Source of the DNA: a bacterium
GTDB lineage: Bacteria; Planctomycetota; Planctomycetia; Pirellulales; Pirellulaceae
Assembly: GCA_024743355.1 (NCBI GenBank)
Contig: JANSWS010000020.1
Coordinates: forward strand, 1-40,562
DNA length: 40,562 nucleotides
Reading direction: 5' to 3'
The notes beneath the pieces were generated by a model. The model searched no databases, was not told the DNA's origin, and worked only from the letters and a program-made list of their open reading frames with translations. A program made the position numbers and the translations under genes. Below, in pieces: positions 1 through 40,562 of this stretch (within the stretch, counting starts at the first letter, position 1; each line of letters opens with the position of its first letter).

Positions 1-302
1 ACCTGCTTGACTCCCAGAAATGACAATTGAAAGTTACCCGTGGGTCCCCAAGGATTATGTGAGGCGTCGACTACCAGTCGGACGTTGCTGCTGTTGCAGT
101 GTTCAGCCGCCTGAATTACGCCATCATGCAGCGTGATATCACAAAAGGACTGCATCGAAATGGGAAGCCGCTCACGAATCGAGTTCAAATGCTCGCGGTA
201 GGCCTTGCACTGCGCGTACCAAGCTTGCTCCGCTGCCTCATAGGCTTGGCTGTCGGAATCGTCCTGCATGCTTTGATAGAGTTCACGGGTGATGAACTTC
301 AC
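1..302 (-). CDS. DUF4085-family protein, C-terminus cut by window edge
   Basis: Reading from a GTG at 302, the frame stays open for 100 codons to the left edge. The N-terminus (V/M-KFITRELYQSMQ) and the LHDGVIQ stretch near residues 60-66 match my memory of the DUF4085 family, a group of uncharacterised soluble proteins. An AAAGGA ribosome site sits about 8 bases upstream of the GTG, and the selD stop is only 14 bases away, so it is probably the last gene of the sel operon. Whether it has any role in selenium metabolism cannot be seen. Function unknown; the family call is from motif memory. Confidence 0.6.
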   Translation of the reverse strand, partial: MKFITRELYQSMQDDSDSQAYEAAEQAWYAQCKAYREHLNSIRERLPISMQSFCDITLHDGVIQAAEHCNSSNVRLVVDASHNPWGPTGNFQLSFLGVKQ

Positions 303-316
303 GCTAATGATTCCTT

Positions 317-2524
317 TCAAGCTTGTACAACGATGTGGGATTGCTGATTTGAACCCAGCGAACTGACTTTGCCGATAAAGTACGGGCGAGCCAGGCCTGC
401 CGCATCGATCTTGCCGAAAAATTCGGACTGCCGATTGTCGGGAACACCCAAGAGCAGTCCGCCGCAGGTTTGGGGATCAAACAGCAAGCGATACTTGGGC
501 AAGCTCTGCAATTTTGCGTCCGCCGTGACCCGCTGTGCAAAGCGAAGATTCTCACTGATTAAACTGCTTTCGATCCCATCAACAACTCTTTCCGTTGCCC
601 CGGCCAGGGTTGGAATTGCCTGCAGTTCTAGACCCGCTTGCAGACTAGCCGGCTCGAGCATCTCCAGCAAATGTCCCACCAAGCCAAAACCGGTAATGTC
701 GGTGGCGGCTTGTATGCCGCTCGCAATTGCGAGGCGGGCGATGTCAGCCTGATCGTCCAGCATCCAATCGAGCAGCGCCTGATAATGGTCAAAGCGACAC
801 TCCGCCCGCATGTGTGCGGCCAATAAAACTCCTATGCCCAGCGGCTTCGTCAGGTAAAGTTGATCGCCGGGACGCAGTCCAGACTTGCGCAGCGTGTTTT
901 CGCTCGTTGTGTAGCCGATGACGGTAAAGCCAGCTTCCATGCGAGGCCCGGTAACGGTATGGCCCCCGATGATCTTTGCTCCCATGCGATGGAACTGCCA
1001 ACCGGCGCCCGCTAGAAAATCGCCAAGAACCAGCCCCTGTGCATCGCGATCCCCTTCTGGCAGGACCACATTGGCCAAGGCATCTGAGACCTGTGCTCCC
1101 ATAGCTACTAAATCGCTGGCTGCATGGATGGCTGCGACACGCCCGAATAAGTGAGCATCTTGGAACGGGTTGGTGAAGAAATCTGTGGATGCAAATAGAT
1201 TGGATGCTCTGCTGGCAGCGATCGGTGCAGCGTCGTCTTTGACAATGTCGGCCTGCTGGTCGAATCGCGCAATGGCTTCCTCGAGCACTCCGGCGCCCAG
1301 TTTGCAACCGCAGCCGCGGCATTGCATCACTTCTCCCGGCTCGAACATGCATTGCGGCGCGAACTTGTCCATGAAACTCGAGTCGATGTAATGCTTCAAG
1401 CGATAGACCCAGCTACCTTGGAAGGCCCAACCTCTCCATTGCCCGATCGCCCGCCCATCACCCAGGTTGATCAACCTGAGGAAGTCGCGTTGCGGCTGGT
1501 AATCCTTCAAAGCCTCTCCGGCGATGCTGGCCTTGATGTTGTTCCACAAAACAGGGCCTTGTCGGACAGCATAAACACCCGCCTTAGGCAGGCGTTCATC
1601 GCGGATGGTACCCGTATCTCCAACCGCAAAGATTGGGTGACCACGATCCAGGCCTTGAGGATCTTCGACCCGCAACGACGCATCGGTCAGCAGGAAGCCA
1701 TGTTGGTCCACCGGCAATTCAAGTTGCTCCAGCAAGGTTGGAGGGCTGGCGCCGGTTGCCCAGATGATGACGTTTGCATCCAGTTCTTCACCATTCGCCA
1801 AAACCAGTTGCTCTTCTTCAACCTGAGCAACGGCCTGGCCCAATCTGAGCTCGTAGCCTCGAGCCTGTAGTTCCTGGTGTACACGCTTCTGCGTACTGAG
1901 CGCTTCGCCCGTCAGCAATGCCTGACTACGCGAAACGATCCGCACTAGGACAGATTCTGCTTGCGGGGCGCATCGCTGAAGATAGGGCCCCAAACAGAAG
2001 GCTATCTCGATCCCCGCAACCCCACTGCCGACGATGGCAATTTTCAATGGCTCGTCGGCCTGAATCACATTTCGCAGTCGTTCTTCCAATCGCTGCAAGA
2101 AAGTCTGCATCGGCTTGATGGTTACCAAAGATGCGGGAGGCTCCGTCTGGGAGCCAAAGCTGACTCCCGACATGTTGGGAATGGACCCAATGCCGACGGA
2201 TAGGGCATCGTAGGGAATGGCTGGCCGACCCGCTATGAAAACTCGATGGCCCGCGCGATCGATGCCTTCAACCCGACCGACGATCAACCGGGCACCCACC
2301 GATGCCGACAGTCGCACCAGGTCAATCCGCATCGCAGACTCGGGTACCTGACCCGCCAAAACCGCCGGCAACATGCCCGAGTAGGTTGCACTGCCCGAAT
2401 CCGAAACGCAGGTCAAGTCTGCGTCCGGAATGGGATGCATGCCCCACATTCTTAAAATGTGAGAATTGGTGTGCCCGAGCCCAATCAGCACGACATGTCG
2501 ACGGGCGAGTTGTTCCGTCTTCAT
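317..2524 (-). CDS. selD: Selenide, water dikinase fused to an N-terminal FAD/NAD(P)-dependent oxidoreductase domain
   Basis: SelD makes selenophosphate from selenide and ATP, the selenium donor for selenocysteine synthesis. The protein has 735 residues, about twice the usual SelD. Residues 1-390 are a pyridine-nucleotide oxidoreductase of the NADH-dehydrogenase-like type: dinucleotide site GLGHTN (15-20), second site GSGVAGIE (167-174) and FAVGDTG (299-305). Residues about 400-735 are SelD: catalytic Cys-Gly-Cys-Lys at 405-408 (TGC codons, so Cys and not Sec), SDLVAMGA, GGHTVTGPR and FDPQTCGG. I chose the ATG at 2524 because it overlaps the selA stop as ATGA, suggesting coupled translation; a longer open frame to 2725 lies inside selA. 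Fusions of SelD to such a domain are known in other bacteria; the redox partner step is inferred, possibly reduction of a selenium precursor. Confidence 0.95.
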   Translation of the reverse strand: MKTEQLARRHVVLIGLGHTNSHILRMWGMHPIPDADLTCVSDSGSATYSGMLPAVLAGQVPESAMRIDLVRLSASVGARLIVGRVEGIDRAGHRVFIAGRPAIPYDALSVGIGSIPNMSGVSFGSQTEPPASLVTIKPMQTFLQRLEERLRNVIQADEPLKIAIVGSGVAGIEIAFCLGPYLQRCAPQAESVLVRIVSRSQALLTGEALSTQKRVHQELQARGYELRLGQAVAQVEEEQLVLANGEELDANVIIWATGASPPTLLEQLELPVDQHGFLLTDASLRVEDPQGLDRGHPIFAVGDTGTIRDERLPKAGVYAVRQGPVLWNNIKASIAGEALKDYQPQRDFLRLINLGDGRAIGQWRGWAFQGSWVYRLKHYIDSSFMDKFAPQCMFEPGEVMQCRGCGCKLGAGVLEEAIARFDQQADIVKDDAAPIAASRASNLFASTDFFTNPFQDAHLFGRVAAIHAASDLVAMGAQVSDALANVVLPEGDRDAQGLVLGDFLAGAGWQFHRMGAKIIGGHTVTGPRMEAGFTVIGYTTSENTLRKSGLRPGDQLYLTKPLGIGVLLAAHMRAECRFDHYQALLDWMLDDQADIARLAIASGIQAATDITGFGLVGHLLEMLEPASLQAGLELQAIPTLAGATERVVDGIESSLISENLRFAQRVTADAKLQSLPKYRLLFDPQTCGGLLLGVPDNRQSEFFGKIDAAGLARPYFIGKVSSLGSNQQSHIVVQA

Positions 2525-3963
2525 GGCCGTTGCGATCCCGGTGGCATAGCCGGTGTTCTGTCCGGTTCGGTAAGGGCCGCTCGGATGGTGCAAATGAACT
2601 CGGGCAGGTCCTGATCCGAGACAGTTCGCAAATCCAAGAGCACGCGATCCTGTGTCTGGCGACACAGCACCGGTGTCGACCGGCATTTTCGCAGCGCATC
2701 CGCCAACAACTGACTCGACTTGCACTTCAGCGTGATGGCGAAGCTCTCCAGATCGTATCCAGGAACCGAACCTCCGCCGATTTGAGACTGACAGGCTTCA
2801 ACTGCGAATTCGACGCCCTGGACTGGCTCGAGTTGCTGAAGGACCCATTCGCAGGTGGCACGCACGTCCCCCGCAGTTTTACTCAACATGCGAAAAAAAG
2901 GTAGCTCCCGCTCAGCTTCACCGCGTAAGTGAATTTCGGCGGTGGCTTCAAAAGCCGCCAGAGTCACCTTGTCGACCCGCAAGGCACGCATCAGGGGGCT
3001 GTTGCGAAGTTGCTGGATCCAGCGTCGCTTTCCGACGATAATTCCACACTGCGGACCGCCGAACAATTTGTCGCCGCTGAACAGACAGAGATCGGCACCC
3101 GTCGCAATGCTTCGCCGAACGTTAGGCTCCTTCGCCAATATTTCGGAGGTGAGCGATGCGTGCCGCGGGTCTACCAGACTGCCGCTGCCCAAGTCATCAA
3201 TTACCGGTACGTGAGCGGGTCTTTTAATGGCCACCAAGGCATCAATACTGGGCTCGGCGACAAAGCCGGCTTGCAGGAAATTACTATGGTGAACTCGGAT
3301 GATGGCAGCCGTCTGCTCATTCAAGGCCGCTTCGTAGTCACTCACATAGCTTCGATTGGTGGTTCCCACTTCCTTAAGCAACACCCCTGCGCTGCGGAAA
3401 ACATCGGGCAAGCGAAAGCCACCTCCAATCTCTACCAATTGGCCGCGTGAGATGATCACCTCGCGTCCAACAGCCAATGCCTGTAACACCAAGAGAGTTG
3501 CAGCTGCGCAATTGTTTACGACCAGCGCCTCTTCCGCCCCCGTCAATTGACATAGCAGCCTCAATGCTCGGTCACCGCGACGACTTCGTTTACCGGTTTG
3601 CAAGTCTAGCTCAACATTGCAATAAGCGGCCGCTTGACACATTCGCTCAACCGCCAGATCTGACAGGGGCGCTCGACCTAAATTGGTATGCAGCAAAATT
3701 CCCGTAGCGTTGATCACCTTTTGCAGGTAACGCATCTGCTCGGCCTGCCCAAGCTGAAGCGTTTCGCTTTCTACCAAGCTCGATAGATCGGCGGGCGAGA
3801 TGGACTGTCCAGCCAGAATCTGCTGCCGCAACTGGTCGACTGCGGAGCGTATCCAAGCCACCACACAGGCGTGCCCATGGCGGTCGCATAGTTCGCGGAT
3901 CGCCGGATACTGCAATATCTGGTCGACTGCTGGTAGATGCTTCAGGCTCGTGGAATCTGTCAA
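2521..3963 (-). CDS. selA: L-seryl-tRNA(Sec) selenium transferase
   Basis: SelA is a PLP enzyme that converts Ser-tRNA(Sec) to Sec-tRNA(Sec) using selenophosphate from SelD. The 480-residue length fits the family. Visible signatures are LPAVDQIL near residues 10-17, NATGILLHTNLGRAPL (85-100), and the PLP lysine in FSGDKLFGGPQ (Lys299). The start is a TTG at 3963 overlapping the selB stop as TTGA, with GAGGA 6 bases upstream; it reproduces the usual SelA N-terminus, while the next internal Met would delete about 77 conserved residues. It sits in the middle of the selB-selA-selD operon with 4-base overlaps on both sides. Confidence 0.96.
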   Translation of the reverse strand: MTDSTSLKHLPAVDQILQYPAIRELCDRHGHACVVAWIRSAVDQLRQQILAGQSISPADLSSLVESETLQLGQAEQMRYLQKVINATGILLHTNLGRAPLSDLAVERMCQAAAYCNVELDLQTGKRSRRGDRALRLLCQLTGAEEALVVNNCAAATLLVLQALAVGREVIISRGQLVEIGGGFRLPDVFRSAGVLLKEVGTTNRSYVSDYEAALNEQTAAIIRVHHSNFLQAGFVAEPSIDALVAIKRPAHVPVIDDLGSGSLVDPRHASLTSEILAKEPNVRRSIATGADLCLFSGDKLFGGPQCGIIVGKRRWIQQLRNSPLMRALRVDKVTLAAFEATAEIHLRGEAERELPFFRMLSKTAGDVRATCEWVLQQLEPVQGVEFAVEACQSQIGGGSVPGYDLESFAITLKCKSSQLLADALRKCRSTPVLCRQTQDRVLLDLRTVSDQDLPEFICTIRAALTEPDRTPAMPPGSQRP

Positions 3964-5972
3964 CTCTTGTCCTCAACACGCAAACCCGCGAATTCTAACA
4001 AGTCCTTACCGGCTACCCGTTCGTCGCCTTTTCTGATTGTAATCTGCTGCTGATCGCAGTATTCCAACAGCGGGATGACATGTTTGCGGGTCACACCCCA
4101 GATATCTTTAATCTCCGGTACTGACAATGTCGGTTGTTGCTCAAAACGCTCGGCCAAATCGGTCAACATGCGCTGAAATGTAAATGTTGCGATGTAAAGC
4201 CCTTGCTTGAGGTCGATCAATAACCGCTGCTGCGTCGCATGCCGCGCCAACGACAGGGCTGCGTCTTTGGTGATGGCCATTGTCTCGCAAACCTCTTTCA
4301 AAGCCGGAGGCGACGGGTTGTCTTCATATAGTTTGAGAAACTGCTCCATTCTTGCCCGTTGCTTTTTGGATAAGCTGGTTTGTTCCGAAGCGATGGCCAA
4401 CATGCCATTTAGTGAGACGAGTTGCGATTTCTCTACCAGCGAGCGAATCACGTGTAGCACGACTTCCGCCGAAGCGAGATGACCGGCACTCTCGACTACC
4501 GAGTCTTCAGCCCTCCAAGCATCTTCCCGCGATTCGGCTGTGGCAGTCAGCAATTTAACGATAAAAATACTCAGCTTTTCCAACAGTTGCTCGGATACGA
4601 GCCTGTCTCCCAGTCTGCGCACTTCGCCCCTGCTCAGAGCTTGTTCCATGATGTCAGGTAACTCACTGGCCGCTATTCCCAACTGACGAAACCACCAATC
4701 TCCATGGATGGGCAGTTCACCCATGTGCCGCGTCCAGGCCAGAATTTGTTGATCGGCGGGTTGTTCGAGCAATTGGTTACCCAGTTCAACCCAATCCCGA
4801 TTGCTGCGGCGAACTGGACTGTCAGCCCAATCATCGATGCGTGCGAGCACCCGTCCCCCGGCGAATGATCCTCGCGGGTAGGGGTTACGAAACAATATGG
4901 GTTGCTCATAGGAAGCCACGATGGGTTCCTCGGTTTCAACAATCACCACCTGTCTTTGCTTGGCCCGCAGCAGTTTCTGCCCTAGCAAGCGGGCTGCGAC
5001 CGCGGTTGTGGCCAAGTGCAATTGGACCATCGCAGGCAAGCGTAGTTCTTTGGCGTCGGGATACAGTTCGACGCTAGCCAGCAAACGGCGGGTTTGCGGG
5101 TAGGAGCCGGGCGATACCAGCTCGTCACCGCGTTTCAGTTCGCCAACATCGCCTCCAGCCAAATTCAGGGCCGTCCTCAAACCGACGTGAGATTGGGTGA
5201 CTTGGCATCCATGGACTTCCAACTCTCGCACTCGGACTTCGTTGGGCTGTCCCGCCACTTGCAACTTGTCGCCGACTTGGACGCTGCCACTCCAAATCGT
5301 ACCGGCCACGACGAGACCACGGCCTTCGACGTTAAGCACCCGGTCGATCGGAAGTCGAAAGGGAGCTGTTGGTATGACAGAGGCGGCGGAACCATCGACT
5401 TCGCCACTCGCCAGGGCTAACTTGCCTGAAGAGTGTCTTTGGGCGCGGTCAGCCGCCAACCGCAATTCTTGCTTGAGTGACTCAAGTCCCTCCCCGGTAT
5501 GCGAGGAAAACTGGACGACTGGAAAGTCGCTGAATCCGAAGTCACTGAGAAAGACCTGGAGTTCTTCGACCATTTCCTCGCGCCGCTGCGAATCGCACAA
5601 ATCGACACGCGAAAGAACGACGACCAATTGAGGTATTCCCAGGGTGTGGAGAACAGACAGGTGCTCCAGTGTCTGAGCCTGAATGCCCTGATCGCAGGCC
5701 ACCACCAACAGCCCGATGTCCACGGCGGATACTCCCGCCAGCAGGTTGCCAATGTACTTTTGATGTCCGGGCGCATCGACGAAGGCAAACGTGTAATCGC
5801 CTTCGGACATCGCTGCAAATCCAAGATCAATGGTGATGCCGCGGCGCTTCTCCTCGGGGTGTGTATCGGTTTGGACTCCCGTCAACTTGCCTACTAGAGA
5901 GGTCTTGCCGTGGTCGATGTGTCCAATCACTCCGACCGTTACGTATAGCGAACTCGTTGTCTCCGCGCTCAT
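3960..5972 (-). CDS. selB: Selenocysteine-specific translation elongation factor
   Basis: SelB brings Sec-tRNA(Sec) to the ribosome at UGA codons marked by a SECIS hairpin. The 670-residue protein has an EF-Tu-like GTPase N-terminus: G1 GHIDHGKT (17-24), G2 RGITID (44-49), G3 DAPGH (66-70), then beta-barrel domains, and a C-terminal half consistent with the SECIS-binding winged helices. The G4 motif reads SRVD (121-124) where N/T-K-x-D is normal. I chose the ATG at 5972 (MSAETTSS) because conserved sequence begins just after it; an in-frame TTG at 6035 would add 21 unconvincing residues. First gene of the operon; no clear ribosome site or promoter was recognised upstream. Confidence 0.95.
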   Translation of the reverse strand: MSAETTSSLYVTVGVIGHIDHGKTSLVGKLTGVQTDTHPEEKRRGITIDLGFAAMSEGDYTFAFVDAPGHQKYIGNLLAGVSAVDIGLLVVACDQGIQAQTLEHLSVLHTLGIPQLVVVLSRVDLCDSQRREEMVEELQVFLSDFGFSDFPVVQFSSHTGEGLESLKQELRLAADRAQRHSSGKLALASGEVDGSAASVIPTAPFRLPIDRVLNVEGRGLVVAGTIWSGSVQVGDKLQVAGQPNEVRVRELEVHGCQVTQSHVGLRTALNLAGGDVGELKRGDELVSPGSYPQTRRLLASVELYPDAKELRLPAMVQLHLATTAVAARLLGQKLLRAKQRQVVIVETEEPIVASYEQPILFRNPYPRGSFAGGRVLARIDDWADSPVRRSNRDWVELGNQLLEQPADQQILAWTRHMGELPIHGDWWFRQLGIAASELPDIMEQALSRGEVRRLGDRLVSEQLLEKLSIFIVKLLTATAESREDAWRAEDSVVESAGHLASAEVVLHVIRSLVEKSQLVSLNGMLAIASEQTSLSKKQRARMEQFLKLYEDNPSPPALKEVCETMAITKDAALSLARHATQQRLLIDLKQGLYIATFTFQRMLTDLAERFEQQPTLSVPEIKDIWGVTRKHVIPLLEYCDQQQITIRKGDERVAGKDLLEFAGLRVEDKS

Positions 5973-6161
5973 CAATCGTCGCCAGGAATTATCCACCAGA
6001 GTGCACGAAGCGGCATCGCTACCGATCACATTCAAACATGCGAAGCCGGATCATCTCAGCCGTTGGCAGCCGCAGCCATTCTCTCAACGCCGGCTAAAGC
6101 ATAGCCTAGTACCGTTGCGGCATGAACCCGATGAGCCTTGAAGGCAGACAGTAAGCGATGG

Positions 6162-7184
6162 CTACACGCCAGCGGCCCGCAACCGATGGGCGGCCTCTTC
6201 CGGGGCTAAGGGATTGATATAGCAGTCGCTGCCCCACTCAAAGCCGGCCACTTTCGTCAACCTCGGGAAGAGTTCCATTCGCCAATGAAAGTACTCGGTT
6301 GCTTCCAAGCAACTGGGCGCAGTATGAATGATGAAATTATAGGCCGTATCCGGATAGCATTTTTCAATGCGTCGAATGAGCCGGTGCGTCAACCAGGAAA
6401 GCTGTTTGGTGGCAAAGGAATCCAGGTTATCAAACCGTGCGTGATGGGATTTCGGAACCAAGGTGATCATCGATGGCATGCGGCTGGCGAAAGGGCAAAA
6501 GGCCACAAAGTCCGGCGTCTCTTCCACCACGCGGGCCTGATTTTCAATCTCATCCTGGGCCATGCGGCAAAACAGGCAGGCGGATTCCTTTTTGTGGAAC
6601 AGCCGCATGCGATCCACGGTTCGCTTAACGTCCGTTGGAAGCAAATCGGTGGCAATCAATTGAGAGTGCGAATGGGTCAAAGAAGCCCCGGCATCTGGGC
6701 CGACGTTCTTGAATAGGACCGCATAGGCGCACTTCTGCTCCTGCAACCAAAAGCACAGCCGATCGCGATATGCCTGAAAGACAAGATCGATCGACTCAGA
6801 ATCCAAATCGGTGATGGATTGGATGTGCTTGGGACTCTCGATGATGACTTCGTGAGCACCGAACAGCTCGCGACGCTGAAAGAGATTGATCCGGTCATCG
6901 GCATGCAGTTCATGCTCGAGTTCGGCGGAAACCAGCCCATCCAGCCATGGATTCACGGCCGGGAATTTGTTCGGCACCACGCGAACCCGCCAGGGAGCAT
7001 AGGGACTTGCCTTGCGACTGTTGTAGGTCGCTACCGCCGTGGGGGTCTCTAGTTCTTTACCAAAACAGAATGGGCAAGTGGCCGGATCTTGAGTCTGCAA
7101 GGGCTGGTTGATGAAGTCGTCCGGGCGGGCCGTGCGTTGGGGAGCAATGATGACCCACCTATCGGCAAGCCAGTCATAACGCAT
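6162..7184 (-). CDS. galT: Galactose-1-phosphate uridylyltransferase
   Basis: GalT swaps UMP between UDP-glucose and galactose-1-phosphate in the Leloir pathway. The protein has 340 residues, close to E. coli GalT (348). Evidence: N-terminal RYDWLADRWVIIAPQR, a CPFC zinc pair (37-40), YAPWRVRVVPNKFPA (62-76), and the active-site HSHSQ (171-175), in which His173 should be the uridylylated residue. HSHSQ rather than HPHxQ is common in the non-enterobacterial branch. The frame is open back to 7412, but that stretch overlaps the end of glgA and does not look conserved, so I start at the ATG at 7184. It lies 65 bases after glgA on the same strand, probably co-transcribed. Confidence 0.92.
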   Translation of the reverse strand: MRYDWLADRWVIIAPQRTARPDDFINQPLQTQDPATCPFCFGKELETPTAVATYNSRKASPYAPWRVRVVPNKFPAVNPWLDGLVSAELEHELHADDRINLFQRRELFGAHEVIIESPKHIQSITDLDSESIDLVFQAYRDRLCFWLQEQKCAYAVLFKNVGPDAGASLTHSHSQLIATDLLPTDVKRTVDRMRLFHKKESACLFCRMAQDEIENQARVVEETPDFVAFCPFASRMPSMITLVPKSHHARFDNLDSFATKQLSWLTHRLIRRIEKCYPDTAYNFIIHTAPSCLEATEYFHWRMELFPRLTKVAGFEWGSDCYINPLAPEEAAHRLRAAGV

Positions 7185-7249
7185 CTCATTGGTAGTCGCT
7201 CGCTCGCGATCACCTGGGAGTCGCTTTGTGGCTACCGATGGAATGTGCG

Positions 7250-8734
7250 TCACGACGTATCCCTGATCAAATGCTCGTAAACCTCCAGGTACCTCTGAGC
7301 ACTCTGGCTCCACGACCAATCTTGCTCCATGCCAGTGTGGACAATTTGAGCCCAAATCTCTTTTTGATGCAAATACAATTCCAGAGTTCTGGAAAGCGTT
7401 TCTTCCAAACAATGCACCGTGTACTGATCACATACGAAGCCGCTAGCTGAGCGATTTTGGAGCGTTGCGGGGTTGGTATCGGTTACGGTGTCTGCTAGAC
7501 CTCCCGTGCGGTTTACGACGGGAACACTGCCATACTTGAGGCTGTAAAGTTGGTTTAGACCGCAGGGCTCGTATCGGCTTGGCATCAGAAAGATGTCGCT
7601 GCCAGCTTCGATTTGATGCGCCAAGGGCTCGGAAAACGCCAATTGCACCGCCAGGTTGCCAGTGTGCGAAGCTGCTAATTCGCGCAGTTTTTTTTCATAG
7701 TGCACATCACCTGTGCCCAAAATGACCCACTGTATGTCGGGATTGTGTGCCCAATTCGACAACATCGGTATGATCAAATCCCAACCTTTCTGGCTGGCCA
7801 AACGGCTCACGATGCCGATTAACGGCACGTCTGGACGCACCGGCAGCCCGAGTTGGGCCTGCAGCCAAGCCTTGCAAGCTGCTTTGCCGGATTGCCAACT
7901 CTGACTGTCGTACGTCTGTGCTATGTGCGGATCGTTAGCAGGATTCCAATGGTCGTAGTCGACTCCATTAACAATGCCCACCAGCTCCGCGCCGCGATCC
8001 CTGAGAACCCCCTCCAAGCCACAACCGAACTCCGGTGTTGTGATCTCACGGGCATAGGTTGGGCTCACCGTGGTAACACGGTCGGCAAATACGATACCGG
8101 TCTTCAGCAGATTTAACTCGTTGTGGAACTCCATCTGTTGCCAGTTAAAGTAGTCCCAACTCATGCCGGTCAGCGGCATATCCAAATGCCAGAAGCGACC
8201 CTGGTAGGCCAGATTGTGGATCGTCATCACTGACTTAGTGTTCTTGAGCCAGGGGTAATCGCGAAATCCGGTGGCCACATAAGCTGGGAGCAGGCCGGTC
8301 TGCCAATCGTGGCAATGCAAGAGATCGATCGGCAGCTCTAGCTGATGAATGGCCTCCGCTACGGCTCGGCAGAAAAAGCAAAATCGCTCGCAGTTGTCGC
8401 GAAACTCGCCATGGCTATCGAAATAGAAGCCGTCGCGGTCGAAGTAGTGAGGCTGGTCAATCAGATAAACTTCCACCTGACTGTCCGGCAACCGCGTCTT
8501 CAGGAGATGACAGGCTACGTATTTGCCTGCAATAGGGATGGTGAAGGTATGATCGGTGGATTCGATCGCCAAGCCGCTGGCCAACGCGCTGCGGTAACCG
8601 GGCAGAAAAGAAACGCAACGCACTCCCAGCTGATCCAATGCCAGCGGTAAAGCACCGCACACATCTCCCAAGCCACCCGACTTGGCCAGAGGAACCATCT
8701 CACTGGATACGGAAACTACTTGCAGTGCATTCAC
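7250..8734 (-). CDS. glgA: Glycogen synthase (ADP-glucose type)
   Basis: GlgA extends alpha-1,4-glucan chains from ADP-glucose (GT5 family). The 494-residue length is typical. The glucosyl-donor motif KSGGLGDV is at 18-25, LHCHDWQTGLLPAY follows, and the C-terminal catalytic Glu lies in MPSRYEPCGLNQLYSLKYG, followed by PVVNRTGGLADTV. The start is a GTG at 8734, just in front of the conserved MNALQVVSVSSE N-terminus; the ribosome site is weak. Paired with galT downstream, it points to storage-glucan and hexose-phosphate metabolism. A short possible ORF lies 28 bases upstream. Confidence 0.94.
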   Translation of the reverse strand: MNALQVVSVSSEMVPLAKSGGLGDVCGALPLALDQLGVRCVSFLPGYRSALASGLAIESTDHTFTIPIAGKYVACHLLKTRLPDSQVEVYLIDQPHYFDRDGFYFDSHGEFRDNCERFCFFCRAVAEAIHQLELPIDLLHCHDWQTGLLPAYVATGFRDYPWLKNTKSVMTIHNLAYQGRFWHLDMPLTGMSWDYFNWQQMEFHNELNLLKTGIVFADRVTTVSPTYAREITTPEFGCGLEGVLRDRGAELVGIVNGVDYDHWNPANDPHIAQTYDSQSWQSGKAACKAWLQAQLGLPVRPDVPLIGIVSRLASQKGWDLIIPMLSNWAHNPDIQWVILGTGDVHYEKKLRELAASHTGNLAVQLAFSEPLAHQIEAGSDIFLMPSRYEPCGLNQLYSLKYGSVPVVNRTGGLADTVTDTNPATLQNRSASGFVCDQYTVHCLEETLSRTLELYLHQKEIWAQIVHTGMEQDWSWSQSAQRYLEVYEHLIRDTS

Positions 8735-8762
8735 AATTGGGAACCGCCCGCTAAGTCAAAAT

Positions 8763-8915
8763 TTAAGGTTGTATTTCGGCTGGAGTTTCTAACTCACGCT
8801 GCAACGGAGTCTGCTCCACGCTTGACGACGTCAGGCTCTTCGCATGCCAATAGTGAGGGCCTTCTTCGAATTCTGGAAACAGCCAATCGGCATAGCGGGA
8901 ACTGACAAGACCCAC
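8763..8915 (-). CDS. Possible small protein upstream of glgA (doubtful)
   Basis: A 50-codon frame from a GTG at 8915 ends in TAA 28 bases before glgA. It is rich in aromatic and acidic residues (RYADWLFPEFEEGPHYWHA), which is unusual for random frames, and lies in line with glgA. A GGA is close to the GTG. The same frame is open further upstream to 9011, but there it runs through a dispersed palindrome, so that extension is not coding. I recognise no family; it could be chance. Confidence 0.25.
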   Translation of the reverse strand: MGLVSSRYADWLFPEFEEGPHYWHAKSLTSSSVEQTPLQRELETPAEIQP

Positions 8916-8937
8916 TCCGAACCTATGGATCGTTCGA

Positions 8938-9003
8938 TCGTCGCCTTTCGCTCCCGCGAAAGTAGCGTTTAATCGCAGCTTTGGGGGGAGCGAATGGCGA
9001 CGA
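8938..9003. repeat. Dispersed palindrome family A, copy 1
   Basis: Arms TCGTCGCCTTTCGCTC and GAGCGAATGGCGACGA flank a core containing TAGCGTTTAATCGCAG. The copy is diverged from those at 29473 and 31052, but the loop sequence and outer stem are recognisable. It is intergenic, in the 636-base gap between glgA and the DUF2617-like gene. Confidence 0.75.
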
Positions 9004-9370
9004 TGGGACACTAATTGTTCGGAAGTTACCTAATCTATTTTCAGGGACCGACGTATCCGCCGCGGCGAACCGCTAGTTCTTGGTTTTGGAAATGTCAAGT
9101 CAAATCATCTCGAAATCCGCATGCGATGCGGCTTGAGGTGACGCAATTTAATCCAGATAATTATTCGCTGCAGTAGCATACGACATAGAATGGAACGTTG
9201 GGATAGAACATTCGGCGTTGATTGCCAGCTCGAGTGGACGCTACGATCGATTGCGTTGTAGATTTGCTCGCAGGCTATACTCCGAAGCCAGGATTTAACC
9301 CGTTAGTGCCCTTGGGCTCCGACATCGCGGAGCCTGTGAAATTCGTTTTTTGCGCGTTGGTTTTTAGAAC
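9004..9370. other. Gene-free spacer upstream of the DUF2617-like gene
   Basis: No convincing open frame, RNA gene or terminator was seen in these 367 bases between palindrome copy 1 and the plus-strand gene at 9371. It presumably holds the promoter for that gene; no consensus promoter stood out. Confidence 0.5.
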
Positions 9371-9916
9371 ATGGACATCTCCACCGTACGACCGAAAGTA
9401 GCGCAGTTGACCTTTCAACTGCTTAGTAGGTCTGTGCACCCAGAGTTGTTCCAGATTTACAAGACGCAATGCATTCAACGTCAGAATTACTCGGCACGCA
9501 TCGACATCACATCGGACGGACACGTGGTGCAGTGGACGGCCGGCAAATTGACAACCACCGAGATCGCATCGTCAACGCTGCAAACTGTCCCGCAGGGACG
9601 GCATATTTTCGCCTTGCCCTTGCGCGACTCCGGGAAGGATTCGGTCCAGATTCGAGAAGGCGTGGAATACACCTACGAGTACGAACTGCAGCGAGTTCCA
9701 GCCGAGATGTTTTGGATGATTCAACAGCAGCTCAACGCGTCCAGCCAGACACACGAGTTGATTCAAGTGTTCGATTCCAGCGGCCGGATCGCCATTGGGG
9801 GCTTGAGTTTCGTCAACGTGGAGACGCGGCTTCGCAGCCTGCGGATCCAGGCGATCCACACGTTTCCCGATGATTTGGCTTTGGTGAAGACCCAGTCAAC
9901 CTTCAAGCTGACCTGA
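9371..9916 (+). CDS. Conserved hypothetical protein, probably DUF2617 family
   Basis: A 181-residue soluble protein with no signal peptide or membrane segment. The text VRPKVAQLTFQLLSRSVHPELF at the N-terminus and HTFPDDLALVKTQS at the C-terminus resemble planctomycete proteins that I recall being assigned to DUF2617; the match is from memory. Function unknown. It converges on uvrB with a 24-base gap and has its own upstream region. The start at 9371 gives the conserved beginning, with no strong ribosome site. Confidence 0.75.
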   Translation: MDISTVRPKVAQLTFQLLSRSVHPELFQIYKTQCIQRQNYSARIDITSDGHVVQWTAGKLTTTEIASSTLQTVPQGRHIFALPLRDSGKDSVQIREGVEYTYEYELQRVPAEMFWMIQQQLNASSQTHELIQVFDSSGRIAIGGLSFVNVETRLRSLRIQAIHTFPDDLALVKTQSTFKLT

Positions 9917-9940
9917 GGTTGTGCCGCCCAGTTCAGGTGA

Positions 9941-12028
9941 TTAGCGACGTTTAGGACGCGGCACCTTGCGTCCACCCTTTCTCCGACGCTTGGCTCCCTG
10001 GGGCTGAGTATAGGATTCTGCCTCTTCTTGGATGGTTTCCCCCATCCGTTCGCGGAGCGCCATCAGCTTGTCGCGGAGCCCTGCCGCCCGCTCGAACTCC
10101 ATGTCTTCCGCTGCTTCCAGCATTTCCTTTTCCAGCATGTCCAGATATTCCTCGGTGACCACTTGTTCGCTGGATTTGCCCTGAATGGCGTTGCGGGCTT
10201 TCTTGTGAGCCTGCGCCGCCGATTCAATGCCGGACTTGATCTTGCGGCGTACTGATTCCGGAGTGATGCCGTGTGTTTCGTTGTATTCCTGCTGCAGGCG
10301 TCTGCGGCGTAGAGTTTCATCAATGGCGGCCCGCATCGAATCGGTGATGCTGTCGGCGTACAAGACGACTTTGGAATTGACGTTTCGCGCGGCACGTCCG
10401 ATGGTTTGAATCAACGAGGTTTCGCTTCGCAGAAAGCCTTCCTTGTCGGCGTCCAAGATGGCAACCAACGAGACTTCCGGTAAATCCAGCCCTTCTCGCA
10501 ACAGGTTCACACCGACCAGTGCATCGAATTTTCCTTCGCGCAAGTCGTGTAGCAATTCCACCCGTTCAAAGGCATCCAATTCGCTGTGGAGCCAACGACA
10601 GCGGACATTCTGCTCGGTCAAGTATCCAGCCAGATCCTCGGCAAGTCGCTTCGTCAGGGCGGTTATCAGGGTGCGCTCACCTCTTTCCGCTCGCAGGCGA
10701 ATCTCTTGCAGCAAATGGGCGACCTGGCCGCGGGCGGAAACCACTTCGATTTCCGGGTCGAGCAGCCCCGTGGGGCGGATGATCTGCTCGACGACTTCTC
10801 CACCTGTCTGCTCCAGTTCGTAGTTGCCTGGTGTTGCCGAAACGAAAACCGCTTGCGCCGTCTTTTGCTCCCATTCCTCGAATTTCAAAGGCCGATTGTC
10901 CAAGGCACTCGGCAAGCGAAAACCATGAGCCACTAGCGTCTTCTTGCGACTCTGGTCGCCAGCATACATGGCTCGCACCTGGGGTACCGTGACGTGGGAC
11001 TCGTCGACAAACAATAAGAAGTCTTTCGGAAAAAAGTCATACAAAGTATCCGGAGTTGCCCCCGGCGGCTTGCCGGAAAGCGGCCTCGAATAATTCTCGA
11101 CGCCAGGACAATGGCCGACTTCCTGCAACATCTCCAGATCGAAACGCGTCCGTGCATTCAGCCGCTGCGCCTCCAGCAACTTGCCCTCCGCTTCGAATTT
11201 TTCGAGTTGCTGTTTCAGTTCCTCGCGAATCAAGACCAACGCCCGCTCAATGCGTTCTTCCGGCGTCACAAAGTGCTTGGCCGGATAGATGAATACTTCA
11301 TCGAGAGTTTGCAGCGTCTCACCAGTCAGAGGATTGGTGATCGAAATCTGCTCAATTTCGTCGCCCCACAACTCGACTCGGTAGGCGAATTCTTCGTAGG
11401 ACGGCCAGATCTCTAGGCTGTCACCCCGCACGCGAAATCGCGAGCGTTCAAAGGCCACATCGTTGCGCTCGTATTGAATGTCAACCAAACGCAGCAGCAC
11501 ATCGTCTCGGTTGATCGTCTGGCCAATCCGCAAATGCACGACCATGTTGCGATAGTCTTCGGGACTGCCCAAGCCGTAAATACTGGAAACACTGGCAACG
11601 ATGATGACGTCCTTGCGGGAAACCAGTGCGCTGGTGGCCGCCAGTCGCAGGCGATCAATCTCTTCATTGATCGAGGCGTCCTTTTCGATGTAGACGTCCC
11701 GCTGGGGAATGTAGGCTTCCGGCTGGTAGTAGTCGTAGTAGCTAACGAAATAATGGACCGCGTTCTGAGGGAAGAAGTCCTTAAACTCCGAATACAATTG
11801 TGCCGCCAGTGTCTTGTTGTGGCTCAATACCAGCGTAGGCTTCTGTACTTGAGCAATCACATTGGCCATGGTGAATGTCTTGCCGGAACCGGTGACTCCC
11901 ATCAAAACCTGATGCTTGTTTTGCTCGCGAATTCCGCGGACCAACGCTTGGATTGCTTCGGGTTGATCGCCTGAAGGCTCAAAGGGGCTTACCAGCTGAA
12001 AGGTTTCCGAGGTTGTGTTGGACGTCAT
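9941..12028 (-). CDS. uvrB: UvrABC system protein B (excision repair helicase)
   Basis: UvrB takes over damaged DNA from UvrA and recruits UvrC for dual incision. The 695 residues carry Walker A GVTGSGKT (44-51), the beta-hairpin [19 protein letters not shown] plus [10 protein letters not shown], the helicase motif [16 protein letters not shown], motif [11 protein letters not shown], and a C-terminal UVR motif ([21 protein letters not shown] without a break) that contacts UvrC. The tail is Arg/Lys-rich ([15 protein letters not shown]). The start is the ATG at 12028 ([22 protein letters not shown] begins the conserved part); a TTG at 12091 would add 21 residues. Confidence 0.96.
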
Positions 12029-12187
12029 GCGCTCGCGGCTTCCAATGTTGTTCAATGTGGCGTTTCTGGGGTAATGTATTCTTTTAGCCAATCAAGTCAC
12101 CGGGCTGCCGCGCCTGCAGCGACTGGCTAAGGTCCAAAATCATGAACCCGATCACAAACCGTACCTGTCCCGCATTCGGCCTTCGAT

Positions 12188-12625
12188 TCAGGGTGTCGTC
12201 TCAGACATCGCAGTTCCAACGGTCAGCATGGGACGCAGTTTGTCCAATGTCTTTGGCCCCATGCCATGCACCCGCTGCAACTCATCGACGGATCGAAAAA
12301 GTCCGTTCGCTTCCCGTTCCATAACGATGCGTTCGGCTATCCGCGGCCCCACGTCCGGCAGGGCCTGCAACTGTCCCGCGGTCGCGGTATTGATGTCCAG
12401 CTCAAATAGGGTCGATCCTCGGCTGACTGCAGGCTGTCCTGCCGTCGACGGCAGGACCCGCGTCCCCGCAGGCTCTCGGAACCAATCATAGGCCAGGGAT
12501 GCGACCAGCCAGGTGTAGATCAGCATACTGGCAACGATCCACCCCAAGCGATACCGCTGCGACCCATGCTGGTATTCCGGGTCCGTTTCGGACTCCGACG
12601 CTGATTCGATCGAGCTCTTATCCAT
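12188..12625 (-). CDS. ComEA-like helix-hairpin-helix protein with one membrane anchor
   Basis: 145 residues: a short charged N-terminus, one membrane segment at about 29-47, a linker, then a double helix-hairpin-helix module at about 75-135 (DINTATAGQLQALPDVGPRI and RSVDELQRVHGMGPKTLDKL). This is the layout of ComEA, the periplasmic DNA receptor of natural transformation, but many bacteria have such proteins without proven competence. It lies 159 bases upstream of uvrB on the same strand, perhaps a coincidental DNA-handling pair. No other competence gene is in the window. Confidence 0.8.
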   Translation of the reverse strand: MDKSSIESASESETDPEYQHGSQRYRLGWIVASMLIYTWLVASLAYDWFREPAGTRVLPSTAGQPAVSRGSTLFELDINTATAGQLQALPDVGPRIAERIVMEREANGLFRSVDELQRVHGMGPKTLDKLRPMLTVGTAMSETTP

Positions 12626-13321
12626 GGCTGCCCGTTGCTAAAACCACTCAGTGCGACAGTCCCCCGCATATAGTAACGCAAATCGCGATTTCTCCCCTCC
12701 CCAAGCTCGGTTTCTCCCGAAGCCTAGTTTGTCCCGACGCCTAGTTTGTTGGTTAATGCTTTCGAACGGCCCTGATTCTATCAGCCGGTCGGCGTTAGCC
12801 TTATATTTACTCACCTCTTGACACTCACGCGAGCAATGCGGTGGCCCTATCAAAACTCGTGCTCGTGCTCGTGCTCGTGCTCGGGTCCGGGTCCGGAAGT
12901 ACGTCGATTACGATTACGAGCACCATTTCATTGAGCACGAGCACGATTGCGGAATATAAAAGTGGGTAATGACAAGCGGCGTTAACCGCGGTTCTAGGAT
13001 TTTGGGATAGGATTCTTTTCATTACGCCCACGTCAAAACCGTCGCCAATTAGGCATGATAGCATTGGCATGCGGATTGACACGATTGGCCGCGGGTTCGT
13101 AACCTCCCTCACGCTCCATAAATCGCCTCGGTCGAATCGCCCGGACGCGAGCGATTTAGCAAACTCAATCCACTGCAGGTTTGGTCCAGCCGAGTTTTGA
13201 CCGGAATGATTTCAATTTGAGCTGGGCTCCGACGGGGTGAGCTTGGTCGAGCGGCAAAGGTAAGACGCGATGCTTCAAAATCAGAGGCCTTGGGACTGAC
13301 GGGTCTTCTGCTGGTTGTGTA
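12626..13321. other. Gene-free region with simple-sequence repeat
   Basis: A 696-base spacer between divergent genes (comEA-like on the minus strand, lipoprotein on the plus). It contains the GCTCGT-type element at 12856-12946. The open frame antisense to that repeat (Ser-Thr repeats and PDPDP) looks like a repeat artefact. No RNA gene was recognised. Confidence 0.5.
12856..12946. repeat. CTCGTG hexamer tract with complementary downstream block
   Basis: Four and a half CTCGTG units (12856-12885) run into GGGTCC repeats, then ACGTCGATTACGATTACGAG, and finally GAGCACGAGCACGA (12933-12946), which is complementary to the first tract. The whole can fold into a long hairpin. Confidence 0.8.
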
Positions 13322-14281
13322 ATGAGCTCAAATCCACGGATGTATATTCAAGGCAAAAACGACGAAAGACTGCGCCGACCGTTTGGGCTCCAAGCGACGG
13401 TGTACCGAAGTCTTCTGTACAGCTGCGCGTTTGTCCCTCTACTCTTATTGGCTTCCTGCGCACGCTGGTCGCGGGAGCAGGCGCCCGAGACCTCCAAGTT
13501 GTTGGCGACCCCGCAGAAGAGCTTGGATAGCGTACTCATCGAAACCGTTTTGGTCCGCTTTCCCACCCAAGAAAAAGACCGTTTGCTGGAGGCTTGGCAA
13601 ACGGCGGATGAGACGATCCTGGATATTGGATTGCGTCAGCGATTGGATCGCAACGGTCTGCGTTGTGGAGTCCTATTGGGAGAAATTCCGAAGGTCATTC
13701 GCGACCAGATGGACCGCACTTCGCAAGAGCAGAAGACGAATGCTCTTGAGCACGCAGGTTTGGCCGCGGACGTCGACAATAAAATGCGGCGTCTGCAATG
13801 CAGAGCCGGGCGCCGCAAGGATCTGGTGGTGCGACCACAGATCACCGAGCCTCTGACCGTTCTGTGTACCGTGGATGGAAGCGTGCGTGGCGATACCTTC
13901 CAGAAGCCCGCGGTTTTGTTCGACTTACGCGCCTTCCCGCATGGTGATCAACGGGCAACAGTGGAACTGACTCCGGAAATTGAACACGGTGAGCTGAGGC
14001 AATCCTATGTAAGCTCTGAGTTTGGCGTCCGTCCCGAAATGCGTCGCCCGAGGCAAAGTTGGAAAGATCTCACCATTGCGGCCAAGTTGGAGCCAGGACA
14101 GATTCTGATGCTTTCGGCGACCCTTCCCCCAAAGGCCCTGGGTTCCGCCTTTTTCACCACACAAACAGCCGAACGCTCGGAAGAGTATGTCGTGCTCTTG
14201 TTACGCGTGACGGAAACACAGCTCGATGACTTGTTCGCCCCGGAGCAGATCGCCCAAGCGGATTCCATGATTGAACGCTAG
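13322..14281 (+). CDS. Predicted lipoprotein of unknown function
   Basis: 319 residues. After a basic N-terminus there is a hydrophobic stretch (31-45) ending in LLLLASC, a lipobox with Cys46 as the likely lipidated residue, so the mature protein should be membrane-anchored outside the cytoplasm. The rest is soluble and charged, with basic patches (about 155-168) and a C-terminal beta-like segment EYVVLLLRVTETQLDDLF. I recognise no domain. Met7 could be the true start, leaving a shorter signal. It stands alone, with long spacers on both sides. Confidence 0.75.
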   Translation: MSSNPRMYIQGKNDERLRRPFGLQATVYRSLLYSCAFVPLLLLASCARWSREQAPETSKLLATPQKSLDSVLIETVLVRFPTQEKDRLLEAWQTADETILDIGLRQRLDRNGLRCGVLLGEIPKVIRDQMDRTSQEQKTNALEHAGLAADVDNKMRRLQCRAGRRKDLVVRPQITEPLTVLCTVDGSVRGDTFQKPAVLFDLRAFPHGDQRATVELTPEIEHGELRQSYVSSEFGVRPEMRRPRQSWKDLTIAAKLEPGQILMLSATLPPKALGSAFFTTQTAERSEEYVVLLLRVTETQLDDLFAPEQIAQADSMIER

Positions 14282-14296
14282 TATGTACGCTTGCCC

Positions 14297-14439
14297 GTAG
14301 CCACGCTCGCCGTCACCACGCTCGCCGTAGCCACGCTCGCCAGAGCGTGGTCGAGGTCAGAGCGTGGTCGAGGTCAGAGCGTGGTCGAGGTCAGAGCGTG
14401 GTCGAGGTCAGAGCGTGGTCGAGGTCAGAGCGTGGTCGA
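14297..14439. repeat. Two opposed tandem arrays built on CCACGCTC / GAGCGTGG
   Basis: Three 15-bp units (GTAGCCACGCTCGCC and one variant) at 14297-14341 are followed directly by five perfect 17-bp units AGAGCGTGGTCGAGGTC at 14342-14426 and a partial unit to 14439. CCACGCTC of the left array is the complement of GAGCGTGG in the right one, so many alternative hairpins can form. The junction contains ACGCTCGCCAGAGCGTGG, also found at 33224-33297. Confidence 0.9.
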
Positions 14440-14563
14440 CATCGTCCACCGTCTGACGTCGGTGGCTACGATGGGTCAATTTTCATCTGCCTCTCGCGCC
14501 GAAGAAGATTCTCGTATTGACACTTTGCTCGAGTGCATCTCCGCAGAGTCGCATGCCTAGCGG

Positions 14564-15370
14564 CTAATGGCGAGCTGCGGCTGTCAATTTCCGAGATCGG
14601 GTAGCGATGAAGGATGCCATGTAGCGGGACAGCGGATCTTGGTCTTGTGGCGGATAACGGTCTTCATACATGTCGGTCAGCACGAAACCGGAGCGGAGCT
14701 GTCCGCCGATTTGATCCTCCAGCGTGTGGCCGAATTCAAGTGGTCGTTGCTCAGCCAATAGGGGACTCAAGAATTCTGGGGGCAGATCCTTCAAGTCTGA
14801 ATAAGGCAGGCTGTAGCGCACATCAAGCTTTCCGTTCTCAGTCCGTTCATCGTCGAACAGATAGCGAACCGGGTTGGTGAAGCCGGCCAGCAAACTTCCA
14901 CCGCTCCGCAGGACTCGGAAGCACTCTTGCCATACCGGTATGACATCCGGAATAAAACTGTTGGAGCAGGGGTGAAAAATGAGGTCAAACGATGCATCGG
15001 AAAAGGCCGACAGGTCTCTCATGTCACCCTCAACACAATGGATCGTCAACTTTTCTCTGTCGGCTACCCGTTGGTCTTGCTGCAGTTGCATGGGAGAGTT
15101 GTCAAACACCGTCACATGACCGCCCGCGGCTGCAAAAAGCGGAGCTTGCTGACCGCCTGCCGAAGCCAGGCACAGAATTTCGCAGCCAGCGAGATCCGGA
15201 AACCAACTCAAGGGTACCGTTTGAGAGGGTGTCAGCAAAACCGAGAATTCGCCGTTCCTCGCAGCACGAATTTCATCGGGGCCGACCGGCAGCGTCCAGC
15301 GGTTTCCATCTGCGACTTGCCGATTCCAGGCAGACCGGTTGTGCGCACGCACATTGATCGGCTCATCCAT
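14564..15370 (-). CDS. SAM-dependent class I methyltransferase
   Basis: 268 residues of the Methyltransf_11 type. Motif I is a Gly-poor variant, ILCLASAGGQQAPLFAAAG (about 65-83), followed by VTVFDNS with the acidic ribose-binding residue, VEGDMRDLSAF, FDLIFHPCSNSF, and ECFRVLRSGGSLLAG. The substrate cannot be told. It lies 13 bases downstream of hisH on the same strand, so it is probably co-transcribed, though a role in histidine synthesis is not implied. Confidence 0.85.
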   Translation of the reverse strand: MDEPINVRAHNRSAWNRQVADGNRWTLPVGPDEIRAARNGEFSVLLTPSQTVPLSWFPDLAGCEILCLASAGGQQAPLFAAAGGHVTVFDNSPMQLQQDQRVADREKLTIHCVEGDMRDLSAFSDASFDLIFHPCSNSFIPDVIPVWQECFRVLRSGGSLLAGFTNPVRYLFDDERTENGKLDVRYSLPYSDLKDLPPEFLSPLLAEQRPLEFGHTLEDQIGGQLRSGFVLTDMYEDRYPPQDQDPLSRYMASFIATRSRKLTAAARH

Positions 15371-15383
15371 GCTTTACTCGACG

Positions 15384-15995
15384 CTAAAGCTCACCAAAAT
15401 TCTTCAAGATCTGCAGGCCATTGGCCTGGCTTTTCTCGGGATGGAATTGGGTGGCAAACAGATTGTCGCGCCAAATGGCGGCGCAGAATCGAATGCCATA
15501 TTCGCAATCCAGCCAGTGCACACTGCTTTGCTGCGGCACGACGTAATAGCTATGCACAAAGTAGAAGTAGGCCGTTTCAGGAACGCCCTTGAAGAGCGGG
15601 CAATTCGGCTGCTCGACGATCACCTGATTCCATCCCATATGAGGAACTTTCAGCTCATCGCTGCGCGGGAAGCGTTCCACACTTCCAGGTAAGACTCCCA
15701 GTCCCGCGTGCTCTCCGCCCTCGCGCCCCACTTCAAACAGAAGTTGCAGCCCTAAGCAAATTCCCAGAAAGGGCTTGCCCTTTTGAATCGCCTCCAGGAT
15801 GGGCTCAACAAGATCACGAGATTTCAGCTCACGAATGGCATCTCCAAAGGCCCCCACACCCGGCAAGATGATTTTGTCCGCGGCCGCCAACTCATCCGCG
15901 TGACTGGTAACGGTTGCCTGGTAACCAGCGTGTTCGAGTGCCTTCTGAACACTCCGCAGATTTCCCATTTGGTAGTCGACGATCGCAATGCTCAC
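15384..15995 (-). CDS. hisH: Imidazole glycerol phosphate synthase, glutamine amidotransferase subunit
   Basis: HisH releases ammonia from glutamine for HisF in histidine synthesis. With a GTG start at 15995 the protein has 203 residues, near the usual 196-210, and begins with the conserved IAIVDYQMGNLRSVQKAL. Nucleophile Cys80 lies in GICLGLQLLFE, and the His/Glu pair is in FHPEKSQ (185/187). An AGGA is about 9-12 bases before the GTG. An in-frame ATG at 16076 would add 27 unconserved residues. No hisF or other his gene is nearby, so the gene is separated from its pathway. Confidence 0.93.
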   Translation of the reverse strand: MSIAIVDYQMGNLRSVQKALEHAGYQATVTSHADELAAADKIILPGVGAFGDAIRELKSRDLVEPILEAIQKGKPFLGICLGLQLLFEVGREGGEHAGLGVLPGSVERFPRSDELKVPHMGWNQVIVEQPNCPLFKGVPETAYFYFVHSYYVVPQQSSVHWLDCEYGIRFCAAIWRDNLFATQFHPEKSQANGLQILKNFGEL

Positions 15996-16146
15996 GCGTG
16001 TTGCATCCTGGTGGAACAAAGTGTTTGGATTCGATTGAGTGGTAAGTGGGTCGACTTTGATTCGTTCTCTACCCATCTAGACCGTGAATAATGAGACGGG
16101 TTCGCTCACGCTGCCTCGCCACAGGCGATTTCAAAACAGGGCGATT

Positions 16147-17532
16147 TCAAAACAATCGATTCAGACCATTCAGTGCTGCGACGCGGTACGCCTCCGCCAT
16201 CGTGGGATAGTTGAACGTCGTATTGACAAAGTAGTCCAGGGTATTGTTGGGAGGCGGCTGTTTCATAATCGCTTGACCAATGTGGATGATCTCCGATGCA
16301 TTCGCCCCGAAGCAGTGGACACCCAGAATTTCGCGGGTTTCGCGGTGGAAGAGCAATTTCAACATGCCGATGGGGCGACCCGTGATTTGAGCGCGAGCCA
16401 GGCTTTTAAACTGCGACTGCCCCACTTCGTAGGGCACCTTGTCAGCGGTCAATTCACGCTCTGTCTGGCCGACACTGCTGATTTCGGGTGATGTGTAAAT
16501 GCCTGTGGGAATATCGCGCAACTGCATGCAGCGGTCCGTACAACCAAGTAATTGCAGCGCGGCAGCTCGTCCCTGCATATAGGCTGCACTCGCTAGAGAC
16601 GGAAAGCCAATGATATCGCCGGCAGCATAGATGTTGTCGACTTCCGTTTGAAACTGTTCGTTGACGGCGATTTGACCGCGGGAGTTTGCTTCAAGCCCAA
16701 CATTCTCTAAATTCAAGCTTTCAAAGTTTCCGCTACGGCCATTGGCCCACAAAAAAATGTCCGTCTTGATTTGCTTACCACTCTCCAGCGAAACAACCAC
16801 TCCATCGTCGGTGCCTTCCACGCTTTCATAGCTTTCGTTGTGACGGATCAAGACTCCCTGAGCCCGCAAATGGTAGGACAGGGCGTCCGTGATTTCGTCA
16901 TCCAGGAACTCGAGTAGGTTGCCGCGGGTGTTGATCAGATTGATCTTGATTCCCAGGTTACGAAACATCGAAGCATACTCACAACCGATGACTCCCGCAC
17001 CGTAAATGGACATGCTCTGGGGGCGTTCATCCAGCTCCAGAATGGTGTCGCTGTCGTAGATCCGCGGATGATTGAAATCGACATTGGGGGGGCGATAGGG
17101 GCGCGAGCCGACGGCAATGACGAAGGCCTCGGCATGGAAAGTGGAACCGTCTTCGATTTGAACCGTGTTTCGGTCGACGAACGAAGCCGTGCCCTGAATA
17201 ATGGGCACCCCATTGCGTTGATAGAACAGCTCCCGCATGACCTCTTGTTTGCGGATGATCGAAGTGCTGCTCTCGCGGAGTTGTTTCAGCGAGGGAGTGG
17301 CGCGGATTCCCATCGCCTTGACCACTGGATTATTGAGGGCCTCCATGGTCGCGAAGATGGAGAACCTCAGTGCCTTGCTAGGGATCGTGCCCCAGTGCGT
17401 GCATCCGCCGCCGATCCGGCTGTGCTTTTCGAAAATGGCAACCTTCTTGCCTTCTTTCGCAGCCTGCATGGCCGCGCCTTCGCCGGCAGGTCCGGTGCCA
17501 ATCACAATCACATCGTAGGTATTCGCATTCAC
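16147..17532 (-). CDS. sthA: Soluble pyridine nucleotide transhydrogenase
   Basis: SthA transfers hydride between NADPH and NAD+, mainly re-oxidising excess NADPH. 461 residues: FAD site GTGPAGEG (12-19), then [13 protein letters not shown] (41-53), where only the first Cys of the disulfide seen in lipoamide dehydrogenase remains and the second is Thr49; this is the SthA hallmark. NAD site [16 protein letters not shown] motif [13 protein letters not shown], and a C-terminal [17 protein letters not shown] follow. The start is a GTG at 17532, 5 bases after the stop of the large upstream gene, so the two are almost certainly one transcript. Confidence 0.95.
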
Positions 17533-17537
17533 TTCAA

Positions 17538-20500
17538 CTACTCGTTGGTCAGATTCAAAGTTCTGATTTGCTGGGCTGCCGAACTTAGCTGCTCGATAAT
17601 CTGTTCACTGGTTAACCTGCGGAAGTTGACAGCTCGATCATACCGCGGCCGGTGCGAGAAACCTCGCTGGCTTTCCAGCACATGGTCGACTTCCTCTTCC
17701 AAGCCGCTCAGCCAGAGCGGAATGTCCAAACCGACTCCCGTAGGCTGTTCCATCATCAATTTGCATTCTTCAATCAGCAGATCGAAGGCATCCGAATGGC
17801 CTTCGCTACGAAACTGGCGAATCGCCGGGCCGACCAGAGCCCGCATACGGTCGACGGTCATGGGACGCGTAAAGCGTTCATGCAAGCGATCGGCAACCGT
17901 GGGCATTCGCATGGCGTATTTTTTTTGCAACTCGTGCAACTGCTCCAGGTACATTTCGCTCTCGCGTCCAATGCGTTCTGCCAACGCCCTGCGCCATTGC
18001 AATGCGGTCTGATGACAGCCAGCCCTGACCAATACCTCGTGGGTCCAGTAGATCGGCTTCAAGTTCCAGGAAACTCGGTCATAGCGAACTCGCAGCCGCA
18101 GGAAATCGAGCAACATGTACAGCATCTCGCCGCGATCGGACTGCGTGGTAGTGCTGTTGTAATCGCGATACTCACTGTAATGATCGATGACAGCTTCCAG
18201 CACCACGCTCAAGATCTTCTCGGCATGCGAGCGCTCGATTTCTCCGTTGTCGATGGCTTCGATCAAATCTCCCAGTTGCTCGTCATGGCCCTCTTCCACA
18301 ATCTGGTCCATCCAGTGGCCAACACCTTGATGCAGGATGGCACGCACATTACCCAACGTGAGAAAAGACTGTGAAAAAATGGGACCGCCAAATCTTTGGA
18401 TGAAGCCCACCAGTTTGGTCCAGCTGCGGCTATTGTCCACCGTCTCCAGCACGCTTAAACGCAAGGTGCGACTGTGCGAAAGCCAACTTCCAAGCATGAC
18501 TTCCGTCAACTGTTCCAGAACTGCAATCAGCTCCTCGCTCTTCGGCTCCAACTCTCCCAGCGATTCTCCGTCGTGCAAATCCAAGTCGGGGACGTTGGAA
18601 AACAGGTCGTTTGCCTGGTCCCCGGACTCGGCACTTGCCGACGATGGCTTGGCATCCGCGGCACTACCGTCGCTTGGCTTGTCCTGGTCGGCAGCGGACG
18701 CTTGCCCTTGAAGTTCCTGCCCGCGCCACACGAGTGAGTTCTGAACGGAGGCCCGAACCATGGAAATAAAACAGAGCTTGAACAGATCGTCAAACTCGGT
18801 CACCGCGCCTGGACCAATGGGATTGTGGTGCTCCATGAATCGCGCGGTTTCAATCAACTGGCAAGCTTGGAAGAAAAACCCCTGTCGGGGTAACCAGGTC
18901 AATAAATGAGACAGCACGCGTCGCCGCAGGCGGACGCTGTAGATCATGCCCGGATCGCCGCCGCGGGCCAGTGGGATATACAGCAGCTTTTTGGGCCGCA
19001 AGGCCGTCATCAGCCGCGAAAACTGCTTTTCAATTTGATCGGGCTGACCATGTAACAGGCTGCCCACAATTTCGATGGCTAATCGATCGTCCTCAGGCAG
19101 AGAGCGAATCTCTTTCTGGACCGACTCGGCAACGTCTTCAAATCGAGCCAGGTTGGCCAGCAGCAAGCGACGTGCATCGGCGGTTTCCACGGCGGTGGCG
19201 ATGATCCGTTCGAGCAACGATTCCTTGATCAAACGCTGCCGGTCGTAACGCGACATCGCGCTATGATCCGAGCTGGTCTTGGCAATGCGGTAGGCTGCCA
19301 CCTGCTGCATCAAATGCAGTAGCCCCCGTCGGTTAGCTGCCGCTTGACTGGCCCATGATTCCATCGCCACCAGCCGCGCGTCCGTTCCAGCCGAGCTGCG
19401 TTTGATCTCGGCTCGGAAGAGTGGGCTGACAGCCGCTTCCTTCCACATCTGCGCTAGGGCGGTCAGGAATGTCAGATGCTGATTGAGACGGTTGGATTCC
19501 TCGACCAACTCGCCTGTACTGTCGCCCTCGCCACCTTCTTCCGGAACATTACTATCAATTCCATCATCCGTCGTATCGTGATAGACGACGTCTTCGTAGG
19601 CTGCCCCATAAATATCGCCGTTCTCATCGTCTTCCGCAGGCTCAGCGGGACCATCCGCAGAATCGAAGTCATCGCTGGTGGTGTCCCAGTTTCTCGTCGC
19701 ACGCTGCTCCCCCTTGGGCAACAGTCGAAACTCTGGAGGTTCCCAAAAGTGATCCGCGTTGGCCTCGAGATAGTCGAAAAACTTTTGGGCTACATTCCAG
19801 TCGACTTGGGCTTGCGGATCCGTTTGCAGATAGTGTTCCAGCTGCTGCAGCCAGCGGCGGGCCAGGTCAGAGAAGGAATCATCGCCCTTTTCCAGCCCCA
19901 CTCTTTCCGCCTGGCTGAGCCAGTGCACCAACAATCCCATGGATGCCACAAAGTCGTTGCGTTCCAGCAGGGACTCCACAACCAATGCGTAGGCCTTGGG
20001 AGAATCAAACAGTTGGGCGTGGGGTGCCCAGAACTTGATGTCACCTGTAGCCGCCCCGCCCGCGTGCCACAAGCCGAGTGCGGTGGCCACCAAAACCGCG
20101 GACTCAACCGTCTCCAGGGGGTCCGTAGCATTCACCTCCGCCACTTCGTGAGCGGCAAACTGACGCCACCAAGCCGCCAGCTCACGCAACTCCTTCTCAA
20201 TCTTGTCGCATAGATCCTGACGCCCCGCCGCTGCCGCCTCACGCCAGATCCGTGACTGAAGTGCGAACACATACTCCATCAATTGCACCAGATCCTCGAC
20301 GCGATGATCATGCACCGCCGAATCCGGACCGTCATACAGAGCGAAGTTACCGGCAAAGCCCAAAATGTTCCAAGGATCCACGATGGCTCCGCATCCGATC
20401 CCTCGGTGCACCAAATCAATCACCTGAGGTGAAAGTTCCGCGGCCTGATCCAATTTGCCGATTTCCAGATAGTGATCGGCCGCGGTCATCAAGCAGTCGA

Positions 20501-21707
20501 TACGCGAGATAATGCGTGCCGAAGGCACCGGCACGAAATCCGACTGCTCCTTGGAGGCTGCCGCGTGCCCCATGCGAGCAAACAAGCGAGCTAACTGCAC
20601 GTGTTCCAATTGGCTGGCGCGGTGCTTGGCTAAGTGCGTATTCAGGTGCTGGCGAGCACCTCCCAGCGGCTGTCGGCGAATCTTCTGCTCTTCGATCAAG
20701 CGATCTAGATGTTGACCGTCCAGACGCACCAGAAGCTGCTCGTAGAATTCGTCCCGGTATGCCGCGATGGGTGCTAATAGACTCGCCAAGGTGATCGTCG
20801 AGGGATAGGCTCCAGGGCCTGCGCCGGTGATCCCGGAAGCCATGAGCATAATCCCGGCCAAAACCGCCGCCGCCTCCGTCAGCACCTCGGCTTGGGACAG
20901 GGATGAAGGTTCGTGAACCCGAGCCAGCAGCGCATCCAGAGTCACTTGCTGTACCACGAACCGACGGTAGTGTCCCGAATTGTCGATACAGTGCGGGTCC
21001 CATTGTCCAAAGTGATAATTGGGACGTTGATTTACCGGATGATCAAAGTCATAGGCTCGGGGATCAAACGCCAACTCATCCAGCAGATCCAGATCGAAAC
21101 CCGCCTGCTGACGAATCGATGGATCGGTATCCCGCAGAATCTCCATGCACCGGTTCACCACCTGTTCGTATGGGCCCGCCGTTGCGCCAATTCCCGAAAT
21201 GTATAGCGGAACCGGCCGTACCCACTCATTCGGATAGGGTTCGAGCCGTCGGCCTTCCAGCACCGCCACGGGACGGTACCCCACGTAATCGTTCAGCTGA
21301 CGGATTGCATCTCGGACGATTCGTTCCGTGTCCTCCCAAGGCGGACCCTGCTGAAGCACGGCCTCCATGGCTCGGCCAAGAAAGAAGCCGTTGAACAGGC
21401 CTTCTGGTTCCTGGTGAAACAACAAATCGCGATGAAAGTCCAAGTAGGCTGGTAAGAAGTTCAGCCAAATCAGCTCCAGCAGTATCGATGCTTGATCGCA
21501 ATCCGCGAAAGCGGGATTCGTTTCTTGAAGCTTTGCCAGCTCATCCTGAAGCCACTGCTGAATCTGCAGCCAGGACGGCATCCCCTCGTAGGGGCCTCCC
21601 GGTAGTGCCCGCGCATAGATACGGTTGAGCGCCGCCAGCGTCTTCAGCTCAGCCTTCCCTGAGGAGAAATTGAGATAGCCGAGTACCTGTACCAGGTCGC
21701 TATTCAT
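17538..21707 (-). CDS. Very large conserved-looking protein of unknown function
   Basis: 1389 residues, cytoplasmic by appearance: no signal peptide and no membrane segment. The sequence is mostly helical and Leu/Ala/Gln-rich, interrupted by two acidic, low-complexity linkers at about 680-735 (Asp/Glu/Gly-rich) and 1000-1050 (Ser/Ala/Asp-rich), giving three probable folded blocks. No catalytic motif or known domain is visible. The N-terminal part is richest in aromatic residues ([20 protein letters not shown] near 265-285), and conservation should be highest there. The ATG at 21707 or a GTG at 21740 may start it; I prefer the ATG. It is followed after 5 bases by sthA. Base composition is like its neighbours. 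Confidence 0.85.
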
Positions 21708-21818
21708 ACTGTCTTTCGCATCGAAGCTACGTTTGTCCACACGTACTCACCGAATCCGCAATGCTCTGATACGATTAGTCTTCACGTTAACGCACAAATC
21801 AACGCCAACTCCAAACCC

Positions 21819-21873
21819 AATCAACGCCAAGCCCAATCAACGCCAAGCCCAATCAACGCCAAGCCCAATCAAC
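21819..21873. repeat. 16-bp tandem repeat between divergent genes
   Basis: Three perfect copies of AATCAACGCCAAGCCC (21819-21866) plus seven bases of a fourth, with a degenerate copy starting near 21797. The array lies in the 367-base divergent spacer between the 1389-residue gene and the RsmC-like gene, so it may overlap their promoters. No spacers or palindromes suggest CRISPR. Confidence 0.9.
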
Positions 21874-22074
21874 CATGGGCCGGCAAGGCCCTCCCGCGTG
21901 CTGGGCAACCTATTTGTTTTTGCCGGAAAGTGAAGGCATTCACGCGGTAGCCGTTCACCTTACCATCTGCCTTCAAATTGCCCTAGGCGGGGAGACGCCG
22001 TACTGGTCACGTGTTTCGGTGCTTTGCCCCCAAGCCTTGCCCTCAAGCCTTTGCGTACCCGAGTCAAGCAGCCC

Positions 22075-23211
22075 ATGATGGAATCCAACTCTGATCCGAG
22101 TCTCACTCCGCTACGATGTGAGCAGCTGCTGATCGAAAGCTTCCCGGATAACCTGCCGAAGCTCCCTCAAGCCCATTTGCTGGACGAGCCGCAGAAGCTG
22201 AGTGCCCTGGTGATCTCGCCTGGGCGAGCCCAGGCTGCTGAGGTTTTGGCCCAATCAGGGAGCTTCCAGACGATTCATGCTTGGTATTTGGACTTGCACG
22301 ACGCGTCCCAAGTGTCTTTTGAGGAGTCGTCCATTGATGAATCATCGACTGCAGCTGGCAATCAGCCGACCGTCGACGTGCTGTGTGGGGCGGACCTGCC
22401 CGAGGAATCCTATGACCTGATCACCATGCCGGTACTGCGCCGCGGGGAAGCGGAATACACCCGGGATTTACTGCAGCAGGCACACCAAAGATTGGTTCCC
22501 GGGGGCCAGTTGGCGGTCGCCGTGGATAACCCCAAGGATCAGTGGTTGCACGAACAACTGCAGCCCATGTTCGATAAAGTGACCAATCTGCGGCAGACCA
22601 AGGGGTGCGTTTACTGGGCCAAAAAGACGAGCGAATTGCGGAAACAAAAGGACTTCAGCTGCCAGTTCGCGTTCCGTGATGAGGGCCGTCTGATCCAGGC
22701 ATTCAGCCGCCCCGGCGTATTCTCCCACCGCAGACTGGATAACGGAGCGCGGCAGCTCATGCTGACCGCCGAAATCGGTCCCCAGGATAACGTGCTGGAT
22801 ATGGGCTGCGGCTGCGGTTCGGTTGCTCTGGCCGCTGCCTTTAAAACCTCCGGTCAGGTATTTGGCGTGGATTCCAATGCCCGAGCGATTCAATGTCTGA
22901 AAAAGGGCGCCGAGCTGAATGGATTGACCAACATACACGCCGTTTGGAACGCCGATGGTCAAATCGAACTGCCTGTTCCACTGGATGTCGCCTTGGCGAA
23001 TCCTCCTTACTTCGCCGACAACGATATCGCGCAACACTTCGTCGACACGGCCTACTGCCTACTCCGCCCGGGAGGCGCTCTGCTGGTGGTTACCAAGCAA
23101 CCGAGTTGGTACGAAGCCTATTTTCAGCATCTATTGGACGATGTCGTCATCTTTGAGGCAGCTCGCTACTTCATCGCATGCGGCAGAAAGCCCAGCGATA
23201 CAAATGGATAG
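22075..23211 (+). CDS. RsmC/RlmG-like RNA guanine methyltransferase
   Basis: 378 residues with the two-domain layout of RsmC/RlmG, which methylate guanine N2 in 16S or 23S rRNA. The N-terminal half is a degenerate methyltransferase fold (VPGGQLAVAVDNPKDQ at about 141-156). The C-terminal half is catalytic: SAM motif VLDMGCGCGSVALA (240-253), acidic VDSNARAIQ, and ANPPY (308-312), the N-P-P-Y motif of base-amino methyltransferases, then RPGGALLVVTKQPSWYE. The first ATG of an ATGATG pair is used; the open frame extends to 22024 only through a TTG in non-conserved sequence. The exact rRNA target is not decidable. Confidence 0.85.
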   Translation: MMESNSDPSLTPLRCEQLLIESFPDNLPKLPQAHLLDEPQKLSALVISPGRAQAAEVLAQSGSFQTIHAWYLDLHDASQVSFEESSIDESSTAAGNQPTVDVLCGADLPEESYDLITMPVLRRGEAEYTRDLLQQAHQRLVPGGQLAVAVDNPKDQWLHEQLQPMFDKVTNLRQTKGCVYWAKKTSELRKQKDFSCQFAFRDEGRLIQAFSRPGVFSHRRLDNGARQLMLTAEIGPQDNVLDMGCGCGSVALAAAFKTSGQVFGVDSNARAIQCLKKGAELNGLTNIHAVWNADGQIELPVPLDVALANPPYFADNDIAQHFVDTAYCLLRPGGALLVVTKQPSWYEAYFQHLLDDVVIFEAARYFIACGRKPSDTNG

Positions 23212-23213
23212 AC

Positions 23214-23269
23214 CAGTACGTACCGCCTGCCGGGCGGTTCGTCGCGTTGGCGTTGGCCCGCGAGTGGAT
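23214..23269. repeat. 56-bp direct repeat, copy 1
   Basis: CAGTACGTACCGCCTGCCGG and onward to GCGAGTGGAT, directly after the stop of the RsmC-like gene. It matches 23495-23550 with a single mismatch (C at 23251, A in the other copy) and contains the palindrome CCGCCTGCCGGGCGG. Confidence 0.92.
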
Positions 23270-23494
23270 TCTAGAAATTTACGCAGCGTTCGCACGCATC
23301 CTGAGGATGGCTTGAGGTTGATCTCTCGCCGAGCAAAAGCCTTCTCATGCTTGCCAATCGCTGCCTGGATTGCCTTGGGTGCGCTCGCGGCATTTGGCGG
23401 CAGTTACCCTTTTAGATAACGAACGTTCGGCGGGATCGACCACTTCGATCTCAATTCCTCCGTCGTCAGGTCGCCACTCGGCAAGTGGGACCTA

Positions 23495-23550
23495 CAGTAC
23501 GTACCGCCTGCCGGGCGGTTCGTCGCGTTGGAGTTGGCCCGCGAGTGGAT
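23495..23550. repeat. 56-bp direct repeat, copy 2
   Basis: Same 56 bp as 23214-23269 in the same orientation, 225 bases further on and just before the end of the minus-strand membrane protein gene. The stretch between copies has no convincing gene. Confidence 0.92.
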
Positions 23551-23569
23551 ACTGAAATCAAGACAGATT

Positions 23570-24835
23570 CTATTTCTTGGCTTCTGCCTTGGCAGGCTTC
23601 GGGGCATTGATGAGCACTGTCACGGCTCCGGCAATCACCACGGCCAGACTGATCCAGAACCTGAGTTCGACCTGCCCCCAAGTTCCAGCCTCGCTGAGCG
23701 AAATGAAGGTGTTGATCACAGGGGCAAAACCGAAGATCAGCGGCATCACGTAGTATGGCTTGCCGCCGGCATTGAAAGCCAGGATCACACCCAATGCTCC
23801 CACCGCACCCGCCGCGCCAGCTCCAATCGACCACAACATGCCCGGCAAATTCCAGTTGCCCGGATCCTCAGGTCGCGCCGCGATCAGAAGTAACGGAACC
23901 ACGACCGCGATAACAAAGTAGGCCAGGCCTACGCAGGCGAATGGACGCAAGCGGCTACCTTGCATCTTGGCTTGACCAATGTGCAGCATGGGACCGTAAG
24001 AGCCCCAGCACAACGCCGCAATCACAATTGAAAGTGCGATGCCCAGTACACTACTGCCATCCTCTTTCTTTTCAGTCGTGCTGGCTTGCATGCCGGTAGT
24101 CGCTTCAGAAATCTCGGCAGCTGGAGGCGAAGCAGCTTCAGCTACCGGTGCAGAAGACTCGCTGCTTTCTGGAGCTTCCTGGTCACTTTCCGACTCGTTC
24201 TCCGTCTGCATGGCAAAGTGGACCGGCTTCAGCATGCCCGATAAGCTTTCTGCCTGAATGCTACGCGCTGTCAGGGTTTCAACCTGCCACTCCATCGACC
24301 GAAAAGACATCGGAGCCAGGCCGGCGCTGTCCTCTGACGCGGCTGGGATTTCGGAAGGCGGCACGGGGGCGGGGGGTGCGGGTTTGAAGTACAGCACGCC
24401 AGCCGCACCCAAGGCCGCCGTGATGATTCCCGCGATGAAAATCGGTTTTATTTGACTAAAGGACTTCGTTAGTGCGGCCGTTACTAGCGTATTGACCACC
24501 GGAGCAAAACCGAAAACCAGCGGCATCACATATAGTGTCTTGCCACCATAACCCAATGCCAGGATGATCCCCAACGCACCAATGGCGCCAACCGCACCGG
24601 CGACCAGAGAATAAGCCGTTCCGGCTAACGTCCAGCGGCCGTTCTCGCCGCCTTTCTTCAGGATCGCCAAGGGAATCAAAACGGCGATCAAAAAGTAAGC
24701 CAAGCCAACTCCTACAAAGGCCCGCATGCTGTCGTGGTCGAAAGCGACGGCTCCATGGTGCAAAACCGGACCGTAGGCTCCCCAGGACAGGAAGGTCATA
24801 GCGGTAAACAGCAGGACGAAGGGCAGGCCTTTCAT
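23570..24835 (-). CDS. Internally duplicated multi-pass membrane protein, DMT/sugar-transporter-like
   Basis: 421 residues in two related membrane halves joined by a long linker. Each half begins with W-G-A/S-Y-G-P-V/M-L-H and carries VGLAYF(L/V)IAV near its second segment, then GA(V/A)GA(I/V)GALG(I/V)ILA and YVMPL(V/I)FGFAPV(V/I)NT. About 4-5 membrane helices per half are expected. The linker at about 152-260 is Pro-rich, then acidic and Ser/Ala/Glu-rich. This resembles EamA/DMT-superfamily or GRP-type sugar permeases in repeat design, but the family is uncertain and the substrate unknown. The ATG at 24835 fits the first hydrophobic helix; upstream in-frame codons to 25186 look non-coding. 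The C-terminus is Lys/Ala-rich. Confidence 0.8.
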   Translation of the reverse strand: MKGLPFVLLFTAMTFLSWGAYGPVLHHGAVAFDHDSMRAFVGVGLAYFLIAVLIPLAILKKGGENGRWTLAGTAYSLVAGAVGAIGALGIILALGYGGKTLYVMPLVFGFAPVVNTLVTAALTKSFSQIKPIFIAGIITAALGAAGVLYFKPAPPAPVPPSEIPAASEDSAGLAPMSFRSMEWQVETLTARSIQAESLSGMLKPVHFAMQTENESESDQEAPESSESSAPVAEAASPPAAEISEATTGMQASTTEKKEDGSSVLGIALSIVIAALCWGSYGPMLHIGQAKMQGSRLRPFACVGLAYFVIAVVVPLLLIAARPEDPGNWNLPGMLWSIGAGAAGAVGALGVILAFNAGGKPYYVMPLIFGFAPVINTFISLSEAGTWGQVELRFWISLAVVIAGAVTVLINAPKPAKAEAKK

Positions 24836-25783
24836 GGGCAGTCCAATTTCTTTTTTTGGAGGGGAAGGTAGCGCGTGCTGTACCGCCGCACTGCGAGATC
24901 GCCTGCGAACAACTGAATGCTTGCGATGTTCATAGTGTCCGTGGCGAAACAAAACCGTCAACGCGTGGGAGGCCATTGCCAACACAAAATGACGAACCTC
25001 TGTTAGCATGCCTTTGCGACAAGTCCCAGCGATTCGCCTTCCTGTCATCGCAACCCGTATATCGCAACCGGTATTCTGTACTGCCGCCAGCTGCGAACGG
25101 CGTCTACTGAGACAGGATGATGGATGCGATCCGGGATCCGGGGTGGCGCTCGATGCTGCGCTACCGGCGGGGCGGCAGCCAGCCATCGACTACGGCAATT
25201 CTGTACCGTGGTCAGGGGCCTTACGTGCCTCTAGCCCCTGGGCGCTTTGGTTCACTGGGGTTCTCTTCAGTTTTCGGACAGTTTCCCAAGCGAAAAAAGG
25301 CTTCAGGCACTCAAAGCCGGAGTGGTCCATTGCTGCCAAGCACTTTCATTGCCTTGTCCCTTTTGCTTTTAGCTCTTAACTGCAGCCTTAAGGCTATGCA
25401 GGCATACGTCATGGGGTTTTGTCGCTCTTTCTGGGGGTGCCTTGGGTGTGGTGCTTTGAGCGGGTGTTAGGGGCTTTGCCGAGCCCTTGGTCTGAAGGCT
25501 GTCCGCATCCGCACTCAAAAGCCAGCATCGCCTGAATATCTGAGCTTGCGAGTATCCTCCAATGCGATACATTTAGGGCCAAGACTAAGAAATCGAGTGA
25601 AGAAAAACCGTAGCTCCCGAGGATCAGACAGCCACGACAGGGCCTTTGCACTGTCGCGGATGGATACTCAGGAACGAGAGTGGTTGAACTCAGCAAAAGA
25701 TTAGGTTGTCCATCCGGCCTCAATTTTGGAAGGAGGCTGACCGAGGCTGTTTGAACAAGGTAAGTGAAGAGCACCCAAGTAGC
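24836..25783. other. 948-base gene-free region upstream of rpsO
   Basis: Open frames here on either strand lack any recognisable sequence. Small hairpins are visible: CAGGGGC/GCCCCTG at 25213-25240 and CGACAG/CTGTCG at 25635-25656. The right part is presumably the promoter and leader of rpsO. No tRNA, tmRNA, RNase P RNA or SRP RNA signature was recognised. Confidence 0.5.
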
Positions 25784-26050
25784 ATGACGACGAAAGAACT
25801 AACGCAGCAAGCAATCGCAGAGTACAAGACTTCGGAAAGTGACACCGGTTCGTCTGCGGTTCAAATAGCAATTCTGACCAAGCGTATCAATCATCTCACC
25901 GAGCACATGCGTACGAACAAGAAGGACTACGCAAGTCGCCGTGGATTGTTGCGAATGGTCAGTAAGCGTCGTGGACTTCTCGACTACGTGCGTCGGCATG
26001 ACCCCCAGGGTTATATCGATTTGATTGGACGCCTCGGCATTCGTAAGTAG
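25784..26050 (+). CDS. rpsO: 30S ribosomal protein S15
   Basis: 88 residues, the exact size of bacterial S15. Typical text: [36 protein letters not shown] and [13 protein letters not shown], ending [10 protein letters not shown]15 binds 16S rRNA in the central domain early in assembly. The start at 25784 ([11 protein letters not shown]) is the family start; the frame is open to 25706 without conservation. pnp follows on the same strand, the widespread rpsO-pnp linkage. Confidence 0.97.
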
Positions 26051-26060
26051 GCAGGTTCGG

Positions 26061-26076
26061 CCGGGTTGACACCCGG
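26061..26076 (+). promoter_or_regulatory. GC-rich hairpin just after rpsO
   Basis: CCGGGT, loop TGAC, ACCCGG: a six-pair stem 10 bases after the rpsO stop, with no T run. It may stabilise the rpsO 3' end or act as a partial attenuator before pnp. Confidence 0.45.
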
Positions 26077-26162
26077 GTGACATGTCTGTCGATAGCTCTT
26101 TGCTCAAACGCATTCTCTGGCTGAAGTTGCCGTCTCATCAGGATCTTTTGTTTAGCCGCTGC

Positions 26163-26327
26163 GCGAAGATGGGCTCTTTCCTGTCTTCGCATTGATTCGC
26201 GGCCTGTACGAGCAACAGGTCGGTCTTTCCGCTCGATTCCATTCCGCTGGTTTGGGGTTTATCCTCGCCCAGCGGCTAATGAAGTAAGAGCCTTCCCCTT
26301 TTCGGCTTTCAAGCCCAGCCCGACCTG
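26163..26327 (+). promoter_or_regulatory. Structured rpsO-pnp spacer, possible pnp leader
   Basis: Several nested complementarities lie in the 434-base gene-free gap: GCGAAGA/TCTTCGC (26163-26190), CAGGTCGG (26216-26223) with CCGACCTG (26320-26327) enclosing CCGCTGG/CCAGCGG (26244-26275) and AGCC/GGCT (about 26289-26307). In other bacteria the pnp leader hairpin is the target of RNase III and PNPase autoregulation; that role here is inference. Confidence 0.4.
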
Positions 26328-26484
26328 CAAATGTAGGCTTCGGGTTCAAGGCGGCAGCAAAGTGCAGTGGGTAGGTCTAAGAGCCACCGTGACGATTCCC
26401 GCCTCATGTTGTCGGCGAGTCACGGAAGCCAATGTGAAAGTGAAGTTGTAGTTAAGTAGTGATTGTTGGAATAGGAAGAAAGTA

Positions 26485-28788
26485 GTGAAGATTCGAGTAG
26501 AGAAGCAAATCGGTTCGCAAGTCATGTCCATCGAAACCGGACAGTTGGCTAAGCAGGCCGCGGCCGCAGTGGTCGTGCAGTATGGCGATACCGTTGTGTT
26601 CACGGCTGTTGCCACAGGGCCCTCGCGGCCTGGAACGGATTTCTTTCCGCTCACCTGTGACTATCGGGAGCGGATGGCGGCAGCCGGCAAATTTCCGGGC
26701 GGTTTCCTCAAACGCGAAGGACGTCCCACCACCAAAGAAACACTTACCAGCCGTTTGATGGATCGTCCCATCCGCCCGCTGTTCCCCAAGGGTTTCTGTG
26801 ACGAAGTACAAATTCAGAGCGTTGTGTTGAGCAGCGATCTGCAAAACGATGGGGATGTTCTGGCCATGAATGGCGCATCCGCGGCTCTGGGCATCAGCAG
26901 TCTTCCCTTTCAGGGGCCGATTGCCTCGGTTCGCTTGGCACGCATCGATGGAGAATTGATTCCCTTCCCCACCAACGAACAGCTCGAAGAGAGTGAATTG
27001 GATTTGATTGTCTCGGGCAGCGACAAGTCCATTCTGATGATCGAAGGTTTTGCTCAAGAGCTACCCGAAAATGAAATGGCCGAAGCCATCGTTTTTGCTC
27101 ACGGCATTGTCAAGCAAGTCATCGAATTGATTCAGCAATTGGTCGATCGCGTGCAGCCGGAGAAATTGAATTTCGTGCCCGAGCCGGACAATGGCATTCT
27201 GGGACGCCTGAAGGAAGGCTACTACGATCGCTATCGCCAAGCCAAGCAAACCGATGGCAAGCTGGCTCGCGCTGAAGCCGTTGCCGCGCTCAAGGAAGAG
27301 GCTAAGCAGGCGCTTATTCCGGACCCGGAAGCGGAGGGTGCCATCTCTGGTGACGATTTCTCGACCGCCTGGCACGATCTCGAAAGCGACGTCGTTCGCG
27401 AACTGATTCTCAGTGGCACTCGACCGGACGGCCGCGATCATACCAGCTTGCGAGCCATCGAATGCGAGACGGACATTTTGCCCCGAACCCACGGCTCGGC
27501 GGTGTTTCAACGCGGTGAGACGCAGGCTCTTGTAACCGTAACGCTGGGAACCAGTCGTGATGAACAGCGGGTAGATGGGCTGGTTGACGAATACAGCAAG
27601 AAGTTCATGCTGGACTACAACTTCCCTTCTTACTCGGTTGGAGAATGTCGCCCAATTCGCGGTCCAGGCCGTCGTGAAATCGGACACGGTGCCTTGGCAG
27701 AACGTTCGGTTGCACCGGTAATTCCCGATGCGGAGGACTTTCCGTACACGATTCGAGTGATCAGCGATATCATGGAATCGAACGGCTCCTCGTCCATGGC
27801 TAGTGTTTGCGGTGCAACTCTGGGGCTGATGGCAGCAGGCGTGCCTCTGACCAACCCGGTGGCCGGCATCAGCATTGGTCTGGTCAAGTCCGCGGATGAT
27901 CGCTGGGTTCTACTGACCGATATTCTGGGCGATGAAGATCACTTCGGTGATATGGACTTCAAAATTGCCGGAACGCCGGAAGGTATCACGGGCATTCAGC
28001 TCGACCTTAAGATCGATGGAATTAGCGAAGAAATCATGCGAGCCACGCTCAAGCAGGCTCGAGAAGCTCGCATGGAAATCCTGCGTAAGATGATTACCGC
28101 GATTCCGCGGCCGCGTTCGGAAACAAGTCGCTTTGCTCCGAGATTGCTGCGGACCAAGATCGATTCTGACAAGATCGGCATGCTCATCGGACCGGGCGGC
28201 AAGAACATCCGTTCGATCCAGGAGGACACCGGTGCCAACATCGATGTCGATGACGATGGTATCGTAGTTGTCAGCGCTGTGAATGCGGAAGCAGCCAAGG
28301 AAGCGATGGCTCGCGTAGAAGCCTGCACGGCCACCGCTCAGATTGGCAAGATCTATGACGGCGTTGTCAGCAGCGTGCGCGACTTCGGTGCCTTTGTCGA
28401 AATTCTGCCTGGTCGTGACGGGTTGGTACACATCAGTGAACTGTCCGGTGGCTACGTCTCCAGCGTTGACGAGATCTGCAAGGTCGGCGATGCCATGAAG
28501 GTTATCGTGATCGATATCGACGAACAGGATCGCGTCAAACTGAGCCGCCGACGTGCTCTGGAAGAGCTGGGCATTGAAGATGAGTTCGCCCGCGAGGATG
28601 AAGACGGAGAGGGACGCGTCGAACGAGCCGATCGTCCCGAAAGAGCAGAAAGAGGCGACCGAGGTGATCGCGGTGACCGAGGCGATCGCGGCTCCCGCTA
28701 CAGCGATTCACGAGGTGGAGGCGGCGGCCGACGAGGTCGAAGTGGCGGCGGCGGCGGCGGTGGTCGCGGTCGACGCGACCGAAACTAA
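26485..28788 (+). CDS. pnp: Polyribonucleotide nucleotidyltransferase with Arg-Gly-rich tail
   Basis: PNPase degrades RNA 3' to 5' with phosphate. 767 residues: first RNase PH domain (FFPLTCDYRERMAAAGKFPG, RPIRPLFPKGF), helical linker, second RNase PH domain (GETQALVTVTLGT, SDIMESNGSSSMASVCG), KH domain at about 554-615 with IGPGGKNI, and S1 domain at about 622-690 (DFGAFVEILPGRDGLVHISE). The last ~65 residues are an acidic patch, then four GDR units, then Gly/Arg runs, a likely RNA-binding or protein-binding tail absent from E. coli PNPase. The start is a GTG at 26485 with GGAAG about 6 bases upstream. Confidence 0.97.
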   Translation: MKIRVEKQIGSQVMSIETGQLAKQAAAAVVVQYGDTVVFTAVATGPSRPGTDFFPLTCDYRERMAAAGKFPGGFLKREGRPTTKETLTSRLMDRPIRPLFPKGFCDEVQIQSVVLSSDLQNDGDVLAMNGASAALGISSLPFQGPIASVRLARIDGELIPFPTNEQLEESELDLIVSGSDKSILMIEGFAQELPENEMAEAIVFAHGIVKQVIELIQQLVDRVQPEKLNFVPEPDNGILGRLKEGYYDRYRQAKQTDGKLARAEAVAALKEEAKQALIPDPEAEGAISGDDFSTAWHDLESDVVRELILSGTRPDGRDHTSLRAIECETDILPRTHGSAVFQRGETQALVTVTLGTSRDEQRVDGLVDEYSKKFMLDYNFPSYSVGECRPIRGPGRREIGHGALAERSVAPVIPDAEDFPYTIRVISDIMESNGSSSMASVCGATLGLMAAGVPLTNPVAGISIGLVKSADDRWVLLTDILGDEDHFGDMDFKIAGTPEGITGIQLDLKIDGISEEIMRATLKQAREARMEILRKMITAIPRPRSETSRFAPRLLRTKIDSDKIGMLIGPGGKNIRSIQEDTGANIDVDDDGIVVVSAVNAEAAKEAMARVEACTATAQIGKIYDGVVSSVRDFGAFVEILPGRDGLVHISELSGGYVSSVDEICKVGDAMKVIVIDIDEQDRVKLSRRRALEELGIEDEFAREDEDGEGRVERADRPERAERGDRGDRGDRGDRGSRYSDSRGGGGGRRGRSGGGGGGGRGRRDRN

Positions 28789-28839
28789 GCGAGCTCGCCA
28801 GCCTTCAAACGGATTGGCAAACTCAGTCAAGTCAATGAG

Positions 28840-28869
28840 ATGCACGGGCTACGGTCCGTGCATTTTTAT
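28840..28869 (+). terminator. Rho-independent terminator after pnp
   Basis: ATGCACGG, loop GCTACGGT, CCGTGCAT, followed by TTTT: an eight-pair stem about 50 bases after the pnp stop. It lies 5 bases from the end of the convergent DUF5658 gene and has A-rich flanks too, so it may serve both directions. Confidence 0.9.
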
Positions 28870-28874
28870 TGGAA

Positions 28875-29327
28875 CTAACGCAACAGGCCAGATAGCAGCC
28901 AGGCGCTATACACCACCACTCCGCCCACCAACGCGATGCCGGTGAGCAAGATAAATCGGGCTTTGGCGAGACTGATGCGAGCAACATATTGGGAGAGCAA
29001 GCAGACAAAGGCAACGCTCGCCAATTTGTAGGCTAGCATGCCACGAAACCCCCAGTTGCGAAAGAAATAGTCTGCCACAGGATTAGTTTCGAAAGCCCCA
29101 AAAGTGATCAGCATCAAGGTTAGAAAAAAATCTAACACGTTGACCAGAATAAAGAACGACGTCTCAGTCTGCAGTGGCAGTTCGCGATTCCAAGCTGCAT
29201 GCAGTAACCCACCCAATCCGACACGCAAGTGCTCGAGTCTATCGGTGCGCCTCCCGGCATCCGCGGCAGAGTCCTCTCGGGCCGCTGCTGGATTGGCTTT
29301 GATATCGCGATCGGATCGATTCATCAC
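28875..29327 (-). CDS. DUF5658-family membrane protein
   Basis: 150 residues: a charged N-terminal region of about 55 residues, then three or four membrane helices. The stretch ILVNVLDFFLTLMLITFGAFETNP matches the DUF5658 pattern as I remember it (Asn-x-x-Asp, then Gly-x-x-Glu-x-Asn-Pro between helices 1 and 2). Function unknown. It converges on pnp across a shared terminator. The start is the first of two adjacent ATG codons; the ribosome site is weak. Confidence 0.75.
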   Translation of the reverse strand: MMNRSDRDIKANPAAAREDSAADAGRRTDRLEHLRVGLGGLLHAAWNRELPLQTETSFFILVNVLDFFLTLMLITFGAFETNPVADYFFRNWGFRGMLAYKLASVAFVCLLSQYVARISLAKARFILLTGIALVGGVVVYSAWLLSGLLR

Positions 29328-29472
29328 TTGGTACTGTGCCTGAGAGAGTTATTGACGACCTTGGCTGCCAGGTGATTCTTTGAATCCAAAATCTTCGGCA
29401 ACACTGCGGGCAACATTTTACAATGCGGTTTCACACGAGCGTAAGTAACGTTCGAACAATTCATGTCCGATA

Positions 29473-29532
29473 GTCGCCTTTCGCTCCGCGAAAGTAGCGT
29501 TTATCCGCAGCTTTCGCCGAGCGACAGGCGAC
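29473..29532. repeat. Dispersed palindrome family A, copy 2 (best preserved)
   Basis: Left arm GTCGCCTTTCGCTCCGCGAA AG (29473-29494), 16-base loop TAGCGTTTATCCGCAG, right arm CTTTCGCCGAGCGACAGGCG AC (29511-29532): 22-base arms with two mismatches. Flanking CCGATAG and CTATTGG extend the stem to 29467-29541. Read as protein, the left side gives SDSRLSLRESSVYPQL, a false coding signal. It is in the 311-base spacer upstream of the DUF6807 gene. Confidence 0.9.
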
Positions 29533-29638
29533 AGCTATTGGTCGAACGATCCTACGTACACTTTCCATCATCGAAGTCAGTCGACTTAGCACATTCATGT
29601 GTGGACTCCAATATTCTTGTTCGATCTGGGGCTAGAAA

Positions 29639-30601
29639 ATGTACTTTGGAAATGCTTCTCGCTGGGGTTTGTTAGGCTTGCTGGCTTGCATCACATCCAG
29701 CGTTGGCACGCGAGCCGCCGCACAACACTCCATCGAGCAAGAAAAAGCTGCCTTCTCCGCCGAGCAGCACGACGGTGGGATCACCATCTTCGACGGATCA
29801 ACTCCGGTGCTCAGCTACCAGTCCGCTGTGCGCTCCCGAGACGGGCGGTGGCCTAGAGCAAATTACGTCCATCCTCTGTACGGTTTAGACGGGCAAGTGC
29901 TGACGGAGGACTTTCCCGAGGACCACGGACATCATCGCGGTATATTCTGGGCATGGCATCAGGTTTGGGTGAACGATGTCGCCGCAGGAGATCCCTGGGT
30001 ATGCGAGGATTTTCGCTGGGATGTCGTCCAGATGAATTCCCAGCTCGATTCCACGCAGGCTCTCATTTCAGCCCAAGTTCTATGGCGTTCTCCCAAGATA
30101 CTGGACGAGCAGGGAGATCAGCCGGCCATTGTGCGTGAAGACCTGCGAGTGCAAGTGCATCCCAGAATCGCTGACACGCGCAATGTCGACTTTGAAATCA
30201 CGCTGAACGCGCTGCTCAGCGGAATACGCATTGGCGGATCGGACGACGAGAAAGGTTATGGAGGCTTCTCTCCCCGGCTTAAGCTCGCGGATGACTTGGT
30301 CTTCAGTGGCTCAAGCGGGAATGTTGAACCCACGACCACAGCCGTGGCAGCCGGCCCTTGGTTGAACATTGCGAACACGGAAATGGGCTTCGCGATCTTG
30401 TGTCACCCTGACAACCCAGGCTACCCACAACCATGGATACTACGCCGCGGAAGAAGTATGCAAAATGCGGTTTATCCTGGCCGAGAGCCAGTGTCTCTAC
30501 CGGTGGGTGTGCCGCTCAGGTTAAAATATCGTGTCGTGTTGCACCGTGGGCAGTTGCAGTCAGAAGACCTCACGCGGATGCACGAACAGTATGCCCACTA
30601 G
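29639..30601 (+). CDS. Secreted DUF6807 (PmoA-like) protein
   Basis: 320 residues with a signal peptide (hydrophobic 9-27, cleavage probably near AAA-Q at 26-29). The family hallmark YVHPLYGLDGQVLTEDFPED, followed by HGHHRGIFWAWHQVW, is at about 76-110. These proteins are often auto-annotated as methane oxygenase PmoA, which is misleading; they are abundant in planctomycetes and related bacteria and are probably periplasmic carbohydrate-related proteins, but no reaction is established that I know of. GGGGCTAG lies 5-12 bases before the ATG. Together with the FG-GAP gene downstream it suggests an extracytoplasmic function. Confidence 0.85.
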   Translation: MYFGNASRWGLLGLLACITSSVGTRAAAQHSIEQEKAAFSAEQHDGGITIFDGSTPVLSYQSAVRSRDGRWPRANYVHPLYGLDGQVLTEDFPEDHGHHRGIFWAWHQVWVNDVAAGDPWVCEDFRWDVVQMNSQLDSTQALISAQVLWRSPKILDEQGDQPAIVREDLRVQVHPRIADTRNVDFEITLNALLSGIRIGGSDDEKGYGGFSPRLKLADDLVFSGSSGNVEPTTTAVAAGPWLNIANTEMGFAILCHPDNPGYPQPWILRRGRSMQNAVYPGREPVSLPVGVPLRLKYRVVLHRGQLQSEDLTRMHEQYAH

Positions 30602-30667
30602 TTAAGCCTGCCGACTTTGGTCCCAGTAAGCTCGATAGCTCGACCCAAAATGCCCATCACTGGAAGG

Positions 30668-30811
30668 CAACGCTGTGCAGCATTTTTGCATGGATTTACA
30701 AGCGCGCTGCGCAAGCGAGTGTGTACTCGATGGCGACTGAAACCCACTCGCTCGCGTGTCGTGCTTGTATTTTCGGGCGAGACGCTCGATACAAAATGCT
30801 GCACAGCGTTG
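30668..30811. mobile_element. 144-bp miniature inverted-repeat element with 9-bp target duplication
   Basis: Perfect 19-bp terminal inverted repeats: CAACGCTGTGCAGCATTTT at 30668-30686 and its exact complement at 30793-30811. The element is directly flanked on both sides by ACTGGAAGG (30659-30667 and 30812-30820), a perfect 9-bp duplication. The interior is also palindromic: TACAAGC...AGCGAGTG pairs at about 20 of 25 positions with the opposite arm, leaving a short loop. No transposase is encoded. It lies between the DUF6807 and FG-GAP genes. Confidence 0.88.
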
Positions 30812-31051
30812 ACTGGAAGGGCTACTGCTCCCAGCCACGGTCGGTTTCTTCCGGCTCTTGGGCTGGTGAAAGAAAGAGCTCGCCCCAGCCATGACCCAGC
30901 CACGCCGTGCCGTGACCAACGTGACTTCCAAGCCCGCCTCTCAACTGCAAGGGATTAGTCCATATGTTGCAAAATGACGCTCGCATCTTCGATTTGGACG
31001 GAAACCAATCGCGGCAGTGCATAGTCATGCTCGATCAAAAGTTTTCCGATA

Positions 31052-31111
31052 GTCGCCTTTCGCTCCGCGAAAGTAGCGTTTATCCGCAGCTCTCGCGGAG
31101 CGCAGAGCGGC
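31052..31111. repeat. Dispersed palindrome family A, copy 3
   Basis: Left arm and loop (31052-31089) are identical to copy 2, including the upstream TCCGATA; the right arm (31090-31111) is decayed at its outer end. It lies directly in front of the FG-GAP gene start and extends its frame artificially. Confidence 0.88.
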
Positions 31112-31113
31112 CG

Positions 31114-32391
31114 ATGTGCAGCAAACGAGCCTTACTAGCTTCCGACTCTACGCTAAGTAATCGGCTCGATTGTCCTAAGGGGCGACTGGGAGTATTTCGC
31201 CGTCCCATCGCTGAACTGGTACGCGGGTCTGCTGCGATTTTGATTTTGCTTGGTGTTGTCTCGAACGCTGATCCACTGTTCGGACAATCCGCAACTTTCC
31301 AAGTTCGGCCGCTTGCCCTGGACGCGAACGAAGGTATCGCGGCTGCGGATGTCGATCAGGACGGAAGGGTTGATTTGGTGGCGGGCCGGTTCTGGTACCG
31401 CAATCCCGAATGGATTCCACGACCTGTGCGGCAGATCGATGACTGGAATGGCTATGTGGAAAGCAATGGCGACTATGTTTTTGACGTCAACTCAGATGGT
31501 TACCCAGACGTAATTGCGGGTTCCTTTCTACCTACCGAAATCCACTGGTACCAAAATCCAGGCGCGGAAGGACTACGTTTGGGACAGCTCTGGCAAAAGC
31601 ATTTGCTCCTGGATAGCGAACAGTCTCAAAACGAAGGTGGCATGTTGGAGGACTTGGATGGGGACGGTACCCCCGAGTTGATTATCGATCGTTGGAAAAA
31701 GGACACGCCGATGTTGATTCAGCGGCTGGCACCGGTCGAGAGCGATTCACCCAACAAGCATTACCAACTGGTTACCAGCCGCTTGGGTGAAAGTGGTAAT
31801 GGTCACGGCTTGGCGGTGGGTGATCTGAATGGGGATGGTAGAACCGATGTGCTTGTGGGACAGGGATGGTATGAGCAACCCAGCAGCGATCCCTGGACAC
31901 AGCCTTGGAAATTTCACGCCAGCTGGGATCTACACGCCAGTTTGCCAATGCTCGTCGTCGATCTGGACGGAGATGGCCGGCAGGATCTGATCTATGGTAA
32001 CGGCCATGATTACGGTTTGTTCTGGTGGCAGAACTTGGGGTTGGATGAAAGTGGTACTCCGAAATGGAAGGAGCATTTGATCGATCGCGAATATAGCCAG
32101 CCGCACTGTCTGGCATGGGCCGACTTGGACGGGGATGACCAGCCGGAACTGATTACGGGCAAACGCTACTATGCCCATAACGGCAAGGATCCTGGCGGCC
32201 AAGAAATGCCATGCATGTACTATTACACCTGGGATTCGCAGAAGCTCAGCTTTACGCGGCATACGATTGATGAAGGCCACGTGGGGACAGGTCTGCAAAT
32301 TGTTACTCAAGACTTTGACCAGGATGGAGATACCGACATCGCCGTTGCCGGCAAGAGCGGTACCTACCTCATCACCAACATGCTCAAGTAG
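31114..32391 (+). CDS. Secreted FG-GAP/VCBS repeat protein
   Basis: 425 residues. An N-terminal hydrophobic segment (about 37-50, SAAILILLGVVSNA) after basic residues looks like a signal peptide ending near FGQ. The body is a beta-propeller of FG-GAP repeats with at least seven calcium-loop motifs: DVDQDGRVD, DVNSDGYPD, DLDGDGTPE, DLNGDGRTD, DLDGDGRQD, DLDGDDQPE and DFDQDGDTD. Such proteins bind sugars or surfaces outside the cytoplasm; the ligand is unknown. The frame is open from 30964, but that part runs through palindrome copy 3, so I start at the ATG at 31114; a start even closer to the signal peptide is possible. Confidence 0.85.
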   Translation: MCSKRALLASDSTLSNRLDCPKGRLGVFRRPIAELVRGSAAILILLGVVSNADPLFGQSATFQVRPLALDANEGIAAADVDQDGRVDLVAGRFWYRNPEWIPRPVRQIDDWNGYVESNGDYVFDVNSDGYPDVIAGSFLPTEIHWYQNPGAEGLRLGQLWQKHLLLDSEQSQNEGGMLEDLDGDGTPELIIDRWKKDTPMLIQRLAPVESDSPNKHYQLVTSRLGESGNGHGLAVGDLNGDGRTDVLVGQGWYEQPSSDPWTQPWKFHASWDLHASLPMLVVDLDGDGRQDLIYGNGHDYGLFWWQNLGLDESGTPKWKEHLIDREYSQPHCLAWADLDGDDQPELITGKRYYAHNGKDPGGQEMPCMYYYTWDSQKLSFTRHTIDEGHVGTGLQIVTQDFDQDGDTDIAVAGKSGTYLITNMLK

Positions 32392-32411
32392 GCTTGGCCT
32401 GAGTCACGCTC

Positions 32412-33194
32412 TTACTGGCCGCCATCTTGAGGGATCGGCCAGTTGAGCGCGGCTGTGAAACCGCCATCCACGCGAACCACTTGGCCCGTCATAAAGGCGG
32501 ATGCTTCGGAAGCCAGGAATACGGCCGCGCCAATCATGTCTTCCGGCTTTCCGAGTCGTCCAACCGGCGTGTTGGTAATGCCCCATTCCTGCATGGTAGC
32601 GTCGGACCAGAGTTTGTTCGTCAAGTCCGTCAAGATGAAACCCGGCGCGATGGAGTTTACTCGCACGCCGCCCGGTCCCCATTCCAAGGCCAGCCCGCGC
32701 GTCATGGCGACCACGGCATTTTTGCTCATCGCATAAGGTAAGACGTTTTTGACGGGTGCGTAGGTATTTAGCGAGTCGACGTTGACGATGCTGCCACTGC
32801 CTTGTTCAAGCATTTGGCGGCCGACGGCTTGCACCATGAAGAATGCGCCCTTTTGATTGATGTCCACCACGTAATCGTATTGCTCTTCCGTGAACTCCAA
32901 AGTCGGTTGGCGGATGTTGACCCCGGCCACATTCAGCAAGACGTCGATTCTGCCATATTGCTCCATAACTGAAGCGACACATTGCTCAATCGATTGCGAG
33001 TTAGCGACGTCGCAAACTCGATAATCACTGGCGAGATCTTTCGATGTGGCCTTGAGTACATCTTCCTGTCGGCCGGTAACAATGACCTTGGCGCCGCGAT
33101 CGGCAAAGCCTTTTGCCATGGCCTTTCCAATACCGCGACTTCCACCGGACACTAAGGTCACCTTGTCGGCGACGCTGAAAAGTTGATCTTGCAT
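32412..33194 (-). CDS. Short-chain dehydrogenase/reductase, sugar-acid type
   Basis: 260 residues of the classical SDR family: cofactor motif SGGSRGIGKA (16-25), NVAG (88-91), and catalytic Ser141, Tyr154 and Lys158 (YAMSK), ending DGGFTAALNWPIPQDGGQ. It is closest in style to 2-deoxy-gluconate 3-dehydrogenase (KduD) or gluconate 5-dehydrogenase, but SDR substrate cannot be read from sequence. The ATG at 33194 has GAGGA 6 bases upstream, a strong ribosome site, so the longer frame to 33230 is rejected. It is divergent from the enolase-superfamily gene; both may act on sugar acids. Confidence 0.9.
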   Translation of the reverse strand: MQDQLFSVADKVTLVSGGSRGIGKAMAKGFADRGAKVIVTGRQEDVLKATSKDLASDYRVCDVANSQSIEQCVASVMEQYGRIDVLLNVAGVNIRQPTLEFTEEQYDYVVDINQKGAFFMVQAVGRQMLEQGSGSIVNVDSLNTYAPVKNVLPYAMSKNAVVAMTRGLALEWGPGGVRVNSIAPGFILTDLTNKLWSDATMQEWGITNTPVGRLGKPEDMIGAAVFLASEASAFMTGQVVRVDGGFTAALNWPIPQDGGQ

Positions 33195-33223
33195 ACTGGT
33201 CCTCAGGTCAGAATTCAAAGCCC

Positions 33224-33297
33224 ACATCATAACGTAGCTACGCTCGCCAGAGCGTGGAAGACATCATAACGTAGCTACGCTCGCCAGAGCGAGGAAG
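33224..33297. repeat. 37-bp tandem duplication containing the ACGCTCGCCAGAGCGT palindrome
   Basis: Two 37-bp copies (33224-33260 and 33261-33297) beginning ACATCATAACGTAGCTACGC, with one mismatch (AGCGTGG and AGCGAGG). Each holds the hairpin ACGCTC-GCCA-GAGCGT, the same core as at 14334-14350. It lies in the divergent promoter region of the SDR and enolase-like genes. Confidence 0.9.
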
Positions 33298-33315
33298 TCG
33301 CGTGTCGGTGTAACG

Positions 33316-33373
33316 CAATCCACCTTCTGATTCAGGAAACGACCACAATCCACCTTCTGGCGAAGGTAGCTAC
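33316..33373. repeat. CAATCCACCTTCTG direct repeat with hairpin
   Basis: CAATCCACCTTCTG occurs at 33316-33329 and 33346-33359; the second copy continues into ACCTTCTGGCGAAGGTAGCTAC, which forms the hairpin ACCTTC-TGGC-GAAGGT (33352-33367). Another short palindromic repeat of the intergenic kind. Confidence 0.7.
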
Positions 33374-33442
33374 AGCCTTTAGCAATGCATTCGTGGCCTG
33401 CAGTCGATTGGATATACTTCAGGGTCATATTCCGGAGATCTT

Positions 33443-34906
33443 ATGAGCTACAAAATCGAGTCCCTGAGTTTTTTCGTGCGCGAAACCCTGCCTGCCCGTT
33501 TTCCTTCAGCTCTGGGCAAGGCGGCCATAAGTGGGGAGCAACCGAAGCGGGAAACGAGCCCCATTTGTCACTTGCGATTGGTGCTGAGCGACAGCAGCGG
33601 CGAGACGACTTGGGGCTGTTCTGCGGATCGACTGTCTGTCCGCTGGCTCGACAAGCGGCCCGGACGTGACACAGGGCTTAAACGACGAGAATTGGCCGTA
33701 CTGTTAGAACAGACCCGCCAACTCTACATGGAAGAGCCGAACTTCGATTCTCCCTTTGCCAAATGGCTCCGTCTTCATCCTCTCGTCATGCAGCGGGGAA
33801 GGGCGATGAATCAGGAATCGCTGACCTCCGCGTTTGCGTCGTCACTTTTCGAGCGGGCACTATTGGATGCCGTTTGTCGCTTGGCGGAACGGCCTCTGTT
33901 CGTGATGTTGAAACAGGATGCATTAGGGATCAACCTAGCCGATTTGAACTCGGATCTGGCTGGGCAGAACCTGGCGGATTACCTGCCGCAGTTGCCAACG
34001 ACCGAAATCGCGGTTCGACACACAGTCGGGTTGTTTGATCCACTTACCGATGAAGACTGGCCGGCTGCGCAGCGAGTCCACGATGGCCTGCCAGAAACAC
34101 TCCAGGAATACATTCAACAGCAGGGAATTCGCTACTTCAAAGTGAAGCTCTCCGGCGATGTCGCCGCGGATCTAAAACGACTGGCCCGCTTATGGGATAT
34201 CATGCCCTTTTCACGACAGCCTGTGATCACTTTGGATGCCAACGAAGCCTTTGCAGACGTCGAAAACTTGGCTAATTTCGTGTCGCGGTTGCAGAAGGAG
34301 CAATTGGGCCTGTTTCAACACGTCGCCTATATCGAGCAACCGCTACCACGGAACATTGCGCTGCTGCCGCGGTTGAGTCGCTCGTTGCGCGACATCGGGC
34401 GCATGAAGCCACTGATCATTGACGAATCCGACGGCACTCTGGATTCTTGCCGTCAAGCGCTCAACGTCGGATATGCCGGAACCTCGCATAAGAACTGCAA
34501 AGGTTTCTACAAATCATTAGCCAACATGTGCTTGTTGAGCATGACAGCCGCCGCCGATCCACAGCCGATCACTATCTTGAGTGGGGAGGACCTGCAAAAC
34601 TTGCCGGTCGTTCCACTGCAGCAAGATCTGATCAGTGTCGGTTGCTTGGGGCTGACACATTGCGAACGCAATGGTCATCACTACAACCACGGTTTGTCGA
34701 TGCTGCCGCCCGACGAGAAGCAAAAGGTCCTGTCCCGCCACCCAGATCTCTACGCACAGCGTAATGGCGAAGGCTTTTTGCGGATCCAAGCAGGCATGAT
34801 TCAATGCGACAGTTTGCACCAGACCGGGTATGGTATTCAGGACGAGCCCGATTGGTCGTCCATGCAGCCAATGTCCGATTGGCTACAACGGGCCCATCCT
34901 CAGTAG
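33443..34906 (+). CDS. Enolase-superfamily protein (mandelate racemase/muconate lactonizing type)
   Basis: 487 residues, longer than the usual 360-400. The barrel shows the superfamily residues in order: Lys233-x-Lys235 (YFKVKLSG), metal ligands Asp265 (TLDANEAF), Glu298 (YIEQPLP) and Asp328/Glu329 (IIDESDGTLDS), and a terminal base candidate His349-Lys350 (SHKNCKGFYKS). The extra length is mostly N-terminal (about 60-180) and C-terminal. Acid sugars are the likely substrates; the exact reaction is unknown. GGAG lies 6 bases before the ATG at 33443. Divergent from the SDR gene across a repeat-rich promoter region. Confidence 0.85.
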   Translation: MSYKIESLSFFVRETLPARFPSALGKAAISGEQPKRETSPICHLRLVLSDSSGETTWGCSADRLSVRWLDKRPGRDTGLKRRELAVLLEQTRQLYMEEPNFDSPFAKWLRLHPLVMQRGRAMNQESLTSAFASSLFERALLDAVCRLAERPLFVMLKQDALGINLADLNSDLAGQNLADYLPQLPTTEIAVRHTVGLFDPLTDEDWPAAQRVHDGLPETLQEYIQQQGIRYFKVKLSGDVAADLKRLARLWDIMPFSRQPVITLDANEAFADVENLANFVSRLQKEQLGLFQHVAYIEQPLPRNIALLPRLSRSLRDIGRMKPLIIDESDGTLDSCRQALNVGYAGTSHKNCKGFYKSLANMCLLSMTAAADPQPITILSGEDLQNLPVVPLQQDLISVGCLGLTHCERNGHHYNHGLSMLPPDEKQKVLSRHPDLYAQRNGEGFLRIQAGMIQCDSLHQTGYGIQDEPDWSSMQPMSDWLQRAHPQ

Positions 34907-34920
34907 TAGCCATCACACGC

Positions 34921-35038
34921 AAAGTAGCCATCACGCTCCGACGTGATGTAGCCTTCCAGTTCGAGCATCACATCCTGATGCCCAAAGTAGCCATCACGTT
35001 CCGTCGTGATGCAGTCCTCAAAAATCACGCTCCGTTGT
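34921..35038. repeat. Array of ATCACG-x-CGTGAT palindromes
   Basis: AAAGTAGCCATCACG(C/T)TCCG(A/T)CGTGATG occurs at 34921-34948 and 34984-35011. A partial third copy (ATCACGCTCCGTTGTG) follows near 35023, and a related GCATCACATCCTGATGC hairpin sits between them. Fragments also start near 34906. The spacing and loop variation suggest duplications of one hairpin unit after the enolase-like gene. Confidence 0.85.
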
Positions 35039-35126
35039 GCAGCTCCCAGTTTCATGCTTAGACGTGCTACAGCACTCGACAGCAAGCATGCTACCCGACA
35101 ACATAGAACCCGACTAACCTAGAAAA

Positions 35127-35152
35127 CGCCGCCGCGAACGAACGCGGCGGCG
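35127..35152 (-). terminator. Terminator of the htrA gene
   Basis: CGCCGCCGCG, loop of six, CGCGGCGGCG: a perfect 10-pair stem 33 bases after the htrA stop. On the minus strand the stem is followed by TTTTCT, fitting intrinsic termination. Confidence 0.85.
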
Positions 35153-35184
35153 TGAATTGACTGAGCGGCACAGACTAAGCTTGA

Positions 35185-36726
35185 CTAGCGGAAGGTCGAT
35201 TGCAGACTCAGCAGCCGATTACCCCGCTGGATGATCATGCGGTAGGAGTTTTCGGCTTGATCGAAGGCTTGTTCCAAGTCTTTGATCGAGTTGACCGCCA
35301 CATCGTTGATTTCCAAAATCACATCGCCAGGGCGAATGCCCATTTGTGCTCCTGCTCCGCGACGGTCAATTTGAGTTACTACGACTCCGCTGTCCGTTTC
35401 CAATTCGCGCTTCATTCGGGGCGTTAGTTCTTGAACTACGATGCCCATGGAAGCGATTTCGGATTCCGGCAGTATGCTGCTGATTCGCTCTTCATTCAGC
35501 TCGCCGGTAGTGACTGCCAGATTGAACGGCTGTCCCTGCCGAAAACCTTCGAAAATTAGCTGCGTACCCGGACGCGTCATGGCCACCGCGTTGCGCAACT
35601 GGGCGATCGAGCGTATGGGCCGACCATTCAGACTGGTTACCACGTCGCCGGGTTGCAGCCTTCCTTGATCTGCAGGTCCACCTTTTTCGACCACTTCGAT
35701 AGCCGCGCCACGCAGCACGCCGGCAGGCAAGCGATATTCGGCAGCGTTTTCCGCAGTCACATCCGCCAACAGAGCACCGATGTAGCCTCGGACCACCCGC
35801 CCGTTGGACTTTAAGTCCTCCACGATGCGGCCCGCCATATTGCTGGGAATCGCGAATCCGACACCCGCGTTGGTGCCCGTCCTTGAGTTGATTGCTGTGT
35901 TGATTCCGATGACTTCTCCCCGCAAATTGATCAACGGGCCGCCACTGTTTCCGGGATTGATAGCTGCATCCGTTTGCAGAAAGTCCTCGTAGCCGCCCGA
36001 GATGATCTCCGCTTGGCGGTTGGTGGCAGAAATAATCCCCGCGGTTACTGTTTGGTCCAAGCCGAAGGGACTGCCAATGGCGATCACCCAATCACCTACT
36101 TGCATGGCGGATGAATCTCCTAGCCTGGCAGCCACCAGATTGCCCGCGTCAATCTTCAGAACGGCCACATCGCTCTTCGAATCTGTACCGATAACTTCCG
36201 CTTCGAAGGTGCGGCCATCGCTCAGTTCGACTTGGAGTTCGTCGGCACGACTGACGACGTGGTTGTTGGTCAGGATGTAGCCATCTGGAGAAACGATGAC
36301 GCCGGAACCCAAGCCCGTCTGAACCTTGCGGCGGTCCGAGCGTCCATTCAGCTCGGGCTCCTCCGGTTCGACTTCTTCCAGACCACGCAGCTGTTCGAAA
36401 AGTTCGTCAGGAATCATGCCTCGCAAATCCTCCAAATCCCGGAAGCCGAAGCTGTTCCCGCCCATCCGAACTTGCATCCGCGAGGGCTCGCTTAAAGAAG
36501 TGATCGTCACAACGGAAGGTCTCAATATCTTGGCTGCGTAGCGAAAAGCATCGGACAGCCGGTCGGCGCCGATCAGCCGCTCTTCCTGGTCCGCATCCGT
36601 CGCCAAAGGCTGCTGTGCGAGTAACGAAGATGCATCCAACAAGTTCATGGAGGCCATTGCAATCAACAGCCCGCTCGCAAGGTAGACCGTAGAAGAGTGA
36701 CGAAAACTCAGGAGTTTTGCTGTCAT
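35185..36726 (-). CDS. Periplasmic serine protease, HtrA/DegP (Do) family
   Basis: 513 residues: signal peptide (about 14-38, ending LLAQQP), trypsin-like domain with catalytic His156 (TNNHVV), Asp186 (SKSDVAVL) and Ser261 (NPGNSGGPL), and two PDZ domains (about 300-400 and 420-513). An acidic loop (EEVEPEEPE, about 117-125) precedes the protease core, at the position of the regulatory LA loop. It degrades or holds misfolded envelope proteins. Start: ATG at 36726 with a near-perfect GGAGGAA 5 bases upstream; the longer frame to 36786 is rejected. Symbol degP/degQ cannot be separated by sequence alone. Confidence 0.95.
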   Translation of the reverse strand: MTAKLLSFRHSSTVYLASGLLIAMASMNLLDASSLLAQQPLATDADQEERLIGADRLSDAFRYAAKILRPSVVTITSLSEPSRMQVRMGGNSFGFRDLEDLRGMIPDELFEQLRGLEEVEPEEPELNGRSDRRKVQTGLGSGVIVSPDGYILTNNHVVSRADELQVELSDGRTFEAEVIGTDSKSDVAVLKIDAGNLVAARLGDSSAMQVGDWVIAIGSPFGLDQTVTAGIISATNRQAEIISGGYEDFLQTDAAINPGNSGGPLINLRGEVIGINTAINSRTGTNAGVGFAIPSNMAGRIVEDLKSNGRVVRGYIGALLADVTAENAAEYRLPAGVLRGAAIEVVEKGGPADQGRLQPGDVVTSLNGRPIRSIAQLRNAVAMTRPGTQLIFEGFRQGQPFNLAVTTGELNEERISSILPESEIASMGIVVQELTPRMKRELETDSGVVVTQIDRRGAGAQMGIRPGDVILEINDVAVNSIKDLEQAFDQAENSYRMIIQRGNRLLSLQSTFR

Positions 36727-36955
36727 GAGTTCCTCCGAACGAAATCGTTTAGCGTTTTCCTGAAAAAACCTAAGTCTTTGATTCACTTGTATTTATTTCA
36801 CGTGATCGAGGCAAGTTCAGTGAAGGAGCGAAGTGAGTTTCCCCCCATAAATGGCGAGAATTCTCAGGCCTGTTCCAACTTGAAATCTGTTGCGCTACGC
36901 CGGCATTTGTTGCAGCTCAGACCGATTTTTTTTCAGTTGAGATTCTGAGGGGGCA

Positions 36956-37113
36956 TTAATTGGACAGCGCCACATTCGATTAGCCGTATGGGCTTTGGCC
37001 GGCGTTAGCCCCGGTTTTCGAAGGGCTTAAGCACCACTTAACCAGACATCGCCTAATCACGGTTCACCAAGGAATTGCCAGGAGCTTTATCGCAAGTGGC
37101 GCTGTCCAATTAA
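36956..37113. mobile_element. 158-bp miniature inverted-repeat element
   Basis: Perfect 18-bp inverted ends: TTAATTGGACAGCGCCAC at 36956-36973 and its complement at 37096-37113. If TTAA (36956-36959 and 37110-37113) is the target duplication, the ends are TTGGACAGCGCCAC; a TA duplication would also fit. The 120-base interior has no gene. It lies in the 433-base spacer between htrA and the rhomboid gene; the other parts of that spacer show nothing notable. Confidence 0.8.
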
Positions 37114-37159
37114 GTTGCTTACTTGTGCCACATTTAGCGGAACGTGAATTCTGCTGTCA

Positions 37160-37798
37160 CTAATCTGCTGTCAATAGTCTATGCGTCGCGGCCAGTCCGA
37201 AAGCATTTCTTACATTCACATAGCTTGGCAGAGCCAGCAGTAGACCGACCAATGCTCCCATCAAATGGGCCCAGGGAACCGGGATGAAGCTGGTGTCTTG
37301 TACAAATAGAACATTCCCGCTCACAAACTCGTAGAAAATCTTCCCGCACATGAGCGTCCATAGACCCGCAAACAGCCATGCTCTTTTGTCTTGGGACTTA
37401 AACTTATCCAACGCCTGCCGTGCCATGAGCAGGCTGAAGATTGCGGTATCCAGACCACTCAGACCGCGGTAGGTAGCCAGTTCGGGTTGGCAAATGCCCA
37501 GACTGATTGGAATCGCCGCAGCCGCCACCAGCAGAGTCGCATAGTATCGGGTTTGCATCCATGCTTCGCACAGCGCCCCCAGGCTGGCAAACATCAGCAG
37601 GTCCCACAGCAAATGGTCTCCGTTCCAATGCAGCAAGTGGCAGACGAGCAGGTTGGGCGAAGCCCATCGGTTCGTCCCGATTTGGTCCAGCCCCAGACTG
37701 TCAACCATTCCAGAAAAGCAAAATGCCAGCAGGCACAAGGCCGCCATACCCAGCGTCACCGGATATTGATTGATCACGTTTAAGCTGTCACGCTTCAT
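37160..37798 (-). CDS. Rhomboid-family intramembrane protease, rhombosortase-like
   Basis: 212 residues with about six membrane helices. Rhombosortase-style landmarks: HLLHWNGDHLLWDLLMF (54-70), YRGLSG with nucleophile Ser114, and PWAHLMGALVG with catalytic His178; the Ser-His dyad is therefore intact. Rhombosortases cleave C-terminal GlyGly-CTERM tails of exported proteins. The gene directly upstream encodes a protein with such a tail, suggesting it is the substrate. I chose the ATG at 37798 with GGAG 6 bases upstream; a GTG at 37987 would add 63 residues and reach within 24 bases of the neighbour's stop, and cannot be excluded. Family call is from motifs, not a search. Confidence 0.78.
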   Translation of the reverse strand: MKRDSLNVINQYPVTLGMAALCLLAFCFSGMVDSLGLDQIGTNRWASPNLLVCHLLHWNGDHLLWDLLMFASLGALCEAWMQTRYYATLLVAAAAIPISLGICQPELATYRGLSGLDTAIFSLLMARQALDKFKSQDKRAWLFAGLWTLMCGKIFYEFVSGNVLFVQDTSFIPVPWAHLMGALVGLLLALPSYVNVRNAFGLAATHRLLTAD

Positions 37799-38011
37799 GT
37801 CATACTCCGCGGCATGTTCAGATTTTGCAACTCGCAGCGCGTGCCTTGCTGATTCTCGAGCTTCCGCGTTTGTCAACGGGCGGCGGCCGCGTTTGAGCGC
37901 TATCAGCAACTTGGACTCTTCAACGGAACTCGACGCCAGACCGCATGAGAATACGGTCGGCGCCTGAGTCCTTTCCTGTCCTGTCACAGGCGGCTTCTTA
38001 TGGGCCGCGGG

Positions 38012-40144
38012 CTAACTCTGCTTCAGCTTGCGGCGACGGGCCGCCCAGGCCGAAGCGCCCGCAACTCCGACTGCGACCAGGCCCGTAATCGGATCGATGG
38101 CTCCTCCGCCCGATCCGCCACTGGAGGGTCGCACTCGCGAATCGAAGTTCAGATCACCGGGCCGGTTAATCGTTGGGTCGGTGGATGTTCTAGGTGAACT
38201 CGCGTCCGCTTGGCTGGTTGTTGCAGGTGTCGAACTGCCTGTCTCGCTGCTGGTTGATACCAATTGCTGCTTGCTCGGTCCCAGTTGGGCCAGCGAGGAT
38301 TCACGAAGCGAATCCAACTGTTTACGCAGTTGCGCTTGAGCGGCTCGGTCCTTTCCCACTCGCGTTGCATTTCGGCGTTGAATTGACCAACGGGCGTACT
38401 CGGCGTCGTTTTCCAGAACCAGGAAGGAAGCGTACTCGCTGACAATCGAGTAACCTTCGCACAGTCGCACAATCTCGTCGATCTGTTGATTGGACTTGCC
38501 GTTAACCCGCATGGCATCCATCAAGCCTTGGACGCGCTGATAGGCCCACATCCGCTCGATCTCGGGATTCTGCTCGTTGGATTCGGGGAACTCGAATTCC
38601 AAGGCCTGTTGGAATGGTTGGCCGAGGACTTCCGCGGAAACCGTAATCAGCCCCCGCCCAGGTTTTTCATATCGGCCGCTCAACCAGATGGGGGCTCCGA
38701 AGTACAAATCGGGTAGCTCATCCTCGGTCAAGTCGTAGCTGCCAACGCCTTCAATTTCGATTTTGACATTGGCCGCCACGGGGCGCATCAGCTTTCTGCG
38801 AAAGGCTTGGGCTTGTCGTTGGAAATCATCCTGGTGCGAGACAAACGCGGCGAGTCCGCCAGCATTTTCGGCCACCTGTTTCAGTAGCGGTCGGTTGATG
38901 TCGTTGCCAATACCGATGCAGAACACGCGCGTGCCTGCTGCGGCGGATCGAATGGCGGCCAGTAACTCAGCTTGTTCACGTACCTCCGTCATACCGTCGG
39001 ACAGTACGACGACATTCAAGGGGCGATCCGCATCTCGATAGCGGTAGGCAGTTTCGATGGCAGGACGCAGTTCGGTTCCGCCCTTGGCTCGCTGCGACGC
39101 CAGGAACTCATGGGCTGCTTGCTGGTTGGCATCGGATACCTGGGCGAGTTCCCCAAAGTGTAGATTCGGCGTGGTGTTGAAGGTCATGAGCTCAAAACGA
39201 TCTTCCGCCCCCAAGGCACTGATGAAGCTCTCCACGGCCGCGCGGGACAGGGTTAACTTGCCGTCGTTGGCCATGCTGCCTGAGATGTCCACGACGAACA
39301 CGTAATCCATTCCGGTCGCCAGTTCCTCCAATTCCTTGCCTGCCGTCATCGACAGCAGAAAGTATCCATCCTCATTTTTGAATTTGGATGTAATGAGATC
39401 CAAACCGGTTTGCGGGCGTTCGACGTCATAGGCTATGACCACATCCCGGTTCAGGTCACCTTCGGTTACTTCCAGACTTGCACGCGTGTAATTTGCCGAC
39501 ACGCTGGAGATGACAAAATCCTCTTTGTGCGAGGGACTGACGAGTTGCAGAATCGGGATTTCGCTTTTGACGTCGATTGTGAAAGCGAACTTTCCTTTCG
39601 TGGTTGCATCCACGGGGCCCGTGGTAGTCGTTGCCAGAGGATAGACGTAGGTGGCTTGATTGTGATCAAAGTCCAGTTGTTGATAGTAGGTGATATGGAT
39701 GGGCTGTTCGGCTCCTGCCGGAATGGGGAATACCCTTAATTCAAAGGTCTTGTAATCCACTTGTTCCAACAGCCCCGGATCACGTCGCTGGGTTTTGTAG
39801 CTGCTGTAGATTTCGCGAGCGCGTTCCTTCTCGACGACTTCGCCGATCATTTCCTTGCCATTGATGATCATGCTGAAATTGCTCACGCTAGCGCCGTTAG
39901 GCACTGGAAAGGTGTAGAGAGCTTCGACGATGCGGTTTTCCGTGTTGCGAAAGACCTGGTCGATTTGGGTGACTGCGATTCCGTTATTGATCGTCACGTG
40001 CACCTCCTGTTGGACGATTTCCAGTTTGCCACCGAACCCGCCATCAGCCACCAGCAAACCGGCAGCTTGAGTCGTGGCATGCATCGCTGTTGGTAGCAGC
40101 AAGCTTGCCACAGCCAACAAGTATTTGGGAATTGGATTTGTCAT
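38012..40144 (-). CDS. Exported VIT/von Willebrand A protein with GlyGly-CTERM-like tail
   Basis: 710 residues: signal peptide (about 6-28), VIT domain (about 35-165; ALYTFPVPNGASVSNF and KERAREIYSSYK are typical), vWA domain (about 278-450) with metal-site DISGS (286-290) and Thr/Asp ligands later (KGGTELRPA, VVLSDGMTE), a coiled/linker region, a Ser/Thr/Pro-rich stretch, then GGSGGG (676-681), a hydrophobic helix and RRRK (703-706). Related VIT-vWA proteins of proteobacteria carry sortase tails instead. AGAGGTGG lies upstream of the ATG. The rhomboid protease follows 24-213 bases later on the same strand. Confidence 0.92.
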   Translation of the reverse strand: MTNPIPKYLLAVASLLLPTAMHATTQAAGLLVADGGFGGKLEIVQQEVHVTINNGIAVTQIDQVFRNTENRIVEALYTFPVPNGASVSNFSMIINGKEMIGEVVEKERAREIYSSYKTQRRDPGLLEQVDYKTFELRVFPIPAGAEQPIHITYYQQLDFDHNQATYVYPLATTTTGPVDATTKGKFAFTIDVKSEIPILQLVSPSHKEDFVISSVSANYTRASLEVTEGDLNRDVVIAYDVERPQTGLDLITSKFKNEDGYFLLSMTAGKELEELATGMDYVFVVDISGSMANDGKLTLSRAAVESFISALGAEDRFELMTFNTTPNLHFGELAQVSDANQQAAHEFLASQRAKGGTELRPAIETAYRYRDADRPLNVVVLSDGMTEVREQAELLAAIRSAAAGTRVFCIGIGNDINRPLLKQVAENAGGLAAFVSHQDDFQRQAQAFRRKLMRPVAANVKIEIEGVGSYDLTEDELPDLYFGAPIWLSGRYEKPGRGLITVSAEVLGQPFQQALEFEFPESNEQNPEIERMWAYQRVQGLMDAMRVNGKSNQQIDEIVRLCEGYSIVSEYASFLVLENDAEYARWSIQRRNATRVGKDRAAQAQLRKQLDSLRESSLAQLGPSKQQLVSTSSETGSSTPATTSQADASSPRTSTDPTINRPGDLNFDSRVRPSSGGSGGGAIDPITGLVAVGVAGASAWAARRRKLKQS

Positions 40145-40562
40145 TTCACCACCTCTTCTGAGACAGCCTAGGGCTTGTGCGGGTTAGTTTTCTAAGAGTG
40201 GGTTGGTAGCCCGAACCGCTACCAACCCTAGGGCTCCGGAGTTCGTGCTCCGAAAATCAGGCTCCTGAATTCGGGCTACCAGAATCGGGTTCCGGTCTCC
40301 GGACGTGGGGCCCGTCAGAAACGGGCGCAGTCAGCGAGGTTATTGACTTGGCTCACGGCCATGGCAGCCAGCTAACCTGCTGTATAGCTAGACGTCGCTT
40401 GGTGGCTGGCATTACGCGAGACGCCAGCCAATTTTGTCCGCCGCGGAAGAGGGACGCTGTCCAGGGCCTGTTTCTGTTCTTGCTTTCCCTGCCTGTGACT
40501 TGGCTCGCAGTTCCGCAGCCGAACGTGTGCAACAGAGATACATATCCGAAAACCATTAGCCG
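40145..40562. other. Gene-free leader region of the VIT/vWA gene
   Basis: No credible gene is seen in these 418 bases; the left half holds the competing hairpins at 40201-40279. A minus-strand open frame at 40353-40556 has no recognisable sequence. The region should hold the promoter of the VIT/vWA and rhomboid genes. Confidence 0.5.
40201..40279 (-). promoter_or_regulatory. Mutually exclusive hairpins upstream of the VIT/vWA gene
   Basis: GGTTGGTAGC (40201-40210) pairs with GCTACCAACC (40218-40227). The overlapping GTAGCCCGAA (40206-40215) pairs perfectly with TTCGGGCTAC (40270-40279), enclosing CGGAG/CTCCG (40237-40252). The two folds share bases and cannot coexist. They lie 57-135 bases before the start codon. 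They could be a regulatory leader or just another intergenic palindrome. Confidence 0.4.

Follow-up and report, generated by a model that had tools for sequence, protein, structure and literature searches.

Two adjoining genes on the minus strand of the window (the whole 40,562-nucleotide stretch of planctomycete DNA analysed here) probably form a protein-sorting cassette, in which a VIT/vWA protein would be cut by a rhomboid and moved to the cell exterior or the outer membrane. Trimming of the VIT/vWA protein tail by the rhomboid encoded next to it is very probable. Both open reading frames lie where the initial annotation had put them, and the features of the region are as follows.

37160..37798, minus strand: gene for a rhombosortase-like rhomboid protease, 212 aa from the likely ATG (TIGR03902, 78.3 bits; Pfam Rhomboid, 30.7 bits)
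37457..37459, minus strand: predicted catalytic Ser114 codon, within YRGLSGLDT (conserved in all 10 A1 rows)
37265..37267, minus strand: predicted catalytic His178 codon, within AHLMGALVG (conserved in all 10 A1 rows)
38012..40144, minus strand: gene for the VIT/vWA protein, 710 aa (open reading frame and Pfam domains)
40064..40144, minus strand: probable signal peptide, about residues 1-27, MTNPIPKYLLAVASLLLPTAMHATTQA (sequence read by eye)
39686..40012, minus strand: VIT domain (PF08487)
38843..39301, minus strand: vWA domain, residues 282-434 (PF13768)
38021..38113, minus strand: sorting tail, GGGAIDPIT followed by a hydrophobic stretch and RRRK (tail profile A2, E 3.3e-13, the window tail being one of the 26 rows of this profile)
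38090..38104, minus strand: signature G-A-I-D-P (pattern match)
38102-38104 and 38099-38101, minus strand: Gly and Ala codons of the predicted cut, placed by analogy with VesB
38039..38089, minus strand: tail stretch of 17 residues rich in Ala, Val and Gly, ITGLVAVGVAGASAWAA (sequence reading)

The VIT and vWA domains claimed for the 710-aa protein were clearly recognized by Pfam (VIT, 111 bits; VWA_3, 77 bits), and this protein is the sole PF08487 match in its genome. Its best NCBIfam match is the marine sortase target family TIGR03788, at 258.9 bits far under the cut-off of 551.65. In TIGR04477 (XrtN system) and TIGR04286 (MSEP-CTERM), a VIT-type domain is joined to a sorting system, and the window protein scored far under the cut-offs of both (62.2 against 250 bits and 48.2 against 150 bits, respectively). 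The marine sortase target resembles the window protein in combining VIT and vWA domains with a sorting enzyme of its own encoded next to it, the sortase TIGR03784 (PMC3237569), but it carries an LPXTG tail, which the window protein lacks.

The C-terminus of the window protein reads GGSGGG-AIDPITGLVAVGVAGASAWAA-RRRKLKQS, the glycine motif continuing as GGSGGGAIDP. In agreement with the GlyGly-CTERM layout, a Gly/Ser motif without Cys (GGSGGG) is followed by a helix (the 17-residue stretch) and a terminal basic cluster (RRRK). The published GlyGly-CTERM helices are, however, Leu-rich (34% Leu across the set; PMC3237569), whereas the 17-residue stretch contains 6 Ala, 3 Val, 3 Gly and only 1 Leu, and its hydropathy is below the threshold of 1.4 over 19 residues. 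In searches with the GlyGly-CTERM model TIGR03501 (cut-off 15.5 bits), the window protein did not appear at E ≤ 1, nor did any of the 10 relatives tried, for which weak matches may have been dropped by the HMMER filters; three weak matches in its own genome did not include the window tail. The departure of the tail from the classic form, as the initial annotation had noticed, is supported, TIGR03501 being blind to it. The tail GGGA[ILF]DP is a new detail that lies outside the reach of the curated tail model.

The GAIDP pattern has 8 matches in the own genome, of which the window's alone is a C-terminal tail. Among the relatives compared, the tail motif is kept within a hypervariable linker, and G-A-x-D-P is the commonest tail of the phylum set (22/35), across divergent pairs. 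The entropy table for tail and linker covers 18 of 21 VIT loci (L157-L159 left out), and because it was anchored on GA[ILFV]DP, its G, A, D and P are fixed by construction. Tail profile A2 was built from 26 of 42 distinct VIT tails, picked for GA[ILF]DP, with the fitting tails L077 and L081 left out, and the tail judgement among 21 VIT paralogue loci omitted L049 and L056, in which the longest open reading frame is another. Since the motif is preserved inside a hypervariable linker and the pair is conserved across genomes, the observation goes beyond chance.

For the rhomboid, the likely start is the ATG at 37798 with GGAG just upstream, the alternative first GTG at 37987 giving 275 aa; counted from this ATG, the numbering Ser114 and His178 agrees with that given before, and both HLLHWNGDHLLWD and GLSG are present. 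The score against Pfam Rhomboid exceeds the cut-off of 22.6 bits, and the best NCBIfam match is the rhombosortase model TIGR03902, although the score (78.3 bits as protein, 79.9 in the genome) is below its cut-off of 84. The match to GlpG (TIGR04239, cut-off 250) is only 16.2 bits, indicating a rhombosortase-like enzyme as initially annotated, not an ordinary rhomboid. As in rhombosortases, the catalytic Ser is in G-x-S-G (YRGLSGLDT) and the His in AHxxGxxxG (AHLMGALVG). In virtually all rhombosortases, a His is located four residues past the catalytic Ser (SGMLH); a further rhombosortase feature is the motif WRxx[ST] in loop L1 (PMC3237569). The window enzyme, which reads Asp117-Thr118 at this place, has Thr instead of the His and PNLLVC in place of the loop motif, WR being missing also in L013 and L014 and kept in most other rows. 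Six hydrophobic regions were detected at a lenient hydropathy threshold of 1.0 but four at the stricter 1.4, and the AlphaFold model from a two-sequence input was too poor for use (mean pLDDT 44.7), so that the six-helix description rests mainly on homology.

The two genes were compared across 60 genomes, the own one included. Close VIT orthologues (at least 54% identity) were found in 9 of these, the same 9 that have strong rhomboid matches, and all 10 genomes with a rhomboid match have a VIT/vWA gene immediately upstream of it in the same orientation. Wherever found, the two genes stay together, but the pair is missing in 51 of the 60, including 12 of 15 genomes of the window's genus (some only 73-86% complete); conservation in related genomes thus holds for the arrangement and not for its distribution. 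In the phylum set, a sample of 392 genomes of a larger group (examined without G328:C85), the 23 best tail-profile matches each have an A1 rhomboid gene downstream of them, in the same orientation and 0-1112 bp away, and the two matches ranked next are an antisense match and a PEP-CTERM tail; the limit of E up to 2e-5 was chosen after the list was seen. As the profile rows came from such pairs, the informative part is the absence of other tails. At the A1 places examined, a VIT/vWA neighbour was found in 34 of 47 and none in 13. Rhomboids passing the TIGR03902 cut-off occur in at least 30 of the 392 genomes, 29 of these being among the at least 46 with A1 matches. Counts from the genome profile searches are lower bounds, at most 7, 20 or 3 first-look candidates having been scored per genome, depending on the search. 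On plasmids, tblastn gave no match at E ≤ 0.1.

At the thresholds used, the gene pair is dedicated, with one tailed protein per genome, in agreement with the proposal of one substrate for one protease: a single VIT protein and a single GAIDP tail are present in the own genome, the best phylum tails are all paired, and the suspicion that many proteins might share the tail was not borne out. The rhomboid gene stands beside the tailed target, as do rhombosortase genes in genomes with a single target. Counted against the main reading were the missed TIGR03902 cut-off, the Thr at the hallmark His position, the lack of WRxx[ST], the blindness of TIGR03501 to the tail, the sporadic occurrence of the pair and the places without a VIT/vWA neighbour.

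A gene for a sigma-54 regulator co-occurs with the pair, often divergently adjacent; in the window genome it is not adjacent. The own-genome homologue is on contig C280. A split contig hiding the regulator beside the window was considered and rejected: the C280 homologue has other genes on both sides, and C280 has no 12-mer in common with the terminal 150 bases at either end of the window. Regulator profile A3 consists of 12 rows, all from pair loci, 8 of these genomes being within the 392. After scanning upstream of VIT in 18 loci, sigma-54 sites beating at least 99% of shuffles were detected in L143 and L155 only, and the window's best site was equalled in 14% of its own shuffles; control of the pair by the regulator therefore stays putative. 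Scanning the region for promoters and terminators gave nothing above chance. Haft and Varghese raised the possible control of such systems without naming a regulator (PMC3237569).

By the mechanism proposed, the VIT/vWA protein would be exported by Sec, its C-terminal helix keeping it in the inner membrane with the basic end presumably cytoplasmic. The rhomboid encoded next to it would recognize the glycine-rich motif together with the beginning of the helix and cleave at this place, the most likely site being the bond between the final Gly and the Ala of GGG-A-I-D-P. An amine-bearing lipid may then be attached to the newly exposed C-terminal Gly, or water may free it, and the VIT/vWA domains would finish either at the outer membrane or extracellularly. 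The closest parallel is RssP-VesB of Vibrio cholerae (PMC6219818, PMC13393428), in which a rhomboid cuts at a Gly-Gly motif ahead of a basic-ended C-terminal helix, as is predicted for the window pair. Cleavage of VesB exposes the second Gly, which then bears a glycerophosphoethanolamine-containing moiety (PMC6219818); a mass gain of +43 or +197 Da has been seen on VesB. The same sources describe one V. cholerae enzyme with several GlyGly-CTERM substrates (VesB and five more), several of them proteases or a DNase, which differs from the single VIT/vWA substrate predicted here. Among the papers listed in the literature search, no experiment on a planctomycete pair was found.

The pairing is not new to planctomycetes, contrary to what had been suggested. 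In Rhodopirellula baltica SH 1, one GlyGly-CTERM gene adjoins a rhombosortase gene (Table 3 of Haft and Varghese 2011, PMC3237569), and VIT/vWA family members bear GlyGly-CTERM, LPXTG or PEP-CTERM tails (legend to Figure 3C, PMC3237569). The window pair shares with these systems a single tailed protein beside a rhombosortase, the tripartite tail, the planctomycete host and a VIT/vWA protein among the tailed families; it differs in the A-I-D-P past the glycines and the Leu-poor helix, and in an enzyme without the stacking-position His and the WR motif, the R. baltica tail and protein type standing outside this comparison. Two-gene pairing of this kind is thus already known, while the tail signature, the active-site signature and the regulator link are new.

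Whether these signatures amount to a code of their own bears on how the pair is classified. We tentatively propose, as a possibility that is less likely than not, a distinct Planctomycetota rhombosortase subclass, in which a Ser-Gly-hydrophobic-Asp-[Ser/Thr] enzyme would read the GGG|A-hydrophobic-Asp-Pro tail of a single VIT/vWA surface protein, the cassette being switched by a sigma-54 enhancer-binding regulator of its own. Three residues past the catalytic Ser, 28 of 29 clade members have Asp, as against none of 23 further rhombosortase-like tree rows; the residue four past it is Ser, Thr or Cys in all 29. A rhombosortase clade marked by Ser-Gly-x-Asp-[Ser/Thr/Cys] is a new, moderately supported detail. 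Short of probable, yet conceivable, is a canonical GlyGly-CTERM/rhombosortase pair like that of R. baltica, in which Asp and Thr at the active site and the AIDP tail would represent drift with an unchanged recognition code. The Asp at Ser+3 and the prevalence of G-A-x-D-P over divergent pairs despite the variable linker speak against drift; such pairing has, however, been in print since 2011 (PMC3237569), same-family relatives exceed the rhombosortase cut-off, and acidic tails are seen outside the Asp clade as well. Acidic tails accompany 35 of 37 enzymes with a small residue four past the Ser, against 4 of 9 with a bulky one (Fisher p 0.0016), but in a tree built with the active-site columns included and fragment L100 left out, the active-site trait changed independently once on well-supported branches (3 times on all branches), which puts co-variation beyond test; for this reason it was not taken as evidence. 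The apparent link between tail and active-site residue is inseparable from common ancestry, and the "new subclass" defined by its tail is reasonable as a lineage-level variant without gaining from this link.

Release of the VIT/vWA protein into the medium by the same cassette, with no anchoring, is rather unlikely. Classical rhomboids are releasing proteases, which favours release. Release, as well as regulated tethering, is considered by Haft and Varghese (PMC3237569), and VesB activity is described on cells and in the supernatant alike; the closest studied enzyme, however, leaves a lipid-type group on its substrate, whose surface location is enzyme-dependent (PMC6219818). An ordinary housekeeping rhomboid beside the surface-protein gene by chance is highly improbable and already disfavoured. 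The catalytic Ser/His and the fold are common to all rhomboids, and the own genome contains five more, weaker TIGR03902 matches, but all 9 genomes with a strong rhomboid match contain a close VIT orthologue, which the 51 others lack, most A1 places have a VIT/vWA neighbour, and a helix 5 Lys/Glu pair retained by the family was absent from L002 and L102, both ordinary rhomboids.

Sorting enzymes with multiple substrates hide their rules. A cassette of one enzyme and one substrate in many divergent genomes would offer matched pairs for reading the recognition code, testable by tail swaps. If the Asp active site goes with the Asp-Pro tail, this would be a second, separable rhomboid specificity, and the linked sigma-54 regulator is a candidate controller of such a sorting system.

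The two genes of the pair were delimited as follows on contig C504, which is the window in a host genome available as an 8.31-Mb draft of 823 contigs.

38012-40144, minus strand: open reading frame of the VIT/vWA protein gene, 710 aa
37160-37987, minus strand: open reading frame of the rhomboid gene; likely start ATG at 37798 with GGAG just upstream, giving 212 aa

Counting from the ATG at 37798 reproduces the Ser114 and His178 numbering of the initial annotation. Pfam matches were obtained for VIT (111 bits), vWA (77 bits) and Rhomboid (30.7 bits). The closest NCBIfam model of the VIT/vWA protein is the marine sortase target TIGR03788, yet the score is far under its cut-off (258.9 against 551.65 bits), and no tail model was among the matches listed. 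Downstream of the rhomboid, the next gene (35185-36786, minus strand) codes for a trypsin-like protease carrying PDZ domains, of DegP/HtrA type by architecture; it was absent from the 14 largest neighbour clusters of 20 relatives. An FG-GAP repeat protein (30928-32388) is a further surface-protein candidate in the window.

The pair is real, conserved and dedicated. Among 60 genomes, a rhomboid match (E up to 1e-5) was detected in 10, including the host, and in all 10 the VIT/vWA gene is located directly upstream on the same strand. Orthologues of the VIT/vWA protein (54-69% identity) were found in 9 genomes including the host, the same 9 that gave strong rhomboid matches; the tenth (locus L020 in G023) carries a distant VIT. 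In the remaining genomes there were VIT paralogues at about 30% identity, matches to vWA alone, or no match, and a Gly-helix-basic tail was found at none of the 19 paralogue loci judged (of 21). The predicted conservation holds in that the two genes lie together in all 10 genomes of this set with a rhomboid match, but the pair is sporadic, the rhomboid being present in 3 of the 15 listed genomes of the window's own genus, some of which are incomplete drafts.

The proposal of one substrate for one protease was supported in the host genome, which contains a single VIT protein and a single C-terminal GAIDP tail, the window copy. Carriage of the same tail by many unrelated proteins was looked for there as well, and none of the 7 other matches of the GAIDP DNA pattern (8 in total) is a C-terminal tail. 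With A2, the profile of 26 sorting tails, three matches were obtained in this genome at E up to 0.5, the window tail at 3.3e-13 and the other two weaker than about 0.04. The GlyGly-CTERM model TIGR03501 gave nothing above its cut-off, and the window tail was not among its three weak matches, in agreement with the suggestion that this tail differs from the classic form.

Positions G2, G4, A5, D7 and P8 do not vary in the A2 alignment; its rows were selected for GA[ILF]DP, which by itself fixes the final G and the A, D and P. Over 392 genomes of the phylum, the best 23 A2 matches (E up to 2e-5, a limit chosen after the list was seen) were all located directly upstream of a rhomboid detected by the rhomboid profile A1, on the same strand, with gaps of 0-1112 bp, as expected because the profile was built from such pairs; within this limit no second tail per genome and no tail in an enzyme-free genome were detected. 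Ranked below them came L133, an antisense match due to chance; L134, which is a PEP-CTERM tail; and, at 5.3e-4, one further rhomboid-adjacent tail. The A-x-D-P form was present in 22 of the 35 VIT-type tails of the phylum set, and the other 13 were AVDI, CVEW, SIDG, AMDW, AFEP, AIGP, ALGP (2), PVGP, PVNP, AGEP (2) and AGDP.

A1 at E up to 1e-8 detected at least 46 of the 392 genomes (48 places), including one place on host contig C602 and one in genome G323 whose motifs are those of ordinary rhomboids. The surrounding DNA was examined for 47 places, leaving out G328. VIT/vWA was found beside the rhomboid at 34 places, including L065 and L080, where tail and rhomboid match are separated by about 0.6 and 1.1 kb. 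The 13 places with no such neighbour include L070, truncated by the contig end, where there is still a tail of this type, 57 residues long. Genome G377 has on C138 (L096, 1-2886) a second rhombosortase, of more classic-like type (SGVLYG), which adjoins an M12B reprolysin-type metallopeptidase with the tail GGGPVDPFL; the two appear to form a further dedicated pair, with another substrate. At L106 (5146-6126) and L107 (3644-4624) the protein encoded upstream of a rhombosortase-like rhomboid has 327 residues and a tripartite, Gly-rich tail, with no VIT/vWA match; the L106 copy gave no Pfam match.

The description of the enzyme as a rhombosortase-like protease was upheld: its top NCBIfam model is the rhombosortase model TIGR03902 (78.3 bits), the GlpG model scoring far lower (16.2 bits), but it falls below the cut-off of 84 and the hallmark His is missing. 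Rhomboids above the TIGR03902 cut-off occur in 30 of the 392 genomes, and 29 of these 30 also belong to the 46 with A1 matches. This marks the family in general as rhombosortase, with the window enzyme a divergent relative narrowly under the cut-off. The enzyme is predicted to work like a rhombosortase, yet the strict cut-off and the hallmark His exclude it from full membership. In the tree it falls within a moderately supported clade of 29 rows (88/80), characterized in the family alignment by near-constant Lys216 and Glu220 in helix 5, Glu141, and Y-R-G ahead of L-S-G. In our alignment, the position of GlpG Asn154, which we take to be an oxyanion-hole residue, is Asp in 24 of the 29 members. 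Asp also occupies position +3 from the predicted catalytic Ser in 28/29 members and in 0/23 other rhombosortase-like rows. At +4, where classic rhombosortases carry the hallmark His according to PMC3237569, all 29 members have Ser, Thr or Cys. The clade tails are AID (16), ALD (6), AFD (4), AVD, SVE and CVE (1 each). An acidic tail accompanies 35 of 37 enzymes with a small +4 residue versus 4 of 9 with a bulky one (Fisher p 0.0016), but the trait changed independently only once on well-supported branches and 3 times over all branches, too few to separate co-variation of enzyme and tail from common ancestry. Within the window's genus, the three enzymes (window 37160-37798, L013 and L014) have lost the WRxx[ST] loop motif and kept the catalytic residues.

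A sigma-54 enhancer-binding AAA+ gene was detected within about 1.6 kb of the VIT/vWA gene in 12 of the 16 relatives with sufficient upstream DNA (of 20 fetched).

L142-L146 and L150-L156: regulator genes, divergent from the VIT/vWA gene, by neighbourhood comparison

PF00158 was confirmed for 5 of the 12. The regulator alignment has a GAFTGA-type loop and, at the C-terminal end, DRRTVK. The regulator profile A3 matched 10/16 pair genomes versus 0/14 pair-free genomes.

Regulator (A3) and rhombosortase (A1) among 392 genomes: both; rhombosortase only; regulator only; neither; Fisher p
A1 at 160 bits or more: 18; 4; 25; 345; 7e-16, kinship ignored
Same, without the 8 genomes giving A3 rows: 10; 4; 25; 345; 8e-9, kinship ignored
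All A1 matches: 22; 24; 21; 325; 4e-12, kinship ignored
Same, without the 8 genomes: 14; 24; 21; 325; 4e-7, kinship ignored

The regulator is thus present in 18/22 strong-rhombosortase genomes (10/14 without the A3-row genomes). Of the 22 genomes that contain both, 14 have it on the same contig as the A1 rhomboid. The family is not exclusive to the pair and occurs elsewhere beside other genes. In pair-free genomes it lies near an MFS-acyltransferase-AMP-binding protein (L184 1351-7766, Pfam checked in L184; look-alike ends at L170, L183, L185, L186 and L188) and near a radical-SAM protein (L169 1940-6622), perhaps envelope lipid genes. The host homologue (L166, C280:837-2459) is unlinked to the pair, with other genes on both sides. 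Good sigma-54 sites were found in 2 of the 18 loci scanned.

Rhomboids prefer to cut between two small residues, with a hydrophobic one at P2'. A cut between GGG and A-I-D-P would agree with these preferences, because small residues flank it and P2' is hydrophobic. If the rhomboid acts as RssP does on VesB in V. cholerae (PMC6219818 and PMC13393428), it would cut there, behind the glycines of the tail, and phosphatidylethanolamine may then be attached to the exposed Gly. The gspE model gave 15 matches in the host genome (best 619 bits, none above the cut-off of 630), and such secretion-type ATPases would make an outer-membrane route possible for the VIT/vWA protein.

The pairing itself is known from a planctomycete. 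A likewise dedicated pair of tailed protein and rhombosortase is already given for Rhodopirellula baltica SH 1 by Haft and Varghese (2011; PMC3237569), who also describe the VIT/vWA family with GlyGly-CTERM, LPXTG and PEP-CTERM tails. Our searches of open-licence papers yielded no account of either the AIDP tail or the regulator, nothing on rhombosortase together with sigma-54, nothing besides PMC3237569 on rhombosortase in Planctomycetes, and nothing on an inter-alpha-trypsin-type surface protein in Planctomycetes. The additions to the known pairing are the tail variant, the active-site variant and the often linked regulator.
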